From: Lachnospiraceae bacterium
GTDB lineage: Bacteria; Bacillota; Clostridia; Lachnospirales; Lachnospiraceae
Length of the DNA: 64,000 bases
Direction: 5' to 3'
NCBI GenBank assembly: GCA_014804795.1
Contig: JAAUZC010000023.1
Coordinates: forward strand, 186,001-250,000
Below, piece by piece: positions 1-64,000 of this stretch (position 1 is the first letter of the stretch; each line of letters starts with the position of its first letter). The notes under the pieces are model-generated. The model worked only from the letters and a program-made list of their open reading frames with translations. It did no database searches and was not told the DNA's origin. The translations under genes and the position numbers were made by a program.

Positions 1-1422
1 AAACTGTTTTCTTTCATTTTCTTCATTTAAGAAAATAGCTTCCATCTGAAACTGTAGGGATAATCCCCTTTTTGTTACAAAATCTCTTTGGGCTGCAAGA
101 TTTATTGCTTCATAAGTGAGTGCGGTTGGGTTCTTTACTGATAATTTTACGGGCTCACCAAAGGGTTCTTCGCTCAAGTACAGCTGGACAGTTCCTTTTT
201 TCTCGTCATACGCTGCTTTTAGCCGATGGAGTATCTGGCTCTCATAATCGTTTACAGAAAGGACACTGGCGGACCAGTTTTCGCCTTTCGGGTCTACTAC
301 CCAGATTTCGCCGGCTATCTGTGCCGGTTTTTTTGTCGGTTTCGCCACATTATTTCCGGAAACATCAGGCATCTCTTCCATGTCGCCGCCGGAAACTGCT
401 TCTGCAGAGTCACTCTCCCCGCTTTGGTCGGATTCCCCGGTGTTTTCTATGTTATCTGTCTCTGTGCCTGTCTGGCCGGAACTTCCTGTTGTGCTCTGCT
501 CTGTATCTGCCGGAGTGGAATCTGCTGTCCCCTCTGTGTCTGCATCCGTTTTATCGGGATTCGCCGCTTCATTTGCATCGTCAGACGCAGCAGTTCCCGG
601 TTCCACGATGTCTTCTTTCGATATCTTTTTCTTTCCGGCTTCTCCATTATACAGGAAAACTACTATTTCTTCCTCGCCATCCCCATCTACATCTGCACAG
701 GAAAGCTCCGGCAGTTTTTTACTGCTGTTCATATAGTTCCAGTCATAGTACCGGTAATCGTCTTTTACCCGAAGTGCGACTCCTGTTGTCTTCCCGTCCT
801 CGTGGTAGCCATAAAGAGCAATATCTTTTTTCGGCAGACTCGCCAACAATATAGTCCGGAGTTTTTCCGGTGTATCCTCATACTTCTTTTCCATATCAGA
901 TGTATAAAGCTCTGTTATCTCTTTTAATTTCTCCGGCGTCATTTCCGCTTTCCAGGCATCTATCCCCTCCAGAATTTCTTCCGGTTCCTTCTCCTCAGGC
1001 TGCTGCGGCATTTCGCTTTCAGAAATAACATCATTATCACTCACAGTGGGTACTGTCTCTTCCGGTAACGGCTCTTCCCCTGTTGGATCTTCTTTTGATA
1101 CTTTGCTTTTTTTATTCTCTTCATACACCGCAAGTATTTCCGGTCTGTAGCTTCTGACCACCACTGCTTTCGCCACATTCTTCACAATCGGTATCTTTAC
1201 CGCAGTCTCCGCAAACGCATAAGAGGTGTTTACCCCTATCGTCAGGCACAAAAACAGAAGCGCCGCAACAGATCCTGCCATTTTCAGCATGCCATAATAT
1301 TTTGCCGCTGCTTTTTTCTTTCTGTCTGCGGCAACAGTCTGCCGTACCATCAGCAAAAGCTCATCCGGTATCTCAATATCTTCATATTTCAGTTTTTCAT
1401 CCTGAAAGTAATTATACTTCAT
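1..1422 (-). CDS. Membrane-anchored anti-sigma-like protein, 3' end cut by window
   Basis: The frame is open from the ATG at 1422 to the window edge (474 codons, no stop), so the C-terminus lies outside. About 44 cytoplasmic residues precede one membrane segment (about residues 45-66), followed by an extracellular part. That part has a long Ser/Thr/Asp/Glu-rich linker (about 270-340) and, before it, a calcium-loop-like DVDGDG sequence (about 244-249) of the FG-GAP/VCBS kind. The start overlaps the last 11 bases of the ECF sigma factor gene, which indicates translational coupling. From context and topology this is most likely the anti-sigma factor that holds the sigma factor at the membrane; the N-terminus resembles DUF4179-type anti-sigma proteins. 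The extracellular half is not a family I recognise with certainty. Plus-strand frames over this gene are shadows. Confidence 0.7.
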   Translation of the reverse strand, partial: MKYNYFQDEKLKYEDIEIPDELLLMVRQTVAADRKKKAAAKYYGMLKMAGSVAALLFLCLTIGVNTSYAFAETAVKIPIVKNVAKAVVVRSYRPEILAVYEENKKSKVSKEDPTGEEPLPEETVPTVSDNDVISESEMPQQPEEKEPEEILEGIDAWKAEMTPEKLKEITELYTSDMEKKYEDTPEKLRTILLASLPKKDIALYGYHEDGKTTGVALRVKDDYRYYDWNYMNSSKKLPELSCADVDGDGEEEIVVFLYNGEAGKKKISKEDIVEPGTAASDDANEAANPDKTDADTEGTADSTPADTEQSTTGSSGQTGTETDNIENTGESDQSGESDSAEAVSGGDMEEMPDVSGNNVAKPTKKPAQIAGEIWVVDPKGENWSASVLSVNDYESQILHRLKAAYDEKKGTVQLYLSEEPFGEPVKLSVKNPTALTYEAINLAAQRDFVTKRGLSLQFQMEAIFLNEENERKQF

Positions 1423-1975
1423 TCCGGCTTTCCCTCTCCGCCTTTTTCAATGATTTTCCATATCTCGTTAAAAGCTCTTCGTCTTCCTTCTCCAGCTCTT
1501 TCCCCAGTTTCTTACAGGCTGCGTACAGCCTTGACTTTACTGTATTTAAATTGGTTTCCGTAATTTCAGCAATTTCTTTTAATGTTTTTTCCTCAAAAAA
1601 ATGCAGCTGAATTACAATCTGCATATCCGTTGGCAATTCAGAAATTTTGGAGACAACCTCCAGCCTGGGTTCATAAGCCGGTTCCTCATAACTTCCTTCC
1701 AGCAAATCATTATCTGACTCATCCCATGCTATGTATTTTTTTTCTTTCCGCAGATACATCAGAGCTTCATTGATCACGATCCGGTAAAACCAGCTTGCCA
1801 TCGCCTCTTCACTCTGCAGTTTTTCATAATTTTCCAACGCTTTACATATGGCATTCTGCACCACATCCATTGCCGCTTCCCTGTTTTTTACATAATAAAA
1901 TGCGGCACGGTAAAACTGATTCTGGTTTTCCACAATATGCTTTACCAGAGAGTCATACAGTGCTTTCTTAGACAT
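1412..1975 (-). CDS. ECF-type RNA polymerase sigma factor (sigma-70 family)
   Basis: A 187-residue protein with sigma region 2 (about residues 15-80, including the DVVQNAICKALENY helix and the ASWFYRIVINEAL stretch) and region 4 (about 115-165, a helix-turn-helix around LKEIAEITETNLNTVKSRL). Regions 1 and 3 are absent, as is normal for extracytoplasmic-function sigma factors. The start is set at the ATG at 1975 because AGGAAGG lies eight bases before it; the upstream in-frame start at 1999 has no such site. Its stop overlaps the start of the membrane protein downstream, so the two probably form a sigma/anti-sigma pair that responds to an envelope signal. The target promoters are not evident here. 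Confidence 0.85.
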   Translation of the reverse strand: MSKKALYDSLVKHIVENQNQFYRAAFYYVKNREAAMDVVQNAICKALENYEKLQSEEAMASWFYRIVINEALMYLRKEKKYIAWDESDNDLLEGSYEEPAYEPRLEVVSKISELPTDMQIVIQLHFFEEKTLKEIAEITETNLNTVKSRLYAACKKLGKELEKEDEELLTRYGKSLKKAERESRNEV

Positions 1976-2134
1976 ATCTGTATTCCTTCCTACTTTCAAG
2001 ATGCACTTATCTTAAGTTTTGTTTTAAACTGTTTTAATCTTTTTCATTATTTGTATCAAAATTGTATCATAGCCTTCAGACATGATTTGTTTTACAATGC
2101 ACGCCCGGCACTAAATAACATTTGACAAGACTAT

Positions 2135-2890
2135 TCATTGCTCCGCCTTGACGGTATGCTCTTCCAGAAATTCTATCCATTCCTGTTCTGAACCACAAAA
2201 AACATTCATATCAATATGCTCTTCTTCTCCACTATATCCCTCCAGGATCGCTTCGCTGTCATATTGCCAGAAAGTCCACTTTCCCGGCATTCCCATATTG
2301 GGAGAAAAATACACATTTCGGATCCAAAGAGGATATTCATCAAAAGCTCCTCTGATATAAGTACTGTAGGAACTTTCTGTCGCATAAATTAACGGTTTCA
2401 CGCCATAATACGCTTCCAGTGCATTTAACAGACTCCGCAGTTCTTTTCTCGTTTTCTCCACATCAGGTTTATTATAAAAAAGATTTCCATAAAACTCGAT
2501 ATCTATAACCGGACAAAGCATCCCCTCTTCTTTTGGCACAACAGAAATAAAATGTTCCGCCTGGGCTTCTCCCGTGCTTTCAAAGCTGAAAAAGTGATAG
2601 GCTCCTCTCTCTAAATCCGTTTTTCCGGCCTGTTCCCAGTTTTCTTCAAATTTTGTATCAATATGACCGCTTCCCTCCGTCGCTTTGATAAAAGCAAAAT
2701 TTATATCCTCGCCCGCCAGAATTTCCCAGTCGATTTCCCCCTGATAGTAAGACACATCCACACCGCGGATCGGATAGGCTGCTTCTGACGGATGATTTAT
2801 GATAATTTTCTTCTGATATACCAATATACCAAACAATATAATATTAAAGAGCGCCAAAACAGCCACTCCCATCCATAGCTTTTTCTTCAT
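2135..2890 (-). CDS. GH25 family lysozyme, membrane-anchored or secreted
   Basis: A 251-residue protein with an N-terminal hydrophobic segment (about 6-25) after MKKK, fitting a signal anchor or uncleaved signal peptide. The rest is a glycoside hydrolase family 25 domain: GVDVSYYQGEIDW (43-55), FAFIKATEG (66-73), the catalytic DIE pair (D130, E132), and a late WTFWQYDSE strand. These enzymes cleave the N-acetylmuramic acid to N-acetylglucosamine bond of peptidoglycan. It is a single gene, with a 159-base gap to the sigma factor gene downstream on the same strand. It could remodel the cell's own wall; phage origin is not suggested by the neighbours. Confidence 0.9.
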   Translation of the reverse strand: MKKKLWMGVAVLALFNIILFGILVYQKKIIINHPSEAAYPIRGVDVSYYQGEIDWEILAGEDINFAFIKATEGSGHIDTKFEENWEQAGKTDLERGAYHFFSFESTGEAQAEHFISVVPKEEGMLCPVIDIEFYGNLFYNKPDVEKTRKELRSLLNALEAYYGVKPLIYATESSYSTYIRGAFDEYPLWIRNVYFSPNMGMPGKWTFWQYDSEAILEGYSGEEEHIDMNVFCGSEQEWIEFLEEHTVKAEQ

Positions 2891-3087
2891 TAAATCTGTT
2901 TATCCCTTCTTTTCGTTTTCTTTCTCCCTCTTTATGTTCTGACTTTTTATAATGAATGGTAAACTTTACAAATTATTCTTATACACAAATACATTAATTA
3001 TCATAGTATATGATAATTGAGGGAAACTCAATCCTTCTATATAAGAAACACTACAAATTTTCAAAAATTTAATAAATTTCCTATAAC

Positions 3088-3123
3088 ATAAAAACGGCAT
3101 GAAAGAACATATCTCCCATGCCG
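3088..3123 (-). terminator. Intrinsic terminator after the antiporter gene
   Basis: On the minus strand, CGGCATG pairs with CATGCCG (7 bp, extendable by weaker pairs) and is followed by TTTT. It starts about 20 bases past the antiporter stop codon. Confidence 0.7.
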
Positions 3124-3143
3124 CATCTTTCATGAAATCATTT

Positions 3144-4448
3144 TTATTTTTGCGGAGCAAACCTTGATCTGTCCTGTCCTTCCGGTCTCGGTCTGATCTC
3201 CCCTGCTTTTGTCAGCGCAATCTTTGTCAGCATCGGACCAAACAGTTCGTAAATAAGTACCGCAAACAGCACAATATTTCTGATGATCGCGCCTTCACTG
3301 CCCAATTCCTGGGCTACTGTCACAGACATCCCAAGCGCCACACCGGCCTGAGGAAGAAGTGTAATACCCAAATATTTACAGATTTGGGGCTCACATTTCA
3401 TCGCTTTTGCACTGACGGAAGCGCCCGCATATTTCCCGATAGAACGGGAAATGATATAGATCACGCCTATCGCCACAACAGTCAGGTTGGAAAATACACC
3501 GAGATCCAGCTCCGCACCGCTGAGTACAAAAAATACTACAAAAAGGGGCGCTGTCCATTTATCCACACGGTCCATAATATCCGCCGAAAAATCACAGATA
3601 TTACAAAATACCGTACCGAGCATCATACATACCAAAAGGCTTGAAAAGCCAAACTCTATCTCCGTTCCCGGAATTTCCATCTTTACCATGGAAAGCGCCA
3701 CTGTCAGCAGTACAAATGTGATGGAAATACCCATACGTCTCGTATTGGAGTGGAACCATTTCTCTATCATAGCAAATATAATCCCCATGATAAATCCCAG
3801 AAGAATGGATCCGATCACTTCCAGCATGGGATTTACCAAAACTGTGATCACACTGATGGCCACCCCGGAATAAATTGCTTTTGCAATGCCGAAAGATACC
3901 GCAAATATGATCAGACCGACCGCATCATCCAATGCCACGATCGGGAGCAGAATGCTCGTAAGCGGCCCCTTTGCTTTATACTGATTTACTACCATCAAAG
4001 TAGCCGCAGGCGCTGTTGCCGTTGCGATAGCACCCAGACAGATACAGGTAGGAATTCCGATATTGTCCCCAAGATCAAATATGCAGTAGGCCGCAAGGAG
4101 GGACACATCCACCAACACCGTAGCCGCCAGTGCCTGTATCACAGCTACCACTGCCGCCTGTTTTCCCGTCTGTTTCAGTTCCGAGAGGCGGAATTCATTT
4201 CCTATAGAAAAAGCGATAAAGCCCAATGCCACATCTGAAAGTATCCCGAAATTCTCTACATCCTCAAAAGTCCGGAATCCAAACCCCCATTTCCCGATCA
4301 GACAGGGACCGATCAAAAGTCCTGCTATTAAATAGGAAGTTACCGCCGGAAGTCCGAAATTTTTCAACACACGGGTCAGCAAAAGCCCAAGGAACATTGC
4401 GAATCCCAGCATAAGCAATAATGTTGCTGTTTCTGAAATATGTATCAT
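3144..4448 (-). CDS. Cation:proton antiporter, CPA2/KefB-type
   Basis: A 434-residue, very hydrophobic protein with about 12 predicted membrane segments and the layout of the Na+/H+ exchanger domain of the CPA2 family. Seen are the early VTSYLIAGLLIGP segment, the ATAPAATLMV segment and the LDDAVGLIIFAV segment, whose paired aspartates fit the ion-binding site. There is no C-terminal TrkA-N or TrkA-C domain, so it is a bare transporter of NapA/Kef type exchanging Na+ or K+ for protons. The start is the ATG at 4448, just after an AGATGGAGG ribosome binding site. It is monocistronic, with a terminator downstream. The ion cannot be told from sequence alone. Confidence 0.85.
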   Translation of the reverse strand: MIHISETATLLLMLGFAMFLGLLLTRVLKNFGLPAVTSYLIAGLLIGPCLIGKWGFGFRTFEDVENFGILSDVALGFIAFSIGNEFRLSELKQTGKQAAVVAVIQALAATVLVDVSLLAAYCIFDLGDNIGIPTCICLGAIATATAPAATLMVVNQYKAKGPLTSILLPIVALDDAVGLIIFAVSFGIAKAIYSGVAISVITVLVNPMLEVIGSILLGFIMGIIFAMIEKWFHSNTRRMGISITFVLLTVALSMVKMEIPGTEIEFGFSSLLVCMMLGTVFCNICDFSADIMDRVDKWTAPLFVVFFVLSGAELDLGVFSNLTVVAIGVIYIISRSIGKYAGASVSAKAMKCEPQICKYLGITLLPQAGVALGMSVTVAQELGSEGAIIRNIVLFAVLIYELFGPMLTKIALTKAGEIRPRPEGQDRSRFAPQK

Positions 4449-4538
4449 CTTATGCCTCCATCTGCCATTTCTATATAGTTATACTATATTTTTTGACCTT
4501 CCCTATAATACGCTTCTCTTTTTTAAGTGTCAATAATT

Positions 4539-5963
4539 TTATTCCCTGCCATCGTCTTCTATTGGAAGAATCGTTTTCTCAAATATATTACTCTGATAAC
4601 TTTCAACATAAAGCTGATTGTACTGCAGCATTCTATATTGCTCAATTAAATCCGTATCCCATATATCCGTAATATCTACCAGGTTTCCCTCCTTGTCCAG
4701 ACATCCCATTTTCGTTAAAACGGGATATTCCTGATGCAGTTCCATAAGATACTGGTAGAACGGCGGCAGCTCCAGATTGGCACATTCCATAAGTGCCGCC
4801 GGTAAATAGTTGGCGCTCATGTCTCCATACTCTTCCCAGTCCACATCATAGTTGGCCCACATAACATATGGCACAATATATTTTTGCAGATTCTGCTCTC
4901 GTTCGGACGACTCTTCTCCTGCAAAAACAGCTTCGTAAAAATCATCATATAGCCAGGGCTGATGGTCACCAAATATGCATATAATTACAGGAGTATCCAC
5001 CTGCTCAAAATATGTCACAAGCTCTTTTAAGTCATCGTCAGATATTTTGATAAGATTAAGGTAAGTCTGTAAATCATACAAATATCCTACCTCTTCTGCC
5101 GGAATACCTCCCACATTTACCACATCAATATCCAGAGGAATCTCTCCATAATACTCACTGTGGTTCTGTATCGTCACATCAAACAAAAAAAATGGTGTCT
5201 CTTTGTTTCTGTTTTCATATCTATGGATGATCTCTTTATAATTGCATGCATCAGAAATAAATCCCCGTACATATTCATAAGGCACTTCCCAGACTCCCTG
5301 ATGGACAAATTCATCAAAACCAAAATACGAATATACCTGCTTCCTGTTCCATGCCCCTTCTCCGTTAGGGTGCATAGCCATAGTTTCATATCCCTGATTT
5401 TTTAACACTCTTGCCAGAGAGGGCATATTATGCTGAACCTGGCTCTGATAGGGAACTACCGCCGGTGAAAGAAGAGATAAGGAATTGCCGGTCAAAGCTT
5501 CAAATTCCGTATTCGCCGTATTTCCTCCAATAATAGACACATACAGATTTCCTTTGACAGCATTTTCTTCTTCCTCCAACCCATCTGCAAAAGGCATATA
5601 TTCTTTCGTTGTTTCCAACTCCCCCAGTACACGAAGATCGCTCCATGCCTCATTCATGATCATAATAATATCCGGCGTCTGCTCTGTTTTCTGATACTTT
5701 TTACCATACTCCGCCTCGGCATTTTCCGCAATTATCTGTAACTTTTTTTCAGAATAGTCTTTTGGAACATCTATCCTATTGTCTTTTAATAAAAGAAAAT
5801 AACTCAGGCTGGCTCCATATGAAGACCTGGTTGCCGACACATTCCAGTAGGATACTTTAAATTCTTTTCCAAGAGGATTCGGGATCTCCATTACTGTATA
5901 ATACCATCCTCCGATAAACAGTGCCGCTGCTATGGAAACACCTATATGTACCCGTTTATGCAT
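4539..5963 (-). CDS. LtaS/MdoB-like phosphoglycerol transferase catalytic region (5' part broken)
   Basis: A 474-residue open frame carrying a sulfatase-fold domain of the lipoteichoic acid synthase family. Visible are the metal-binding acidic residue in IIMIMNEAWSD (E105), the nucleophile threonine in GNTANTEFE (T149, equivalent to LtaS KTSDSEF) and the late metal motif FGDHQPW. Full-length relatives begin with about five membrane segments; here the frame starts inside the last one (residues 8-25). The missing part lies just upstream in another frame (5964-6250) and can be joined by adding one base to an A6 run at 5994-5999. An AAGG ribosome-binding-like sequence precedes the ATG at 5963, so a short membrane-anchored enzyme could still be made, but the gene is more likely a decaying pseudogene. 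Confidence 0.75.
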   Translation of the reverse strand: MHKRVHIGVSIAAALFIGGWYYTVMEIPNPLGKEFKVSYWNVSATRSSYGASLSYFLLLKDNRIDVPKDYSEKKLQIIAENAEAEYGKKYQKTEQTPDIIMIMNEAWSDLRVLGELETTKEYMPFADGLEEEENAVKGNLYVSIIGGNTANTEFEALTGNSLSLLSPAVVPYQSQVQHNMPSLARVLKNQGYETMAMHPNGEGAWNRKQVYSYFGFDEFVHQGVWEVPYEYVRGFISDACNYKEIIHRYENRNKETPFFLFDVTIQNHSEYYGEIPLDIDVVNVGGIPAEEVGYLYDLQTYLNLIKISDDDLKELVTYFEQVDTPVIICIFGDHQPWLYDDFYEAVFAGEESSEREQNLQKYIVPYVMWANYDVDWEEYGDMSANYLPAALMECANLELPPFYQYLMELHQEYPVLTKMGCLDKEGNLVDITDIWDTDLIEQYRMLQYNQLYVESYQSNIFEKTILPIEDDGRE

Positions 5964-5974
5964 ATGAATCCTTA

Positions 5975-6250
5975 TCCGGAATCCCAGTATAATAAAAAAT
6001 AAATTACCGTATATGTTGCTTCTGAAGATAGTCCATAATTATAATTCTTCATAACAGATAACGCCGTCCCGACTGCTCTCAGATCACTGGGTTTTAAAAA
6101 ATCTCCCCGAAATTTCCATATATAGTATTCCACTAAAAACAAAATCAGAAATAAGCTGCTGCCTCCTCCGAGCGCTATGGCACTGCTTTGTGTAAACAGA
6201 AATACAAGCAGATACGCACAGATAATAAATGCCGTTTTATATAATACCGA
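5975..6250 (-). pseudogene. Frameshifted transmembrane remnant of the LtaS-like gene
   Basis: Read on the minus strand from 6250, this gives a hydrophobic sequence (IICAYLLVFLF, LFLILFLVEYY) and the FLKPSDLRAVGTAL stretch typical of the membrane domain of LtaS-like proteins. It ends at a stop at 5972-5974. Adding one T to the T6 run (plus-strand A6, 5994-5999) joins it smoothly to the catalytic frame. It has no start codon: an in-frame stop lies at 6251-6253, about 40 bases beyond the end of nrdG, so the first membrane segments appear to have been deleted. Confidence 0.7.
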
Positions 6251-6289
6251 TTATTATAGTATTCCTATGCAACTTTCACAAGAATTCTT

Positions 6290-6832
6290 TTACTCTTTCT
6301 CTTTAGTTTCTCCATCATCCCACAGCACAGTCTTTCCTTCCCGTAAAGACTCCTGTACCGAAATAATCCTCTGGTTTTCCGACCCACGGAAACGAAGTCC
6401 CAGGTTTTTCAGCTCCTGCACAAACTCCCCGTCCACAAGCACATCAAAATAAGACAGCAGTTCTTTTGTCTCCTCCCATTCCACACACATTTTCTCCAGC
6501 ACATCCGTTTCAAATGTATAACCTGTATAACACCAGATATCTTTCTTTGGCAGTTCTTTTTTTACCCGACGGATAAAAGGCAGAAGCCCCTGCTGATTAC
6601 TACGCTCTAAAGGCTCCCCCCCGAGCAGTGTCAGGCCCTTTACATAAGCGGGGCGCAAAGCATTCAGCAGAAAATCTTCCGTTTCCTTTGTGAAAGGTTT
6701 TCCATATTTAAAATCCCAAGTTGCTTCATTAAAACAATTCTGGCATCTGTGCGTACAGCCGCTGACAAAAAGGGATACCCGTATACCCGGGCCATTAGCA
6801 ATATCACAAGTTTTTATTTCTGCATAATTCAT
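6290..6832 (-). CDS. nrdG: Anaerobic ribonucleoside-triphosphate reductase activating protein
   Basis: A 180-residue radical-SAM enzyme that makes the glycyl radical on NrdD under anaerobic conditions. The 4Fe-4S cluster motif is C26-x3-C30-x2-C33 within SGCTHRCQNCFN. The LTLLGGEPLE motif for SAM binding follows. The start is the ATG at 6832 with a GGGGGA ribosome binding site; a TTG 15 bases upstream is in frame but overlaps that site. It lies 161 bases downstream of nrdD on the same strand, with a hairpin terminator between them, so it is expected to be expressed by read-through or from its own weak promoter. Confidence 0.93.
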   Translation of the reverse strand: MNYAEIKTCDIANGPGIRVSLFVSGCTHRCQNCFNEATWDFKYGKPFTKETEDFLLNALRPAYVKGLTLLGGEPLERSNQQGLLPFIRRVKKELPKKDIWCYTGYTFETDVLEKMCVEWEETKELLSYFDVLVDGEFVQELKNLGLRFRGSENQRIISVQESLREGKTVLWDDGETKEKE

Positions 6833-6867
6833 AATCTTTTCCCCCAATCTTTATATATATTTTATAT

Positions 6868-6905
6868 AAAAAACGTGAGAAAACAAGCCTGTCTCTCACG
6901 TTTTT
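6868..6905 (-). terminator. Hairpin with U-run between nrdD and nrdG
   Basis: AAACGTGAG pairs with CTCACGTTT over 9 bp, with a 15-base loop. The minus strand continues with six Ts, and the plus strand also has a T-run, so it could work in both directions. It probably lowers nrdG relative to nrdD, fitting a catalytic amount of activase. Confidence 0.7.
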
Positions 6906-6993
6906 CATATTTTCCTGCATTAAAATTACTCTTTAAAGGTCAGCCGGTACAGTGGCCCTGACGGAGAATTCTGTTTCCATCCGGACAGCCTCC

Positions 6994-9195
6994 CTACAGA
7001 TGCAATACTCTTTCTTTAATTTCCTGCGTCCTGCCCTGATTCCAGAACTGCGTTCCGATATAACCGCAGGTTCTTCTTGCCACATTCATCTTATCCTGTT
7101 CACGGTTTCCGCAGTTCGGGCATTCCCATACCAGTTTGCCGTGCTTATCTGTAACAATTTTAATTTCTCCGGTATAACCGCACTTCTGACAGTAATCACT
7201 CTTTGTATTTAATTCCGCATACATGATGTTCTCATAAATATACTGCATCACCGTCAGCACTGCATCCAGATTGTCCTGCATGTTAGGCACTTCTACATAG
7301 CTGATCGCACCGCCCGGGGAAAGCGCCTGGAACTGTGCTTCAAATTTCAGTTTATCAAATGCATTGATCTCTTCGGTCACATGCACATGATAGCTGTTTG
7401 TGATATAATTTTTATCTGTCACACCGGTAATGATGCCGAAACGTTTCTGTAAACATTTTGCAAATTTATAGGTAGTGGACTCAAGCGGTGTTCCATACAG
7501 GCTGAAATCAATATTGGATTCCTCTTTCCACTTCTTACATGCCGCATTTAACCGTTCCATAACTTCCAGAGCAAACGGTGTCGCCGTCGGATCCGTATGG
7601 GAACGCCCTGTCATATAGCGTGTACATTCGCAAAGTCCTGCATAACCAAGAGAAATTGTAGAATAACCGTTATATAACAGCTTATCTATCATCTCACCCT
7701 TTTTGAGCCTTGCCAATGCTCCGTTCTGCCAGAGGATTGGCGCCACATCAGAGGGTGTTCCTTTCAGACGCTCATGCCTGCACATTAATGCCTTGTGACA
7801 CAATTCCAGTCTTTCATCCATGATATTCCAGAACTTTTCTTTGTCCCCGCCTGAAGTACAGGCAATATCCACCAGATTGAGCGTTACAACGCCCTGATTG
7901 AACCTGCCGTAATATTTATGTTTTTTCGGATCATAATTTCCTGCATTTGCAAGATTTCCGGCATTATTATCCGTAAACCTGTCCGGTGTCAAAAAGCTCC
8001 GGCAGCCCATGCAGACATACACATCGCCTTTTAATTCCAACATCACTTTCTCAGAAATGTAATCCGGCACCATTCTCTTAGCCGTACATTTTGCCGCAAG
8101 TTTTGTCAGATACCAGTATTTGCTGTCCTCATGAATATTGTCTTCTTCCAGTACATAGATCAGTTTCGGGAAAGCCGGTGTAATAAATACGCCTTTCTCA
8201 TTTTTAACGCCTTTGATTCTCTGGTTTAACATCTCTTCAATGATCGCCGCAAGATCGTCTCTCGTCTGCCCTTCCGGCACTTCATCCAGATACATAAACA
8301 CAGTGATAAACGGCGCCTGCCCGTTAGTGGTCATCAGAGTGATCACCTGATACTGGATCATCTGCACGCCACGGTTGATCTCTTCTTTGACACGCATCTC
8401 CGCAATCTGATTGATCTTCTCTTCGTCCATTTCCAAATCTGCGCGGTCAAACTCCTTGCGCACCTGTTTTCTGAGCTTTTCACGGCTCACCTGCACAAAA
8501 GGAGCAAGATGAGACAGTGATATACTCTGACCGCCGTACTGGGAGCTTGCAATCTGCGCGATCGCCTGTGTCGCGATATTGCAGGCTGTAGAAAAGCTCT
8601 TTGGTTTATCGATCATCGTCTCACTGATAACAGTGCTGTTCTGCAGCATGTCCTCCAAATTGACGAGACAGCAGTTATGCATATGCTGTGCAAAATAATC
8701 CGCATCATGGAAATGGATAATGCCCTTTTCATGAGCTTCCACAATATTTGCCGGCAGCAAAAACCTCTTTGTGATATCTTTGCTTACCTCTCCCGCCATG
8801 TAGTCGCGCTGCACACTGTTCACCGTGGGATTCTTATTGGAGTTTTCCTGCATTACTTCTTCGTTGCTGCACTCCAACAGGCTTAAAATCTGTTCATCGG
8901 TAGAATTCGATTTCCTGACAAGCGCTCTTTTATAACGATAGGTAATATAACTTCTCGCCACTGTAAAAGCACGCTGATTCATGATCTCGTTCTCCACCAT
9001 ATCCTGAATTTCTTCCACAGAAAGAGAACGGTTCATCTTCTCGCACTCGCGGATCATGTTGTCCGCAATCACGTCGATCTGTCTGTCTGTCATTCTTTCG
9101 GTTTCTACTACGCTGTTATTTGCTTTCCTGACCGCCGCAATGATCTTGGAAATATCATAGGCTACTTCCTGGCCGCTTCTTTTTATAATTTTCAT
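6994..9195 (-). CDS. nrdD: Anaerobic ribonucleoside-triphosphate reductase, class III
   Basis: A 733-residue enzyme that reduces ribonucleoside triphosphates to deoxy forms without oxygen. The N-terminal ATP-cone (about 1-90, MKIIKRSGQEVAYDISKI) gives allosteric control. The catalytic barrel follows, and near the end lie a four-cysteine zinc site (CQKCG and CPNCG) and the glycyl-radical motif RTCGYIG with G711 as the radical residue. Length fits the family. The start ATG at 9195 follows a GGAAAAGGG sequence. It is preceded by a promoter and a NrdR-type palindrome, and followed by nrdG. Its presence marks a strictly or facultatively anaerobic life. Confidence 0.95.
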   Translation of the reverse strand: MKIIKRSGQEVAYDISKIIAAVRKANNSVVETERMTDRQIDVIADNMIRECEKMNRSLSVEEIQDMVENEIMNQRAFTVARSYITYRYKRALVRKSNSTDEQILSLLECSNEEVMQENSNKNPTVNSVQRDYMAGEVSKDITKRFLLPANIVEAHEKGIIHFHDADYFAQHMHNCCLVNLEDMLQNSTVISETMIDKPKSFSTACNIATQAIAQIASSQYGGQSISLSHLAPFVQVSREKLRKQVRKEFDRADLEMDEEKINQIAEMRVKEEINRGVQMIQYQVITLMTTNGQAPFITVFMYLDEVPEGQTRDDLAAIIEEMLNQRIKGVKNEKGVFITPAFPKLIYVLEEDNIHEDSKYWYLTKLAAKCTAKRMVPDYISEKVMLELKGDVYVCMGCRSFLTPDRFTDNNAGNLANAGNYDPKKHKYYGRFNQGVVTLNLVDIACTSGGDKEKFWNIMDERLELCHKALMCRHERLKGTPSDVAPILWQNGALARLKKGEMIDKLLYNGYSTISLGYAGLCECTRYMTGRSHTDPTATPFALEVMERLNAACKKWKEESNIDFSLYGTPLESTTYKFAKCLQKRFGIITGVTDKNYITNSYHVHVTEEINAFDKLKFEAQFQALSPGGAISYVEVPNMQDNLDAVLTVMQYIYENIMYAELNTKSDYCQKCGYTGEIKIVTDKHGKLVWECPNCGNREQDKMNVARRTCGYIGTQFWNQGRTQEIKERVLHL

Positions 9196-9288
9196 CCTTT
9201 TCCCTTTTCCACCCTTATCTTAAATCCTGCGGCGGGTTTTCCCGCACGATTCCTTATCAGCAATAATTTTTATCTGCTTTTAAGGCGT

Positions 9289-9304
9289 CTACTATATATT
9301 GTAG
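9289..9304. promoter_or_regulatory. Probable NrdR operator (NrdR box)
   Basis: The 16-base near-palindrome CTACTATATATTGTAG resembles the NrdR box consensus ACACWATATATWGTGT. It overlaps the -10 hexamer of the nrdD promoter, so repressor binding would block RNA polymerase. NrdR boxes usually come in pairs about 31-32 bp apart; I see no clear second box, only the unrelated palindrome TTTGGTAGACCAAA at 9328-9341. Confidence 0.6.
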
Positions 9305-9325
9305 CATCGTTTTTTAGCTTGTCAA
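9298..9325 (-). promoter_or_regulatory. nrdD promoter
   Basis: On the minus strand: -35 TTGACA (9320-9325), 16-base spacer, -10 TACAAT (9298-9303). The transcript has a leader of about 95 bases before nrdD. Confidence 0.65.
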
Positions 9326-9431
9326 GATTTGGTAGACCAAAATTACTTATCAAAAACAGGATCAAAATTTAGAAGAATTGCACAAACGAATATTCGAAAG
9401 CCCATGCCGACGCACTCCCTGTTTGACTTCG

Positions 9432-11033
9432 TCAAACGCTTTTCATATGATCTACTGCTGTTCTTTCTATAGCCAGTCCTGCGCTGTAAAGCTCCATGAA
9501 TTTTTCAAACCCCTCTACGTCTGCCGGATCCGGCTCCATCACATAAGCTTCGGATTCTCCGAATACTTTGCTTTCCAGGTATGTACCAAGATCTTCATCC
9601 TCTTCTTTCCGCACCATGTAAGCCGCCAAAAGCGCCATCCCCCATGCGCCGCCTTCTCCTGCTGTTGCCATGACGGATACCGGCGTATTCGTTGCCGCTG
9701 CCAGATAGCTCTGCGCTACCCCTTTCGTTTTAAACAGACCGCCGTGTCCCTGCAGCTTATCAAGAGTTACTCCCTCTTTCTTTGCAAGAATGTCAAAACC
9801 TGTCTTTAATACTGCCATTGTCGTATAAAGGTTTGCGCGCATAAAGTTTGCCAGATTAAATCTGCTGTCAGGCTTACGCACTAAAAGCGGCCTTCCCTCT
9901 TCAAAACCTGTTACGTGCTCCCCAGAGAAATAGTTATAAGCGAGCACATTGCCGCAGTCCTTATCTCCCTCCAAAGATTTATTATAAAGAACACTGAACA
10001 GTTTGTTCATATCCGCTTCCACACCGTAGCTTTCCAAAAATTCTTTAAATACTCCCACCCAGGCATTCAGGTCGGAAGTACAGTTATTACAGTGTACCAT
10101 TGCCACTGCGTCGCCGCTCGGTGTAGTCACAATATCAATCTCTTCATAAGGCCTGGACAGATCATTCTCCAATACTGCCATGCCGAAGATCGAAGTTCCT
10201 GCAGATACGTTACCGGTACGTCTTGCCACGCTGTTCGTCGCCACCATACCTGTACCCGCGTCACCCTCCGGCGGACACATCGGGATACCTGCCTGTAACG
10301 CACCTGTAGGATCCAACAGTTTTGCGCCCTCTTCCGTCAATGTACCTGCATTTTCACCTGCTACCAACACTTCCGGCAGAATTTCTTTTAATTTCCAACT
10401 GAAATCTTTTGACTCTACCAGCGCGTCAAACTGCGCTATCATATTTTTATTAAATTGCTTTGTCGAGATATCTATGGGAAACATACCGGAAGCTTCACCC
10501 ACACCAAGCACCTTTTTTCCGGTCAGCTTCCAATGGATGTAACCTGCCAACGTGGTAAAAAATGTTACTCTGGACACATGTTCTTCCCCGTTTAGAATTG
10601 CCTGATACAGATGGGCGATGCTCCATCTCTGAGGAATATGGAAACCAAACAGTTCGCTGAGTTCTTCGCTCGCCTGTCCTGTAATCGTATTTCTCCATGT
10701 CCTGAACGGCACCAGCAGATTATCATCCCTGTCAAATGCCATATAGCCGTGCATCATGCCGGAAAAACCGATTGCGGCAAAGTTATTCACCGCCACGTCA
10801 TACTGTTTTTTTACATCTTCCACAAGGCTCCTATAACAGTTCTGCACCCCTGCCCAGATTGCTTCCAGAGAATAAGTCCATATACCATCTACCAGCTGGT
10901 TTTCCCAGTCATGCGCCCCTGATGCGATCGGCTGATTCTTTTCGTCCACAAGTACCGCCTTGATTCTGGTGGAACCAAATTCAATACCCAATACCGCCTT
11001 TCCGCTTTCAATCAATTGTTTTGCATTGCTCAT
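9432..11033 (-). CDS. FGGY-family carbohydrate kinase (xylulokinase-like)
   Basis: A 533-residue sugar kinase with the actin-like ATPase fold: the N-terminal phosphate loop [17 protein letters not shown], the MMHGYMAFD segment, a [12 protein letters not shown] loop, and the C-terminal [19 protein letters not shown] adenosine motif. It phosphorylates a sugar or polyol with ATP in the cytoplasm; xylulose or ribulose are likely, but the substrate cannot be read from the sequence. The start is the ATG at 11033 after GGGGGAAA; the ATG five codons earlier overlaps that site. There is no transporter or isomerase beside it, so the pathway context is missing. It is transcribed divergently from the nucleosidase gene. 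Confidence 0.85.
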
Positions 11034-11091
11034 AATGCTTTCCCCCATTTTATATCCTCAAAATTGCTGTTACAGAGTTTCTCTTATTTCC

Positions 11092-11120
11092 ATCATAAAA
11101 CTTCACCTGAAATCTTACAA
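11092..11120 (-). promoter_or_regulatory. Promoter of the FGGY kinase gene
   Basis: On the minus strand: -35 TTGTAA (11115-11120), 17-base spacer, -10 TATGAT (11092-11097). It lies back to back with the nucleosidase promoter, 18 bases away. Confidence 0.55.
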
Positions 11121-11138
11121 GCTGTTTTTATTGTCTCC

Positions 11139-11167
11139 TTGACTTTTCCTCGCTCTTTCGATAGAGT
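11139..11167 (+). promoter_or_regulatory. Promoter of the MTA/SAH nucleosidase gene
   Basis: -35 TTGACT (11139-11144), 17-base spacer ending CTTTCGA, -10 TAGAGT (11162-11167). The spacer end is shared with the aldo/keto reductase promoter at 15097-15125. A leader of about 155 bases follows, with a perfect hairpin GCATCTG/CAGATGC at 11246-11264. Confidence 0.5.
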
Positions 11168-11329
11168 TTTGAGTAGAGAGTTCTACCCGTCTTCGTTAAA
11201 TAACTTTGAATTGACCGAGTTGAAAACGAGGAATATAAGGGCACAGCATCTGTTTTGCAGATGCGGGCAAAGTGTTTGCAGATTCCGGGTATTATGACAA
11301 ACTTAAATTTTAAAAAGAGGAGCAGACTT

Positions 11330-12040
11330 ATGACAAAAATCGGCATTATCGGAGCAATGGAATTGGAAGTGGCAGTACTAAAAAACCTTATGAAAGTAAA
11401 TACGATCACAGAGAAGGCCGGCATGCACTTTTATGACGGTACATTGAGCGGAAAATCCGTCGTTGTAGTACGGTGCGGATACGGCAAAGTAAACGCCGGT
11501 ATGTGCGTACAGATTCTGGCCGATTTATTTGATGTAACCCACATCATCAATATCGGTGTGGCCGGTTCTCTAAATCCAAAACTGGATATCGGTGATATCC
11601 TCGTCTCGGAAAAAGCGCTGCAGCATGATATGGACGTATCGCCTCTTGGTTTTGCTCCCGGTCAGATTCCGGATATTGATGTTCTTGCCTTTCCCGCTGA
11701 CAGGGCTATGATCGATACGGCAGTTTCCGCCTGTAAACAGGTAAATCCCGATATCAATGTACTTACCGGCCTTGTCGTCAGCGGTGACCAGTTTATTTCT
11801 GACAGAGAAGTGAAAGACCGGCTTGTATCTGTCTTTCAGGGGGACTGTGCAGAAATGGAAGGAGCCGCCATCGCACAGGTTTCGTATTTAAATCATCTGC
11901 CGTTTATCATTATCCGCGCTATTTCCGATAAGGCGGACGATTCCGCGGGAGAAGTAGATTTTCCGACTTTTGAAAAACAGGCAGCGGAGCACTGCATAAA
12001 GATGACTGTAGAATTTGTCAGGAATTTTGAGACTGTTTAA
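11330..12040 (+). CDS. mtnN: 5'-methylthioadenosine/S-adenosylhomocysteine nucleosidase
   Basis: A 236-residue hydrolase that splits adenine from methylthioadenosine and S-adenosylhomocysteine (SAH). Seen are GIIGAMELEV (residues 5-14, with the catalytic acid), INIGVAGSLNP, VVSGDQFISD, the substrate-binding AEMEGAAIAQV and the catalytic aspartate in AISDKAD. The start is the ATG at 11330 after AGAGGAG; an upstream in-frame ATG has no ribosome binding site. It has its own promoter and long leader, and lies convergent with ahcY and the SAH deaminase. The organism therefore carries two routes for removing SAH. The enzyme also releases ribosylhomocysteine, the LuxS substrate. Confidence 0.92.
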   Translation: MTKIGIIGAMELEVAVLKNLMKVNTITEKAGMHFYDGTLSGKSVVVVRCGYGKVNAGMCVQILADLFDVTHIINIGVAGSLNPKLDIGDILVSEKALQHDMDVSPLGFAPGQIPDIDVLAFPADRAMIDTAVSACKQVNPDINVLTGLVVSGDQFISDREVKDRLVSVFQGDCAEMEGAAIAQVSYLNHLPFIIIRAISDKADDSAGEVDFPTFEKQAAEHCIKMTVEFVRNFETV

Positions 12041-12117
12041 ATCAATGGCCATACCCTTCACAAGTGATCTTATACTAAGTAACACCTACTCGCTTTGCGA
12101 GCGGTCTTATACTAAAA

Positions 12118-12159
12118 CGCCGAAGCAGAAGATAAACTGCCTCGGCGACTTTGTTTTTA
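12118..12159 (+). terminator. Terminator after the nucleosidase gene
   Basis: CGCCGA (12118-12123) plus GCAG pairs with CTGC plus TCGGCG (12142-12147). It is followed by a T-rich stretch (GACTTTGTTTTT). Confidence 0.6.
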
Positions 12160-12187
12160 TACTCGACATTCAGTTAATACTTCAACC

Positions 12188-12221
12188 AGCCGGGATGAAA
12201 ATAAAATTCTCCATCCCGGCT
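12188..12221. terminator. Strong stem-loop between convergent mtnN and ahcY
   Basis: AGCCGGGATG and CATCCCGGCT form a perfect 10 bp stem with a 14-base loop. It lies 18 bases past the ahcY stop. T-runs are weak on both sides, so it may act as a terminator or as an mRNA end stabiliser. Confidence 0.5.
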
Positions 12222-12238
12222 TCTTAACTTAACGGCAT

Positions 12239-13489
12239 TTATGCCAGCGTATAACTGTTCAGATATTTTTCCTGTTCCGGCGTGAGAACGTCAATCTCTT
12301 TGCCGAGGAACGCCAGTTTTCTCTTTGCCACATCAATATCCACTTCACGGGGCACATCAATCAGCTTCTCCGTAAGCTCACTGCCATGCTCCACCAGATA
12401 TTTAGCGGAAAGTGCCTGAATAGCAAAGCTCATATCCATGATCTCTGCGGGATGTCCGTCCCCTGCTGCCAGATTCACTAACCGGCCCTCCGCCAGCACA
12501 AAAATCCACTGTCCGGTGGGCAGCTTATAACCCATAATATTCTTTCTCTGTTCTCTTGTTTCCAAAGCAATTTCCCGAAGGCGCGCCATATCAATTTCAC
12601 AGTCAAAATGTCCTGCGTTACAGAGAACCGCACCGTCTTTCATCACTGCAAAATCTTCTTCATCAATCACCTTGTCGCAGCCGGTAACGGTCACAAAGAA
12701 ATCACCTATTTTAGCCGCTTCATTCATGGGCATTACATCAAATCCGTCCATTACTGCCTCAATCGCCTTGATCGGATCGATCTCGGTCACGATAACCCGC
12801 GCACCAAGCCCCTTCGCTCTCATGGCAGTTCCCTTACCGCACCATCCATAACCGGCAACTACTACGATCTTTCCCGCAACGATCAGGTTGGTGGTACGGT
12901 TGATGCCATCCCATACGGACTGTCCTGTTCCGTAACGGTTATCAAAAAAGTGTTTACAGTCTGCATTGTTTACTCTGACCATAGGGAACTTTAATTCCCC
13001 TGCATTGTTCATAGCTTCCAGACGAATAATGCCTGTGGTGGTTTCTTCGCAGCCGCCGATGATCGCCGGAATCAGCTCCGGCATCTTTGTATGAACCATG
13101 TTGACGAGATCTCCGCCGTCATCAATGATGATATTGGGACCTGCCTCCAACACATGGCGGATATGCATATCATATTCCTTCGGTGTGCAGTCATACCAGG
13201 CATGAACCTCCAGTCCGTCTTTTACCAATGCCGCCGCCACATCATCCTGTGTGGAAAGAGGATTGGAACCTGTCACATACATCTCTGCTCCGCCCGCTTT
13301 CAGCACTTTACACAGATAAGCTGTCTTTGCTTCCAGATGTACGGAAAGAGCAATCTTTTTTCCGGCAAAAGGTTTTGTCTCGGTAAATTCCTTTTCCAGA
13401 GTACGAAGCAGATCGCAGTTTCGCTTCACCCACTCAATTTTTCTTTCGCCGGATTCGGCCAAACTTAAGTCTCTGATTTCACTGTTCAT
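12239..13489 (-). CDS. ahcY: Adenosylhomocysteinase, archaeal/inosyl-type variant
   Basis: A 416-residue NAD-dependent hydrolase. The Rossmann loop VAGYGWCGKGTAMRA, the STQDDVAAAL and GCEETTTGI stretches and the C-terminal tail are clear. The protein is shorter than the bacterial/human form. The N-terminal substrate loop reads HLEAKTA (51-57), where classical enzymes have HMTxxTA. This pattern is the one I know from archaeal enzymes, some of which hydrolyse S-inosylhomocysteine. The start is the ATG at 13489, five bases after GGAGG. It lies 83 bases downstream of an SAH/MTA deaminase on the same strand, so the pair could turn SAH into S-inosylhomocysteine and then homocysteine plus inosine. 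Confidence 0.9.
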   Translation of the reverse strand: MNSEIRDLSLAESGERKIEWVKRNCDLLRTLEKEFTETKPFAGKKIALSVHLEAKTAYLCKVLKAGGAEMYVTGSNPLSTQDDVAAALVKDGLEVHAWYDCTPKEYDMHIRHVLEAGPNIIIDDGGDLVNMVHTKMPELIPAIIGGCEETTTGIIRLEAMNNAGELKFPMVRVNNADCKHFFDNRYGTGQSVWDGINRTTNLIVAGKIVVVAGYGWCGKGTAMRAKGLGARVIVTEIDPIKAIEAVMDGFDVMPMNEAAKIGDFFVTVTGCDKVIDEEDFAVMKDGAVLCNAGHFDCEIDMARLREIALETREQRKNIMGYKLPTGQWIFVLAEGRLVNLAAGDGHPAEIMDMSFAIQALSAKYLVEHGSELTEKLIDVPREVDIDVAKRKLAFLGKEIDVLTPEQEKYLNSYTLA

Positions 13490-13572
13490 TTCTTTTCCTC
13501 CAATGATGAGATATTCAGCCGAATTTTTATTATAGTGATGGTCGTCTGTCCTATCATCACTTCCATGAAGGA

Positions 13573-14874
13573 TCAATACTCTTTTTTATCCAGTCCCATC
13601 CGGACGATCACTTCATTTATTTTTTTATACACCAGTTCCTCATCCATCGTCAATACTTTTCGGTTTTCCATCGTGATCTTTCCATCAATGATGACTGTTT
13701 CTACTTCGGAACCGTTTGCGGAATAGGAAAGACCTGCTATCAGGTTATTCCTCGGCGTCAGAGACGGTGTGTTTAAATTCAGAATTGCAATATCCGCTTT
13801 CTTTCCTTCCTCTAAAGAACCGATCTCTTTTTCCAGGCCGAGTGCTTTTGCCCCGTTTATTGTGGCAATGCGAATCGTTTCCGCCGCACTGATGCACTGC
13901 GGTGTCCTCGCAACTCCTTTATGGATCAGGGCAAGCAGGTTCATCTCATGAAACAGATTTAAGCTGTTATTGGAAGCGGCTCCGTCTGTACCGATACATA
14001 CATTGATTCCCTTTTCCATCATCTTCGGAACAGGAGCAAACCCGTTCCCCAGTTTCATGTTGCTGGCAGGATTCGTGACAACGCTGACATTTTTTGCTTT
14101 CAGGATGTCCATATCGCTCTCTGTGATCTGCGCACAGTGGGCGGCTATCGCCGGCACATCAAAAAGTCCGTTTTTATCCGCCATTTCAATCGGTGTGCAG
14201 TGGTATTTTTCTCTAATCTGCTCAATTTCACTTTCACTTTCGGAAAGATGCACATGGATCCGCATATTGTTCTTCTTTGCTTCCTCAGACACAATGCGCA
14301 TAAATCCATCGTCACACGTGTAAGGAGCATGGGGTCCCAGCATAAAGGTCAGTCTGTCGCAGTCCGCTGCCGCATCCCTCTCCTCATAAGCCTGCCGCAG
14401 CCTCATCTGTCCGGCCTCATCATTGCCGCTTCCTACTAACCCCCGGCTGATCACCGCGCGCATACCGGATTCTTTTACCGCCCTGGTCGTCTGATGAATG
14501 TTCATCTGCATATCATTAAAACAGGTAGTTCCGCTCTTCATCATCTCAAGAATGGCAAGACAGGCACCCCAGTAAGTATCTTCATCCGTCATCTGCTGTT
14601 CAATGGGATCGATCGATCCAAACAGCCAATCCATAAAACTTAAATCATCTGCCACATTTCTCATAAACGACATATAAGAATGTGTATGACAGTTCACAAG
14701 ACCCGGTATGGCAAGCTTGTCCTTTCCGTCAATTACTTTATCCTCCGAAAATCCGTCCGGCCTGTTCCCGATTGCAGCAATTCTGCTTTCCTCGATATAA
14801 ATATCTGTCTCACAAATGACATTCATGTCACCTTTTGGCAAAAGTGCTGAAATATTTTTTAATACAATTCCCAT
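13573..14874 (-). CDS. mtaD: S-adenosylhomocysteine / methylthioadenosine deaminase
   Basis: A 433-residue amidohydrolase of the MtaD/SsnA type. Metal ligands are seen in NCHTHSYM, the HVHLSESESE strand, AAHCAQ and the GTDGAASNN loop, as expected for a cytosolic deaminase with one metal. It converts the adenine part of SAH, methylthioadenosine or 5'-deoxyadenosine to hypoxanthine and releases ammonia. The start is the ATG at 14874, with AGGAGGAAGG upstream; an in-frame TTG 21 bases earlier overlaps that site. It lies directly before ahcY on the same strand and is probably co-transcribed with it. Confidence 0.88.
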   Translation of the reverse strand: MGIVLKNISALLPKGDMNVICETDIYIEESRIAAIGNRPDGFSEDKVIDGKDKLAIPGLVNCHTHSYMSFMRNVADDLSFMDWLFGSIDPIEQQMTDEDTYWGACLAILEMMKSGTTCFNDMQMNIHQTTRAVKESGMRAVISRGLVGSGNDEAGQMRLRQAYEERDAAADCDRLTFMLGPHAPYTCDDGFMRIVSEEAKKNNMRIHVHLSESESEIEQIREKYHCTPIEMADKNGLFDVPAIAAHCAQITESDMDILKAKNVSVVTNPASNMKLGNGFAPVPKMMEKGINVCIGTDGAASNNSLNLFHEMNLLALIHKGVARTPQCISAAETIRIATINGAKALGLEKEIGSLEEGKKADIAILNLNTPSLTPRNNLIAGLSYSANGSEVETVIIDGKITMENRKVLTMDEELVYKKINEVIVRMGLDKKEY

Positions 14875-14981
14875 GGTCTTTCCTTCCTCCTGCAAATGAA
14901 GTTATGATCTTAGTTTCGCCTGATCGGCCAGGCTGCTTTTATTCTGCTCGTTCCTCGTTTCATAAATTAAATATGGGAAAC

Positions 14982-15074
14982 GATGCAATTTGCTTCTCAA
15001 ATCGCATCATAGCGACTGGTTTAGCTTATAAAGCTAAACCAGTCTTCATTATAAAATATTTTCTTTATAATGAA
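14982..15074. repeat. Three consecutive stem-loops upstream of the aldo/keto reductase gene
   Basis: Stem 1: 14982-15008, GATGC-A-ATTTG with CAAAT-C-GCATC. Stem 2: 15014-15044, a perfect 14 bp stem starting GACTGGTTTAGCTT with loop ATA. Stem 3: 15045-15074, a perfect 11 bp stem starting TTCATTATAAA. They lie between the divergent mtaD and reductase genes, before the reductase promoter. The 300-base gap (14875-15174) holds nothing else I can identify apart from that promoter. Confidence 0.6.
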
Positions 15075-15096
15075 TAGTCTCAAATTTTAAATTTTC

Positions 15097-15125
15097 TTGA
15101 CTTTTTCTGACCCTTTCGATAATGT
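15097..15125 (+). promoter_or_regulatory. Promoter of the aldo/keto reductase gene
   Basis: -35 TTGACT (15097-15102), 17-base spacer ending CTTTCGA, -10 TAATGT (15120-15125). It resembles the nucleosidase promoter, including the CTTTCGA next to the -10. Confidence 0.5.
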
Positions 15126-15174
15126 TTTTATTAGAAGACTTCTTCTAAAATTTTAATTGACAAAGGAGCAGAAA

Positions 15175-16167
15175 ATGTATAAAGCATCCGAAACAAGGTA
15201 TGACACTATGAAATATCCCCGCTGCGGAAACAGCGGATTGAAACTTCCCGCCGTTTCTCTTGGATTTTGGCATAATTTCGGCAGTACCGGCTGCTATGAC
15301 ACAATGCGGAAAATGTGTTTTACGGCTTTTGATAACGGCATCACCCATTTTGATCTTGCCAATAATTATGGTCCGGAAGACGGCAGTGCCGAAACAAATA
15401 CAGGACGCATTTTAAAAGAGAATTTTTCCGCTTACCGCGATGAACTTGTTATCAGTACGAAGGCCGGATATTATATGTGGCCCGGTCCTTATGGAGAATG
15501 GGGCAGCCGTAAATATATGCTTTCCAGCCTTGACCAGAGTTTAAAACGTCTGCAGCTTGATTATGTGGATATCTTCTATCACCACCGTATGGATCCCGAT
15601 ACACCTTTGGAAGAAACAATGGGTGCTCTCGACCAGGCAGTAAAAAGCGGAAAGGCGCTTTATGTCGGACTTTCCAATTATGACGGTCCTACACTTGAAA
15701 AAGCATGCGCAATTCTTAACTCGCTGCATTGCCCTTTTATCATTAATCAAAACCGGTATTCTATATTTGACCGTACCATTGAAAATAATGGATTGAAAGA
15801 AACTTCCGCGGCATTGAAAAAAGGAATTATCGCTTTCAGCCCGTTAGCACAGGGAATGCTGACCGACCGTTATCTGCATGGTATTCCGCAGGATTCCCGC
15901 GTAAATACCGACGGCAGATTTTTGAATACAAATTCTGTTACGGAAGAAAAACTCACGAAAGTGCGTGCTTTAAATACACTTGCACAAGAGAGAGGACAGA
16001 CTCTTGCACAGATGGCTCTTGCATGGGTTTTAAAAGACGATATTGTAACAAGCGTACTGATCGGCGCTTCCAGGCCGGAACAGATTCTGGATAATATCGA
16101 AGCAATCCGAAATACCGGATTTTCGGAGGAAGAACTGCAAAAAATCGACGAAATCTGCGAAATTTAA
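15175..16167 (+). CDS. Aldo/keto reductase, YghZ/GAP-reductase type
   Basis: A 330-residue NADPH-dependent oxidoreductase with the aldo/keto reductase barrel. The catalytic tetrad is visible: aspartate and tyrosine in FDLANNYG, lysine in STKAGYY and histidine in IFYHHRMD. The C-terminal cofactor loop reads SVLIGASRPEQI. The sequence is closest to the YghZ/voltage-gated potassium channel beta-subunit branch, whose members reduce L-glyceraldehyde 3-phosphate and methylglyoxal. The start is the ATG at 15175 after AAAGGAG; an in-frame TTG at 15157 overlaps the site. It stands alone with its own promoter, and a stem-loop follows. The physiological aldehyde is not known from context. Confidence 0.9.
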   Translation: MYKASETRYDTMKYPRCGNSGLKLPAVSLGFWHNFGSTGCYDTMRKMCFTAFDNGITHFDLANNYGPEDGSAETNTGRILKENFSAYRDELVISTKAGYYMWPGPYGEWGSRKYMLSSLDQSLKRLQLDYVDIFYHHRMDPDTPLEETMGALDQAVKSGKALYVGLSNYDGPTLEKACAILNSLHCPFIINQNRYSIFDRTIENNGLKETSAALKKGIIAFSPLAQGMLTDRYLHGIPQDSRVNTDGRFLNTNSVTEEKLTKVRALNTLAQERGQTLAQMALAWVLKDDIVTSVLIGASRPEQILDNIEAIRNTGFSEEELQKIDEICEI

Positions 16168-16192
16168 TGTATCTGTTATAAAGTATGTTTTG

Positions 16193-16222
16193 AAGGGACT
16201 GCTGCAAATGCAACAGCCCCTT
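16193..16222. terminator. Stem-loop between convergent genes
   Basis: AAGGGACTGCTGCA pairs with TGCAACAGCCCCTT (14 positions, two mismatches, two-base loop). It lies between the reductase and the D-2-hydroxyacid dehydrogenase, so it may serve both; T-runs are short. Confidence 0.5.
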
Positions 16223-16226
16223 ATGT

Positions 16227-17189
16227 TTATCCGTTTACTACATTTTCCGGTGTCCCGGCCAAAAAATTCTTAATATTCCGGTATACACCATCTACCAGTC
16301 TTTCTCTTGCTTCCCTGCTTGCCCAGGCCATATGGGGCGTAATGATCAGGCGGTTGCTGTCCGTAAATTTACCGAGCGGATTATCTGCTGTAATCGGCTC
16401 TTTCTCCAACACATCCAAACCCGCTGCCGCAATTTCTCCTTCTGTCAAAGCAGTATATAAATCGCTGTTGTTTACAACAGGACCTCTCGCCACATTGATT
16501 AAGACTGCCGACTTTTTCATCTTTTTCATCGCTTCCAGATTGATCAGATTCCTTGTCCTGTCACTGAGCGGACAATGCAGAGAGAGAACATCCGATTCCT
16601 TCAACAATGTGTCAAAATCAACTCTCTCATACTCCGCACATGTACTGTTTCCCGACGCCGAATAAAAAATAACTTTACAACCGAAACTCTCCGCTATTTT
16701 TGCTACTTTTCTGCCGATATTCCCCATACCGACAATGCCCCATGTCTTACCTTCAAGCTCCCAGAAATCTTTATCAAAATTGGAAAACCGGCTCTGACTT
16801 CCATAAGTGCCGGATTTGACATAATTGTCATAGTAGTGCAGATTTTCTATCAGGAAAAGAGCCATCGCGAAAGAATGCTGTGCTACCGCAGCAGTGGAGT
16901 AATTTCGTACATTGCAGACAAGAATATCATTGTTTTTACAATATTCTAAATCCACATTATCATAACCTGTCGCAAATTCACAAATCAGTTTTAAATTTTT
17001 TGCTCCTTTCAGTGCTTCCTCTTTCATGGGAGCCTTATTTGCTATCACAATATCGGCATCATTTATACGTTCCACAACTTCTTCTACAGTTACAGTATTC
17101 GCATAAATGTCTACTTCCCCAAATTCCCTGAAACGCTCCACATCCATATCAAGCCCTACACTGTTTCTTTCTAAAATGACGATCTTCAA
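16227..17189 (-). CDS. D-2-hydroxyacid dehydrogenase (NAD-dependent)
   Basis: A 320-residue enzyme of the D-isomer-specific 2-hydroxyacid dehydrogenase family. The NAD-binding loop is GIVGMGNIGRKVA, and the catalytic residues are arginine in NVARGPVV, glutamate in LEKEPIT and histidine in TPHMAWAS. These enzymes interconvert a 2-oxo acid and a D-2-hydroxy acid in the cytoplasm; hydroxypyruvate/glycerate and D-lactate-type substrates are all possible. The ATG at 17189 follows GGAGGAG with good spacing. It has its own promoter and no metabolic neighbours. The substrate cannot be given with confidence. Confidence 0.88.
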   Translation of the reverse strand: MKIVILERNSVGLDMDVERFREFGEVDIYANTVTVEEVVERINDADIVIANKAPMKEEALKGAKNLKLICEFATGYDNVDLEYCKNNDILVCNVRNYSTAAVAQHSFAMALFLIENLHYYDNYVKSGTYGSQSRFSNFDKDFWELEGKTWGIVGMGNIGRKVAKIAESFGCKVIFYSASGNSTCAEYERVDFDTLLKESDVLSLHCPLSDRTRNLINLEAMKKMKKSAVLINVARGPVVNNSDLYTALTEGEIAAAGLDVLEKEPITADNPLGKFTDSNRLIITPHMAWASREARERLVDGVYRNIKNFLAGTPENVVNG

Positions 17190-17239
17190 TTTCTCCTCCG
17201 TTCTGCTGCACGGGCAGCTCTGATTTTAGTTGTTTCTTC

Positions 17240-17268
17240 ATTATATAAGAAACCCCGCATTCTGTAAA
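17240..17268 (-). promoter_or_regulatory. Promoter of the D-2-hydroxyacid dehydrogenase gene
   Basis: On the minus strand: -35 TTTACA (17263-17268), 17-base spacer, -10 TATAAT (17240-17245). Confidence 0.6.
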
Positions 17269-17358
17269 GAATGAGGAATATAAGTGGTTGACCGCATTTA
17301 TAGGGTTGTGTTATTTTTAAGTGGTATCATAGAACAGACTTATACAAGAAGGTATCTT

Positions 17359-18036
17359 ATGAAAAATATCCTTATTATAGAGGATGATTCTGCTTTAGCG
17401 ACAGGACTTTGCAGGGCTCTTTCATCTGATGAAATTCATATTGAAGAATGTCATTGTTTTCGTGAGGCAAGAAATCTTCTTCAGAAAAATTCTTATGCCC
17501 TTGTTATTCTGGATGTAAATCTTCCTGATGGCAACGGTTTTGATTTTTTGCAGGAAATAAAACAAAATTTTTCCGTTCCGGTTATTCTTTTAACTGCTAA
17601 TGATATGGAGACAGACATTGTGATCGGCCTGGAACTCGGTGCCGAAGATTACATCACAAAGCCTTTTTCTCTTGCCGTGCTGCGTGCCAGAGTAAATGCT
17701 GCCCTGCGCAGAAATAATACCGAAAAAGGATCTGCAGTTTTTACAACAGACCATTATCATTTTGATTTCAACAAAATGGAGTTTTTTTCCGGTAAAGAAA
17801 AAGTAGAACTCAGTAAAACAGAACAGAAATTGCTGCGGCTTTTGATTGAAAATATCGATATTACATTAAGCCGGGACAGATTGATTGATGCTGTCTGGAC
17901 CGACGGTGCCGAATATGTGGATGAAAACACACTTTCTGTTACCATAAAAAGACTGCGGGATAAATTGCAGGCACACAACTGCATTAAAACAGTTTACGGA
18001 ATCGGGTATGTCTGGAAAAACAAAGAAAATACCTGA
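17359..18036 (+). CDS. Response regulator, OmpR/PhoB family
   Basis: A 225-residue two-domain regulator: receiver (1-115) with the acidic pair in IIEDD, the phosphoacceptor D52 in LVILDVNLPDG and a lysine in ITKPF, then a winged-helix DNA-binding domain (about 130-222, ending KTVYGIGYVW). The ATG at 17359 is chosen because the receiver motif MKNILIIEDD starts there; the upstream in-frame GTG is not part of the domain. It is followed by its sensor kinase (45-base gap) and then an ABC transporter, the arrangement of peptide-antibiotic sensing and detoxification modules such as BceRS-BceAB. Confidence 0.9.
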   Translation: MKNILIIEDDSALATGLCRALSSDEIHIEECHCFREARNLLQKNSYALVILDVNLPDGNGFDFLQEIKQNFSVPVILLTANDMETDIVIGLELGAEDYITKPFSLAVLRARVNAALRRNNTEKGSAVFTTDHYHFDFNKMEFFSGKEKVELSKTEQKLLRLLIENIDITLSRDRLIDAVWTDGAEYVDENTLSVTIKRLRDKLQAHNCIKTVYGIGYVWKNKENT

Positions 18037-18081
18037 TATATGCAACCATAATTATATTGTAATGGGAGTACTTATACTTAT

Positions 18082-18996
18082 ATGAAAGAATTTTATTATT
18101 TTATCCTTTTTCTTTGTATTTTTTTAACGGCTCTCTTTATGCTCCTCTATCATTTTCATACGCTGCGGCTTATGCAACGTCTGGAAGATATGATAGATTC
18201 CGCTATTGACGGCTCTTTTACAGAACAGACTTTTGATGAAAGCAGACTTTCTGCATTGGAAAATAAATTTGCAAAATATCTTTCTGCGTCTGAAACTTCT
18301 TATAAAAATATTGCAGCGGAAAAAAATAAAATCAATACTTTAATTTCTGATATCTCCCATCAGACAAAAACTCCCGTTTCCAATATTTTGCTGTATTCCG
18401 AGCTTTTGGCAGAACAGAATCTTACAGAAGAATCCATGCAGTACGTCTCCTCGTTGACTATGCAGACAGAGAAGTTAAATTTTTTGATTGCTTCTCTTGT
18501 AAAACTTTCCCGCCTGGAAACAGGCATTCTCACTTTATCACCGAAAAAGACTTTTGTTTTCCCTATGATGGAAAAGCTTTTGGCACAATATACTCCCCCG
18601 GCAGAAGAAAAAGGACTTATCCTTTCTATTAATAATGCAGAAGAATCAAAAAAAGATTCTGCTGCCATATTCGATGAAAAATGGACTATGGAGGCCATCG
18701 GAAATTTGATCGATAATGCCATAAAATATACGGAAAAAGGAAGTATTACTTTGTCCGTTAAATCTTATGAAATGTTTCTTTGTATTCAGGTTTCAGACAC
18801 CGGTATAGGAATTTCTGAATCGGAACAGTCTAAAATTTTTTCCCGTTTTTACCGCGCGGGAGCTGTTCATGAAAAGCCCGGTGTCGGAATCGGTCTGTTT
18901 CTCACCAGAGAAATTATTATGCTGGAAAACGGTTATATAAAAGTATCGTCAAACCCCGGAAAAGGTTCTGTTTTTTCTGTATATCTGCCATTATAA
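18082..18996 (+). CDS. Sensor histidine kinase, short-input type
   Basis: A 304-residue kinase with one N-terminal membrane segment (about 5-25) and no sizeable extracellular loop. The phosphoacceptor H93 lies in LISDISHQTKTPVSN. The ATPase domain has the N box GNLIDNAIKYT, the G1 box DTGIGIS and the G2 box GVGIGLFL. The minimal input suggests that it is told of the signal by the ABC permease encoded downstream, as in BceS-type systems. It is co-transcribed with the response regulator. Confidence 0.9.
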   Translation: MKEFYYFILFLCIFLTALFMLLYHFHTLRLMQRLEDMIDSAIDGSFTEQTFDESRLSALENKFAKYLSASETSYKNIAAEKNKINTLISDISHQTKTPVSNILLYSELLAEQNLTEESMQYVSSLTMQTEKLNFLIASLVKLSRLETGILTLSPKKTFVFPMMEKLLAQYTPPAEEKGLILSINNAEESKKDSAAIFDEKWTMEAIGNLIDNAIKYTEKGSITLSVKSYEMFLCIQVSDTGIGISESEQSKIFSRFYRAGAVHEKPGVGIGLFLTREIIMLENGYIKVSSNPGKGSVFSVYLPL

Positions 18997-19103
18997 TGAA
19001 AATTCAGGCTTTACAAAAATAACGACAAAAAGCGGTATGATACATAAGATTTTTCATGCAAAAACCGGTTTTTACCATTTTTTTGTCTTGTTGAAAATCA
19101 TTT

Positions 19104-19133
19104 TTGCAAGTAATCTTTCAAAACTGTCATAAT
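19104..19133 (+). promoter_or_regulatory. Candidate promoter of the BceAB-like transporter
   Basis: -35 TTGCAA (19104-19109), 18-base spacer, -10 CATAAT (19128-19133). The 269-base gap between the kinase and ATPase genes (18997-19265) is where the paired response regulator would be expected to act; I could not define its site. Confidence 0.4.
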
Positions 19134-19265
19134 TTATTTTTCTTTGGAAAGAATCTGGTAAGATTGTTATGAAAAAATAGTACTTATACAATGCTATGCA
19201 TGCTGAATAACATCATTATATTTATAAAAAAATAAACCGCATAGCTGAAAGGAGACTACTTTTTT

Positions 19266-19943
19266 ATGGCAATTTTGCAGGCAACTAATCTCAAAAAAAT
19301 TTACGGAAACGGTGAAAATGCTGTTCATGCTCTCGACGGCGTGACGCTTTCTATTGAACCGGGCGAATTTGCGGCAGTTGTCGGTACCTCCGGCAGCGGT
19401 AAATCTACGCTTTTGCATATGCTGGGCGGATTGGACAGACCTACTTCTGGGCAGGTTACAGTGGACAAAAAGGATATCTTTTCTTTAAAAGATGAAGAAC
19501 TGACCATTTTCAGACGCCGTAAGATCGGTTTTGTATTCCAGAATTATAATCTGGTTCCGGTACTTAATGTTTATGAAAATATCGTGCTGCCGATTCAACT
19601 TGACGGAAACGAACCGGATACCGCTTATATTGATAACATTATCGAAACGCTGGGACTTTCCAAAAAACTTTCCAATCTTCCCAATAATCTGTCCGGCGGC
19701 CAACAGCAGAGAGTGGCAATTGCAAGAGCTATCGCGTCAAAACCCGCCATTATTCTGGCGGATGAACCAACCGGTAATCTGGACAGCAAGACTTCCCGGG
19801 ATGTGCTTGGTCTGTTAAAGTTGACCAGCAAGAAATTTTCCCAGACTATCGTTATGATCACCCATAACGAAGAAATTGCTCAGCTTGCCGACCGCATCAT
19901 CCGTATCGAAGACGGTAAAATTGTAACAAAGGAAGCAATGTGA
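19266..19943 (+). CDS. ABC transporter ATP-binding protein, MacB/BceA type
   Basis: A 225-residue ATPase with Walker A GTSGSGKST (40-48), Q-loop FVFQNYNLVPVL, signature LSGGQQQR, Walker B IILADEPTGNLD and switch histidine in MITHN. The Q-loop context and length match the lipoprotein-release/MacB/BceA group, which powers FtsX-type permeases rather than classical importers. It lies 16 bases before its permease and downstream of a two-component system, so it probably moves or dislodges an antimicrobial peptide or lipid-bound compound. Confidence 0.93.
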   Translation: MAILQATNLKKIYGNGENAVHALDGVTLSIEPGEFAAVVGTSGSGKSTLLHMLGGLDRPTSGQVTVDKKDIFSLKDEELTIFRRRKIGFVFQNYNLVPVLNVYENIVLPIQLDGNEPDTAYIDNIIETLGLSKKLSNLPNNLSGGQQQRVAIARAIASKPAIILADEPTGNLDSKTSRDVLGLLKLTSKKFSQTIVMITHNEEIAQLADRIIRIEDGKIVTKEAM

Positions 19944-19959
19944 GGAAGGGGGCGTTTAC

Positions 19960-22638
19960 ATGAGAGTAGCAAACAGAAAATGTATCCGCAGACTTGCTCT
20001 TAAAAATCTGCAGTCTGCAAAACTCCGCAACCTGATCACGATCATTGCCGTTGCCCTGACAACGATTCTTTTTACGACACTGTTTACGATTGCTTTATCC
20101 ATGGTTGAAAATTTTGAACAGTCAAACTTCCGTCAGGTAGGCACTTCCGCTCATGGTATTTTTAAAGAACTGACCAAAGAACAGTTTGATGAATTAAAAG
20201 AAGATCCTATGATTAAAGAATGGGGACTGCGCCGTGTGACAGGTCTTGCGACAGATGCTGTCTTCAATAAATCCCAGGTGGAAGTCAGCTACATGGATCC
20301 CAATTATGCAAAATACGGCTTCTGTACTCCCACTGCAGGAAATTTTCCCGAAGAAGGAACAGATCAGGCGGCAACCGATCTGAAAGTGTTATCTCTTCTG
20401 GGTGTGGAGCCTGAAATAGGAAACGAATTTACGATCACCATAGATGTAGACGGAACAGAAACAACAGAAACATTTACACTCTGCGGTTACTGGGAATATG
20501 ATGAGATCACTGTGGCAAATCATATTATCATGCCTGAAAGCCGCCTCGATAATATTCTTCAAAAATTAAATACACAAAATAGCAATGGCATTACAGGTTC
20601 CTACGGGCTTGATGTTATGCTTAAAAATGCATCTTCTATTGAGAATGATTTAAATACTATTTTAAAAAATCATGGATATCAAAATGAAGATATCGAAAAA
20701 GATAATTATATAAAAATCGGTGTCAACTGGGGCTATGCCGGTGCACAGCTCTCCGCTGCCATGGATTTTTCAACTGTTCTTGGAATCATAGCAGCACTGC
20801 TTCTGATCATCTTTACCGGATATCTGATCATTTATAATATCTTTCAGATTGCGGTAGCGGGAGATATCCGCCATTACGGTCTTTTAAAAACGATAGGTAC
20901 TACCGGAAAGCAGATTAAAAAAATCGTAGTAATACAATCTCTCCTTCTCTCCGTTATCGGTATTCCGATTGGACTGCTTCTCGGTTATGGAGCAAGTGTA
21001 CTTCTTGCGCCCGTTATCATAAAAACTATAGCAAGCAATAGCAGCATTTTCTATGCTTCCACATCCGTAAATCCGGCTATTTTTATCGGTTCAGCAGTTT
21101 TTTCCGTTATCACGGTACTTATCTCCTGCCGGAAACCAAGTAAAATAGCGGGAAGAGTTTCTCCGATCGAAGCATTACGTTACACAGGACAAGAAAATAT
21201 ATCCAAAAAGAAAAAAAGGAAAAAAGTTTCCAAAAAAGGAATTTCCATTTCTGCCATGGCCTTTGCCAATATGGGAAGAAACAGGAAAAAAACATTTGTT
21301 ACGGTTCTATCCATGTCCCTGTCCATCGTACTGTTTATCCTGACAGTTACTTTTACAAACGGATTCAGTATGGAAAAATATGTAAGTACAAAAATAACTA
21401 CGGATTATATTGTTGCGGACGCAAGTTATTTTAATATACGGCTGCAATGGGTAAATGGTGCACCCTTATCAGATGAAACTATCGAAATACTGAATGAGGA
21501 AAACAATATTAAAGGTGCCGGAAAAACTTACGGTGAAAAAGGCTTTTATGCTTATGACTTTGTTACAGAAGATTATTATAAAAACGGTCACCTGTCAAAC
21601 TATTACAGTTCTTCCGCCATAGAAGAAATTATTGATTCTTATGAGAAAGAAGATGGTTTTCTTATAAACGAAATAGATATTTACGGGATGGATGATTTTT
21701 GTCTGGATAAACTGACTGTATGGGATGGGGATATTTCCCGGCTGAAAACAGAAGAAAATGTCATTGCTGCCGTTTATTTTCAGGATGATTACGGCAATAA
21801 GGAAGATCATACAAACTGGGCAAAGACAGGAGATACAGTAAAAATCCGTTATGAAAAAGAAATGGAATACTATAATACGGAAACAGGAGAAACCTATGAC
21901 GATATTGATTTAAATTCCCTTATTGAATCTCCAATAATATCCCGTCCAAAAATAATAGAAGATGTGGAATACGAAGTGGCCGCCGTTGTTTCCATACCGA
22001 CCAGTTTAAATTACCGGTTTTATAGAAATGAACAGTTTGTTTTGAGTTCTGATCAATTTATAAGAGATACAAATACTTCTTGTCCGATGTACTATGCCTT
22101 TGATATGACAGATGATGAAGCTTCCAAAGAAAAAATGGAGAATTTTCTTGCAGATTATACAAAAAATGTAGATCCGACTCTGAGTTATGAAAGCCGTTAC
22201 ACTTATTCCGCGGATTTTGAATCTTTCCGCAACATGTTTATGATGATGGGAAGCATCTTAAGCTTTATCGTAGGACTGATCGGGGTTTTAAACTTCTTAA
22301 ATGTAGTTCTCACCGGTATCATCACACGCCACAGAGAATTTGCCATGCTGCAGTCTATCGGCATGACAGGTAAACAATTGAAGAAAATGCTGGTACTGGA
22401 AGGTCTCTACTATACTTTAGGCTCAGTCATCGTTTCCTTTATACTTGCCGTCATTGCAAGCCCTGCCACAGCAAATGTAATGGAAAACATGTTCTGGTTT
22501 TTCGAATATCACTTTACTATAACACCGCTTTTTGTTACGATACCGATATTTGCTCTGCTGGGTATCCTGCTGCCACTGATCAGTTACCATTTCCTTGCAG
22601 GCAAATCAATTGTAGAACGATTGCGGGAAGCGGAATAA
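19960..22638 (+). CDS. ABC transporter permease, FtsX family, two FtsX domains
   Basis: An 892-residue membrane protein. The first membrane segment (about 20-45) is followed by a large extracytoplasmic part, a three-helix FtsX domain (about 275-400, with YGLLKTIGTTGKQIKK), a second anchor (about 445-465), another large extracytoplasmic part and a C-terminal FtsX domain (about 760-885, with FAMLQSIGMTGKQLKK). The repeated cytoplasmic loops are the coupling helices that touch the ATPase. The tandem layout fits BceB/MacB-like transporters of peptide resistance. The ATG at 19960 follows GAGGAAGGGGG. A strong bidirectional hairpin lies downstream. Confidence 0.9.
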   Translation: MRVANRKCIRRLALKNLQSAKLRNLITIIAVALTTILFTTLFTIALSMVENFEQSNFRQVGTSAHGIFKELTKEQFDELKEDPMIKEWGLRRVTGLATDAVFNKSQVEVSYMDPNYAKYGFCTPTAGNFPEEGTDQAATDLKVLSLLGVEPEIGNEFTITIDVDGTETTETFTLCGYWEYDEITVANHIIMPESRLDNILQKLNTQNSNGITGSYGLDVMLKNASSIENDLNTILKNHGYQNEDIEKDNYIKIGVNWGYAGAQLSAAMDFSTVLGIIAALLLIIFTGYLIIYNIFQIAVAGDIRHYGLLKTIGTTGKQIKKIVVIQSLLLSVIGIPIGLLLGYGASVLLAPVIIKTIASNSSIFYASTSVNPAIFIGSAVFSVITVLISCRKPSKIAGRVSPIEALRYTGQENISKKKKRKKVSKKGISISAMAFANMGRNRKKTFVTVLSMSLSIVLFILTVTFTNGFSMEKYVSTKITTDYIVADASYFNIRLQWVNGAPLSDETIEILNEENNIKGAGKTYGEKGFYAYDFVTEDYYKNGHLSNYYSSSAIEEIIDSYEKEDGFLINEIDIYGMDDFCLDKLTVWDGDISRLKTEENVIAAVYFQDDYGNKEDHTNWAKTGDTVKIRYEKEMEYYNTETGETYDDIDLNSLIESPIISRPKIIEDVEYEVAAVVSIPTSLNYRFYRNEQFVLSSDQFIRDTNTSCPMYYAFDMTDDEASKEKMENFLADYTKNVDPTLSYESRYTYSADFESFRNMFMMMGSILSFIVGLIGVLNFLNVVLTGIITRHREFAMLQSIGMTGKQLKKMLVLEGLYYTLGSVIVSFILAVIASPATANVMENMFWFFEYHFTITPLFVTIPIFALLGILLPLISYHFLAGKSIVERLREAE

Positions 22639-22688
22639 GAGTATAATTTAATGTTAAGTTATTAGGGCGGATGCCCGAAAATAAATAC

Positions 22689-22725
22689 AGGGGTTATGTT
22701 GCCGGTTTCGGAAACATAATCCCTT
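22689..22725. terminator. Bidirectional terminator between permease and acetyltransferase
   Basis: AGGGGTTATGTTGCCG pairs with CGGAAACATAATCCCT (16 positions, few mismatches, loop GTTT). It lies between convergent genes. Confidence 0.65.
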
Positions 22726-22731
22726 ATGTGC

Positions 22732-23265
22732 CTATGTGCCATCATTTAACTTGGCATATACATATGTATCTTTCCAAATTGCATTTCCAGTTTCATCTTT
22801 CCAGAAATAAACATTTTTCCTAAAATGGGCTTCGCGCTGAAATCCTAACGATTCAAGTAATTTCCATGAACTCTTATTGTGAGGGTCACATTCCGCATAT
22901 ATCCTGTGTACACCATTTGAAAATGCCTGTTGAATTAAGGTCTTGCAACTTTCAGCAGCATAACCGTAGCCCCAATAATTTCGATTAAATACATATCCCA
23001 GTTCCAGTGCCTCAAAGTCACGTTTTCCCATATATACGTTCCCAATCATTTTAAGGGAATTTTTCAATACAACAGCAATCATTTCATCTGTACTGATACG
23101 CCATTCAAGATTTTCGTATGTTTCATCAAAAGTCAGCGGTTTATATGGTTCGTATTTTACAACTTCTATATCAGATAAATATTCATATAAGTCCTGTAAA
23201 TCTTCTTTTTTGTACCTCCTTAAAATTAACCTTTTCGTTTCCGCTATCATAATTTCGTTCCCCAT
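22732..23265 (-). CDS. GNAT family N-acetyltransferase (RimJ/RimL-like)
   Basis: About 177 residues with the RimJ/RimL-type acetyltransferase layout: TKRLILRRYKKEDLQDLYEYLSD at the start, the central ALELGYVFNRNYWGYGYAAES stretch with the acetyl-CoA loop, and the late NKSSWKLLESLGFQREA motif. It transfers an acetyl group to an amine; the substrate (ribosomal protein, amino acid or drug) cannot be told. The start is uncertain: the ATG at 23265 has GGAG six bases before it, but an ATG five codons later is possible and the frame also extends upstream to a TTG at 23307. It is a single gene. Confidence 0.8.
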   Translation of the reverse strand: MGNEIMIAETKRLILRRYKKEDLQDLYEYLSDIEVVKYEPYKPLTFDETYENLEWRISTDEMIAVVLKNSLKMIGNVYMGKRDFEALELGYVFNRNYWGYGYAAESCKTLIQQAFSNGVHRIYAECDPHNKSSWKLLESLGFQREAHFRKNVYFWKDETGNAIWKDTYVYAKLNDGT

Positions 23266-23416
23266 GCCATTCTCCATATACTTATAAATATCAATTCGTT
23301 CGTACAATGATAACCTGTTTCTTACGGGTACACAATTCCGAAAAGGGAGAAATTAAATTACAAAATTCCCGTTTGAAATGGGGTTTAATAGATTAAATTA
23401 ATAATTCATATATGAT

Positions 23417-24400
23417 TTATCTGGTTTTAATTAATTCTTCCACTTCTTCCCTGCCGGGCATTACCCTGAGCGCTCCTTTTCTTGTAGTGATAATAGAAGC
23501 CGCTCCATTGGCGAAAGTCAACATTTCCTTTAAATCACTCTCTGACAGATCATCAAGTCCCTTTTCCAATACATAATTCAGTACGCACCCTCCGAAAGTA
23601 TCTCCGGCGCCTGTCGTTTCAATTGTATTTTCCTGCAGGAAAGGTTTTACTTCCACCATAACCTCCTCACTGCTGTCCGGTTTCTTATAATAAGCTCTGC
23701 TGCCTTCTTTACCGAGAGAAACCAAAATAAGAGGAATATTATTCTTTTCTCTGATTTTCTTCACGCCTTCCGTATAATCTTCTTCTCCGGTAAGCCATTG
23801 AATCTCGTTATCAGAAATTTTTAAAACATCACATTTTGTAAGGCCATAGAGTACCTGTTCTTTTGCTTCATCCAGACTGTTCCAGAGAGGTTCTCTCAAA
23901 TTCGGATCAAAGGAAATCAAAGCACCTGCTTTTTTTGCTTCGTCAATTGCAAATTTTGTAGCTTCCCGTACTTCCGGATGTGTCATGGAAAGTGTACCAA
24001 AGTGGAAGATATTTGTATCCTTTAATAATGATACATGAACTTCTTCTTTTTTCAGCATCATATCCGCACCGGGATTTCTGTAGAATGAGAAATCTCTGTC
24101 CCCATCTTCAAACGTCTCCACAAAAGCAAGAGTTGTCCGTGCTTCTTTATCGATAATAAGATTGCCTGTATCGATTCCTACTTCATCCAATACCTTTTTT
24201 AATTTATGTCCAAAAAGATCATCCCCTACTTTGCCTATAAATCCGACTTTACGCCCCAATTTATTTAACATGGCAAGTACATTACAGGGTGCTCCGCCCG
24301 GATTCGCTTCAAACAATGTATTTCCCTGGGCCGTTATGCCGTTATCAGTCATATCGATCAGTAATTCTCCAAGCGCAATAACATCAAATTTCTTCCCCAT
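23417..24400 (-). CDS. PfkB-family carbohydrate kinase (fructokinase-like)
   Basis: A 327-residue ribokinase-fold kinase. The N-terminal [13 protein letters not shown] and [16 protein letters not shown] stretches match PfkB signature 1, and [16 protein letters not shown] contains the catalytic aspartate and anion hole. The pattern GGAPCNVA-like is usual in fructokinases (fructose to fructose 6-phosphate), but the sugar is an inference. The start overlaps the last 17 bases of gyrA, with GGAGG inside the gyrA coding end, so it is probably co-transcribed with gyrase, an odd place for a sugar kinase. Confidence 0.88.
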
Positions 24401-26873
24401 TTTCTTTATCTTCCTCCTCTCCTTCTATTTTTTCGCGTACTTTTGCAATCTTTGCAACTTTTACGCCTTTTTCAAGATTGATCAGTTTCACGCCGGAAGT
24501 AATTCTGCCAAGTATGGAAACATCGCTCATACGGATCTGAATAATAACCCCTTCCGTTGTGATCATCATAATTTCATGCTCTTCATTAACTGCCTTGACA
24601 CCTACAACATTCCCTGTTTTTTCTACTATCTTATAACATTTGATACCTTTTCCGCCCCGGTGCTGTACACTGAATTCATTAATATTTGTTCGTTTCCCCA
24701 TGCCATTTTCAGAAACAATAAGCAGTTCATCACCCTGCGTATTTAACTGCATACCTATAACTTCATCTCTGTCGGCAAGATTCATGCCGATTACGCCCAT
24801 AGAACTTCTTCCGGTATTTCTGACATCTGTTTCCTTAAAACGGATACACATGCCAAATTTTGTGACAAGTAGAATTTCCGTGTCTTTGTTAGTCGTTTTT
24901 ACTTCAATCAGTTCGTCATCGTCCCGCAGATTTATTGCAATCAATCCGTTTTTCCGTACATTACTGTACTCTACAATAGAAGTTTTTTTCACGATACCTT
25001 TTTTTGTCACCATAAACAGATTCTGATCATCATCATAACTGGTAACAGGTATCATTGCGGAAATCTTCTCTCCGGGATTTAATTGCAGCAAATTGATGAT
25101 AGCCGTTCCTCTGGCAGTTCTTCCTGCTTCAGGAATTTCATAAGCTTTCAGCCGGTAAACTCTGCCCAGATTTGTAAAGAACATGACATACTGGTGCGTA
25201 TCCATCATAAGAAGATCTTCAATAAAATCTTCCTCAATGGTCGTCATACCTTTAATACCTTTGCCGCCTCTGTTCTGCGGTTTAAAATTGTCTTCCGTCA
25301 TACGTTTGATATAACCGAGACTTGTCATGGCAATCACTGTATTCCCTCTGGGAATCAGATCTTCCATATTGATGTCATATACATCTATACCAATCTTACT
25401 TCTTCTGTCATCGCCATACTTATCGGCAATCACCTGAATTTCTGTCTTGATCACACCGAGGAGCAGTTTTTCATCCGCAAGGATTGCTTTTAACTCCTTG
25501 ATTTTTTCCATTAATTCCTTATGTTCATTTTCCAGTTTTTCCCGTTCCAGACCTGTCAGAGCACGCAGTCTCATATCTACGATAGCCTGCGCCTGTACAT
25601 CAGTAAAACCGAATCTTTCTATTAAATTCATTTTTGCTTCCGGGGTGGAAGCGCTCGCCCTGATAATACGGATCACTTCATCTATATGATCCAGAGCGAT
25701 TAAAAGACCCTGTAAAATATGATCCCTTTCTTCCGCCTTATTCAGATCATATTTTGTTCTTCTTGTTACAACATCCTTCTGATGATCCAGATAATAATTT
25801 AACATATCCAGAAGATTCATGACTTTCGGCTGATTATCTATTAAGGCAAGCATGATAACACCGAAAGAATCCTGAAGCTGGGTATGCTTATAAAGCTGAT
25901 TTAAAATGACATTGGCATTTACATCTTTTCTCAGCTCTATTACAATTCTCATACCCTCTCTGCTGGACTCGTCGCGCAGATCTGTGATACCGTCAATCTT
26001 TTTATTTTTCACAAGATCGGCAATCTTCAATACAAGATTCGCCTTATTTACCATATAGGGAAGCTCTGTCACAATAATACGGGTCTTTCCGTTGCTCATC
26101 GTCTCCATATCAGTAACGGCGCGCACCCTTACTTTACCTCTGCCTGTTCTGTATGCTTCCTCACTGCCTCTTGTTCCAAGAATCACACCGCCGGTAGGAA
26201 AATCCGGTGCTTTCACAAGCTGCAGAATTTCATCCATTTCCGTATTTCTGTCCTCGTTCACACGATTATCAATAATTTTTACAACAGCACTGACAATTTC
26301 CCGCAGATTATGAGGCGGAATATTGGTGGCCATTCCTACCGCAATGCCGGAAGTACCATTTACTAAAAGATTCGGATAGCGGCTCGGCAAAACCACAGGT
26401 TCTTTTTCGGTATTATCAAAGTTAGGAACAAAATCCACGGTATTTTTATTGATATCCGCAAGAAGTTCCATGGAAATTTTAGAAAGCCTTGCTTCCGTAT
26501 AACGCATAGCGGCAGCGCCGTCGCCATCCATGGAACCAAAGTTTCCGTGTCCGTCAACAAGAGGATATCTTGTGGACCATTCCTGTGCCATATTAACTAA
26601 AGCGCCATAAATAGAACTGTCGCCGTGCGGATGATATTTACCCATCGTATCACCGACGATACGGGCGCTCTTTCTGTGCGGTTTATCGGGACCGTTATTT
26701 AATTCAATCATAGAATAAAGCACACGTCTCTGCACAGGCTTTAGTCCGTCTCTTACATCAGGAAGCGCACGGGCCGCAATAACGCTCATGGCATAATCGA
26801 TATAAGAATCTTCCATTTTTTTCTTCAGGTCCACTTCTTCTATCTTGTCAAAATCGAAGATTTTGTCGTCCAT
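24384..26873 (-). CDS. gyrA: DNA gyrase subunit A
   Basis: An 829-residue type II topoisomerase subunit that cuts and rejoins DNA with GyrB to add negative supercoils. The catalytic tyrosine is Y125 in [11 protein letters not shown]. The breakage-reunion domain (about 30-490) is followed by a C-terminal beta-pinwheel with repeats such as [14 protein letters not shown] and the GyrA box QNRGGKG. In the quinolone-resistance region ([13 protein letters not shown]) the serine equal to E. coli S83 is kept (S86), but the residue equal to D87 is glycine (G90). It lies 76 bases downstream of gyrB. Confidence 0.97.
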
Positions 26874-26949
26874 ATTTCCTCACATTCTGCCGTCTGGCGG
26901 CATCCGAACTCAAGTTTAAACTCTCGCTTTTGTTTCATTCCTAAAAAAA

Positions 26950-28881
<1,932 letters not shown>

Positions 28882-28909
28882 CTAAAATGTCCTTCCTTAT
28901 TTTCATATA

Positions 28910-29989
28910 TTAGTCTTCTATACTTCCATTTACCACTTTGAAAACTTTATTTATCTCAAAACGATTTTTTACAAATTCATCCAAACCCGTACAAGTTATG
29001 ATCGTTTGAATATCTCCTATACTGTTTAACAAATAATTTTGTCTGCTGCTGTCAAGCTCTGACAGCACATCATCCAGCAACAAAACAGGCGTATCTTTTA
29101 TGGATTTTTTTACCAGCTCAATCTCCGATAATTTTAAAGAAAGCGCCGCTGTACGCTGCTGCCCCTGAGAGCCGAATTTTCTGATATCGACATCATTTAC
29201 CATAAAACGAATATCGTCTCTGTGGGGACCCGTTGTAGTCTGTTTTAAAATAATATCTTTTTCCTGATTTCTCTTCAGTTTATCTTCCAGCTCGTCTATT
29301 TCCGCATTTTTTTCATAGATAATCTCTATTTTTTCTTTTCCGCCGGATAATTTTGTATGTAATTCACTCAATATTTCATCAAGCTGGGAAATAAAAATCT
29401 CACGCCGCTCTATCAGCTTACTGCCAAAAGAAACAAGCTGGGAATCCCATATGGAAAGAGTATCCCGGAGCCCCGGATTTAAATAAAGATCCTTTAACAG
29501 TTTATTTCTCTGATTTACTATTTTATTATAATGATTTAAATTATACAAGTAAAAAGAATCCAGCTGACAAAGTTCCATATCAATAAAATGTCTTCTTTCA
29601 GCAGGTCCGTTTTTAATGATTCCAAGATCCTCCGGAGAAAAAAATACTACATTCAAAAGCCCCATTAATTCCGCAGCTTTTTTTATTCTCTGAGAATCTA
29701 TTGCAATTCCCTTTGTCTTCCCTTTTCTTAAATGCATATCTATCTGTCTTGTAATTTCTTCTTTAAACAGATAACTCCTGATATGGGCTTCTTCATATCC
29801 AAACTGAATAATATCCTGATCTTTGCTGCTTTTATGGGACTTTGTGGTAGCGGTCATAAAAATGGCTTCAAGAATATTGGTTTTTCCCTGAGCATTGTCA
29901 CCATAAAAGATATTGGTGCCGCTGTCGAATTCAAGATGCAGAGTATTATAATTTCTGAAATTTTGAAGTTCCAGAGATTTTATTATCAT
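28910..29989 (-). CDS. recF: DNA replication/repair protein RecF
   Basis: A 359-residue SMC-like ATPase that helps load RecA at gapped DNA. Walker A is GDNAQGKTN near residue 30; the signature and Walker B region read GQQRTAALSLKLSE and PVLLLDDVLSELD. The start is the ATG at 29989. A 79-base gap separates it from the S4-domain gene upstream. Confidence 0.95.
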   Translation of the reverse strand: MIIKSLELQNFRNYNTLHLEFDSGTNIFYGDNAQGKTNILEAIFMTATTKSHKSSKDQDIIQFGYEEAHIRSYLFKEEITRQIDMHLRKGKTKGIAIDSQRIKKAAELMGLLNVVFFSPEDLGIIKNGPAERRHFIDMELCQLDSFYLYNLNHYNKIVNQRNKLLKDLYLNPGLRDTLSIWDSQLVSFGSKLIERREIFISQLDEILSELHTKLSGGKEKIEIIYEKNAEIDELEDKLKRNQEKDIILKQTTTGPHRDDIRFMVNDVDIRKFGSQGQQRTAALSLKLSEIELVKKSIKDTPVLLLDDVLSELDSSRQNYLLNSIGDIQTIITCTGLDEFVKNRFEINKVFKVVNGSIED

Positions 29990-30068
29990 GAAAGTGGTGT
30001 CCTTGTTCTATAAATACCTACTGAGCTGCGTCCAAAAGCTGGTGAACAGCATTATCTACTGATATCTG

Positions 30069-30278
30069 TCAATGTTTAATAATATATTCCTTACCTTCAT
30101 AAGAAAAAATATCATCCTTATAAAGTTTTCTTCCACGGCGAAATTCTACTTCGTCATTTACGATTACTTTTCCATCCTGAATCAATATTTTAGCATCCAA
30201 ACCGGAATTTACTGCCCCGGCAAGTTTCATTGCCTGGCCTAATTTTATAAATTCATCTTTTATTCTTACTTCTTCCAT
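30069..30278 (-). CDS. S4-domain RNA-binding protein, YaaA type
   Basis: A 69-residue protein made almost wholly of one S4 RNA-binding domain (FIKLGQAMKLAGAVNSG, then VIVNDEVEFRRGRKLYKDD). It holds the standard place between dnaN and recF (yaaA in Bacillus). Members are thought to bind structured RNA or ribosomes, but the function is not settled. It lies 26 bases downstream of dnaN, in the same operon. Confidence 0.9.
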   Translation of the reverse strand: MEEVRIKDEFIKLGQAMKLAGAVNSGLDAKILIQDGKVIVNDEVEFRRGRKLYKDDIFSYEGKEYIIKH

Positions 30279-30304
30279 TTAAACTGATCCCTTTTTAAAA
30301 GTAT

Positions 30305-31411
30305 TTATGAAACCGTAGTAAAATTAACCGGCAGAATCATATAAACATAACTGTCCTCAGAATCCTTTATAAAACAGGGTGCCTTAGGATTCACAAGATA
30401 AACATCAATTTCTTCCCCATCAATAACACGCAGAGCATCAATCAAAAACTTCGGATTAAAACCGATCATTAAATCCTTGCCGCTCTTATTAATATCAATT
30501 AATTCACGCATACTGCCTATTGTGGAATTTAATTTTAACTCCATATTCTCATCAGTAATATTCATAATAATAGGTTTTTTGTCCCCTTCTTTTACAAGAA
30601 GAGTAGCTCTGTCGATACTGTCAAGGAGCCTTCTTTTATTTATTGTCACCTTTGTTTCATAATCAGATGAAAGCATCTGATCTATATTGAAATAGTCACC
30701 TTCAATCAATCTGGAAACCACTATGGTATTGTCAAATTCAAACACAATATGCTTATTCGTAAAGAAGATAACTACATCTTTATCTGTATCACCGCTTAAA
30801 ATTTTACTGATTTCATTTAAAGTCTTCCCGGGAACCACAACTTTTTTCCTGGGATATGAATTTTTCAAATAAACTTTTCTGGTTGAAATGCGATGTCCAT
30901 CTAAAGAAGTGACACGCAGTTTATCCTCATTTACTTCAAACAGTTCACCTGTCATCAGTTTATTTGTATCATTATCAGCAATCGAAAAAATTGTCTGTCT
31001 GATCAGCTCCCTCAAAGTAAACTGTGATAAAATAATAGAATCCAGCTTTTCAATATTTGGAAGATAAGAAAAATCTTCTCCTGATTTTCCTACAATTTTA
31101 ATATTGGCATTCCCGCTTGTAACGATTGTCTGATAAGTGTCATCCGTTTCTATTTTAATATCCCCATCAGGAAACTTACGTACAATCTCAAGAAATATTT
31201 TAGCATCCAATGCAACAATACCCGGTTCTATAATATCTCCATCCACCACTGTTTCAATGCCAAGTTCCATATCATTAGCTGTCAGTTTTATATTATTGGA
31301 AGCATTTATTAAAATACACTGCAAAATGGACATTGTAGTTTTGTTTGGAACAGCTTTTGATACTGTCTGAACACCATTTAAAAGATCTGATCTGGAACAT
31401 ACTAATTTCAT
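30305..31411 (-). CDS. dnaN: DNA polymerase III beta subunit (sliding clamp)
   Basis: A 368-residue clamp with three repeated domains of about 120 residues, starting MKLVCSRSDLLNGVQTVSKAVPNK and ending IKDSEDSYVYMILPVNF, the conserved C-terminal strand of the clamp's protein-binding pocket. It forms the dimeric ring that tethers the replicative polymerase. A perfect DnaA box lies between its ribosome binding site and start codon. A 218-base gap separates it from dnaA. Confidence 0.97.
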   Translation of the reverse strand: MKLVCSRSDLLNGVQTVSKAVPNKTTMSILQCILINASNNIKLTANDMELGIETVVDGDIIEPGIVALDAKIFLEIVRKFPDGDIKIETDDTYQTIVTSGNANIKIVGKSGEDFSYLPNIEKLDSIILSQFTLRELIRQTIFSIADNDTNKLMTGELFEVNEDKLRVTSLDGHRISTRKVYLKNSYPRKKVVVPGKTLNEISKILSGDTDKDVVIFFTNKHIVFEFDNTIVVSRLIEGDYFNIDQMLSSDYETKVTINKRRLLDSIDRATLLVKEGDKKPIIMNITDENMELKLNSTIGSMRELIDINKSGKDLMIGFNPKFLIDALRVIDGEEIDVYLVNPKAPCFIKDSEDSYVYMILPVNFTTVS

Positions 31412-31412
31412 T

Positions 31413-31421
31413 TGTGGATAA
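31413..31421 (-). promoter_or_regulatory. DnaA box directly before the dnaN start codon
   Basis: Minus-strand TTATCCACA, a perfect DnaA box, lies one base before the dnaN ATG and follows the AAAGGA ribosome binding site. DnaA bound here could affect dnaN transcription. Confidence 0.6.
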
Positions 31422-31629
31422 TCCTTTCTTACTGTTTTTGATGAATGAGTGTTTTTTTGCGCTGTCAGGTTACTGTATATTGATAATGAATTTCATAATA
31501 AATAGTAATAATAGCTGTTGAAATGTTCATAACCCGAAAATATTCAGGAAATAAGCCTTAAAACAGCAGGGTAAAAATTATGTATAACTTCATGATAACT
31601 TTTTATAACTCTGTAATTATACACTTTAG

Positions 31630-33012
31630 TCAGGAAGGACTTAAAATATTTTTAATGATGTTGATCTTATTTTTCAGTTCTTCATTGTACTTCATTTCTT
31701 CTTCTATTTTTTTAATACCGTGTATCACAGTAGTATGATCTTTTTTCCCAAGCGTTTTTGCAATATTTGTGAGAGGTGTTTCAATCAACTCTCTGCAAAG
31801 GTACATGTAAACCTGCCTTGGAATGACAAATTCAGCGTTTCTTTTCTGGGATTTGATATCATCGGGAGTGACATCAAAATGTTCTGCTATAATATTAAGG
31901 ATAAGATCGGTTGTTAATTCATTCGATTTTGAAGGATATATCACATCTTTTAATGCATCTTTTGCATGATCCATCGTCAGTTCGTCAAGAGGTATCTTGT
32001 TAATTTTTGAAAAGGCAATTATTTTATTAAAAGCACCTTCCAGTTCTCTGATATTGGATTGAATATTATTTGCAATATACTCAAAAATTGCATTATCTAT
32101 CTTTTTTTCATAGTTTTCCGCGTTTTTAAGAAGAATAGCTACTTTTGTTTCATAGTCAGGAGATTGAATATCGGCAATTAATCCCCATTCAAAACGGGAT
32201 CTGAAACGTTCTTCCAGAGTTTCCATTTCTTTTGGAGGTTTATCGGAGGAAAGTACGATCTGTTTATCAGCGCTGTGCAGCACATTAAATGTGTGGAAAA
32301 ATTCTTCCTGTGTACTTTCTTTTCCGATGATAAACTGAATATCGTCGATCATCAGTACATCTACTGTTCTGTATTTTTCACGCAGCTTTGTCATAGTAGC
32401 AGCATTACCGCTTCTGATGGATTCGATCACTTCGTTTGTAAACTGTTCTGAAGTGACATAAAGCACTTTCATTTCCGGATTTTGATCCAGTATAAAATGT
32501 CCTATAGAATGCATCAGATGGGTCTTGCCAAGCCCCGCTCCTCCATAAATAAAAAGAGGATTGTAGGTTGTACCGGGTGTTTCTGCAACGGCGAGTGCAG
32601 CAGAATGGGCAAATTTATTATTATTCCCTACTACAAACGTATCAAATATATATTTAGGGTTTAAGTTGGCTTTTTCATGTAAAATATTGGAAGCAGCTTT
32701 TTTTGAACTGTTTCCCGGATTTGATTCATTCTCGATGTCTTTTTCCTGTATAAAAGAGATAGTACAGTCTACCTCTGTCATTTCCGTAATAGTTACCTGA
32801 AAGAAATTTGTGTATTTATTGGCAATATAATTAATGGCATGAGCTTTATCAGGGGGGACAAGAATAAGTACATTATTGCCTTCTATTTTATATAATTGGA
32901 GCGGTTCGACCCAGGTAGAAAAGGAAATATTTGTCAATTCATATTCTTTTCTTATTGTTGTTTTTATAAGATTCCAATTTTCTTTGATAGAATATGAAAA
33001 GGTGCTTTCCAT
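31630..33012 (-). CDS. dnaA: Chromosomal replication initiator protein DnaA
   Basis: A 460-residue AAA+ initiator. Domain I is at about 1-85, a short linker follows, domain III has Walker A GGAGLGKTH and Walker B VLMIDDIQF, and the C-terminal domain IV has the DnaA signature KKDHTTVIHGIKKIEEE that reads DnaA boxes. The start is the ATG at 33012. The oriC region with its boxes lies just upstream, giving autoregulation. The gene is divergent from rpmH, the normal Firmicute order. Confidence 0.97.
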   Translation of the reverse strand: MESTFSYSIKENWNLIKTTIRKEYELTNISFSTWVEPLQLYKIEGNNVLILVPPDKAHAINYIANKYTNFFQVTITEMTEVDCTISFIQEKDIENESNPGNSSKKAASNILHEKANLNPKYIFDTFVVGNNNKFAHSAALAVAETPGTTYNPLFIYGGAGLGKTHLMHSIGHFILDQNPEMKVLYVTSEQFTNEVIESIRSGNAATMTKLREKYRTVDVLMIDDIQFIIGKESTQEEFFHTFNVLHSADKQIVLSSDKPPKEMETLEERFRSRFEWGLIADIQSPDYETKVAILLKNAENYEKKIDNAIFEYIANNIQSNIRELEGAFNKIIAFSKINKIPLDELTMDHAKDALKDVIYPSKSNELTTDLILNIIAEHFDVTPDDIKSQKRNAEFVIPRQVYMYLCRELIETPLTNIAKTLGKKDHTTVIHGIKKIEEEMKYNEELKNKINIIKNILSPS

Positions 33013-33073
33013 TTTAATCCCCGTTTCCTGTAGAGTTTCCTGTTTCCATAAAGGCAGTTTTTATATTGTGCTT

Positions 33074-33102
33074 ATTATAATATAAAAGAGTATTTTTTTC
33101 AA
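33074..33102 (-). promoter_or_regulatory. dnaA promoter
   Basis: On the minus strand: -35 TTGAAA (33097-33102), 17-base spacer, -10 TATAAT (33074-33079). Confidence 0.7.
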
Positions 33103-33119
33103 ATTATATTCATTGTAAC

Positions 33120-33535
33120 ATAAAAGAGATAAAACGACAATCTGTGAATTGCTGTGAAAAGCATGTGGATAATTGAGTAAAAGAAAAATAATATTTTTAA
33201 ATAAATGTTGAAATTGTGTGAAAAATAGGAAAATTAATAGCAAAAAAGAGTTTATTTATATACATTAAATTAATTATCCACAACTTATCCACATAATGTG
33301 GATAGTTTTTTATAAAGTAACTTATCCACAAATGCTGAGGTATAACTGTGTGGATTTCTATATGTAGTGGTTGAACAGCATAATTTTTTACTATATATTG
33401 ATTTTATTAAATTATCAGAAAAATCCTTTTGTTTTCAGTTGTTTTGTGGATAAGTTTTACTGAAAAATTTGGCATATTATCTTGACTAAAAAGATAATTA
33501 CTTATATAATTGAAAACGATATTTTCCACAAAAAA
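33120..33535. other. oriC: Chromosomal replication origin oriC with DnaA-box cluster
   Basis: The 599-base dnaA-rpmH gap holds five perfect 9-mers: minus-oriented TGTGGATAA at 33164 and 33445, and TTATCCACA at 33274, 33285 and 33322. One-mismatch boxes are TGTGGATAG at 33297 and TTTTCCACA at 33522; TGTGGATTT at 33349 is weaker. Boxes at 33274, 33285 and 33297 lie 11-12 bp apart, about one helix turn. A very A+T-rich stretch (about 33378-33420) beside them could be the unwinding element. Core genes point away from this gap on both sides. Confidence 0.85.
33482..33510 (+). promoter_or_regulatory. rpmH promoter
   Basis: -35 TTGACT (33482-33487), 17-base spacer, -10 TATAAT (33505-33510). A DnaA-like box (33522-33530) lies just downstream of the -10, so DnaA binding could influence rpmH. 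Confidence 0.75.
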
Positions 33536-33611
33536 GCCATATTTAAAGGCGGTATGAGTAAAAAGTGAACGATTAAGTTTGATATTAATTCAGTAAGGAG
33601 GTGTATATAAT

Positions 33612-33746
33612 ATGAAAATGACATTTCAACCTAAAAAAAGGCAGAGATCTAAAGTGCATGGTTTCAGAGCAAGAATGAGTACTCCGGGCGGAAGAAAGGT
33701 TTTGGCTGCCAGAAGGAGAAAAGGAAGAAAAAGATTATCTGCATAA
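33612..33746 (+). CDS. rpmH: Large ribosomal subunit protein bL34
   Basis: A 44-residue, strongly basic protein beginning [20 protein letters not shown] and ending KGRKRLSA, the standard bL34 sequence. It is preceded by a near-perfect ribosome binding site AAGGAGGTG (33596-33604), eight bases before the ATG. It heads the rightward operon rpmH-rnpA-yidD-yidC-jag and is too short for an ordinary length cutoff. Confidence 0.97.
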
Positions 33747-33756
33747 GATATTTACA

Positions 33757-33786
33757 TGGGCCGCAAAAAATTGTGGCCTGTTTTTT
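33757..33786 (+). terminator. Attenuating terminator between rpmH and rnpA
   Basis: GGCCGCAA (33759-33766) pairs with TTGTGGCC (33771-33778), one G-U pair, followed by TG and six Ts. It lies inside an operon that continues, so it probably sets a high rpmH to rnpA ratio. Confidence 0.65.
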
Positions 33787-33832
33787 ATGCGTAGAGGCGC
33801 ATAGCTAATCTAACGGGAAATGGAAAGTGCAG

Positions 33833-34171
33833 ATGGAATTTTCAACATCGTTAAAAAAAAATGAAGACTTCCGGTATGTTTATAGAAATGGAAAAGTAAA
33901 AGCAAATCGCTATCTTGTAATGTATGTTGTGGAAAATGATCAGGCTATAAACAGACTGGGCATTTCTGCCAGTAAAAAAATAGGAAACAGCGTTGTCAGA
34001 CATCATTTTTACAGGCTGGTCAGAGAAAGTTACAGACTACACGAAAAAATATTTAATAGTGGTTTAGATATTGTAGTCGTTGCAAAAAAGAGTGCGGCAG
34101 ATGTCGGTTTTAAGGACATTGAAAGCGCACTGTTACATCTTGGAAAGCTGCATCATATTTGTAAATTTTAA
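33833..34171 (+). CDS. rnpA: Ribonuclease P protein component
   Basis: A 112-residue basic protein that assists RNase P RNA in trimming tRNA 5' ends. The start FSTSLKKNEDFRYVYRNGK and the GISASKKIGNSVVR strand are typical. The normally strict RNR motif (RNRIKRLIRE in relatives) reads RHHFYRLVRE here, so two or three basic/polar contacts are changed. I use the ATG at 33833; the in-frame GTG two codons upstream is also possible. Position and length support an active gene. Confidence 0.92.
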   Translation: MEFSTSLKKNEDFRYVYRNGKVKANRYLVMYVVENDQAINRLGISASKKIGNSVVRHHFYRLVRESYRLHEKIFNSGLDIVVVAKKSAADVGFKDIESALLHLGKLHHICKF

Positions 34172-34222
34172 AATGGTATGTGCAGAAAATCGTTATTACT
34201 ATGAAAAAAAGTTTTTTATGCT

Positions 34223-34432
34223 ATGAAAAGTATGATGATTTGGTTGATTAAAGTTTATAGAAAGTATTTATCACCTCTGAAAAGTACAAAATGCCCATAT
34301 TATCCGAGCTGCTCATCATATGGTCTGGAGGCAATAGAAAAATACGGAGCATTAAAAGGAGGAATGTTGGCTTTATGGAGGATTTTGAGATGTAATCCTT
34401 TTTCTAAGGGTGGATATGATCCTGTTCCTTAA
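34223..34432 (+). CDS. yidD: Membrane protein insertion efficiency factor YidD
   Basis: A 69-residue protein with the family pattern [22 protein letters not shown] followed by [20 protein letters not shown]. It has three cysteines and an amphipathic N-terminal helix. It is thought to help YidC-dependent insertion at the inner face of the membrane. The ribosome binding site is weak, and the ATG nine bases downstream is an alternative start. It lies between rnpA and yidC as usual. Confidence 0.93.
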
Positions 34433-34460
34433 AGAGCCGGCAAAAAAGTAAGGAGGCTAA

Positions 34461-35753
34461 ATGTCAAATATTTTATTAACACAATATCAGGGTATGTTTA
34501 TAGGCCCGATTGCAAAAATACTTGGTTATTTAATGGAAGGAATTTTTTATGTGCTGGACCTGATCAACATTCATAATTCCGGTCTTTCCATTATTTTATT
34601 CACAGTAGTCATTTATCTTTGTCTGACGCCGCTTACCTATAAGCAGCAGAAATTTTCAAAGCTTCAGGCAAAGATGAGTCCTGAGATTCAGGCAATTCAG
34701 GCAAAATATAAAAATAAAAAAGATCAGGATTCTGTAATGGCCATGAATCAGGAAACACAGGCTGTTTATGCAAAATATGGTGTTTCTGCTTCGGGAAGCT
34801 GTGTGCAGCTCCTGATTCAGATGCCTATTCTGCTTTCTTTGTATCGTGTAATTTATGCGATTCCTGCATATGTTGCATCGGTAAAGGAAGTATTTTTCCC
34901 TTTTGTTGATAAGCTTATCGCCCAGAAAGGCAGCGCTGAATTTATTCAAAATTTTTCAAATGCGGGAATGTATGCAAAGCAGTTTGAAAATGAAAATTTT
35001 ATAAGCGGTGTAACAAGCTATATCCAGAATACTTATATTGATGTATTAAACAGGGCAAGTACGGCGGATTGGCTGAGTTTGAAAGCAGAGTATCCTTCTC
35101 TTACAACAGAGATAGATGCAACAATGGCTTCTCTTGGTAAATATAATAACTTTTTAGGATTAAATATAGCAAACTCTCCTTCTTTTATTATTAAGGATGC
35201 TTTTTCAAACGGATCATACTTGCTTGTAGTCGGAGCAATTTTAATTCCTTTTCTTGCTGCTGCTACACAGTGGATCAATACAAAGCTTATGCCCACTCAG
35301 ACGAACAGCGGAAATGAACAGGCCGATCAGATGGCTGCTCAGATGAAGATGATGAATACGTTTATGCCTATTATGTCTGCAGTTTTCTGTTTTACGCTTC
35401 CTGCAGGTATGGGTATCTATTGGATTGCCGGTGCGGTGATCAGAAGTATTCAGCAGATTGTTCTCAATAAGCATATTGATAAGATGGATTTTGATGAGAT
35501 TATCGAGAAAAATAAAGATAAAGCTGCCAGAAAAATTGAGAAAAACAAAATACAGACAGAGAGAATGCAGCAGTATGCTAATGTAAATACAAGAAATATT
35601 AATGTAAATAAAACTTCCAATATCAGTGAAAAGGAAAGAGAAGCTGCATTAAAGAAAGCTAACGAATACTACAGTAAAAATGCAAAACCTGGTTCCATGG
35701 CCGCAAAGGCAAATATGGTGCGGGAATATAATGAAAAGAATAACAGAAAATAA
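34461..35753 (+). CDS. yidC: Membrane protein insertase YidC/Oxa1
   Basis: A 430-residue insertase with about five membrane segments. The first hydrophobic region is at about 12-35; the conserved insertase core includes LCLTPLTYKQQKFSKLQ, the coiled hairpin, MPILLSLYRVIY and the late FTLPAGMGIYWIAG segment. There is no lipoprotein signal, as often in Clostridia. The C-tail of about 85 residues is rich in Lys and Asn and could touch ribosomes. AAGGAGG precedes the ATG. It inserts proteins alone or with Sec, and is co-transcribed with jag. Confidence 0.95.
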   Translation: MSNILLTQYQGMFIGPIAKILGYLMEGIFYVLDLINIHNSGLSIILFTVVIYLCLTPLTYKQQKFSKLQAKMSPEIQAIQAKYKNKKDQDSVMAMNQETQAVYAKYGVSASGSCVQLLIQMPILLSLYRVIYAIPAYVASVKEVFFPFVDKLIAQKGSAEFIQNFSNAGMYAKQFENENFISGVTSYIQNTYIDVLNRASTADWLSLKAEYPSLTTEIDATMASLGKYNNFLGLNIANSPSFIIKDAFSNGSYLLVVGAILIPFLAAATQWINTKLMPTQTNSGNEQADQMAAQMKMMNTFMPIMSAVFCFTLPAGMGIYWIAGAVIRSIQQIVLNKHIDKMDFDEIIEKNKDKAARKIEKNKIQTERMQQYANVNTRNINVNKTSNISEKEREAALKKANEYYSKNAKPGSMAAKANMVREYNEKNNRK

Positions 35754-35768
35754 TCGGGGGAAATAAAA

Positions 35769-36398
35769 ATGGAATTTGTTGAATTTTCTGCAAAGACAGT
35801 GAATGATGCTATTATTGAAGCATGTCAGAAATTTACGGTGGCGAGTGAAAAACTGGAAGTAGAAGTATTGGAAGAGGGTTCTTCCGGATTTTTGGGAATC
35901 GGCTCCAGACCTGCTGTTATTAAAGCAAGAGTAAAATCTTCTATTGCGGATACAGCGAAAGATTTCTTAAACAGTGTTTTTGAAGCAATGAATATGGTCG
36001 TTGTTTCCGATGTGAAATATGATGAATATGAAAAGACCATGGATATTGAGTTAAGCGGCGATGAAATGGGCGTTTTGATCGGAAAAAGAGGTCAGACTTT
36101 AGATTCTTTACAGTATCTGGTATCTCTTGTTGTAAATAAGGATACAGAAGATTATATCAGAGTAAAGGTTGACACTGAAAATTACAGACAGAGAAGAAAG
36201 GAAACATTGGAAAATCTTGCAAAGAATATTTCCTTTAAAGTAAAGAGAACAAAGAGAGCCGTTTCTTTGGAGCCTATGAATCCTTACGAGAGAAGAATTA
36301 TTCATTCCGCACTTCAAAATGACAAATATGTAACAACTCATAGTGAGGGAAATGAGCCCTACAGACATGTGGTTGTTACGATCAAAAGAGAGCGGTAA
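35769..36398 (+). CDS. jag: Jag/KhpB RNA-binding protein
   Basis: A 209-residue protein with the Jag N-terminal domain (1-50, EFSAKTVNDAIIEACQKF), a KH domain with the GVLIGKRGQTLDSLQYL loop and a C-terminal R3H domain (ERRIIHSALQNDKYVTTHSEG). KhpB homologs bind RNA with KhpA and affect cell division and wall synthesis. It lies 15 bases after yidC and ends the operon before a terminator. Confidence 0.95.
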   Translation: MEFVEFSAKTVNDAIIEACQKFTVASEKLEVEVLEEGSSGFLGIGSRPAVIKARVKSSIADTAKDFLNSVFEAMNMVVVSDVKYDEYEKTMDIELSGDEMGVLIGKRGQTLDSLQYLVSLVVNKDTEDYIRVKVDTENYRQRRKETLENLAKNISFKVKRTKRAVSLEPMNPYERRIIHSALQNDKYVTTHSEGNEPYRHVVVTIKRER

Positions 36399-36477
36399 AT
36401 TTCATTCTCAAAACTGTCGAAAAAGTATTTATTTTTTAAATTGGAGTAAATCAGTAATATAGAGTAAAATATCAGTA

Positions 36478-36508
36478 ATTCGGGCGTCGGAAAGATGCCC
36501 GAATTTTT
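36478..36508 (+). terminator. Intrinsic terminator after jag
   Basis: ATTCGGGC (36478-36485) pairs with GCCCGAAT (36497-36504), followed by TTTTAT. It ends the rpmH-jag operon. A TATAAT just downstream (36534 region) may be the -10 for mnmE, but I see no convincing -35. Confidence 0.8.
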
Positions 36509-36575
36509 ATCTGTTCGATTTTATAAAAATAAGTTATAATAGCGGATATGATAGTATAGAGATTTGGAGATTTTT

Positions 36576-38009
36576 ATGATGACAGATACGATTGCAGCGA
36601 TTGCGACGGCATTTTCAGAATCGGGAATAGGGATCATCCGCATCAGCGGGGAAAATGCTTTTAATATTGCAGATAAAATTTTTTTAAGAAAGAAAGATTT
36701 TGAAGAATTTTGTATATTAGAAGATAAATCTGATTTTAAAAATAAAGGTTTTATTAAAAATGCAAAAGCGTATACAATGCATTATGGTTATATTCTGGAT
36801 GGTGAAACTGTTCTTGATGAAGTATTGGTTTCTGTTATGAGAGCCCCGAAAAGTTATACGGCAGAAGATGTTGTAGAGATAAATTGTCATGGCGGTATTT
36901 TCATTTTGCAAAAGATCATGGAACTGGTTATCAGAAATGGAGCCAGGGTTGCTGAGCCGGGAGAATTTACAAAGAGGGCTTTTTTAAACGGGCGTATGGA
37001 TCTATCGGAGGCAGAGGCAGTTATGGATCTGATTCAGTCCAAAAATGAATTTGCCCTGCAGGCTTCGATCGGACAGTTAAAAGGTTCGGTTTCTTCTATT
37101 ATAAAAAGATTGAGAAGTAAAATTATTTATGAGATTGCTTTTATAGAATCGGCTTTGGATGATCCGGAAAATTACAGTACGGATGGTTATGGAAAAAAGC
37201 TTTTTGCTGTTTTAGAAGAGGTTGAAGGAGAAGTAGAAGATTTAATTATTCATGCGGATGACGGAAGAATTTTAAAAGAAGGAATTCAGACTGTTATTTT
37301 AGGAAAACCGAATGCGGGAAAATCTTCTTTTTTGAATGAGCTGTTGGGAGAAGAAAAAGCAATCGTCACAGATATTGCGGGAACGACGAGAGATGCTTTG
37401 GAAGAAAATATAAAGCTTGGCGGTATCAATCTGCACATTATTGATACGGCAGGTATCAGAAAGACGGAAGATACGGTTGAAAAAATCGGTGTGGAGAAAG
37501 CAAGAAAATATGCGTCGGAGGCTGATCTTATTGTTTATATTGTGGATTCTTCCGTAAATCTGGATGAGAGTGATGAAGAGATTTTAGAAATTTTGAAAGA
37601 TAAGCATTTTATAGTGCTTTTAAATAAATCTGATCTGAATACGGCTGTAACCGAAAAAGAGGTCACAAATAAATTAAAAGATTTTTCTGACTATGAAATT
37701 ATTAAAATTTCTGCATTGAAACATCAGGGAATAGATGTATTTGAGGAAGCTGTTAAGAAGATGTTTTTTAATGGAACGATTTCTTTTAATAATGAAGTGA
37801 TCATTACAAGTATGCGTCATAAGGAGGCTTTACTGGAAGCAAAGGAAAGTATTTGTATGGTGAAGCAGAGTATTGATGCAGGAATGTCGGAAGATTTTTA
37901 TTCGATTGATCTGATGAATGCTTATGCGGCGCTTGGCAGGATCATAGGAGAAGAAGTCGGCGATGATCTTGTGAATGAGATATTTGAGAAGTTTTGTATG
38001 GGGAAATAG
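36576..38009 (+). CDS. mnmE: tRNA modification GTPase MnmE
   Basis: A 477-residue GTPase that, with MnmG, modifies the wobble uridine of some tRNAs. The N-terminal formyl-THF-like domain starts TDTIAAIATAFSESGIGIIRISG. The GTPase domain has G1 GKPNAGKSS, G2 TTRDALEE, G3 DTAG and G4 NKSD; the C-terminus ends FCMGK, the catalytic CxGK motif. The ATG at 36576 follows GGAG; a TTG four codons earlier is not used in relatives. Confidence 0.96.
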   Translation: MMTDTIAAIATAFSESGIGIIRISGENAFNIADKIFLRKKDFEEFCILEDKSDFKNKGFIKNAKAYTMHYGYILDGETVLDEVLVSVMRAPKSYTAEDVVEINCHGGIFILQKIMELVIRNGARVAEPGEFTKRAFLNGRMDLSEAEAVMDLIQSKNEFALQASIGQLKGSVSSIIKRLRSKIIYEIAFIESALDDPENYSTDGYGKKLFAVLEEVEGEVEDLIIHADDGRILKEGIQTVILGKPNAGKSSFLNELLGEEKAIVTDIAGTTRDALEENIKLGGINLHIIDTAGIRKTEDTVEKIGVEKARKYASEADLIVYIVDSSVNLDESDEEILEILKDKHFIVLLNKSDLNTAVTEKEVTNKLKDFSDYEIIKISALKHQGIDVFEEAVKKMFFNGTISFNNEVIITSMRHKEALLEAKESICMVKQSIDAGMSEDFYSIDLMNAYAALGRIIGEEVGDDLVNEIFEKFCMGK

Positions 38010-38056
38010 ATTTTATTAAGATATACGGTTAAAAATGTAAAAGAGATGTAAATTTA

Positions 38057-38085
38057 TTGATAATGTGAAAAAAGTGATTTATACT
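38057..38085 (+). promoter_or_regulatory. mnmG promoter
   Basis: -35 TTGATA (38057-38062), 17-base spacer, -10 TATACT (38080-38085), in the 119-base gap after mnmE. Confidence 0.65.
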
Positions 38086-38128
38086 TTGAGGAAGATTAAA
38101 AAAGTAATAAATGGACAGAGGTTATAAT

Positions 38129-40075
38129 ATGCCGGAATTTAGAGAAAAAGCAGATGTTTGTATTATTGGCGCGGGACATGCCGGATGTGAGGCGGCGCTT
38201 GCCTGTGCAAGACTTGGGCTGCAGACAGTTATTTTTACTGTTAATATAGAAAGTATAGCAATGATGCCCTGTAATCCGCATATAGGAGGTTCCTCGAAAG
38301 GACATCTTGTCAGGGAGATTGATGCGCTTGGCGGAGAAATGGGTAAAAATATTGATAAGACTTTTTTACAGTCGAAGATGTTGAACAGGTCGAAAGGTCC
38401 GGCTGTTCATTCTTTGCGTTGTCAGGCGGATAAGGCGCAGTACAGCCGTTTTATGAGAATGATTCTGGAAAACCAGGAGAATCTGACAATTAAACAGACG
38501 GAAGTATGTGAACTTTTATTTGAGGATAGTATTGAGAAAAATACAGAAAATGATATAAAAAATAGATTAGACAGTATTAAGAAAAAAATAGTCGGAGTTA
38601 AAATATTGACCGGCGGCATTTATGAATGTAGGGCTGTTATTTTATGTACAGGTACTTATTTAAATGCGAGATGTCTTTGCGGAGAAGCTATTACATATAC
38701 GGGGCCGAACGGAATGCAGTCTTCCACGCATCTCTCCAAAGCTTTGGAGAAGGCTGGCATTAAACTCAGAAGGTTTAAAACAGGAACACCTGCAAGAATG
38801 GACAGACGTTCCATTGATTTTTCTAAGATGGAGGAACAGTTTGGAGATGAAAGAGTAATTCCTTTTTCTTATGAAACAAATCCGGAAGATGTTCAGATTA
38901 AACAGGAATCCTGTTACCTTACTTACACAAATGAAGAGACACATAATATTATAAGAGCAAATCTTGACAGATCGCCGATTTATGCGGGTGTGATCGAGGG
39001 AACAGGTCCGAGATACTGCCCTTCTATAGAAGATAAAGTTGTAAAATTTTCTGATAAGAACAGACATCAGGTTTTTATTGAACCGGAAGGAAAATATTCA
39101 AATGAAATGTATGTGGATGGAATGTCTTCTTCTTTGCCTGAAGATGTTCAGCTTGCTATGTATCGGACTGTTCCGGGACTGGAACATTGCAAGATTGTCA
39201 GGAATGCTTATGCAATAGAATATGACTGTATTGATCCGGGACAGCTTCAATTGACTTTGGAATTTAAACATATAAAGGGTCTTTTTAGTGCCGGGCAGTT
39301 TAATGGCAGCAGTGGTTATGAGGAAGCGGCTGCACAGGGGTTGATTGCCGGTATCAATGCTGCAAGGGAGATTCAAAATAAGGATCAGATCGTTTTGGAT
39401 CGTTCGCAGGCTTATATAGGTGTTTTGATCGATGACCTTGTGACAAAGGAAAATACGGAGCCTTATCGTATGATGACTTCCCGGGCGGAGTACAGATTAT
39501 TGCTGCGTCAGGATAATGCAGATTTAAGGCTCAGAAAAATCGGATATGAAGTAGGACTTATTTCAAAAGAACAATATGAATATGTCTGTGAAAAACAAAA
39601 ACAGATAGAGGAAGAAATAAACAGGTTAAAAAAGACAGTAATAGGAGCTTCTAAGGATATACAGGAGTTTTTGATTTCAAAGGGGAGTTCCCCTCTTAGA
39701 ACAGGGACAAGTCTCGCAGAAATTATTTGCAGACCTGAATTTACTTATGAGAGTGTAGCGGAAATTGATAAAAATCGCCCCTTGTTGAGTGAAGCTGTTA
39801 TCGAGCAGGTCAATATTTCTATTAAATATGAAGGATATATTGAGAGACAGGTCAGGCAGGTGGAGCAGTTTAAAAAACTGGAAAAACGTTTTATTCCGGA
39901 AAACATTTGTTATGAGGACATTTCCGGTATTCGTATTGAGGCAAGACAGAAACTGGCAAAACACAGACCTGTTTCAATCGGACAGGCTTCCAGAATATCC
40001 GGTGTTTCGCCGGCGGATATTTCGGTTCTTCTTGTTTATATAGAACAGATGAAAGAGAATAGTGAGAAAGGATAA
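38129..40075 (+). CDS. mnmG: tRNA uridine 5-carboxymethylaminomethyl modification enzyme MnmG
   Basis: A 648-residue FAD enzyme, partner of MnmE. The FAD loop is [14 protein letters not shown] near the start; [25 protein letters not shown] and the [15 protein letters not shown] motif are typical. The C-terminal helical domain contacts MnmE. I choose the ATG at 38129 with AGAGG before it; an in-frame ATG six codons upstream is also open. Confidence 0.96.
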
Positions 40076-40158
40076 ATGCAAACAAAAATTCTTTCACTCT
40101 TTGTGTTTGCGGCTCAAATAAACGGGTAAGTCTGTTTGCCTGAGCTTTGGTACAAATA

Positions 40159-40914
40159 ATGGAATATTACAATACAAAAAATTTTCAGGAAAAGTGTCGG
40201 AATTTTGGTATTTGTTTATCTGATGAACAAATCGGAAAGTTTATAGAATATTATAAACTTTTGTCAGAATGGAATTCTTTTATGAATTTGACTGCTATCA
40301 CAGATTTTGATGAAGTGATTTTGAAACATTTTGTAGATAGTCTGGCTATTTATCAGGCAGAAATATTTCAAAAAACATTAAATCAGAAAAAAATAGAAAT
40401 TTCTCTGATTGATGTGGGAACAGGGGCGGGTTTTCCCGGAATTCCTTTAAAAATTGTTTTTGAAGATTTACAGATTATATTGTTGGATTCTTTGAATAAA
40501 AGAGTAAATTTTTTAAATACAGTTATTGAAAGATTAGAATTAAAAAATATTAAGGCGGTTCACGGAAGGGCTGAAGATTTTGCAAGACATGAGAATCATA
40601 GAGAACAATATGATTTTTGTGTTTCTAGGGCGGTGGCCAATCTTTCTACTTTAACAGAATTATGCATTCCTTTCGTGAAGAAGAATGGTTATTTTATTTC
40701 TTATAAGTCAGAAAAAGTAAAGGAAGAATTATCGGCCGGAGAAAAGGCATTGGATATTCTTGGCGGAAAGATAGAAGATATATTAGAATATCAATTACCG
40801 GATTCAGATATAAGTAGAAGTTTATTGTTGATCAAAAAAGAAAAAAATACACCAAAGAAATATCCGAGAAAAGCAGGAACACCTGCAAAAGAACCGTTGG
40901 GAGGTAAAATTTGA
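40159..40914 (+). CDS. rsmG: 16S rRNA (guanine-N7) methyltransferase RsmG
   Basis: A 251-residue SAM-dependent enzyme that methylates G527 (E. coli numbering) of 16S rRNA. The SAM motif is VGTGAGFPGIPLKI, followed by LLDSLNKRVNFL and the SRAVANL catalytic strand. The ATG at 40159 fits the family start (MEYYNTKNFQEK); the ribosome binding site is weak. It closes the canonical origin-side block. Confidence 0.95.
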   Translation: MEYYNTKNFQEKCRNFGICLSDEQIGKFIEYYKLLSEWNSFMNLTAITDFDEVILKHFVDSLAIYQAEIFQKTLNQKKIEISLIDVGTGAGFPGIPLKIVFEDLQIILLDSLNKRVNFLNTVIERLELKNIKAVHGRAEDFARHENHREQYDFCVSRAVANLSTLTELCIPFVKKNGYFISYKSEKVKEELSAGEKALDILGGKIEDILEYQLPDSDISRSLLLIKKEKNTPKKYPRKAGTPAKEPLGGKI

Positions 40915-40955
40915 ATATATGTAAAAATTAAATATACGAAAGGAAATATCTAATA

Positions 40956-41474
40956 ATGGATAAAAATATAGGAATTTTGCAGGAAGTGTTAGATTTACTG
41001 GAAGATGAAAAAAGAAAGCTTTATGATTTGGTTGATCAGAATGATTTTAGAATAAAGGAGATAAATTCTTATTTAGAGGATATTACGAAAAAAGAAGAAG
41101 ATGATTTTAAAGTTTTTTCTCCAAGAAATGTGCAAAATACTTACAGAGAACAAATTGAAGCTGATACTTCCGAAAAGAAAAAATATGAAGAAGAAAATGT
41201 AGAATATAATAAAAAAATAGAATATTTAAAAATATTGATCGATAAGGTGAATATTGTAATTGAAAGTTTACAGATTGAAAAGGGTAGTGAAAAGCAGCAG
41301 GTGGCAGATAGTAAAAATGAAACGGGTACAATAAGAAGCTTAGTAAATGAGTCAGATGATGAAAAAGAACATATAGCACATCAGATTTTGAATTGTGTAT
41401 CTTTTATTATACCTGATGCCCAGCGTGCAAAGATAGAATTAACTGCACTTGCTAAAAAAATATCAGAACACTAG
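40956..41474 (+). CDS. DegS-like coiled-coil protein without a kinase domain
   Basis: A 172-residue, mostly helical acidic/basic protein with no membrane segment. By eye, residues about 30-110 (INSYLEDITKK, VFSPRNVQNTYREQ, long coiled coil) resemble the DegS sensor domain of Firmicute histidine kinases. The last part (EKEHIAHQILN) resembles the DegS dimerisation helix ERKRVSREIHD, but the phosphoacceptor histidine position is leucine and the protein stops before any ATPase domain. It could be a truncated sensor, an adaptor or a decayed kinase. It is directly downstream of rsmG with its own AAAGGAAA ribosome binding site, and upstream of the parS sites. Confidence 0.6.
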   Translation: MDKNIGILQEVLDLLEDEKRKLYDLVDQNDFRIKEINSYLEDITKKEEDDFKVFSPRNVQNTYREQIEADTSEKKKYEEENVEYNKKIEYLKILIDKVNIVIESLQIEKGSEKQQVADSKNETGTIRSLVNESDDEKEHIAHQILNCVSFIIPDAQRAKIELTALAKKISEH

Positions 41475-41519
41475 ATATTGTAGGATAAAAACAATAATGT
41501 AAATCATGTAATAGTAAAA

Positions 41520-41535
41520 TGTTTCACGTGAAACA
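41520..41535. promoter_or_regulatory. parS: parS centromere site 1
   Basis: A perfect TGTTTCACGTGAAACA, the ParB-binding consensus of Firmicutes. The dyad extends to 24 bases (41516-41539). It lies about 8 kb from oriC in a 352-base gap with no gene (41475-41826). Confidence 0.9.
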
Positions 41536-41566
41536 TTTTACTATTATTATTTTAACCACAAGATAA

Positions 41567-41582
41567 TGTTTCACGTGAAACA
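41567..41582. promoter_or_regulatory. parS: parS centromere site 2
   Basis: A second perfect TGTTTCACGTGAAACA, 47 bp centre to centre from site 1. Confidence 0.9.
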
Positions 41583-41605
41583 TTTTGGATACAAGATATT
41601 GAATA

Positions 41606-41656
41606 AAGTTTTGTGAAACATATTCTAAAACTGTTAATATCTTGTGAAACATTATC
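41606..41656. repeat. Two parS-like half sites
   Basis: TTGTGAAACAT occurs at about 41611 and 41642, each with the right half of parS (GTGAAACA) intact and the left half lost; both are near ATTGAATAAA/ATCGAATAAA-like sequence. They may be decayed parS copies or spreading sites. Confidence 0.5.
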
Positions 41657-41755
41657 GAATAAACTAAAAAAATATAGATTAAGTAAAATTTATAATACAA
41701 GATATAGTAAAGCTGGTAATATTCTGTTAAAAGTACAAAAAAATAAATCATAAAC

Positions 41756-41784
41756 TTTACGAAAAAGAAAGAAAATGATATGAT
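41756..41784 (+). promoter_or_regulatory. Promoter of the three-gene envelope cluster
   Basis: -35 TTTACG (41756-41761), 17-base spacer, -10 TATGAT (41779-41784); about 40 bases before the first ATG. Confidence 0.6.
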
Positions 41785-41826
41785 ATCTTTTGACAGAAAT
41801 ATTAGTAATGCAGGAGGAAAGAACAA

Positions 41827-42360
41827 ATGGGATTATTCTCAAAAAAGCCAAAAGAGTTGGTTTATGATGCAGCAGATTGTCAGAAAAAAAAAGATATCAT
41901 GCGCAAAATGTGGAATGAGGCAGTAGAGGACGGAGACAGTTATGAGATTCTCCATGCGAGCCAGACATCTTCCAAATTTGAAAAGGGGTTGGTTTTTGAT
42001 ACAAATACTACTACATATTACCATTATATTGTAGGATACCGGAAGAGCGACTGGAAAGTCGGCCTGGTGCAGATAGACAGAGAACTGACTCAGCATACGG
42101 AACCGTATTTTGTGGATATGAGTGCAGTGGTTGGGGTAAATTATCATGCAAAATTAAAACAGGCATGGCTTATTTATCGCAAGAATTATGGTGATTATGG
42201 CGAGCAGTTTAATATTGATGATACAGGAAGTAAAACAATGGCCGGTATTACAAATACGGTTCAGCCGGAAGAAAGAGAAAAATTCCTTGACTTTTTGGAG
42301 GAACTGCGCAGCCGTTTGGAAAAAGAAGGACACAAACAGGAGAAGTGGAAAAGATCATGA
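41827..42360 (+). CDS. Uncharacterised soluble protein, first gene of envelope cluster
   Basis: A 177-residue protein of no family I recognise. It starts MGLFSKKPKE, has no membrane segment or signal peptide, and is rich in aromatic residues in the middle (YYHYIVGYRKSDW), suggesting a compact alpha/beta fold. It begins after GGAGGAAAG and overlaps the next gene by four bases (ATGA). The two following genes encode a two-span membrane protein and a lipoprotein, so a role at the cytoplasmic side of an envelope complex is possible but unproven. Confidence 0.8.
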   Translation: MGLFSKKPKELVYDAADCQKKKDIMRKMWNEAVEDGDSYEILHASQTSSKFEKGLVFDTNTTTYYHYIVGYRKSDWKVGLVQIDRELTQHTEPYFVDMSAVVGVNYHAKLKQAWLIYRKNYGDYGEQFNIDDTGSKTMAGITNTVQPEEREKFLDFLEELRSRLEKEGHKQEKWKRS

Positions 42361-43112
42361 TAGGAAGATTTTTTAGAAGTCTAACGAAATTTTCAGGAAC
42401 ACTTTTTGTTATTGATTGTTTTCTTATTGCAGCGTCGATAGTATCAGGAGATTTTCCGTATATTTTGATGCCATCTCATGATTATAGTTATGTATTGGAA
42501 AACGGAATAAAAAACGGTCAGCATATTAAAGGAGAAATTTTTTACAGTATTGAGGGTTTTGCTTCCAAAGAGAGTTATACCCAGTATGAAACTTACCGGA
42601 CTGCATCCGAGACAGACGGTTACTATTACGTAATACCGGTAGGGGAATATGGAATGGCGGCAATTTATGTACATAAGGATGATGTGGCTGCTATGGAAAG
42701 ATTAACGGAAGAAACCTACAATTATGTGATGGGCGGTGAAGTACCGCAGACTTCAATATACTTTGATGGTGTAGTGAAGAAGATGGACAAAGAGTTGGAA
42801 GGATTGGAAGACGCTTTCCGGGAAGAACTCGAATATTTAGGGTATACAGAGAGTGAAGTAGAAGAGATGCTTTCTAATTTCTCAGGTGGAGAATGCCTTG
42901 TTTTATCCGGACCAAAAGATATTTCCACTGTATATGTCATGTTTGCAATTGAATTTATTATGATTCTCTGGACGATAATTCTGTTTATACGCAATTACAG
43001 AGTTGAGCTGGAATGTGACAGATCGAGAGAAAATGGAATGATGAGGCCGGAGGGTGTGACAAAACAAAATATGTATGAGACTTCTCAGACATATTATTAT
43101 GTAAATAAGTGA
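42357..43112 (+). CDS. Uncharacterised two-span membrane protein
   Basis: A 251-residue protein with membrane segments near residues 13-31 and 190-210 and an extracellular domain between them. It resembles small Lachnospiraceae proteins of unknown function. The ATG at 42357 overlaps the preceding stop as ATGA; the GTG at 42345 is in frame but lies only two bases after AGGAG. It is translationally coupled to the upstream gene and followed by a lipoprotein gene 19 bases downstream. Confidence 0.8.
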   Translation: MIGRFFRSLTKFSGTLFVIDCFLIAASIVSGDFPYILMPSHDYSYVLENGIKNGQHIKGEIFYSIEGFASKESYTQYETYRTASETDGYYYVIPVGEYGMAAIYVHKDDVAAMERLTEETYNYVMGGEVPQTSIYFDGVVKKMDKELEGLEDAFREELEYLGYTESEVEEMLSNFSGGECLVLSGPKDISTVYVMFAIEFIMILWTIILFIRNYRVELECDRSRENGMMRPEGVTKQNMYETSQTYYYVNK

Positions 43113-43131
43113 AATGACATGGAGAAAGAGT

Positions 43132-44133
43132 ATGAAAAAGAATAGAATATTTTTATCTTTTATACTGATCGTGGCACTTTGTCTTGGACTTACCGGCTGC
43201 GGCAGTTTAAATATGGGTTCCAAACAGGAAAAAGCGGACAGTATTACGGATGCGGCAATGAGCTGTTTGAACGCGATGAAGATGGGAGATTTTGAAAAGG
43301 CTTCTTCCTATATGGAAGAAGGGAACGAGATGCTGCATGTGTTTGCGGCAATGAGCGGAGAGAGCGTTCCTGAAATGGATAAAGCTTATCAGGCTTTCTG
43401 TAAACAGATGGCGGAGTTAGAGTTTACGATTGAAGAGGAAGATGAAAGACTCCCCGGCTTTATATATATTAAAGTGAAAAACAGAGATTACGGCAGTTCC
43501 ATTTACGCAAGTATGAGAAATGCATTGGAAAATCAGGCTAAGAATGGCGGAAATGCTTATACGGAGATTGGTGACTGGCTGGAAGAAGGCATTACTTCTG
43601 CCGAGATGGGAGAAGAAGAGGAAACAAAAGCCGATTTTGCGGCAAAGAACCATGGTTACTATCTGCAGCACGGAGGATATCCGGATGTAGCATTTATGAA
43701 CGCGCTGACAGGCGGTTTTTATGATTTTGCGGATGCTACGATGACGGTTTGCACTTATGAAGAAGAAGGCTATACGCTTCGTTATGATATTGCGTCAATC
43801 GGAGATAATATCATCAGTTATCTGAAAACGACAGGTATCGATGAATCTTTTGTGGATACTTCCGCAGTGGAGCAGTATAAACAGGAACAGGAAGAATTAT
43901 GTAATATGCTGGCCGGCTTTTATGGCAGTGTTTATACAGAAAATGGAATGGTTTATACAACGGTTGGTATTGATTTTACAAAAGCCGATCAGAATACTCT
44001 GGTGCAGGCCGGTATCGTCAGCGGCGCTTATAATACCAGTTTCGGTGATTATCTGAGCTTAAGTTCCACAATTTCCGGTTTTGAAAAGGATGGAATGACC
44101 TGTGTAACGACACCGCAGTATGATGAGGAATAG
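43132..44133 (+). CDS. Uncharacterised lipoprotein
   Basis: A 333-residue protein with a clear lipoprotein signal peptide: positive MKKNR, hydrophobic core, lipobox LTGC with C23 as the lipidation site. The mature part contains a helical repeat-like region (AAMSCLNAMKMGDFEKASSYMEEG) and no catalytic motif that I recognise. The ATG at 43132 follows GGAG. It ends the three-gene operon, just before a strong terminator. It would sit on the outer face of the membrane, possibly with the two-span protein. Confidence 0.8.
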   Translation: MKKNRIFLSFILIVALCLGLTGCGSLNMGSKQEKADSITDAAMSCLNAMKMGDFEKASSYMEEGNEMLHVFAAMSGESVPEMDKAYQAFCKQMAELEFTIEEEDERLPGFIYIKVKNRDYGSSIYASMRNALENQAKNGGNAYTEIGDWLEEGITSAEMGEEEETKADFAAKNHGYYLQHGGYPDVAFMNALTGGFYDFADATMTVCTYEEEGYTLRYDIASIGDNIISYLKTTGIDESFVDTSAVEQYKQEQEELCNMLAGFYGSVYTENGMVYTTVGIDFTKADQNTLVQAGIVSGAYNTSFGDYLSLSSTISGFEKDGMTCVTTPQYDEE

Positions 44134-44141
44134 AAAACAAA

Positions 44142-44182
44142 GGGAGACAACTTCTTTGTGAAGTGTCTCCCGATTTTTTATT
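44142..44182 (+). terminator. Strong terminator after the lipoprotein gene
   Basis: GGGAGAC plus ACTTC pairs with GAAGT plus GTCTCCC (one bulge, loop TTTGT), followed by GATTTTTTATT. It may also stop leftward transcripts of the DUF4132 gene. Confidence 0.85.
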
Positions 44183-44212
44183 CTATAGGAAATTGCGACA
44201 GTGCAAAATATT

Positions 44213-47200
44213 TTATATCTTTTTTTCTTTCCAGGTTGCATCTTTTTCCTGACTGCCTGATACGGCTCTGGCGGTCTGCATAACAATTTCGCTGAAATAC
44301 CGTTCCGGAAGTTCTTTGATCTTCTTATTGAATTTTACATCAAAAACAGTAATATCTGTATTTTCTCCGCCGACATAACTTCCTGAGAAGTTAAGTTCCG
44401 CTCTCAGACCCTGCTCCTTATCTTCCCTGTAATAATAGTAAAAGATACCGGCGTCTTCCGCCTGTCCCCGATACCAGCCCATGTTCTGCATCTTTCCCTG
44501 TAACGAAAGGTCGTTGAGAATACATCCTCCAAATCGTTCCATTGTTTTTTCTTCCAGTTCCTCGTCTGTTCTATGATAAACAGGACGGGAGAGCTGCTCG
44601 ATCGGCTGAATGATCTCATAGTCTTCAAGCTGTTCCTTCCAGGTATCAATAGATTCCTGAGAAAGTTCTACAGGGTGTACCAAACCGATCTTTCCGTATT
44701 TTTCAGATGCAGAGGTACTTTCCGAAATGACGTTATTTTCGGGAAGTGTAAACTCTTCTTCGTCTTCCGTGTTGAAAGTGCCGTCTTCCATATACCGGAA
44801 AGTCTGCGTCAGTTTGTTGTCTTCATAGATACCCCAGATCAGTCCGATAGCAAACTGGTGCATAATAGGATTTTCCACGAAAAGTTTTTTCCATGCGTCG
44901 CAGGTCCATTTCCGTTCGGTGGAAAGTGCCAGTTCCAGACGCATTTTCTGACTGCTTACAGTAGTTTTCATCTGTTTCTTCATTTCCTTAAAAGCAGCAT
45001 GGCTTTCCGCCGCTTTTTCGGGATCATCCTTTTTACCGGGAGCAGGTATATTTTTCAGTTTCTTTCCGCTCTCATCAAAAACTTCTACTTCCAGTGCGGG
45101 TGTAATTGTCACAGTGAATTTTCTTTCGCCATAGTCAAAGATTCTTTCCATATTTTCATCAAAGCCGAGATTCGGTACAATACGGTCGGCCAGCTCTTCT
45201 GTAGTGATGCCAAGCTGGTCCGCGGCAAACTTTAACGCCTCTCCGGCAGCAGTTTTTACCTGACGGAATTTGAATTTTCTGGAAATACTGTCTACGATAA
45301 GAAGCGCTTCCGGTTTCGGATTTAAAGCAAGTGCCTGTACTGCATCAGAAGCAATGGCGCCTCTGGAATGCTGCGGCCAGTCGCTTATCTGGTGCTGCAG
45401 TTTCTTAATGATGTCCGTTCCGCCGTGAATGGCAGAAGCATAAAGTACCCAGCGTTTCTTTGCTTCGGCACCAAGAGTAAGCCATTTATCAAACAGCTCA
45501 TTTACATAGACAGCAAGCTCTGCTTCATTCAATTCTGCTGCCAGAGCCGCAGCATCCTTGCTGACACCGCAGGTCGTCATAGAAGAATAGCAGAGTAAAA
45601 TAGCTGACAGATAATCTTCCTCTGCGGGTTCCCCATTTTTCTTATGTACTGTGGAGAAAGGTGTTTCATAAGCCCAGGCAAGGGAACGCTTTTTGCCGCC
45701 TTTTAAAAGTTCTTTTACAAGATCCTGCAAAGTCAGTACATTGCCCGCCGATACGGAGTCTTCATCCAGAAGATCCTGCAAAAGTGTTTTTATTTTATTG
45801 TTTTTCTCTTTTTCGAGAACTTCGGATAATTGTGGTTTATACTTTTCCAGATCCCATTTTGCCAGTACATGAATGGCAATATCTCTTTCGCCCGCTTTTT
45901 TGGAGGAGAGGAGTTCTAAAATTTCCGGCTCCCAGTCTTTTTGCTCATAAAGAACATTTAAAAGAGCCTCTTTTACAAGTTTTGATGAGTCCTTGGAGTA
46001 AGCAAGAATTTCCGCTTTGTTTTCTGCAGCATTTTTCTGTAAAACTTTTATGGCAAGGACTCTGACTATTGCATCCGCCTCCCGGAAAGCAGAGAGAACT
46101 TCCTCTCTTTTTGTTAAAAGATATCCGGCAAAGACATCCGCCGCGGAATTTATGAGCTGGTTTTTATCTTTTTCCGAATAGAAATACTGAAACATAATAA
46201 TAACAAAGTTTAACTGATGTACCATATCCATATGTTCCGCATCAAAAGAAGCAAACATATGTTCTATAGAAACGGGGTGATAGTGCATTTCGTTATAGAA
46301 AAAGAAACCGGTGCCGCGCAGAAGCTGGTATGACAAAACACGGTTATAAAAATCCTGATCATGATAAGTATCCACATAATTATGCAGTAATGTTCTCGTC
46401 TGCATAATATTAGAGCCGTAACCATATTTTACAAAAATCTGATTTTGATGAGGGTAAAGAGAAGAAATTTCCGATTCACCCCGCAGATATGTTTTCACTT
46501 CATTGATAACAGGATTTTTATCTGCAATCAGATCGATCAGTTTCTCCCGCTCGTTGCTGCCGCCGTGTTTTTGTCGTTTTAAGAAAAGCATTTTATCCTC
46601 CTGTTTTAAAACGCCCATCATAACAAAAGAATCGTGGGCATTTGCATTTTCCAGAACATCCATAAATAAATCTTTGTTTTTATGGAACTGTGTCTTTAAA
46701 ACAGCCTCCATTTCCCGTGAAGCTGCCTGTAAGATCAAAGCTTTACTGTCGATAGAAAAAAAGGTATCGTAATTGCCGCCTGTAATTTCCGCTGCCATCG
46801 GAAAAGTTCTGGTGACAGCGACTGCCGTGGCAAACATATTATAAAGATCTGCCGCAAAACAAACTGCTGCCACATTTTTGAGAATGTCGGAAAGCTTGAA
46901 ATTTAACAGTGCTGCGCCCCCGAAAAGATTTAAATAGTAAGGCACCATTCTGCATTTTTTATTGGCAAGAGTTAAAATCCTGTCAGTCAGCTGATTTTCT
47001 CTGATTGCCCGCTTGATTTCCTGAAGAGCGGACTGAGGCATATTATGTGATTCATAAATATTGCCGAGATTGTCGATCAGTGTATTTTCATAAAACTGCA
47101 TAAGAGGAATGTCATCACTTTCAACAGGCCCGTTTCCATCAGGATATTTTGCCAGGAAAAAGGCGGTCAGCAAAAATATCTGGCATGCACCAAAGGAGTG

Positions 47201-47716
47201 TATCAAGGAGTATCTTACATTTTTTTCCTTTAGCGGATAGCTTGAAAGGAAGAAGGCTTTTTTCATAAGTTCCGGTGTAACGTTCGCATTCCGGATAAAT
47301 ACATGAAGTGGATTCCCGCCGAAAGTATAGTTATAGGAAGCCATCTGTGCGGCGGCAACCGCGATGAGTTGTGCCTGATCGATGCCCGGAAGCTTTAGCA
47401 GACGGCAAAAAACTTCGGATTCTTTTATATTGATAATAAGAGCCTGACAGCTTATGCCGCCGATGGCAAAAAGAATGTTGAACAGTCTGCCTGCCTGTTC
47501 CGGATTGTCATAGCCGGAGGAAACGAGATTGGTAAGAGCAGGCTTATAGGATGTGATCGATACACTAAGGTTTTGGTAGGGAAGCGTTGCCAAAACGCCT
47601 TCTCCTTTTTCACCGGACAGATAATGTTCGAGATCATCTAACTGATCCGGTGTCAGTTTTAACTGTGACAGTAACTGCATGCATTTTTCAAGATAGGTTT
47701 CTTTTTGAATTCTCAT
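44213..47716 (-). CDS. DUF4132 (MolR/YehI-like) protein of the MoxR-VWA system
   Basis: An 1167-residue soluble protein. The middle (about 540-720) looks like HEAT-type helical repeats (AVRVLAIKVLQKNAAENKAE, DIAIHVLAKWDLEKYKPQL). The C-terminal third (about 920-1150, FAIGLIWGIYEDNKLTQTFRYMEDG to GGENTDITVFDVKF) matches DUF4132, the domain of E. coli MolR/YehI. I see no WGR domain of the E. coli form. The biochemical role is unknown. It is the last gene of the operon and starts with ATGA overlap at the end of the 120-residue gene. In E. coli the equivalent gene lies beside yehL/yehM/yehP/yehQ. Confidence 0.8.
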   Translation of the reverse strand: MRIQKETYLEKCMQLLSQLKLTPDQLDDLEHYLSGEKGEGVLATLPYQNLSVSITSYKPALTNLVSSGYDNPEQAGRLFNILFAIGGISCQALIINIKESEVFCRLLKLPGIDQAQLIAVAAAQMASYNYTFGGNPLHVFIRNANVTPELMKKAFFLSSYPLKEKNVRYSLIHSFGACQIFLLTAFFLAKYPDGNGPVESDDIPLMQFYENTLIDNLGNIYESHNMPQSALQEIKRAIRENQLTDRILTLANKKCRMVPYYLNLFGGAALLNFKLSDILKNVAAVCFAADLYNMFATAVAVTRTFPMAAEITGGNYDTFFSIDSKALILQAASREMEAVLKTQFHKNKDLFMDVLENANAHDSFVMMGVLKQEDKMLFLKRQKHGGSNEREKLIDLIADKNPVINEVKTYLRGESEISSLYPHQNQIFVKYGYGSNIMQTRTLLHNYVDTYHDQDFYNRVLSYQLLRGTGFFFYNEMHYHPVSIEHMFASFDAEHMDMVHQLNFVIIMFQYFYSEKDKNQLINSAADVFAGYLLTKREEVLSAFREADAIVRVLAIKVLQKNAAENKAEILAYSKDSSKLVKEALLNVLYEQKDWEPEILELLSSKKAGERDIAIHVLAKWDLEKYKPQLSEVLEKEKNNKIKTLLQDLLDEDSVSAGNVLTLQDLVKELLKGGKKRSLAWAYETPFSTVHKKNGEPAEEDYLSAILLCYSSMTTCGVSKDAAALAAELNEAELAVYVNELFDKWLTLGAEAKKRWVLYASAIHGGTDIIKKLQHQISDWPQHSRGAIASDAVQALALNPKPEALLIVDSISRKFKFRQVKTAAGEALKFAADQLGITTEELADRIVPNLGFDENMERIFDYGERKFTVTITPALEVEVFDESGKKLKNIPAPGKKDDPEKAAESHAAFKEMKKQMKTTVSSQKMRLELALSTERKWTCDAWKKLFVENPIMHQFAIGLIWGIYEDNKLTQTFRYMEDGTFNTEDEEEFTLPENNVISESTSASEKYGKIGLVHPVELSQESIDTWKEQLEDYEIIQPIEQLSRPVYHRTDEELEEKTMERFGGCILNDLSLQGKMQNMGWYRGQAEDAGIFYYYYREDKEQGLRAELNFSGSYVGGENTDITVFDVKFNKKIKELPERYFSEIVMQTARAVSGSQEKDATWKEKKI

Positions 47717-48075
47717 TGTAAACAGCCGTCCTCCTTCTTATCATTTAAATAATAATTTTTTCCTTTATCATAAGCAGTTTTTTCTTTGCCAAGATCAATA
47801 TATCTGATCAGTTCCGCATAGTATTTTGCGGAAAGATTATCTGCCTTCTTATCAGAAATTTTATGTCTGCTCTGAGACAATTCTTTCTGCAGGGCAAGAA
47901 GCAACATAGAAAGATGCCGCATGCCGCATTGGGCGGCAAATTCTCCTTTTTCCTTTAATTCCTGCAGAGTAGAATCATGAACAGTATAGAATCCGCTTTG
48001 GCAGAGATCTTCTAAAACGAGACCGATATCACTAAAAAATTCTTCAAAATAATCTTCCTTGTTTTCCGAATACAT
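47713..48075 (-). CDS. Small orphan protein of the MoxR-VWA operon
   Basis: A 120-residue acidic-then-basic helical protein (LQELKEKGEFAAQCGMRHLSMLLLAL in the middle) with no motif I recognise and no membrane segment. It overlaps the DUF4132 gene by four bases (ATGA) and follows the SWIM gene by 68 bases, so its production is tied to the system. It may be an adaptor or substrate of the MoxR-VWA machine; this is only inferred from position. Confidence 0.75.
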   Translation of the reverse strand: MYSENKEDYFEEFFSDIGLVLEDLCQSGFYTVHDSTLQELKEKGEFAAQCGMRHLSMLLLALQKELSQSRHKISDKKADNLSAKYYAELIRYIDLGKEKTAYDKGKNYYLNDKKEDGCLQ

Positions 48076-48143
48076 AAAGGTTTGTGATCCTTTCTTTAAA
48101 CAGTCACAGACAGTTCAGGCAGAAATATCTTTTTTGATAAGAA

Positions 48144-49865
48144 TTAAATGGTATATTTCCATGTATCTACCGGGATCAAGCGGATCCTTCCGTCCCGCAG
48201 ATAAACTTTTCCGATAAAACAGGGCGGTTCATTTTCTTTTATTTTTTCCAGATAACGGATACTTGCGGCGTCTTCTTTGGAATAGGCAAGTTCCAGTATC
48301 ACTTCCCGCTTTTGCGTATCATACAAAGTCATCGAAAGGGTCTGCTCTGTCTTGGAAAAAACAGCTCTTTCACAAAAAGAAGGCTGTATAAAAACAAGAT
48401 CTCTGCCCCAGATGTCCGGTTTGGAGTCTTTCTGTCCGGTTTTCTGAGGTGGCTTGATCTGATCCGCAAACAGCTTACCAAAATCTTCATAATACCAGTC
48501 TGACAACATTTCCTGATCCGGCTGCTCTTTTCCGAGAATATCTCCTCTTGTCTCCATACTGGAGGAAAGCCGTCTGCGTCCGTCACATCTTGCATCTTTC
48601 AGATGGATATGCAGTTCTACCAGATTTTCCAGGTTACAATTAAGTCCCCAGGGAGCCTCCGCTTTCTGGGGCTTGCCCCACTTCCTTTTGTTTTCATAAA
48701 AAACAGGCCGTGCTACGGTATAAGTATACCATTTATGTGTGTCCGTTTCCAGAAAATAAACAGTTTCTCCCTCGTAGCCTGCGGCATCTTCAAAATGTTC
48801 CATTGTAATTCCGACTAAAGACAGATCACCGACAGGAAGGTATTCCGCCCGAAATTCGCCGGTTTCCTTTGCAATGTGGGTAATATTTTCTGTTTCCGAT
48901 AGAATATTTACTTTAGAGTATAGTTCTGTGAGCTTTTTCATTAAATCAGCAGTCAGGAAAGAGGCCTCTCTGTTTAAATAGGATTGATATAAAGTGCTGA
49001 GTGTCCGAAAAGCTCTCTCAAAATCGGCAAGTCCGGTATTATGGCTGATGACCGCAAAACGGTCCAGAGAATTTACCACATCGGGGGAAACTCTGGAAAG
49101 GCCGGTAGACATCAGTTCCTCCAAATAATTTTTCATCTGGAAAGAAGCATCTTTTATCTGTTCCGGATTTATGGACAGATCTTTTTGGTTTAATTGTTCC
49201 AGATTTTCTAAGGAAAGCGCGTCTGCTTTCAGTTTGCACCAAAGAATCGCTTCTGCTTTATGTATGCAAAGCTCCTTTTTATGGCAGGTACAGGAAGAAT
49301 AATTCAACGGCGACAACAGTTTTACAGTCGTATTTTCACCGGGAAGTTTTACGGTAAAAATGTAGGATTCCTCTATTTCCGGCTGAATTTTTCCATTTGC
49401 TTTATTTAAAAAAGAAGTAAGACGGCGATTGCCCATTATTTTATAAAGGTCTTTTTCCGGATAGGAGAGAATTTCATCCCAAAGTTTTTTCTGTAAAGAA
49501 GAATCGTCGCTCTTTTCAGAGGTTGTAGTATCGTTTTCATCAGAAGAAACATCATCAGACATTTCAGTTTTGCCTTTATTGGAAGAAGCAGAATCATTGC
49601 TGTTTACGGATTCCTTTAACGCTAACATTCCAATAATAATATGCTTGCAGATACTTCTGGAAGGGCAGCTGCATTTACTTTCTCCGAGCGGAATACTTAA
49701 GATAACCGTTTCACCGTCTACCTGCAGTGCGGCCTCATCCTCCAATTTCAATATTTTTATGGCAGCAGTTTCTTTATCCTTATAGGATCTTTTTACAATG
49801 CCCTTGTTTGTGAGGCCGATCAAATATTCATCTTCTATTTCGGCAAGCTGTGTTTTCCAATCCAT
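48144..49865 (-). CDS. SWIM zinc-finger protein with two SWIM motifs (YehQ-like)
   Basis: A 573-residue protein. It has two CxCx5CxH motifs: C65-C67-C73-H75 and C192-C194-C200-H202, joined by an acidic Ser/Asp-rich linker (about 85-125). SWIM fingers bind zinc and are often found in nucleic-acid or protein-binding proteins. The C-terminal part is of unknown fold. The ATG at 49865 follows AGGAG at seven bases; the ATG at 49889 lacks a site. It lies between the VWA gene and the 120-residue gene and matches yehQ in the E. coli set. Confidence 0.85.
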   Translation of the reverse strand: MDWKTQLAEIEDEYLIGLTNKGIVKRSYKDKETAAIKILKLEDEAALQVDGETVILSIPLGESKCSCPSRSICKHIIIGMLALKESVNSNDSASSNKGKTEMSDDVSSDENDTTTSEKSDDSSLQKKLWDEILSYPEKDLYKIMGNRRLTSFLNKANGKIQPEIEESYIFTVKLPGENTTVKLLSPLNYSSCTCHKKELCIHKAEAILWCKLKADALSLENLEQLNQKDLSINPEQIKDASFQMKNYLEELMSTGLSRVSPDVVNSLDRFAVISHNTGLADFERAFRTLSTLYQSYLNREASFLTADLMKKLTELYSKVNILSETENITHIAKETGEFRAEYLPVGDLSLVGITMEHFEDAAGYEGETVYFLETDTHKWYTYTVARPVFYENKRKWGKPQKAEAPWGLNCNLENLVELHIHLKDARCDGRRRLSSSMETRGDILGKEQPDQEMLSDWYYEDFGKLFADQIKPPQKTGQKDSKPDIWGRDLVFIQPSFCERAVFSKTEQTLSMTLYDTQKREVILELAYSKEDAASIRYLEKIKENEPPCFIGKVYLRDGRIRLIPVDTWKYTI

Positions 49866-49997
49866 TATGCCGCTCCTTTTTCTATTCATCTAAACTTGTA
49901 AATCTGCGCTATATGCAACTAAAATCCGATTTCTTTGGATTGTTGTTTATTAATAACGGCAATGTTCATTCATATTAATAACCATGCCTTTTCCACA

Positions 49998-50055
49998 GCC
50001 TGCAAACTTTGGGCCGCAGGCACAAATTTGCGTGTGAAAAATTCATTTTTCACAC
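49998..50055. repeat. Two stem-loops between the VWA and SWIM genes
   Basis: GTGTGAAAAAT pairs with ATTTTTCACAC (50032-50055, perfect 11 bp stem covering the VWA stop). A second stem, GCCTGC with GCAGGC, lies at 49998-50021. They could limit expression of the distal genes, but no T-run follows. Confidence 0.5.
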
Positions 50056-51195
50056 TATCTTCCCTATCCACTCTGCCAGTTCTTCCGGGGTCATTGCTCC
50101 GACGTGGGCGCCGAGTTCGGCCAGTTTGACAGCAGCATGTCTGTCATAGCTGGGATTTGCTTCCATATCTAACGCTGTCAGAGCAATCAGTTTTGCTCCG
50201 CTTTCAATAATTCCTTTGCTGACGCTGTAAAGATTCTGATATCCGCCGCCTTCATAGAGGTCGGAGATTAGAACGACCATTGTCCGATAAGGGAAATCGA
50301 TCAGTGTTTCGCAGTAGGAGAGCGCGCCGGCAATATTTGTGCCGCCGCCGAGCTGAATACTCATAAGCGTTTCTACCGGATCTTCCACATAGCCGCTCAA
50401 ATCAACAACACTTGTATCAAAAATAACAAGCTTAACATCCAGCATCGGAAGCTTTGCAAAAATACCTGCCATTACCGCGCTGTGAATCACGGAATCCAAC
50501 ATGGAACCGCTTTCATCCACGCAGAGGATCACCCGCCAGCTGTTGTAACGCTTCATACGGGAATGAAAATAAACCTGTTTTAAAATAAGCTGTTTCTGCT
50601 CGGTATCATAATTTTTTAGATTCTGCCGTATTGTCTTTTTGATATCCAGATTTCGGGCGGATTTTACAGGACTGGAAGAAGTGCGGTCAAGCTTCCCGAA
50701 AAAGGATCTTTTCAGTTCCTGCTCCATTTTTTTTGTCAGTTCATCCGCTACCTTGCGCACGATCTCTTTTGCCATTTCAAGGACATCACCTTTCATCATG
50801 TGCTTTAAGGTCAGGATAGTTTTTAACAGTTCTCTGTTTGGCTCTAATTTTTGCAGCACTTCCGGGTCAGTCAGAAGTTCCGTCATATTATATTTTTCCA
50901 GCGCGTGCCGTTCCATGATTTCTACGGTCTGTTTCGGAAACAGTTTTTTCACCTGCTGCAGCCAGGAGGGCACAGTAAGCTTGCTGGCTTGCTTTCCTCC
51001 AGCACGTTCCTCTTCCCGGATACCCCGCTCTTCACTGTATTCTCTGGAATATAAAAAATCCAGAGCTTCTTCCATATCCATATAGTGCAGGACATCCGCA
51101 TAGGAATCTTCCGCCGCAGAAAAGGGAAGTTTGTCTGCCGCGTATTTTCCAAGCACAAGCCGCCATCTGTTTAAAAGTTCCTGTTCGTCTGTCAT
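50050..51195 (-). CDS. VWA domain protein of the MoxR-VWA system (YehP-like)
   Basis: A 381-residue protein. Residues about 1-215 are helical. The von Willebrand A domain (about 220-365) has an intact metal-ion adhesion site: D227-E-S229-G-S231, T286 in GGGTNIAGAL and D312 in LISDLYEG. Paired VWA-MoxR proteins act together, the VWA partner linking the ATPase to its target, as in chelatases, BatA or RavA-ViaA. It is the third gene in the operon, 135 bases after the DUF5682 gene, and matches yehP. The start is the ATG at 51195 with GGGAG upstream. Confidence 0.9.
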   Translation of the reverse strand: MTDEQELLNRWRLVLGKYAADKLPFSAAEDSYADVLHYMDMEEALDFLYSREYSEERGIREEERAGGKQASKLTVPSWLQQVKKLFPKQTVEIMERHALEKYNMTELLTDPEVLQKLEPNRELLKTILTLKHMMKGDVLEMAKEIVRKVADELTKKMEQELKRSFFGKLDRTSSSPVKSARNLDIKKTIRQNLKNYDTEQKQLILKQVYFHSRMKRYNSWRVILCVDESGSMLDSVIHSAVMAGIFAKLPMLDVKLVIFDTSVVDLSGYVEDPVETLMSIQLGGGTNIAGALSYCETLIDFPYRTMVVLISDLYEGGGYQNLYSVSKGIIESGAKLIALTALDMEANPSYDRHAAVKLAELGAHVGAMTPEELAEWIGKIV

Positions 51196-51236
51196 AATTA
51201 TTATTTTCTCCCTTTTCGGAAAAGTGCTCCCATTAA

Positions 51237-51293
51237 CTACTCTATAAACGGTAATTTTCTCAAATCAAGTATCATTATTGTTCTTAAATTCAT
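51237..51293 (-). CDS. Possible 18-codon leader peptide before the VWA gene
   Basis: A minus-strand ATG at 51293 with AAGGAAGG six bases before it, reading 18 residues to TAG. It fills much of the 135-base gap between DUF5682 and VWA genes. It could be a translational relay or chance. Confidence 0.2.
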   Translation of the reverse strand: MNLRTIMILDLRKLPFIE

Positions 51294-51330
51294 AAATATC
51301 CTTCCTTATCAGCCAAGCATAAAAATATCA

Positions 51331-53742
51331 CTATGTCCGGTCTTTTATATAACAATCCAATTCTTTCCCATAAGCATACCAGTCGGAAGGAATTTCTTTT
51401 AAGCTTGTGATATCGCTTCCGGTCTTTCCATGAAGCGCTGCCGCCTTTTCCGCAATTCTATCAATCTCTCTGGGCGTAAAATAAGTAAAAGCCATGCGCA
51501 GTTCCGGTAAAAGTTCCATAAATTCGGCGCTTTCAGCCTGTTGTAAAAAAATATCCAACATACTGAGAATCTGTTCGCCGATAAAAATAAGATCCCTCGC
51601 GGAAAAAAACAGCCCGCGGAAGAAAAGAGCAGTTTTTTTCATCTGCACTTTTGTACCCCGAAAATAACCAAGGCAGGCTTTTTCAATCAGGGAGGCATCC
51701 TCCTTACCGCCGCCGTAGAGTATTCCGTGAATGCAGCCGTCCAGTCCGGCCTGTATCTGAGGATCTTTCTGCATCTGCATGAGTATCCTGAAAAATTCTT
51801 CCTGTGTATCGCCTTTTGTCAGCTGATATAGCAGTTTTATGGCATTCATACATTTATTTAAGTCCTCTTCTTTGACTGTCACCATGGAAGGCAGCAGAGA
51901 GATCAGCTTTCTGATCGTCAGCTGCAAAAGCAGTTCAAAATCCAGTTCAGATTGATAAAGAGGCCCAAGTTCCCGCATCATTTTCAGATAGGAAAGCGCG
52001 TCTGCAAGAGAATAAAAATCGGTGTCTTTTTGAATCAGCATCTGCGCCTGATCATAGACAGTCTGAAGCTTATTTTTTAATCCCATCTCAAAAACTTTTG
52101 TGAGAAGGAGGGCGCAGGCACCGGCACCGATTTCCTTTTTCAGTTCTTCTTTTACAAGACTGTCCGCCGCCTCCTCTATGGTCGCGCCGTAAACGGAGAC
52201 ATCGATCAGGGCGGCATTTACCTGGGCGCTCCACTTATATCTCCAGATTTCCCGAATCAGATTCCGATCTTTCTGCCGCTGTAAATTCGGACCTTTCAGC
52301 CTTCTTGCATAAGAAGTATTCAAAAAGAGCATACGATGAAAAAAGCAGCTCTTTTCCCGTTGTTTATCGGAAGAAAACGGAGACAGGGTAACTTCTGTTT
52401 CCAGTGTAGATCCTGTCTTCAGAGAAAAAAGTTTACACTGGGCCTCAAAATCCTGAACAATCGGGGGGATGGCAGCCTGCCCGCAAAGTTTTCCTATTGC
52501 ACTGCCGGTCATGTTCTTTTTGAGTATCAGCATCGGCGTATCTGTGGCAATGGTATATTCGCCCTTTACATAGGAGGATAAAACCGCGTCAAAAAGCTCA
52601 TAGGCACCGGGTTCACTTTTTCCTCGAAGAAAGGAGAGTCCGTCCGCCATCCGGACTGCGCATATCTCGTCATAAGTAGATATATTTCCCTCTTTTTTGC
52701 GGGTTTCTTTTCCGCAGGCCACGAGAAAATCAAGAACAGTCTGCTTGTAGCAGTCCTCCGGGGATTCAAAAAGTTTTTCCCATATCTGTTCGTAAAAAGC
52801 AGGATAGGGCATACCGCTGGCGTAGCCGTTTAAGGCATCTGCGGCTTCCATCGAATAGGGCATCAGATAAACGTTCTGCTGCTGTTTTTTTGCCTTTTGC
52901 CGCCCTTTTTTCTTTACAGAAGAGACAAATTCATCATCCTGCAGAAGCGCAGACAGGGATGGTGTATGAAAACCGCCTGTCACTACCAGGATACGCAGAG
53001 GAATTTCCGGCTCTTTTGCCAAAAAAGCTTCTTCCGGGATATAACTGTCTCCCGGCGCAGGAATTCCGCAGATGACCCGCAGAATAGTTTCCGCCATGTG
53101 CATTTCCCTTGCAAGGGAGCCGTCTTCCCGAATCACTTCTTCCGGCGTATTTTCCCGTGCCTGCGTGCAATAAAGCAGCAGATCGGAAAACCAGTCTTTG
53201 CTTTCTCTGGAAAGTCCCTCTATTTCAAAATACTTTTCCCAGAATTCGTCAAAGCTTCGCAGATTTGCTTTTTCACAGAGCTTTTTTATGTAAGTGTTTC
53301 GGGAAAGCAGGTAGTCGTCATTATAATTGTTCTTTTCTTCTTTTTTGCGAAGACCCTGCCCCTTTTCTGAGGCTGCAAGAATGTCCGCATAGGATAAATC
53401 CATAAAGGCAGCAGGAATCCCAAGCGCATTTGCGGTTCGCAGCGCGACGAGTTCCGGTGAATAGTCCAAAAAAGGATAGTAGCACTTGTAGTGTTCTTTT
53501 TCTTCTGAGATCTGTCCCGCCTTGTCATAGTAGGAATAATAAATAGCAAAGGGGGCAGCAGTGTCCGGATGCACCATAACAGGAATGAGCTCGTTCGCAT
53601 TTTCCGGGCCTTCTATTAAAATAACGGAAGGCGCGTAGTCTTCAATTACTTTTTTGACATGAAAGGAACAGGCGGGGCTATGATGTCTTACAGGAAGCAA
53701 CACTATTTCAGCCATTTCCTCGCTTCGTAATATTTTTTCCAT
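51331..53742 (-). CDS. DUF5682 protein of the MoxR-VWA system (YehM-like)
   Basis: An 803-residue protein. The N-terminal part has the motifs VRHHSP (residues 18-23), IEGPEN (43-48), AREMHMAETI (about 211-220) and GGFHT (256-260). These resemble the histidine/glutamate pattern of the EreA/ChaN/TraB-type fold, which includes hydrolases, but activity is unproven. The C-terminal half is helical. It overlaps the MoxR gene by 40 bases; the ATG at 53742 has AGGAAGG six bases before it. It matches yehM of E. coli in gene order. Confidence 0.85.
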   Translation of the reverse strand: MEKILRSEEMAEIVLLPVRHHSPACSFHVKKVIEDYAPSVILIEGPENANELIPVMVHPDTAAPFAIYYSYYDKAGQISEEKEHYKCYYPFLDYSPELVALRTANALGIPAAFMDLSYADILAASEKGQGLRKKEEKNNYNDDYLLSRNTYIKKLCEKANLRSFDEFWEKYFEIEGLSRESKDWFSDLLLYCTQARENTPEEVIREDGSLAREMHMAETILRVICGIPAPGDSYIPEEAFLAKEPEIPLRILVVTGGFHTPSLSALLQDDEFVSSVKKKGRQKAKKQQQNVYLMPYSMEAADALNGYASGMPYPAFYEQIWEKLFESPEDCYKQTVLDFLVACGKETRKKEGNISTYDEICAVRMADGLSFLRGKSEPGAYELFDAVLSSYVKGEYTIATDTPMLILKKNMTGSAIGKLCGQAAIPPIVQDFEAQCKLFSLKTGSTLETEVTLSPFSSDKQREKSCFFHRMLFLNTSYARRLKGPNLQRQKDRNLIREIWRYKWSAQVNAALIDVSVYGATIEEAADSLVKEELKKEIGAGACALLLTKVFEMGLKNKLQTVYDQAQMLIQKDTDFYSLADALSYLKMMRELGPLYQSELDFELLLQLTIRKLISLLPSMVTVKEEDLNKCMNAIKLLYQLTKGDTQEEFFRILMQMQKDPQIQAGLDGCIHGILYGGGKEDASLIEKACLGYFRGTKVQMKKTALFFRGLFFSARDLIFIGEQILSMLDIFLQQAESAEFMELLPELRMAFTYFTPREIDRIAEKAAALHGKTGSDITSLKEIPSDWYAYGKELDCYIKDRT

Positions 53743-54812
53743 AATCCACCTTCCTTGCTGCTCTTATCTTTTATAACAGTAGAGAAATATTCTTTTACTT
53801 TACTCAGATCATCTTTATTTTCTTTGGAGATTGCTCCCACAAGATTCTGCACGAGACAGTCCACATCAAAGGAGCGGTCTCCGTAATAGTAGCCGGAGAT
53901 CATGGTCTGGTAATAAACCGATACGGCCTCCGCAGTACTCATAACAGCGGAAGGCTTGTCGATTCTGTGTCCGTAGGAAGAGATGCCCTCCCGCAGTTCA
54001 TGATATGTGGAAGCAAGAAGTTCAGCCGCCTTTTCGTCCGGTGTCATATCAATGCCGTTTTCGGCGGCAAGCTCACTGACTTCGTTTAAAATGATCTGTT
54101 TTTCCAAAGAAACTTCCCGCACCGGCATGACCGTTTCAAAATTAAAACGCCGTTTCAGTGCACTGCTCATCTCGTTTACGCCCTTGTCTCTGGTATTTGC
54201 CGTGCCGATCACGTTAAAACCGGGTTTTGCGAATAAAAAGCCGTCATCTCCGAGCTCCGGAACATTTAAAACCTTATCGCTCAAAACACTGATCAGAGAG
54301 TCCTGAATTTCAGCGGGCGTTCTTGTAATTTCTTCAAAACGGGTCAAAATGCCGCGCTCCATTCCCACATAGAGAGGCGCCGGAACAAGCGCTTCCCTGT
54401 TTGGGCCTTTGGCAAGTAACAGAGCATAGTTCCAGGAATATTTGATCATATCCTCGGTAGTGCCGGCTGTTCCCTGGATCGTATTTGTGCTGACGCCGCT
54501 GATGGCGGCGGAAAGAAGTTCCGAAAGCATAGTCTTGGCAGTGCCCGGTTCGCCGACTAACATCAATCCTCTGTTTCCGGCAAGAGTGATAATGCAGCGT
54601 TCCACAAGGGCATCGTTTCCAAAATATTTTTTGCGGACGGAAATCGTTTCGCCCTGATATGTAACAGGTTCCCTGCTTCCTAAAATAAAGGTGCGTACGG
54701 CCTGCGGCGAAAGCCGCCAGTTTCCCGGTTTTCTTGCTGTATCGGCAGCTTCCAGAGCGGCCAGCTCTTTCTGATAACGTATCTCTACGGGTGGTTTAAT
54801 ACTTTCCTTCAT
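53703..54812 (-). CDS. MoxR-family AAA+ ATPase (YehL-like)
   Basis: A 369-residue ATPase, first gene of the operon. Walker A is GEPGTAKT (87-94), sensor 1 asparagine is in IGTANTRD (N206) and the arginine-finger region reads SSALKRRFNFE. The Walker B position reads TRFEEITR (E160/E161), so the usual aspartate is glutamate. MoxR ATPases remodel or assemble protein complexes together with VWA proteins. The five-part set (MoxR, DUF5682, VWA, SWIM, DUF4132) matches the uncharacterised E. coli yeh group; target and trigger are unknown. Confidence 0.9.
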   Translation of the reverse strand: MKESIKPPVEIRYQKELAALEAADTARKPGNWRLSPQAVRTFILGSREPVTYQGETISVRKKYFGNDALVERCIITLAGNRGLMLVGEPGTAKTMLSELLSAAISGVSTNTIQGTAGTTEDMIKYSWNYALLLAKGPNREALVPAPLYVGMERGILTRFEEITRTPAEIQDSLISVLSDKVLNVPELGDDGFLFAKPGFNVIGTANTRDKGVNEMSSALKRRFNFETVMPVREVSLEKQIILNEVSELAAENGIDMTPDEKAAELLASTYHELREGISSYGHRIDKPSAVMSTAEAVSVYYQTMISGYYYGDRSFDVDCLVQNLVGAISKENKDDLSKVKEYFSTVIKDKSSKEGGLWKKYYEARKWLK

Positions 54813-54894
54813 AGAATGTCTGTTTCCTTTCTCTGTATATTTTGCAGAGTCCGCCGGGATTCTGCCTTTTATGCAAAACAGTTCTTACATACTA

Positions 54895-54923
54895 AGTATA
54901 CACAGAAACCGGAAAGATTTGAA
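54895..54923 (-). promoter_or_regulatory. Weak candidate promoter of the MoxR-VWA operon
   Basis: On the minus strand: -35 TTCAAA (54918-54923), 17-base spacer, -10 TATACT (54895-54900). The leader is about 75 bases. Confidence 0.4.
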
Positions 54924-55067
54924 TACCATAAAAAGAATATTTGACAGGAAAGTGTAGAGATTGTATGATAAAAATATTCTATTTTAAATAGTGCAAAAAA
55001 AAATATAATATGTTTACTAAGGGGATTGGGGGACATGCTGATTGTGGCAATTCTGAATTTTACACAT

Positions 55068-55165
55068 AAGAAATAGCCGTCCTGACTTTGGTAGAGTTGA
55101 CGGCTGTTTCTTAGCTTAATATAACGCCGGGTCGGGTGAAGCGAACTCACCTTCCGGCTCCCTTG
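55068..55165. other. Structured noncoding stretch upstream of deoD
   Basis: The 417-base gap 54813-55229 holds the promoter above and two structures. The first, 55068-55113, is a 15-position stem: TAAGAAATAGCCGTC with GACGGCTGTTTCTTA, one mismatch, and may be a terminator. The second (about 55125-55160) has GCCGG/CCGGC enclosing GGTGA/TCACC. I do not recognise a riboswitch class. Confidence 0.45.
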
Positions 55166-55229
55166 ATAAATATATTATATGCTATAAATCATAATATATC
55201 AAGTATAATTTTAAAGAGGAGGAAAAACA

Positions 55230-55946
55230 ATGGGACAAACTAACACACCGACACCGCACAACGAAGCGAAATACGGAGATATCGCAAAGACGGTTCTGAT
55301 GCCGGGCGATCCGCTCAGAGCGAAATTTATTGCGGAAACCTGGCTGGAGAATCCGGTCTGCTTTAATCAGGTAAGAAATATGCTTGGATATACCGGAACT
55401 TACAAAGGGAAAGAAGTTTCCGTGATGGGAAGCGGCATGGGAATACCTTCCATAGCGCTTTATTCGTATGAATTGTATCATTTTTACGGGGTAGAAAGTA
55501 TTATAAGGATCGGAAGCGCGGGAGCTCTGCAGGAAGGCATGAAATTAAAAGATCTGGTGGTCGCTATGGGCGCGTCTACAGATTCTTCCTATGCGGGGCA
55601 GTTAAATGTGCCGGGGAATTTTGCGCCGATCGCCGATTATGATTTGCTGGAAAAGGCCGTTCTCACAGCAAGGGAAAAAAATATCAGTGTAAAAGTAGGA
55701 AACGTACTTTCGGCGGATGCGTTTTATAACTTTGATTCGACACGCACAAAGAGATGGGCGGATGCAGGCATTCTTGCCGTGGAGATGGAATCGGCAGCGC
55801 TCTATGTCAATGCGGCACAGGCAAAGAAGAAAGCGTTGAGCCTTTTAAGTATTTCCGATCATATTTTCACAGGTGAGGAGCTGGATGCGGAAGAGAGACG
55901 CGTCGCTTTCAGGGATATGATAGAAGTAGCGTTGGAACTGGCGTAA
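55230..55946 (+). CDS. deoD: Purine-nucleoside phosphorylase, DeoD type
   Basis: A 238-residue enzyme that splits purine nucleosides with phosphate to base and (deoxy)ribose 1-phosphate. Seen are the phosphate-site MPGDPLRAKFIAE, GSGMGIPS, RIGSAGAL, the sugar-site VEMESAALY and the base-site SDH. This is the hexameric, adenosine-accepting form. The ATG follows GAGGAGG. It could use the inosine produced by the AhcY/deaminase route, but it is far from those genes. It is flanked by unrelated genes. Confidence 0.94.
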   Translation: MGQTNTPTPHNEAKYGDIAKTVLMPGDPLRAKFIAETWLENPVCFNQVRNMLGYTGTYKGKEVSVMGSGMGIPSIALYSYELYHFYGVESIIRIGSAGALQEGMKLKDLVVAMGASTDSSYAGQLNVPGNFAPIADYDLLEKAVLTAREKNISVKVGNVLSADAFYNFDSTRTKRWADAGILAVEMESAALYVNAAQAKKKALSLLSISDHIFTGEELDAEERRVAFRDMIEVALELA

Positions 55947-56009
55947 TGCTGAAAAATTTTACATAAATTATCCAAAAACCGGCAGGATATCCGGAGAGTA
56001 CGAAAATAG

Positions 56010-56100
56010 ATAAAAATCTTGATTTGTGTAGAAATCCTGGATATAAAAATCTTGATTTATGTAAAAATCAGGGTATAAAAAATCTTGATTTGTGTTATAC
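56010..56100 (+). repeat. Three short tandem repeats before the DUF4143 gene
   Basis: A unit of 32-33 bp beginning ATAAAAATCTTGATTT occurs at 56010, 56043 and 56075. Copies 1 and 2 end in a small hairpin (GATTT...AAATC); copy 3 differs after GTGT. It is too short and too alike in the spacers to be CRISPR. It may be an operator. Confidence 0.6.
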
Positions 56101-56135
56101 TGAATGAAAAGAGGCAGAAATCAGGAGGAAGTTTG

Positions 56136-57488
56136 ATGCGGAGAAAGATATATGATACTTTATTGGCATGGAAAAAAAGAAATAAAGGAAAAAGCGCCCT
56201 TTTAATACAGGGTGCCCGCCGTGTCGGTAAAAGTTATATTGTTGAGGAATTTGCGAAGGCAGAATATAAATCATATATTCTTATTGATTTTAACAAGGCA
56301 GATCAGCAGGTTAAAGATATATTTCTCCATGATCTTGATAATATGAAATCATTTTTTCTGAAATTGACTGCCTTATATGGAACAAAGCTTTATGACAGAG
56401 AATCTTTGATTATTTTTGATGAGGTTCAGTTATTTCCCAGAGCAAGAAGTGCAATTAAATATCTGGCGGCAGATGGGCGGTATGATTATATCGAAACAGG
56501 TTCTCTTATTTCTATCAGGGAAAACGTAAAAGATATTTTAATTCCATCAGAAGAAGATCATATCAATATGTTTCCGATGGATTTTGAGGAATTTCTTTGG
56601 GCAACTGAGAACGAAACAATGATAGATCTGATTCATAGCTGTTATGAAAACAGGCAAGCCCTTGGCCAGGCATTGCACAGAAAAGCAATGGATTTATTTC
56701 GTCAGTATCTGGTGGTTGGAGGGATGCCGCAGGCAGTCCAGGCATTCGTGGAAAACTCGGATTTTGAAGAGGTTGATTACGTAAAACGGCGTATTTTAAA
56801 TCTTTACAGAGATGATATTCGAAAGCATGCCAAAGGCTATGAAATGAAAGTGGAGGGGATTTATGATGAACTTCCATCTCAGTTAAAAAATCAGAACAGA
56901 CATTTTAAATTATCTTCTTTAAAGGAAGGAGCCCGTTTTGACGAATACAGGGATGCAATGTTCTGGCTCTCGGATGCCATGATCATTAACAATTGTTATA
57001 ATTCTACGGAACCGAATATTGGTCTTAATTTAAATCGGGAGCGGACACTTTTAAAATGTTATATGGGTGATACGGGATTACTCATAAGCCATTCTTTTGA
57101 TGAGAAGGGAATTGTCAGTGAAGAAATATATAGAAAACTTCTGTTAGATAAACTGGAAATAAATATGGGGATGATCATGGAAAATATGGTAGCTCAGATG
57201 CTTGTGGCAAGCGGACATAAACTGTATTTTTATTCCAATTCATCCAGAGAAGATGCAAAATCCCGTATGGAAATAGATTTTCTGATAGCAAAAGATAAGA
57301 TCAGCAACCGCCATAATATTTTACCGATAGAGGTAAAATCCGGAAAAAATTACACATTGAGCTCACTCAGAAAATTTAGAGAAAAATATGCAAGGCAGGT
57401 ACATGTTCCATATGTTTTGCATACGGGTGATTTTAAGGAGGAAGATGGAATCATTTATCTGCCATTATATATGACAGGAATGTTATGA
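56136..57488 (+). CDS. DUF4143-type AAA ATPase
   Basis: A 450-residue protein with an N-terminal AAA domain, Walker A QGARRVGKS (residues 25-33) and Walker B LIIFDEVQLF (D95-E96), followed by the C-terminal DUF4143 region with restriction-endonuclease-like strands (MEIDFLIAKDK, ILPIEVKSGK). These solitary ATPases are common in gut bacteria and archaea; their function is not established. The ATG at 56136 follows AGGAGG, and the upstream in-frame start at 56085 lies inside the repeats. It is single and convergent with the LytTR kinase. Confidence 0.9.
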   Translation: MRRKIYDTLLAWKKRNKGKSALLIQGARRVGKSYIVEEFAKAEYKSYILIDFNKADQQVKDIFLHDLDNMKSFFLKLTALYGTKLYDRESLIIFDEVQLFPRARSAIKYLAADGRYDYIETGSLISIRENVKDILIPSEEDHINMFPMDFEEFLWATENETMIDLIHSCYENRQALGQALHRKAMDLFRQYLVVGGMPQAVQAFVENSDFEEVDYVKRRILNLYRDDIRKHAKGYEMKVEGIYDELPSQLKNQNRHFKLSSLKEGARFDEYRDAMFWLSDAMIINNCYNSTEPNIGLNLNRERTLLKCYMGDTGLLISHSFDEKGIVSEEIYRKLLLDKLEINMGMIMENMVAQMLVASGHKLYFYSNSSREDAKSRMEIDFLIAKDKISNRHNILPIEVKSGKNYTLSSLRKFREKYARQVHVPYVLHTGDFKEEDGIIYLPLYMTGML

Positions 57489-57514
57489 AAGGTTCTGTTT
57501 GTATAGTAGCACAG

Positions 57515-58771
57515 CTATTTTATTTGCGGTTCCTGCAGATATAGAAACAATTCAAACACACCGTCACTGGCGTTTATTTCAAGACTGCCCTGATAGTGCT
57601 GCACAATGGTTTCTATGCTGCGGAGGCCGTAGCCGTGGTGTTTTTTGTCGGATTTTGTACTGGAGGGGAAGTTTTCGGAAGGCTTCCCTTCTTTTATTTT
57701 GGAAGAAATCGTTTCGGAATTTTGAGTCGGGTTTTTTATAGACAGCGCTAAAATGCCTTTTTGGTGGCGGGCAGTCAGCTCAATAAAACGCTGTTCTTTT
57801 GGAAATTTAAGACAGCTTTCTATGGCGTTGTCGAGCGCGTTGGCAAACATGACGCAGATGTCAGATTTTTCAAAGGGCAGTTCTTCGGGGATATCCAGTT
57901 TCAGCGTTAAGGAAATACCGCTTTCCTGTATAATGGGGTCTTTTATTGACAGTACAGCATTTACGGTCATGTCTCCGCAATAGTCTGTCCGTTGTGTAAA
58001 ACCGGGACTTTCCAAAAGTTGGGAAATATAACCGTCTTTTTCCTGTTCAGGAAGAAGAGAAAGCGTATGCAGATGGTTGGACAGGTCATGTTTTAAGCGT
58101 CTGATCTCAAAATGCTGTCTCTTCAAAGACTCATAATAGTTTTGATTCATTTCGGCATAAAGATTCTGCTGCTCCAGTTTTTGCTGCTTTGATAAAACAG
58201 CGATCGCCCATAAAAGAGCCATAAAAGAAAACAGCGCAAGAAGCAGCAATACAGTATATAATGGCAGCAGCGACTTAGGAATCCACTCCTGCGGGGGAAT
58301 GAGTACGATACTGAGGACGATTCCAAGAGGAGCAAGCGTTAAAAAGGACATCAGATGCCACAGAGAGTTTCCCAGTTCCGTTTCTGTATCAGGCCCCCAA
58401 AAGCGTATAATGATATAAAGAAAAACAGAAAAAAGCAGGCGGAGAACAGCTGACAGATAAAATTGATAATCAAGAAATATATTGTCAAGTAAAGTATTAA
58501 ATGCAAATATCGTACTGGTGAGCATAAGAGAAAGAGTAAGTTTTTTTGCAGGGCTTCCCTTGCAGGCATATTGAATACCGATAAGATAGATAAAAAAAGT
58601 CGGGGGAAGGTTACCCCAATCTCCGATATAAATGATCATGCCCACAAGCAGAAAACTGATAAAAAGCAGCACAAGGCGGGCAAAAGGTGATTTTTTGACG
58701 GGCAGGAGCCTTTTTATTGTCAGATAGTGAAAAATGTAGGCGGGTGCTTCAATCAGGAGTACAAGAGGCAT
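57515..58771 (-). CDS. GHKL sensor histidine kinase, AgrC type
   Basis: A 418-residue kinase with about six N-terminal membrane segments (1-195) forming the sensor. The phosphoacceptor histidine lies in RRLKHDLSNHLHTL, and the ATPase part has NALDNAIESC and the GYGLRSIETIV box. This domain pairing with LytTR regulators is the peptide-quorum/bacteriocin type. The gene follows its regulator by 56 bases. The divergent ABC transporter may be the target. The signal is not known. Confidence 0.88.
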   Translation of the reverse strand: MPLVLLIEAPAYIFHYLTIKRLLPVKKSPFARLVLLFISFLLVGMIIYIGDWGNLPPTFFIYLIGIQYACKGSPAKKLTLSLMLTSTIFAFNTLLDNIFLDYQFYLSAVLRLLFSVFLYIIIRFWGPDTETELGNSLWHLMSFLTLAPLGIVLSIVLIPPQEWIPKSLLPLYTVLLLLALFSFMALLWAIAVLSKQQKLEQQNLYAEMNQNYYESLKRQHFEIRRLKHDLSNHLHTLSLLPEQEKDGYISQLLESPGFTQRTDYCGDMTVNAVLSIKDPIIQESGISLTLKLDIPEELPFEKSDICVMFANALDNAIESCLKFPKEQRFIELTARHQKGILALSIKNPTQNSETISSKIKEGKPSENFPSSTKSDKKHHGYGLRSIETIVQHYQGSLEINASDGVFELFLYLQEPQIK

Positions 58772-58827
58772 TTTTTAAATCCTTTCAGGTTAAATGTGTA
58801 GAGGGCTGACTTTGGAAAGCGTTAAGT

Positions 58828-59550
58828 TTATAAAAATTCTGTGAGAAGCACTCTCGCTAATTTATCGGAGGCTTCTTTTTTGTAGGCGCGGCTGACGGGG
58901 AGCTTTTCGCAGGCGGGATTATCGATGGTCACATAATCATTTCCAAGAAATGTCACTTTATCGCTGTTTACAAGATAGCGCTGATGGATGCGAATAAATT
59001 TTTTCTGTATCTGTTGTTCAATTTCATTCAATTTTCCATAAAAAGTATAAGTTTTCGAAACGGTGACCAGATTGATGTATCTTCTGTCGCTGTAAAAATA
59101 TAAAATATCATCGAAGGGCAGGCGGTAGATGCCGTCGGTATTTTTCAGAACAAAAAATTTTTCTGTCTGGGGAGCAAGCAGATTTTTTGCCCGAAGGAGC
59201 ACTTCTTTCAATTTTTCGGGCGAAGCGGGTTTTATCAGATAGTCTAATGCATCCACCCTATAGCCGTCAAAAACATAGTCGGCATATCCGGTTACAAAAA
59301 CGATCAAAAGGCTGTTGTTTACAGTCCTTATTTTTTTCGCCGCTTCCATACCGTTTTCCGTTCCCATTTCCACATCAAGAAAAAGCAGATCTATTTCGCC
59401 GGGGTGTGCCATAAGCCAGTTTGCACAGGTGCGGCCGTTTGAAAATTCATAGACGATCTCATCTTCCGATTCATCCATCAGTTTTTCAAGTTGTATTCTA
59501 AGCGCATCACGCGCGCTTTCTTCATCGTCGCAAAGAGCTATTCGAAGCAT
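58828..59550 (-). CDS. LytTR family response regulator
   Basis: A 240-residue regulator: receiver with D8-D9 and phosphoacceptor D59 in LLFLDVEMG, then a LytTR DNA-binding domain (about 140-237, with DDILYFYSDRRYINLV and FIRIHQRYLVN). The start is the ATG at 59550, where the receiver begins after an AGGAGAGG site; the in-frame start at 59637 would add unrelated residues. It is upstream of the sensor kinase. Two direct repeats matching the LytTR binding pattern lie 85-120 bases upstream. Confidence 0.92.
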   Translation of the reverse strand: MLRIALCDDEESARDALRIQLEKLMDESEDEIVYEFSNGRTCANWLMAHPGEIDLLFLDVEMGTENGMEAAKKIRTVNNSLLIVFVTGYADYVFDGYRVDALDYLIKPASPEKLKEVLLRAKNLLAPQTEKFFVLKNTDGIYRLPFDDILYFYSDRRYINLVTVSKTYTFYGKLNEIEQQIQKKFIRIHQRYLVNSDKVTFLGNDYVTIDNPACEKLPVSRAYKKEASDKLARVLLTEFL

Positions 59551-59633
59551 AGGGATAAAACCTCTCCTGTTTATCATAATTATGTTCTTTCTTACTGTAG
59601 CATTTCCGGGAATTTCTCTCAAGATACGTCCTG

Positions 59634-59667
59634 CCAAATTTTACATGAGAAACACCAAACTTTACAT
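59634..59667 (-). promoter_or_regulatory. Paired LytTR-type binding repeats
   Basis: CCAAATTTTACAT (59634-59646) and CCAAACTTTACAT (59655-59667) are direct repeats 21 bp apart, two helix turns. On the minus strand the second contains AAAGTTTGG, which fits the published LytTR repeat pattern [TA][AC][CA]GTTN[AG][TG]; the first differs at one position. They lie between the divergent regulator and ABC genes. The 330-base gap (59551-59880) also has the palindrome TTTGACCGGTCAAA at 59710-59723. Confidence 0.6.
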
Positions 59668-59880
59668 ATTTTGCAGCGGGACGCAGATTTTTGCAAAAAT
59701 AATACCGAATTTGACCGGTCAAAATTTGATTGCCGAAAGTTGTGCTATGTTAAGATGGTCAGCTGCATTTGCTTATGTATGTTATAGGCAAGTGAGGCTG
59801 CTATCAAGAAAAACAGCATAAGCCAAAATGAAAACATTTTTCAGCAAAAAAGATATTTGGCAGAAAAAAGGAGGATAAAA

Positions 59881-60624
59881 ATGCTTGAAGTAAAAAATTT
59901 ATACAAATCATATGAGACGGCGAAAACCCGTTATCCTGTGTTGAAAGGAATCAGCTTTCATGTGGAAAAGGGAGAGTTTGCAGCTGTAATGGGAGCATCG
60001 GGATCCGGTAAGAGTACGTTACTTAACTGTATCTCCTGTTATATCCCCTATGATAAGGGAGACATTTTGCTGGGGGAACAGAATCTTGGAGATCTGGATA
60101 AAGAGGGGCTTGCAAAAGTCAGGAATGAAAAGTTAGGATTTGTCTTTCAGGATTTTATGCTGCTTGACGGGCTTACAGTGAAAGAAAATATTTTAATTCC
60201 GAGGATCATTAAAGAAAAAGCAGACAGGAAGGCAGAAGAATATGCGGAAAGACTGATGGAAATGTTTGGAATTTCCCATATAAAGGATAAATATCCGGCA
60301 GATATTTCCGGAGGTGAAAGGCAGAGAGCCGCAGTGGCAAGAAGCCTGATCAACGATCCGCTTCTGATTTTGGCGGATGAGCCCACCGGAAATCTGGACA
60401 GCAAATCGAGCCGTACCGTGATAGAGGCTTTTGAGAAGGCAAAACAGGAGATGGATTCCACGATCTTGATGGTGACCCATGACAGTTTTTCGGCGTCATT
60501 TTGTGACAGAGTGATCCTGCTAAAGGATGGTGTTATTTATAAAGAGTTGAAACGGGTTGGAGACCAGAGCAGCTTTCAGGGATATCTGTTAGATACCTTA
60601 AAAGAAATGAATCATGCAGATTAG
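59881..60624 (+). CDS. ABC transporter ATP-binding protein, LytTR-linked
   Basis: A 247-residue ATPase with Walker A MGASGSGKST (37-46), Q-loop FVFQDFMLLDG, signature ISGGERQR, Walker B LILADEPTGNLD and the switch histidine MVTHD. It is of the MacB/BceA/VirAB group. The ATG at 59881 follows AAGGAGG. It pairs with the FtsX permease 44 bases downstream and is divergent from the LytTR two-component genes. It probably exports or counters a peptide. Confidence 0.93.
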   Translation: MLEVKNLYKSYETAKTRYPVLKGISFHVEKGEFAAVMGASGSGKSTLLNCISCYIPYDKGDILLGEQNLGDLDKEGLAKVRNEKLGFVFQDFMLLDGLTVKENILIPRIIKEKADRKAEEYAERLMEMFGISHIKDKYPADISGGERQRAAVARSLINDPLLILADEPTGNLDSKSSRTVIEAFEKAKQEMDSTILMVTHDSFSASFCDRVILLKDGVIYKELKRVGDQSSFQGYLLDTLKEMNHAD

Positions 60625-60668
60625 AAGTCACGCCAAAATGTAAAGGCGCCGCAGTGAGGAGGTTATCT

Positions 60669-62789
60669 ATGAGAACAATGAGAGATTTAGAGAAAAAATT
60701 AAGAAAGCTGGATTATCATCAGGCAAGATTGTATCTGTTCTGCAATTTTATTTCGCTGATGCTGATCACGGCATATTCCATTATGATGCTGTCGCCGACC
60801 GTACTTGAGGTGCTTCCGGAGGGTGGGGATTCAAGAAAGCAGATGGTGGCAATCTTTGTGCTGGCAGCAGTGGGCTGTACCGCGTTTACCGTGTATGCGA
60901 CCGCGCTGTTTTTCAGAAAAAAATCCCGGCAGGCAGGTATTTTGATGGCGCTCGGCATTTCCAAAAAGCAGCTTGCGCCAATGCTATATCGGGAAATTCT
61001 GGCGCTCAGTTTTTTGTCCTCCGCCTGCGGTATTCTGGCGGGAATTCCGCTTGTGATATTGCTGTGGAACAGCTTTCGTCTGCTTATCGTGGACAGCGCG
61101 CAGATGCAGTTAAATTTCCGGGCGGTATGTCTGGTGATTCCGCTTATTTTTCTGACGGTGGTCATTGGTCTTGCCTGTATGACAGCAAAAAGGTATCTGG
61201 CGAGAACGGATATTCTGGATACGATTCAGGAAGAGCATAAGAACGAGCCGGTAAAAGAACTGGGGAGATGGTGCGGACCGGCGGGCATTGTCATTCTGTT
61301 TGCAGGAGCGATTGCGGGATTTGAGGCGCCGATGGTTTATATGAAAGTTGTGCAGGCTTATCCTGTCTGGTGGCTTAACCTGTTTTATATTCCGGTGTTT
61401 ATCGGACTGTATATGATCCTGCTCCACACGGTGGTATACGGCTGGCATTTTCGGAAAAAACATTCCGGAATCCGCAGTAATATTATTTCTTACAGTATGA
61501 TGAAGTTTCAGGGAAAGCAGACGGTGAACAATATGCTTGTCAGTACTGTTCTGACAGCCGGGGCGTGTTTTGCTATATTTTATATACCTATGCTTTCTTA
61601 CAGCACAACGAGCGACTTAAAGAAACGCCCCTACAACTATCTGTATCATTATCGGGCAGACCAGAAGGGACTGCAAAGGACAGAGGTGGAAGAGCTGGCC
61701 TCAGAGTATGGGCTTTCGCTGAAGGATTGGCACGAAGCGGATTATATCAACTTGGGCATGGATGGTATAACAGATGTAGGAGGAGGGGAGAGCGGAGATA
61801 AGATAGAATATCAATATGAGCAGCTGGTATTTGAAGGAAAGTTTTTTTCGGAGAGCGGTTTTCGGGAACTGACCGGAGAAGAGGTGAGTGTGGAACGGGG
61901 AAGCTATCTGGCTGTCAGCAATGATGATGAGACAAATGATCATCTGATTTCCACGGACTGTACGGTTTTTACCAACATGGATACAAGAAAGACACTGTCT
62001 GTCAGCTTTGCCGGCCGCGTGCATTATAATCTGTTGGTAAGCGACAAAGGGTATTATGTGCTGCATGATGCCGATTTTGCTGAAATATCGGAAGGCGCTG
62101 CGGATGAGTGGCTCGGAAGAATGCATGTTTTTAATGTGGAGGGGGAAGATGATTACCGGTTTGCGGACAGATTTTTTCACCTGTTTGTAGAGTCCTTTGA
62201 TGAAAGCTGCAACATCTCCTGTCTTTATGACCGGGTAAATAAAATAGCGAAAAATGAAAAGGGCATGGTTTACTGGGGAGATAAAGACAATATGGGAAGT
62301 GTTGATTTCGGTCGCATAAATGATACGGACTTTCGGCTTTACTGGGAATATATGCCAAAATCCGTCATGTTGGAGAAAACGGATTTTATAAGGACTTTTT
62401 CGGTGTTTTTGATGATGTTTCTGTTTATCTTCCTGATTTGTATTACGGCGGCATGTGTGATCTGTTATACAAGATGTCAGACGATCGCGCTAAACAACCG
62501 CTATGTATTTGATGATTTAAAGAAACTAGGGGCGCCGCCTGTATTTTTAAAAAAGGAAATAAGGAGACAGTGCTGCATCGTGATCCGCACGCCGGCGGTC
62601 ATCGGAATCACGGCGATGAGCATTTTGTATGCAATGATCCTGTATGCCAATGACGGAAAACTTGTAATGTCCGAAATAATCGGTCTGGGCATATGCGGTC
62701 TGGTCATTCTGGGAATTGTGCTGTTGTTGTATGCTGTATACCATAAAACGGTGAAAATACTGGTGAAGGAACTGGTGGATATACCGTAA
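60669..62789 (+). CDS. ABC transporter permease, FtsX family, LytTR-linked
   Basis: A 706-residue membrane protein with about ten membrane segments. The first FtsX domain is at about 20-180 (with KSRQAGILMALGISKKQLAP), more membrane spans follow at 205-305, then a large extracytoplasmic domain (about 320-570) and a final FtsX-like helix bundle (about 580-700, with YVFDDLKKLGAPPVFLKKE). The architecture resembles BceB/VirB-type permeases of antimicrobial peptide systems. The ATG at 60669 follows AGGAGG; a GTG five codons upstream covers that site. Confidence 0.9.
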   Translation: MRTMRDLEKKLRKLDYHQARLYLFCNFISLMLITAYSIMMLSPTVLEVLPEGGDSRKQMVAIFVLAAVGCTAFTVYATALFFRKKSRQAGILMALGISKKQLAPMLYREILALSFLSSACGILAGIPLVILLWNSFRLLIVDSAQMQLNFRAVCLVIPLIFLTVVIGLACMTAKRYLARTDILDTIQEEHKNEPVKELGRWCGPAGIVILFAGAIAGFEAPMVYMKVVQAYPVWWLNLFYIPVFIGLYMILLHTVVYGWHFRKKHSGIRSNIISYSMMKFQGKQTVNNMLVSTVLTAGACFAIFYIPMLSYSTTSDLKKRPYNYLYHYRADQKGLQRTEVEELASEYGLSLKDWHEADYINLGMDGITDVGGGESGDKIEYQYEQLVFEGKFFSESGFRELTGEEVSVERGSYLAVSNDDETNDHLISTDCTVFTNMDTRKTLSVSFAGRVHYNLLVSDKGYYVLHDADFAEISEGAADEWLGRMHVFNVEGEDDYRFADRFFHLFVESFDESCNISCLYDRVNKIAKNEKGMVYWGDKDNMGSVDFGRINDTDFRLYWEYMPKSVMLEKTDFIRTFSVFLMMFLFIFLICITAACVICYTRCQTIALNNRYVFDDLKKLGAPPVFLKKEIRRQCCIVIRTPAVIGITAMSILYAMILYANDGKLVMSEIIGLGICGLVILGIVLLLYAVYHKTVKILVKELVDIP

Positions 62790-62858
62790 AATTGGAAGTA
62801 AAATCCGGAATCATTACATATGAAATCAGACAGTATCAAAAGAAGTCAAAAATTCCTG

Positions 62859-62887
62859 TTGACAGAATGATATCATAATGATATCAT
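62859..62887 (+). promoter_or_regulatory. SPFH gene promoter with tandem palindromic operator
   Basis: -35 TTGACA (62859-62864), 17-base spacer, -10 TATCAT (62882-62887). The palindrome ATGATATCAT occurs twice (62867-62876 and 62878-62887), an 11 bp period, filling the spacer and the -10. This fits a repressor binding side by side, possibly the ribbon-helix-helix protein encoded after the SPFH gene. Confidence 0.65.
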
Positions 62888-62926
62888 AATAGCATCAAAC
62901 AAAGAACTGAAACAGGAGGTACTGTG

Positions 62927-63949
62927 ATGGAAGAAAAAATTTTACAGAAAAAGAAAAACGGCATGGCAATGTTATTGTTATTTATTTTACTTTATATTGC
63001 CGCAATTTTGGCATCCGTCGGCGGATTTATTGTGAATGCGAGAGGAATCGGCACTGCACTGATCATTATAAGCATGATATATATGGCGATTGGCTGGATT
63101 CCGTTTCTGGGGCTTAAAGTATTAAAACCGCAGGAAGCGGCAGTATTAACCTTGTTCGGAAAATATATCGGCAGCCTGAAGGGGGACGGGTTCTATTTTG
63201 TAAATCCGTTTTCCACTATGGTTAATCCGGCGGCAGAGACGAAACTGAACCAGAGCGGCGATGTGAAGCCGAATGGAGGAAAATTATTTCAACTCGGGGG
63301 GGTTGAAAATGTTAATTTAAATACAAACGTTGTCAATAAAAAAATCTCCTTAAAAATTATGACGTTAAATAATAACAGGCAGAAGATCAACGACTGTCTG
63401 GGAAATCCGGTGGAAATCGGTATCGCGGTGATGTGGCGCGTGGTGGATACAGCGAAAGCGGTATTCAATGTGGATAATTATAAGGAATATTTGTCCCTGC
63501 AGTGTGACAGCGCGCTCCGTAATATCGTCCGCATGTACCCTTACGATGCGGCGGAAAATATTGACACAACAGGGGACGGCATGGCGGATGACGGAAGTTT
63601 ACGGGGATCCAGTGAGGTTGTGGCGGAACGGATCAGACAGGAAATCCAGAGTAAAGTCAGCGAGGCAGGATTGGAGATCATTGAGGCAAGAATCACATAT
63701 CTTGCCTACGCACCGGAAATTGCAGCGGTAATGCTGCAGCGTCAGCAGGCATCAGCGATCATTGATGCAAGAAAACTGATCGTGGACGGCGCTGTGGGAA
63801 TGGTGGAGATGGCGCTTAATCGTCTGTCTGAAAATGAGGTAGTGGAGCTCGACGATGAGAGAAAAGCGGCAATGGTATCCAATCTGTTGGTGGTACTTTG
63901 CGGAAACAGGGATGCCCAGCCTATCGTAAATTCGGGAAGCCTGTACTAG
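62927..63949 (+). CDS. SPFH/band-7 domain membrane protein
   Basis: A 340-residue protein with two N-terminal membrane segments (about 15-35 and 42-62) followed by an SPFH (stomatin/prohibitin/flotillin/HflK) domain (from about 65, KVLKPQEAAVLTLFGKYIGSL) and a helical tail with EAGLEIIEARITYLAYAPEIAAVMLQRQQA. Such proteins form membrane-organising oligomers. The ATG at 62927 follows AGGAGG. The stop is three bases before the start of an Arc-like gene, and both probably form one unit under the operator upstream. Its client proteins are not known. Confidence 0.9.
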   Translation: MEEKILQKKKNGMAMLLLFILLYIAAILASVGGFIVNARGIGTALIIISMIYMAIGWIPFLGLKVLKPQEAAVLTLFGKYIGSLKGDGFYFVNPFSTMVNPAAETKLNQSGDVKPNGGKLFQLGGVENVNLNTNVVNKKISLKIMTLNNNRQKINDCLGNPVEIGIAVMWRVVDTAKAVFNVDNYKEYLSLQCDSALRNIVRMYPYDAAENIDTTGDGMADDGSLRGSSEVVAERIRQEIQSKVSEAGLEIIEARITYLAYAPEIAAVMLQRQQASAIIDARKLIVDGAVGMVEMALNRLSENEVVELDDERKAAMVSNLLVVLCGNRDAQPIVNSGSLY

Positions 63950-63952
63950 CGG

Positions 63953-64000
63953 ATGGCGGACAATAACAAAAAGCAGGTTCCGCTTCGCCTGTCAGCAAAA
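63953..64000 (+). CDS. Start of an Arc-like ribbon-helix-helix protein, cut by window
   Basis: An ATG at 63953 opens a frame to the window edge: MADNNKKQVPLRLSAK, 16 residues. The pattern KKQVPLRLSAK fits the first strand of a ribbon-helix-helix DNA-binding domain. In relatives such a gene follows an SPFH gene. It may bind the tandem palindromes upstream of the SPFH gene. The rest is outside the window. Confidence 0.6.
   Translation, partial: MADNNKKQVPLRLSAK

Follow-up and report, generated by a model that had tools for sequence, protein, structure and literature searches.

MoxR AAA+ ATPases and VWA partners work jointly in the RavA-ViaA and NorQ-NorD systems, which serve respiratory enzymes. 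To our knowledge, neither pair has a DUF5682, SWIM, or DUF4132 partner. MoxR and VWA proteins are likewise encoded together in the MoxR-vWA-beta-propeller ternary systems (bpMoxR, eLife 2020), and PMC3893208 cites a 2006 paper for YehL as a subfamily of the MoxR ATPases. Here we analyze a gene set from a gut bacterium (Lachnospiraceae), located in a 64,000-nucleotide stretch of DNA (the window), with counterparts in E. coli and several other bacterial groups.

The E. coli counterpart, which the preliminary description had proposed, was found in yehI-yehK-yehL-yehM-yehP-yehQ, a locus with the same five families and the same order MoxR-DUF5682-VWA-SWIM. It differs in having the DUF4132 gene upstream, with yehK in between, and in being without a separate 120-aa ORF. 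We take molR to belong to this yeh locus. The yehL-yehQ stretch is core in E. coli, with at least 80% of it present in 5162 of 5426 genomes, yet no known job for it surfaced in the literature searched. DUF5682 and DUF5691 had no mention in that literature, DUF4132 occurred in three papers, in two of them in passing, and all five yeh names appear together in one paper on a genome-reduced strain. The machine had been called undescribed; this is too strong for the YehL subfamily, which is published, and for the E. coli genes, which are annotated, but no paper about the function of this operon was among the matches listed, which in two of the searches were the best 25 of 267 and the best 40 of 668.

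The operon and its MoxR-VWA pair

All six ORFs of the operon were complete and on the minus strand in an ORF check of the window:
53703-54812, minus: MoxR AAA+ ATPase (YehL type), 369 aa, first gene (PF07728, E 9e-32)
51331-53742, minus: DUF5682 protein, 803 aa, with a TraB-like N-domain and a helical-repeat C-terminal half (PF18934, E 4e-97)
50050-51195, minus: VWA (CoxE-like) protein, 381 aa (VWA_CoxE, PF05762, E 8e-45)
48144-49889, minus: double-SWIM protein (YehQ type), 581 aa (PF04434, 19.4 bits, cut-off 19.6; two C-x-C...C-x-H knuckles)
47713-48075, minus: 120-aa ORF, the SWIM protein's C-terminal domain as a detached unit (same domain in SWIM proteins elsewhere)
44213-47716, minus: DUF4132 protein (YehI type), 1167 aa, helical repeats followed by DUF4132 (PF13569, E 3e-52)

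The MoxR and DUF5682 genes overlap by 40 bp, and gaps of 135, 160, and 68 bp follow between DUF5682 and VWA, VWA and SWIM, and SWIM and the 120-aa ORF, which in turn overlaps the DUF4132 gene by 4 bp. The six co-directional genes described earlier are thus borne out in number and strand, but the spacing is not very short at two of the junctions. A weak promoter-like match (9/12) starts at 54923, the end point given for the operon; it is no evidence, because 34 matches of that kind were found in comparison with 20 expected.

Two motifs were located in the putative motor:
54531-54554, minus: Walker A of the MoxR ATPase, GEPGTAKT, read in the sequence
50503-50517, minus: MIDAS core of the VWA domain, DESGS (DxSGS in 76/76 sequences, window included)

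The MoxR protein is 47% identical to E. coli YehL. Walker A residues G87 and P89-K93 are invariant in the 11 sequences compared, and K93 of Walker A and E160 and E161 of Walker B are likewise kept in all 11. From its likeness to YehL and its company of DUF5682, VWA, SWIM, and DUF4132 proteins, the ATPase is, as judged by sequence, of the YehL type. The VWA protein was said to have an intact MIDAS, and indeed all five residues (D227, S229, S231, T286, and D312) are present and invariant in nine of nine VWA proteins across phyla. Assignment to the ternary systems was rejected, as bpMoxR scored 21.5 bits, under the cut-off of 27, and no propeller was matched in the six proteins; SWIM does not occur in the eLife 2020 paper. 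A known anti-phage system was also rejected, since a PADLOC scan of the six operon proteins gave partial matches only (best E 0.003). The earlier statement that no defence gene adjoins the operon here is provisional, the scan having covered these six proteins of the window.

Predicted TraB-like domain of the DUF5682 protein

The TIKI/TraB/PrgY superfamily, whose members are suspected proteases, is defined by two GxxH motifs and a glutamate. The corresponding region of the DUF5682 protein is:
52933-53724, minus: TraB/PrgY-like domain, about residues 7-270, with motifs RHHSP, EGP, RExxM, and GGFH

In the AF2 model (pLDDT 88), the predicted N-domain has the fold common to the superfamily. H20, E44, R212, E213, and H259 are kept in 16 of 16 sequences, so that both histidines and the glutamate are invariant, the second motif is GxxH, and the conserved RExxM precedes it. 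A DUF5682 profile was aligned by hhalign to PrgY at 73% and 48%, with both motifs in the same order, and 40 control families reached at most 9.8%. Several results count against the assignment: the profile reached only 11.5% with the GumN set alone, the second motif only 7.9% with all TraB sequences (both by hhalign), and the first GxxH glycine is replaced by proline in the window and all 76 aligned sequences. Among the 16 sequences, the first residue of motif 1 is glycine in 10, proline in 5 (the window among them), and serine in 1. Foldseek alone with the whole model returned no row below E 0.001 (best 0.03), a sequence search of the PDB gave an unrelated best match at E 1.4, and the Pfam TraB model (TraB_PrgY_gumN) did not match at E up to 0.1, where only the DUF5682 model did; the latter is the threshold of one model and not a defining trait of the superfamily. 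DUF5682 differs further from the superfamily in its fused helical-repeat half and in being encoded with a MoxR-VWA motor. Taken as predictions, the TraB-like fold and the conserved residues mark DUF5682 as a probable TraB/TIKI relative. The protease activity of TRABD itself is described in one paper as still to be investigated.

Distribution and possible functions

The set was claimed to be conserved across phyla, and a co-occurrence check agrees. Three genomes of a phylum sample (149 in all, own genome included) have DUF5682 and five have DUF4132; in each of the three, DUF4132 lies a few kb from DUF5682 (P = 2e-5). Gene order is variable outside Clostridia. Within the family, 17 of 150 genomes have the set; within the window's genus, 6 of 9 retain it. 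Some relatives of the operon lie on plasmids, and in Iodobacter they adjoin type I restriction genes; toxin-antitoxin or ADP-ribosylation genes are found inside the operon in some relatives, and at one locus (L053) MoxR and DUF5682 genes are followed by BREX genes.

A protein- or nucleic-acid-remodelling device, as suggested earlier, is plausible, and our main reading, with a probability of roughly 0.4, is that the operon encodes a remodelling machine of the YehL type, a MoxR-VWA pair with an integral TraB-like center. MoxR would form an ATP-driven ring, on which the VWA protein would dock via its metal site and transmit force, while the SWIM protein and a helical DUF4132 or DUF5691 protein, whose roles are guesses for SWIM and DUF4132, would recognize and hold the client. 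Once the ring had remodelled the client, the TraB-like domain of DUF5682 could attack it, with metal-dependent hydrolysis of a peptide bond as the most likely reaction. That these parts make an ATP-dependent proteolytic or hydrolytic machine of a new class, in several phyla and in the core of E. coli, in which a TraB/TIKI-type metallohydrolase is powered by the MoxR-VWA motor and the recognition arms (SWIM plus DUF4132 or DUF5691) are exchangeable, is a tentative extension. If such a motor does feed a TraB-type enzyme, the AAA+-coupled hydrolases would gain a further kind, and the role of bacterial TraB-type proteins could be partly explained. Naming DUF5682 as a TraB/TIKI relative points to residues for mutagenesis and to an activity for assays, and with them to a first testable idea of the machine's work.

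It is also conceivable, if rather doubtful, that the operon encodes a maturation chaperone, whose MoxR-VWA pair would insert metal or assemble a dedicated complex, as NorQ-NorD and RavA-ViaA do, with DUF5682 as client or metal carrier and not enzyme. Characterized MoxR-VWA pairs act in maturation (PMC13036017, PMC9976466, PMC3893208), and in ciliates complex IV has an accessory subunit from the TraB family (PMC10060162). However, the operon-internal ORFs vary by locus, and no shared enzyme gene that would need maturation is evident among them (29/48 annotated); the five invariant DUF5682 residues fit an active site, although a metal carrier might retain them as well.

A conflict or anti-phage system, in which an invader would be sensed via SWIM and DUF4132 and the DUF5682 effector fired, seems unlikely. 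Its patchiness in the family, the plasmid copies, and the restriction and BREX neighbors are in its favor, as are the operon-internal ORFs, of which 13 of 29 scanned (7 loci) were toxin-antitoxin, immunity, ADP-ribosylation, or similar versus 3 of 20 far ORFs, with classes labelled by the author and ORFs that are not independent (Fisher P 0.035). The PADLOC result, the core status in E. coli, and the retention in the window's genus all argue against it.

A DNA-damage-response machine that works on proteins bound to DNA, and contacts the DNA through SWIM and the neighboring WGR protein YehF, is improbable. In its favor, molR is listed as LexA-regulated (PMC11039860), a Deinococcus DUF4132 gene is upregulated on DdrO depletion (PMC8533742), YehF has a WGR domain, and 27 bp upstream of yehF begins an SOS-like box that matches the consensus at 13/20 positions. 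Against it, the 32-kb E. coli stretch examined has another site of equal score, and the six operon proteins of the window have no WGR match. GAACN4GTTC was sought upstream of the operon at 76 loci and in the window (77 operons): it is exact in 1 and has at most one mismatch in 8, compared with 0.4% and 7.7% of random stretches.

SWIM and DUF4132 proteins

The remaining features belong to the SWIM and DUF4132 proteins:
49641-49673, minus: first SWIM knuckle, CSCPSRSICKH
49260-49292, minus: second SWIM knuckle, CTCHKKELCIH
48897-49139, minus: residues 251-331 of the SWIM protein, a probable internal copy of the 'orphan' domain (iterative HMM)
44474-45067, minus: DUF4132 domain, residues 884-1081
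44243-44551, minus: C-terminal alpha/beta piece of the DUF4132 protein, about residues 1056-1158, YugN-like arrangement

Both knuckles occur in 68 of 71 SWIM protein sequences, and besides its two zinc knuckles the protein probably has two helical domains. The 120-aa ORF has no match in Pfam, NCBIfam, or PADLOC, but calling it an orphan was wrong, as 35 of 71 loci have the same domain as part of the SWIM protein; another 35 encode it separately, and 1 is unclear. Its SWIM-internal copy is a probable homolog on profile comparison (hhalign 94%, E 1e-7, 77 columns); direct pairwise comparison of the two copies was not significant. YehQ has 614 aa in E. coli K-12 and 666-667 aa in three other strains examined, and the K-12 protein is without a C-terminal piece that those strains have, which may make K-12 ill-suited to tests. 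The last 530 aa of the DUF4132 protein were modeled by AF2 with a pLDDT of 91.

The window operon and its 120-residue protein

As the preliminary description had it, the six genes are co-directional; all six ORFs were found intact on the minus strand.

Genes of the window operon
44213–54812, minus strand: whole operon, genes in the order below
MoxR AAA+ protein, minus strand, 369 aa (Pfam)
DUF5682 protein, minus strand, 803 aa (Pfam)
VWA_CoxE protein, minus strand, 381 aa (Pfam)
SWIM protein, minus strand, 581 aa (Pfam)
ORF between the SWIM and DUF4132 genes, minus strand, 120 aa (no family match)
DUF4132 protein, minus strand, 1167 aa (Pfam)

There is an overlap of 40 bp between the first two genes and of 4 bp between the last two; the remaining intergenic gaps are, in order, 135, 160, and 68 bp. 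The genome has just one copy of DUF4132. For the six operon proteins, NCBIfam gave nothing above cut-off and PADLOC gave partial matches at most (best E 0.003).

The 120-residue ORF had been called an orphan, a label that no longer applies. Iterative profile search detected its domain in 71 of 80 loci compared in other genomes (the other nine lack SWIM or have it truncated in the stretch examined). In 35 of these it forms the C-terminus of the SWIM protein, in another 35 it is a separate ORF after SWIM, and one case is ambiguous. Given the fusions in 35 of the 71, the window ORF is the C-terminal domain of the SWIM protein in detached form. A probable second copy of the domain lies inside the SWIM protein, after the second knuckle (residues 251–331 of the window protein P0004). 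Profile–profile comparison of the internal and C-terminal copies gave 94% (E 1e-7, 77 columns); pairwise BLAST was not significant and profile-to-sequence scores were weak, so that a domain duplication within the SWIM protein is probable rather than proven. Against full-length YehQ, the SWIM protein of E. coli, the C-copy profile gives a weak match at each of the two positions; with hhalign, the YehQ C-terminus reached only 9%. YehQ has 614 residues in K-12 (L012:19101-20945) versus 666–667 in three other E. coli strains, and the missing C-terminal piece is still encoded in the K-12 DNA, in frame past the stop.

Gene order and the constant core

Among 149 genomes of the phylum, the window's own included, three have DUF5682 and five have DUF4132. 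Each of the three DUF5682 genomes also has DUF4132 (P 2e-5), which bears out the proposed co-occurrence, with a spacing of ~4 kb in both of the others. Scanning genome contigs with an alignment of four DUF5682 sequences yielded at least 558 confirmed relatives. The best 80 were retained; judging by their titles, these are mostly from Lachnospiraceae and other Clostridia, with one Spirochaete. The contig was long enough for the entire set in 60 of the 80, and 53 of these 60 have, on a single strand, the series MoxR, DUF5682, VWA, SWIM, DUF4132. L028, L055, and L069 have DUF4132 matches, the complete ORF being absent from the stretch examined; in L019, L032, L053, and L060 one or more operon genes are absent from it. 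The MoxR–DUF5682 junction shows a median 40-bp overlap (77 loci). The 80 loci are related to one another and thus not independent, and motif conservation within them is biased upwards because DUF5682 motifs were used in the scan. A 16-sequence DUF5682 comparison takes in relatives found by tblastn.

Five family profiles were run on 17 more loci, 13 picked for DUF5682 and four (L015–L018) fetched for lone DUF4132 hits. The latter gave no MoxR, DUF5682, VWA, or SWIM match, and DUF4132 in L017 only. MoxR, DUF5682, and VWA lie on one strand in all 13 DUF5682 loci, which are from E. coli, Rhizobium, Allorhizobium, Sinorhizobium, Proteus, Iodobacter, Fusobacterium, Nonomuraea, Hymenobacter, Streptomyces (where VWA is fused to DUF5682), two genomes from a different family of the phylum, and a scaffold labelled phage (label unverified) that is cut at its edge. 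A SWIM protein was detected in 11 of the 13, nine by profile (Rhizobium at E 0.001 only) and those of Fusobacterium and Nonomuraea by Pfam; none was seen in Hymenobacter or in the cut scaffold. The DUF4132 profile matches 7 of the 13, and Streptomyces has a short annotated DUF4132 protein besides. The DUF4132 position is occupied by DUF5691 in Rhizobium, Nonomuraea, and Hymenobacter, and by a 637-residue protein without Pfam match in Fusobacterium. The constant core is thus MoxR–DUF5682–VWA, usually joined by a SWIM protein and an exchangeable large partner.

As side observations, L099, L102, and L103 carry an alternative version of the set with DUF5691 replacing DUF4132, and a second, shorter DUF4132 gene is seen at L037:18123-20783, L090:15375-18029, and L100:4345-6318.

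Proposed function and genes near the operon

Pairs of a MoxR ATPase and a VWA partner bearing a MIDAS (the VWA metal site) are well established as ATP-driven remodellers, and the operon product is probably a MoxR–VWA remodeller in the wide sense. DUF5682 would contribute a TraB-like centre (its N-domain, likened to the TIKI/TraB/PrgY superfamily) carried on a helical scaffold. SWIM, plus DUF4132 or DUF5691, would by their look serve as recognition arms, and remodelling of the client would let the TraB-like centre act on it, probably via hydrolysis. We consider this the most likely work of the operon, with a rough probability of 0.4. In the literature searched, mostly without subscription journals, DUF4132 is mentioned in three papers, DUF5682 and DUF5691 are not mentioned, and no paper has MoxR together with a SWIM domain term; for the yeh genes this covers the matches listed, so mentions of single yeh genes may have escaped.

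That the operon encodes a maturation chaperone appears rather unlikely. A role as a conflict system is slightly less likely still. Other genes lie in operon gaps at 7 of 80 loci (L022, L024, L028, L040, L049, L055, L072): AbiEii; NADAR with DUF3990; ADP-ribosylglycohydrolase with Imm1; a nucleotidyltransferase pair; RhuM (two loci); a Schlafen-type protein with KilA-N; and HicA/HicB. Toxin–antitoxin, ADP-ribosylation, or similar functions were assigned to 13 of 29 scanned inside ORFs (of 48) versus 3 of 20 far ORFs (P 0.035), a comparison of few loci by our own labels with ORFs that are not independent. Such genes may merely reflect gaps that tolerate insertions. At L053:12459-20697 a MoxR–DUF5682 pair is followed by BREX genes (BrxA, BrxC), with VWA, SWIM, and DUF4132 not found in the stretch examined, and on an Iodobacter plasmid restriction genes come after the set. 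The set is present in 17 of 150 genomes in a family sample, in 6 of 9 genomes of the window's genus (the three without it are 85–87% complete), and, as at least 80% of yehL–yehQ, in 5162 of 5426 E. coli genomes. This is not the usual picture for a mobile defence gene, though copies also occur in 36 plasmid records, several of them chromosome-sized.

The Iodobacter plasmid, pl1, is a 77-kb mobilizable plasmid carrying the set and two DUF4132 genes (L100:4345-25411); the set adjoins type I restriction genes and transposases.

Regulation and flanking genes

We take molR to be a gene of the E. coli yeh locus. One source places molR among LexA-regulated genes (PMC11039860), and another describes a Deinococcus DUF4132 gene that responds to DdrO (PMC8533742). 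In E. coli, yehF has an SOS-like box whose start lies 27 bp upstream of the gene, but a second site within the 32-kb stretch searched reaches the same score. Of the upstream regions of 77 operons (those of 76 loci plus the window operon), 1 contains an exact GAACN4GTTC box and 8 contain one with at most one mismatch, versus 0.4% and 7.7% of random stretches, which is no clear enrichment. SOS/LexA-type control was not extended to the window operon. A DNA-damage machine is improbable.

Upstream of the operon and divergent from it is a purine nucleoside phosphorylase-like gene (55230–55946), and mnmG- and rsmG-like genes lie farther away (38111–40914), all named by eye.
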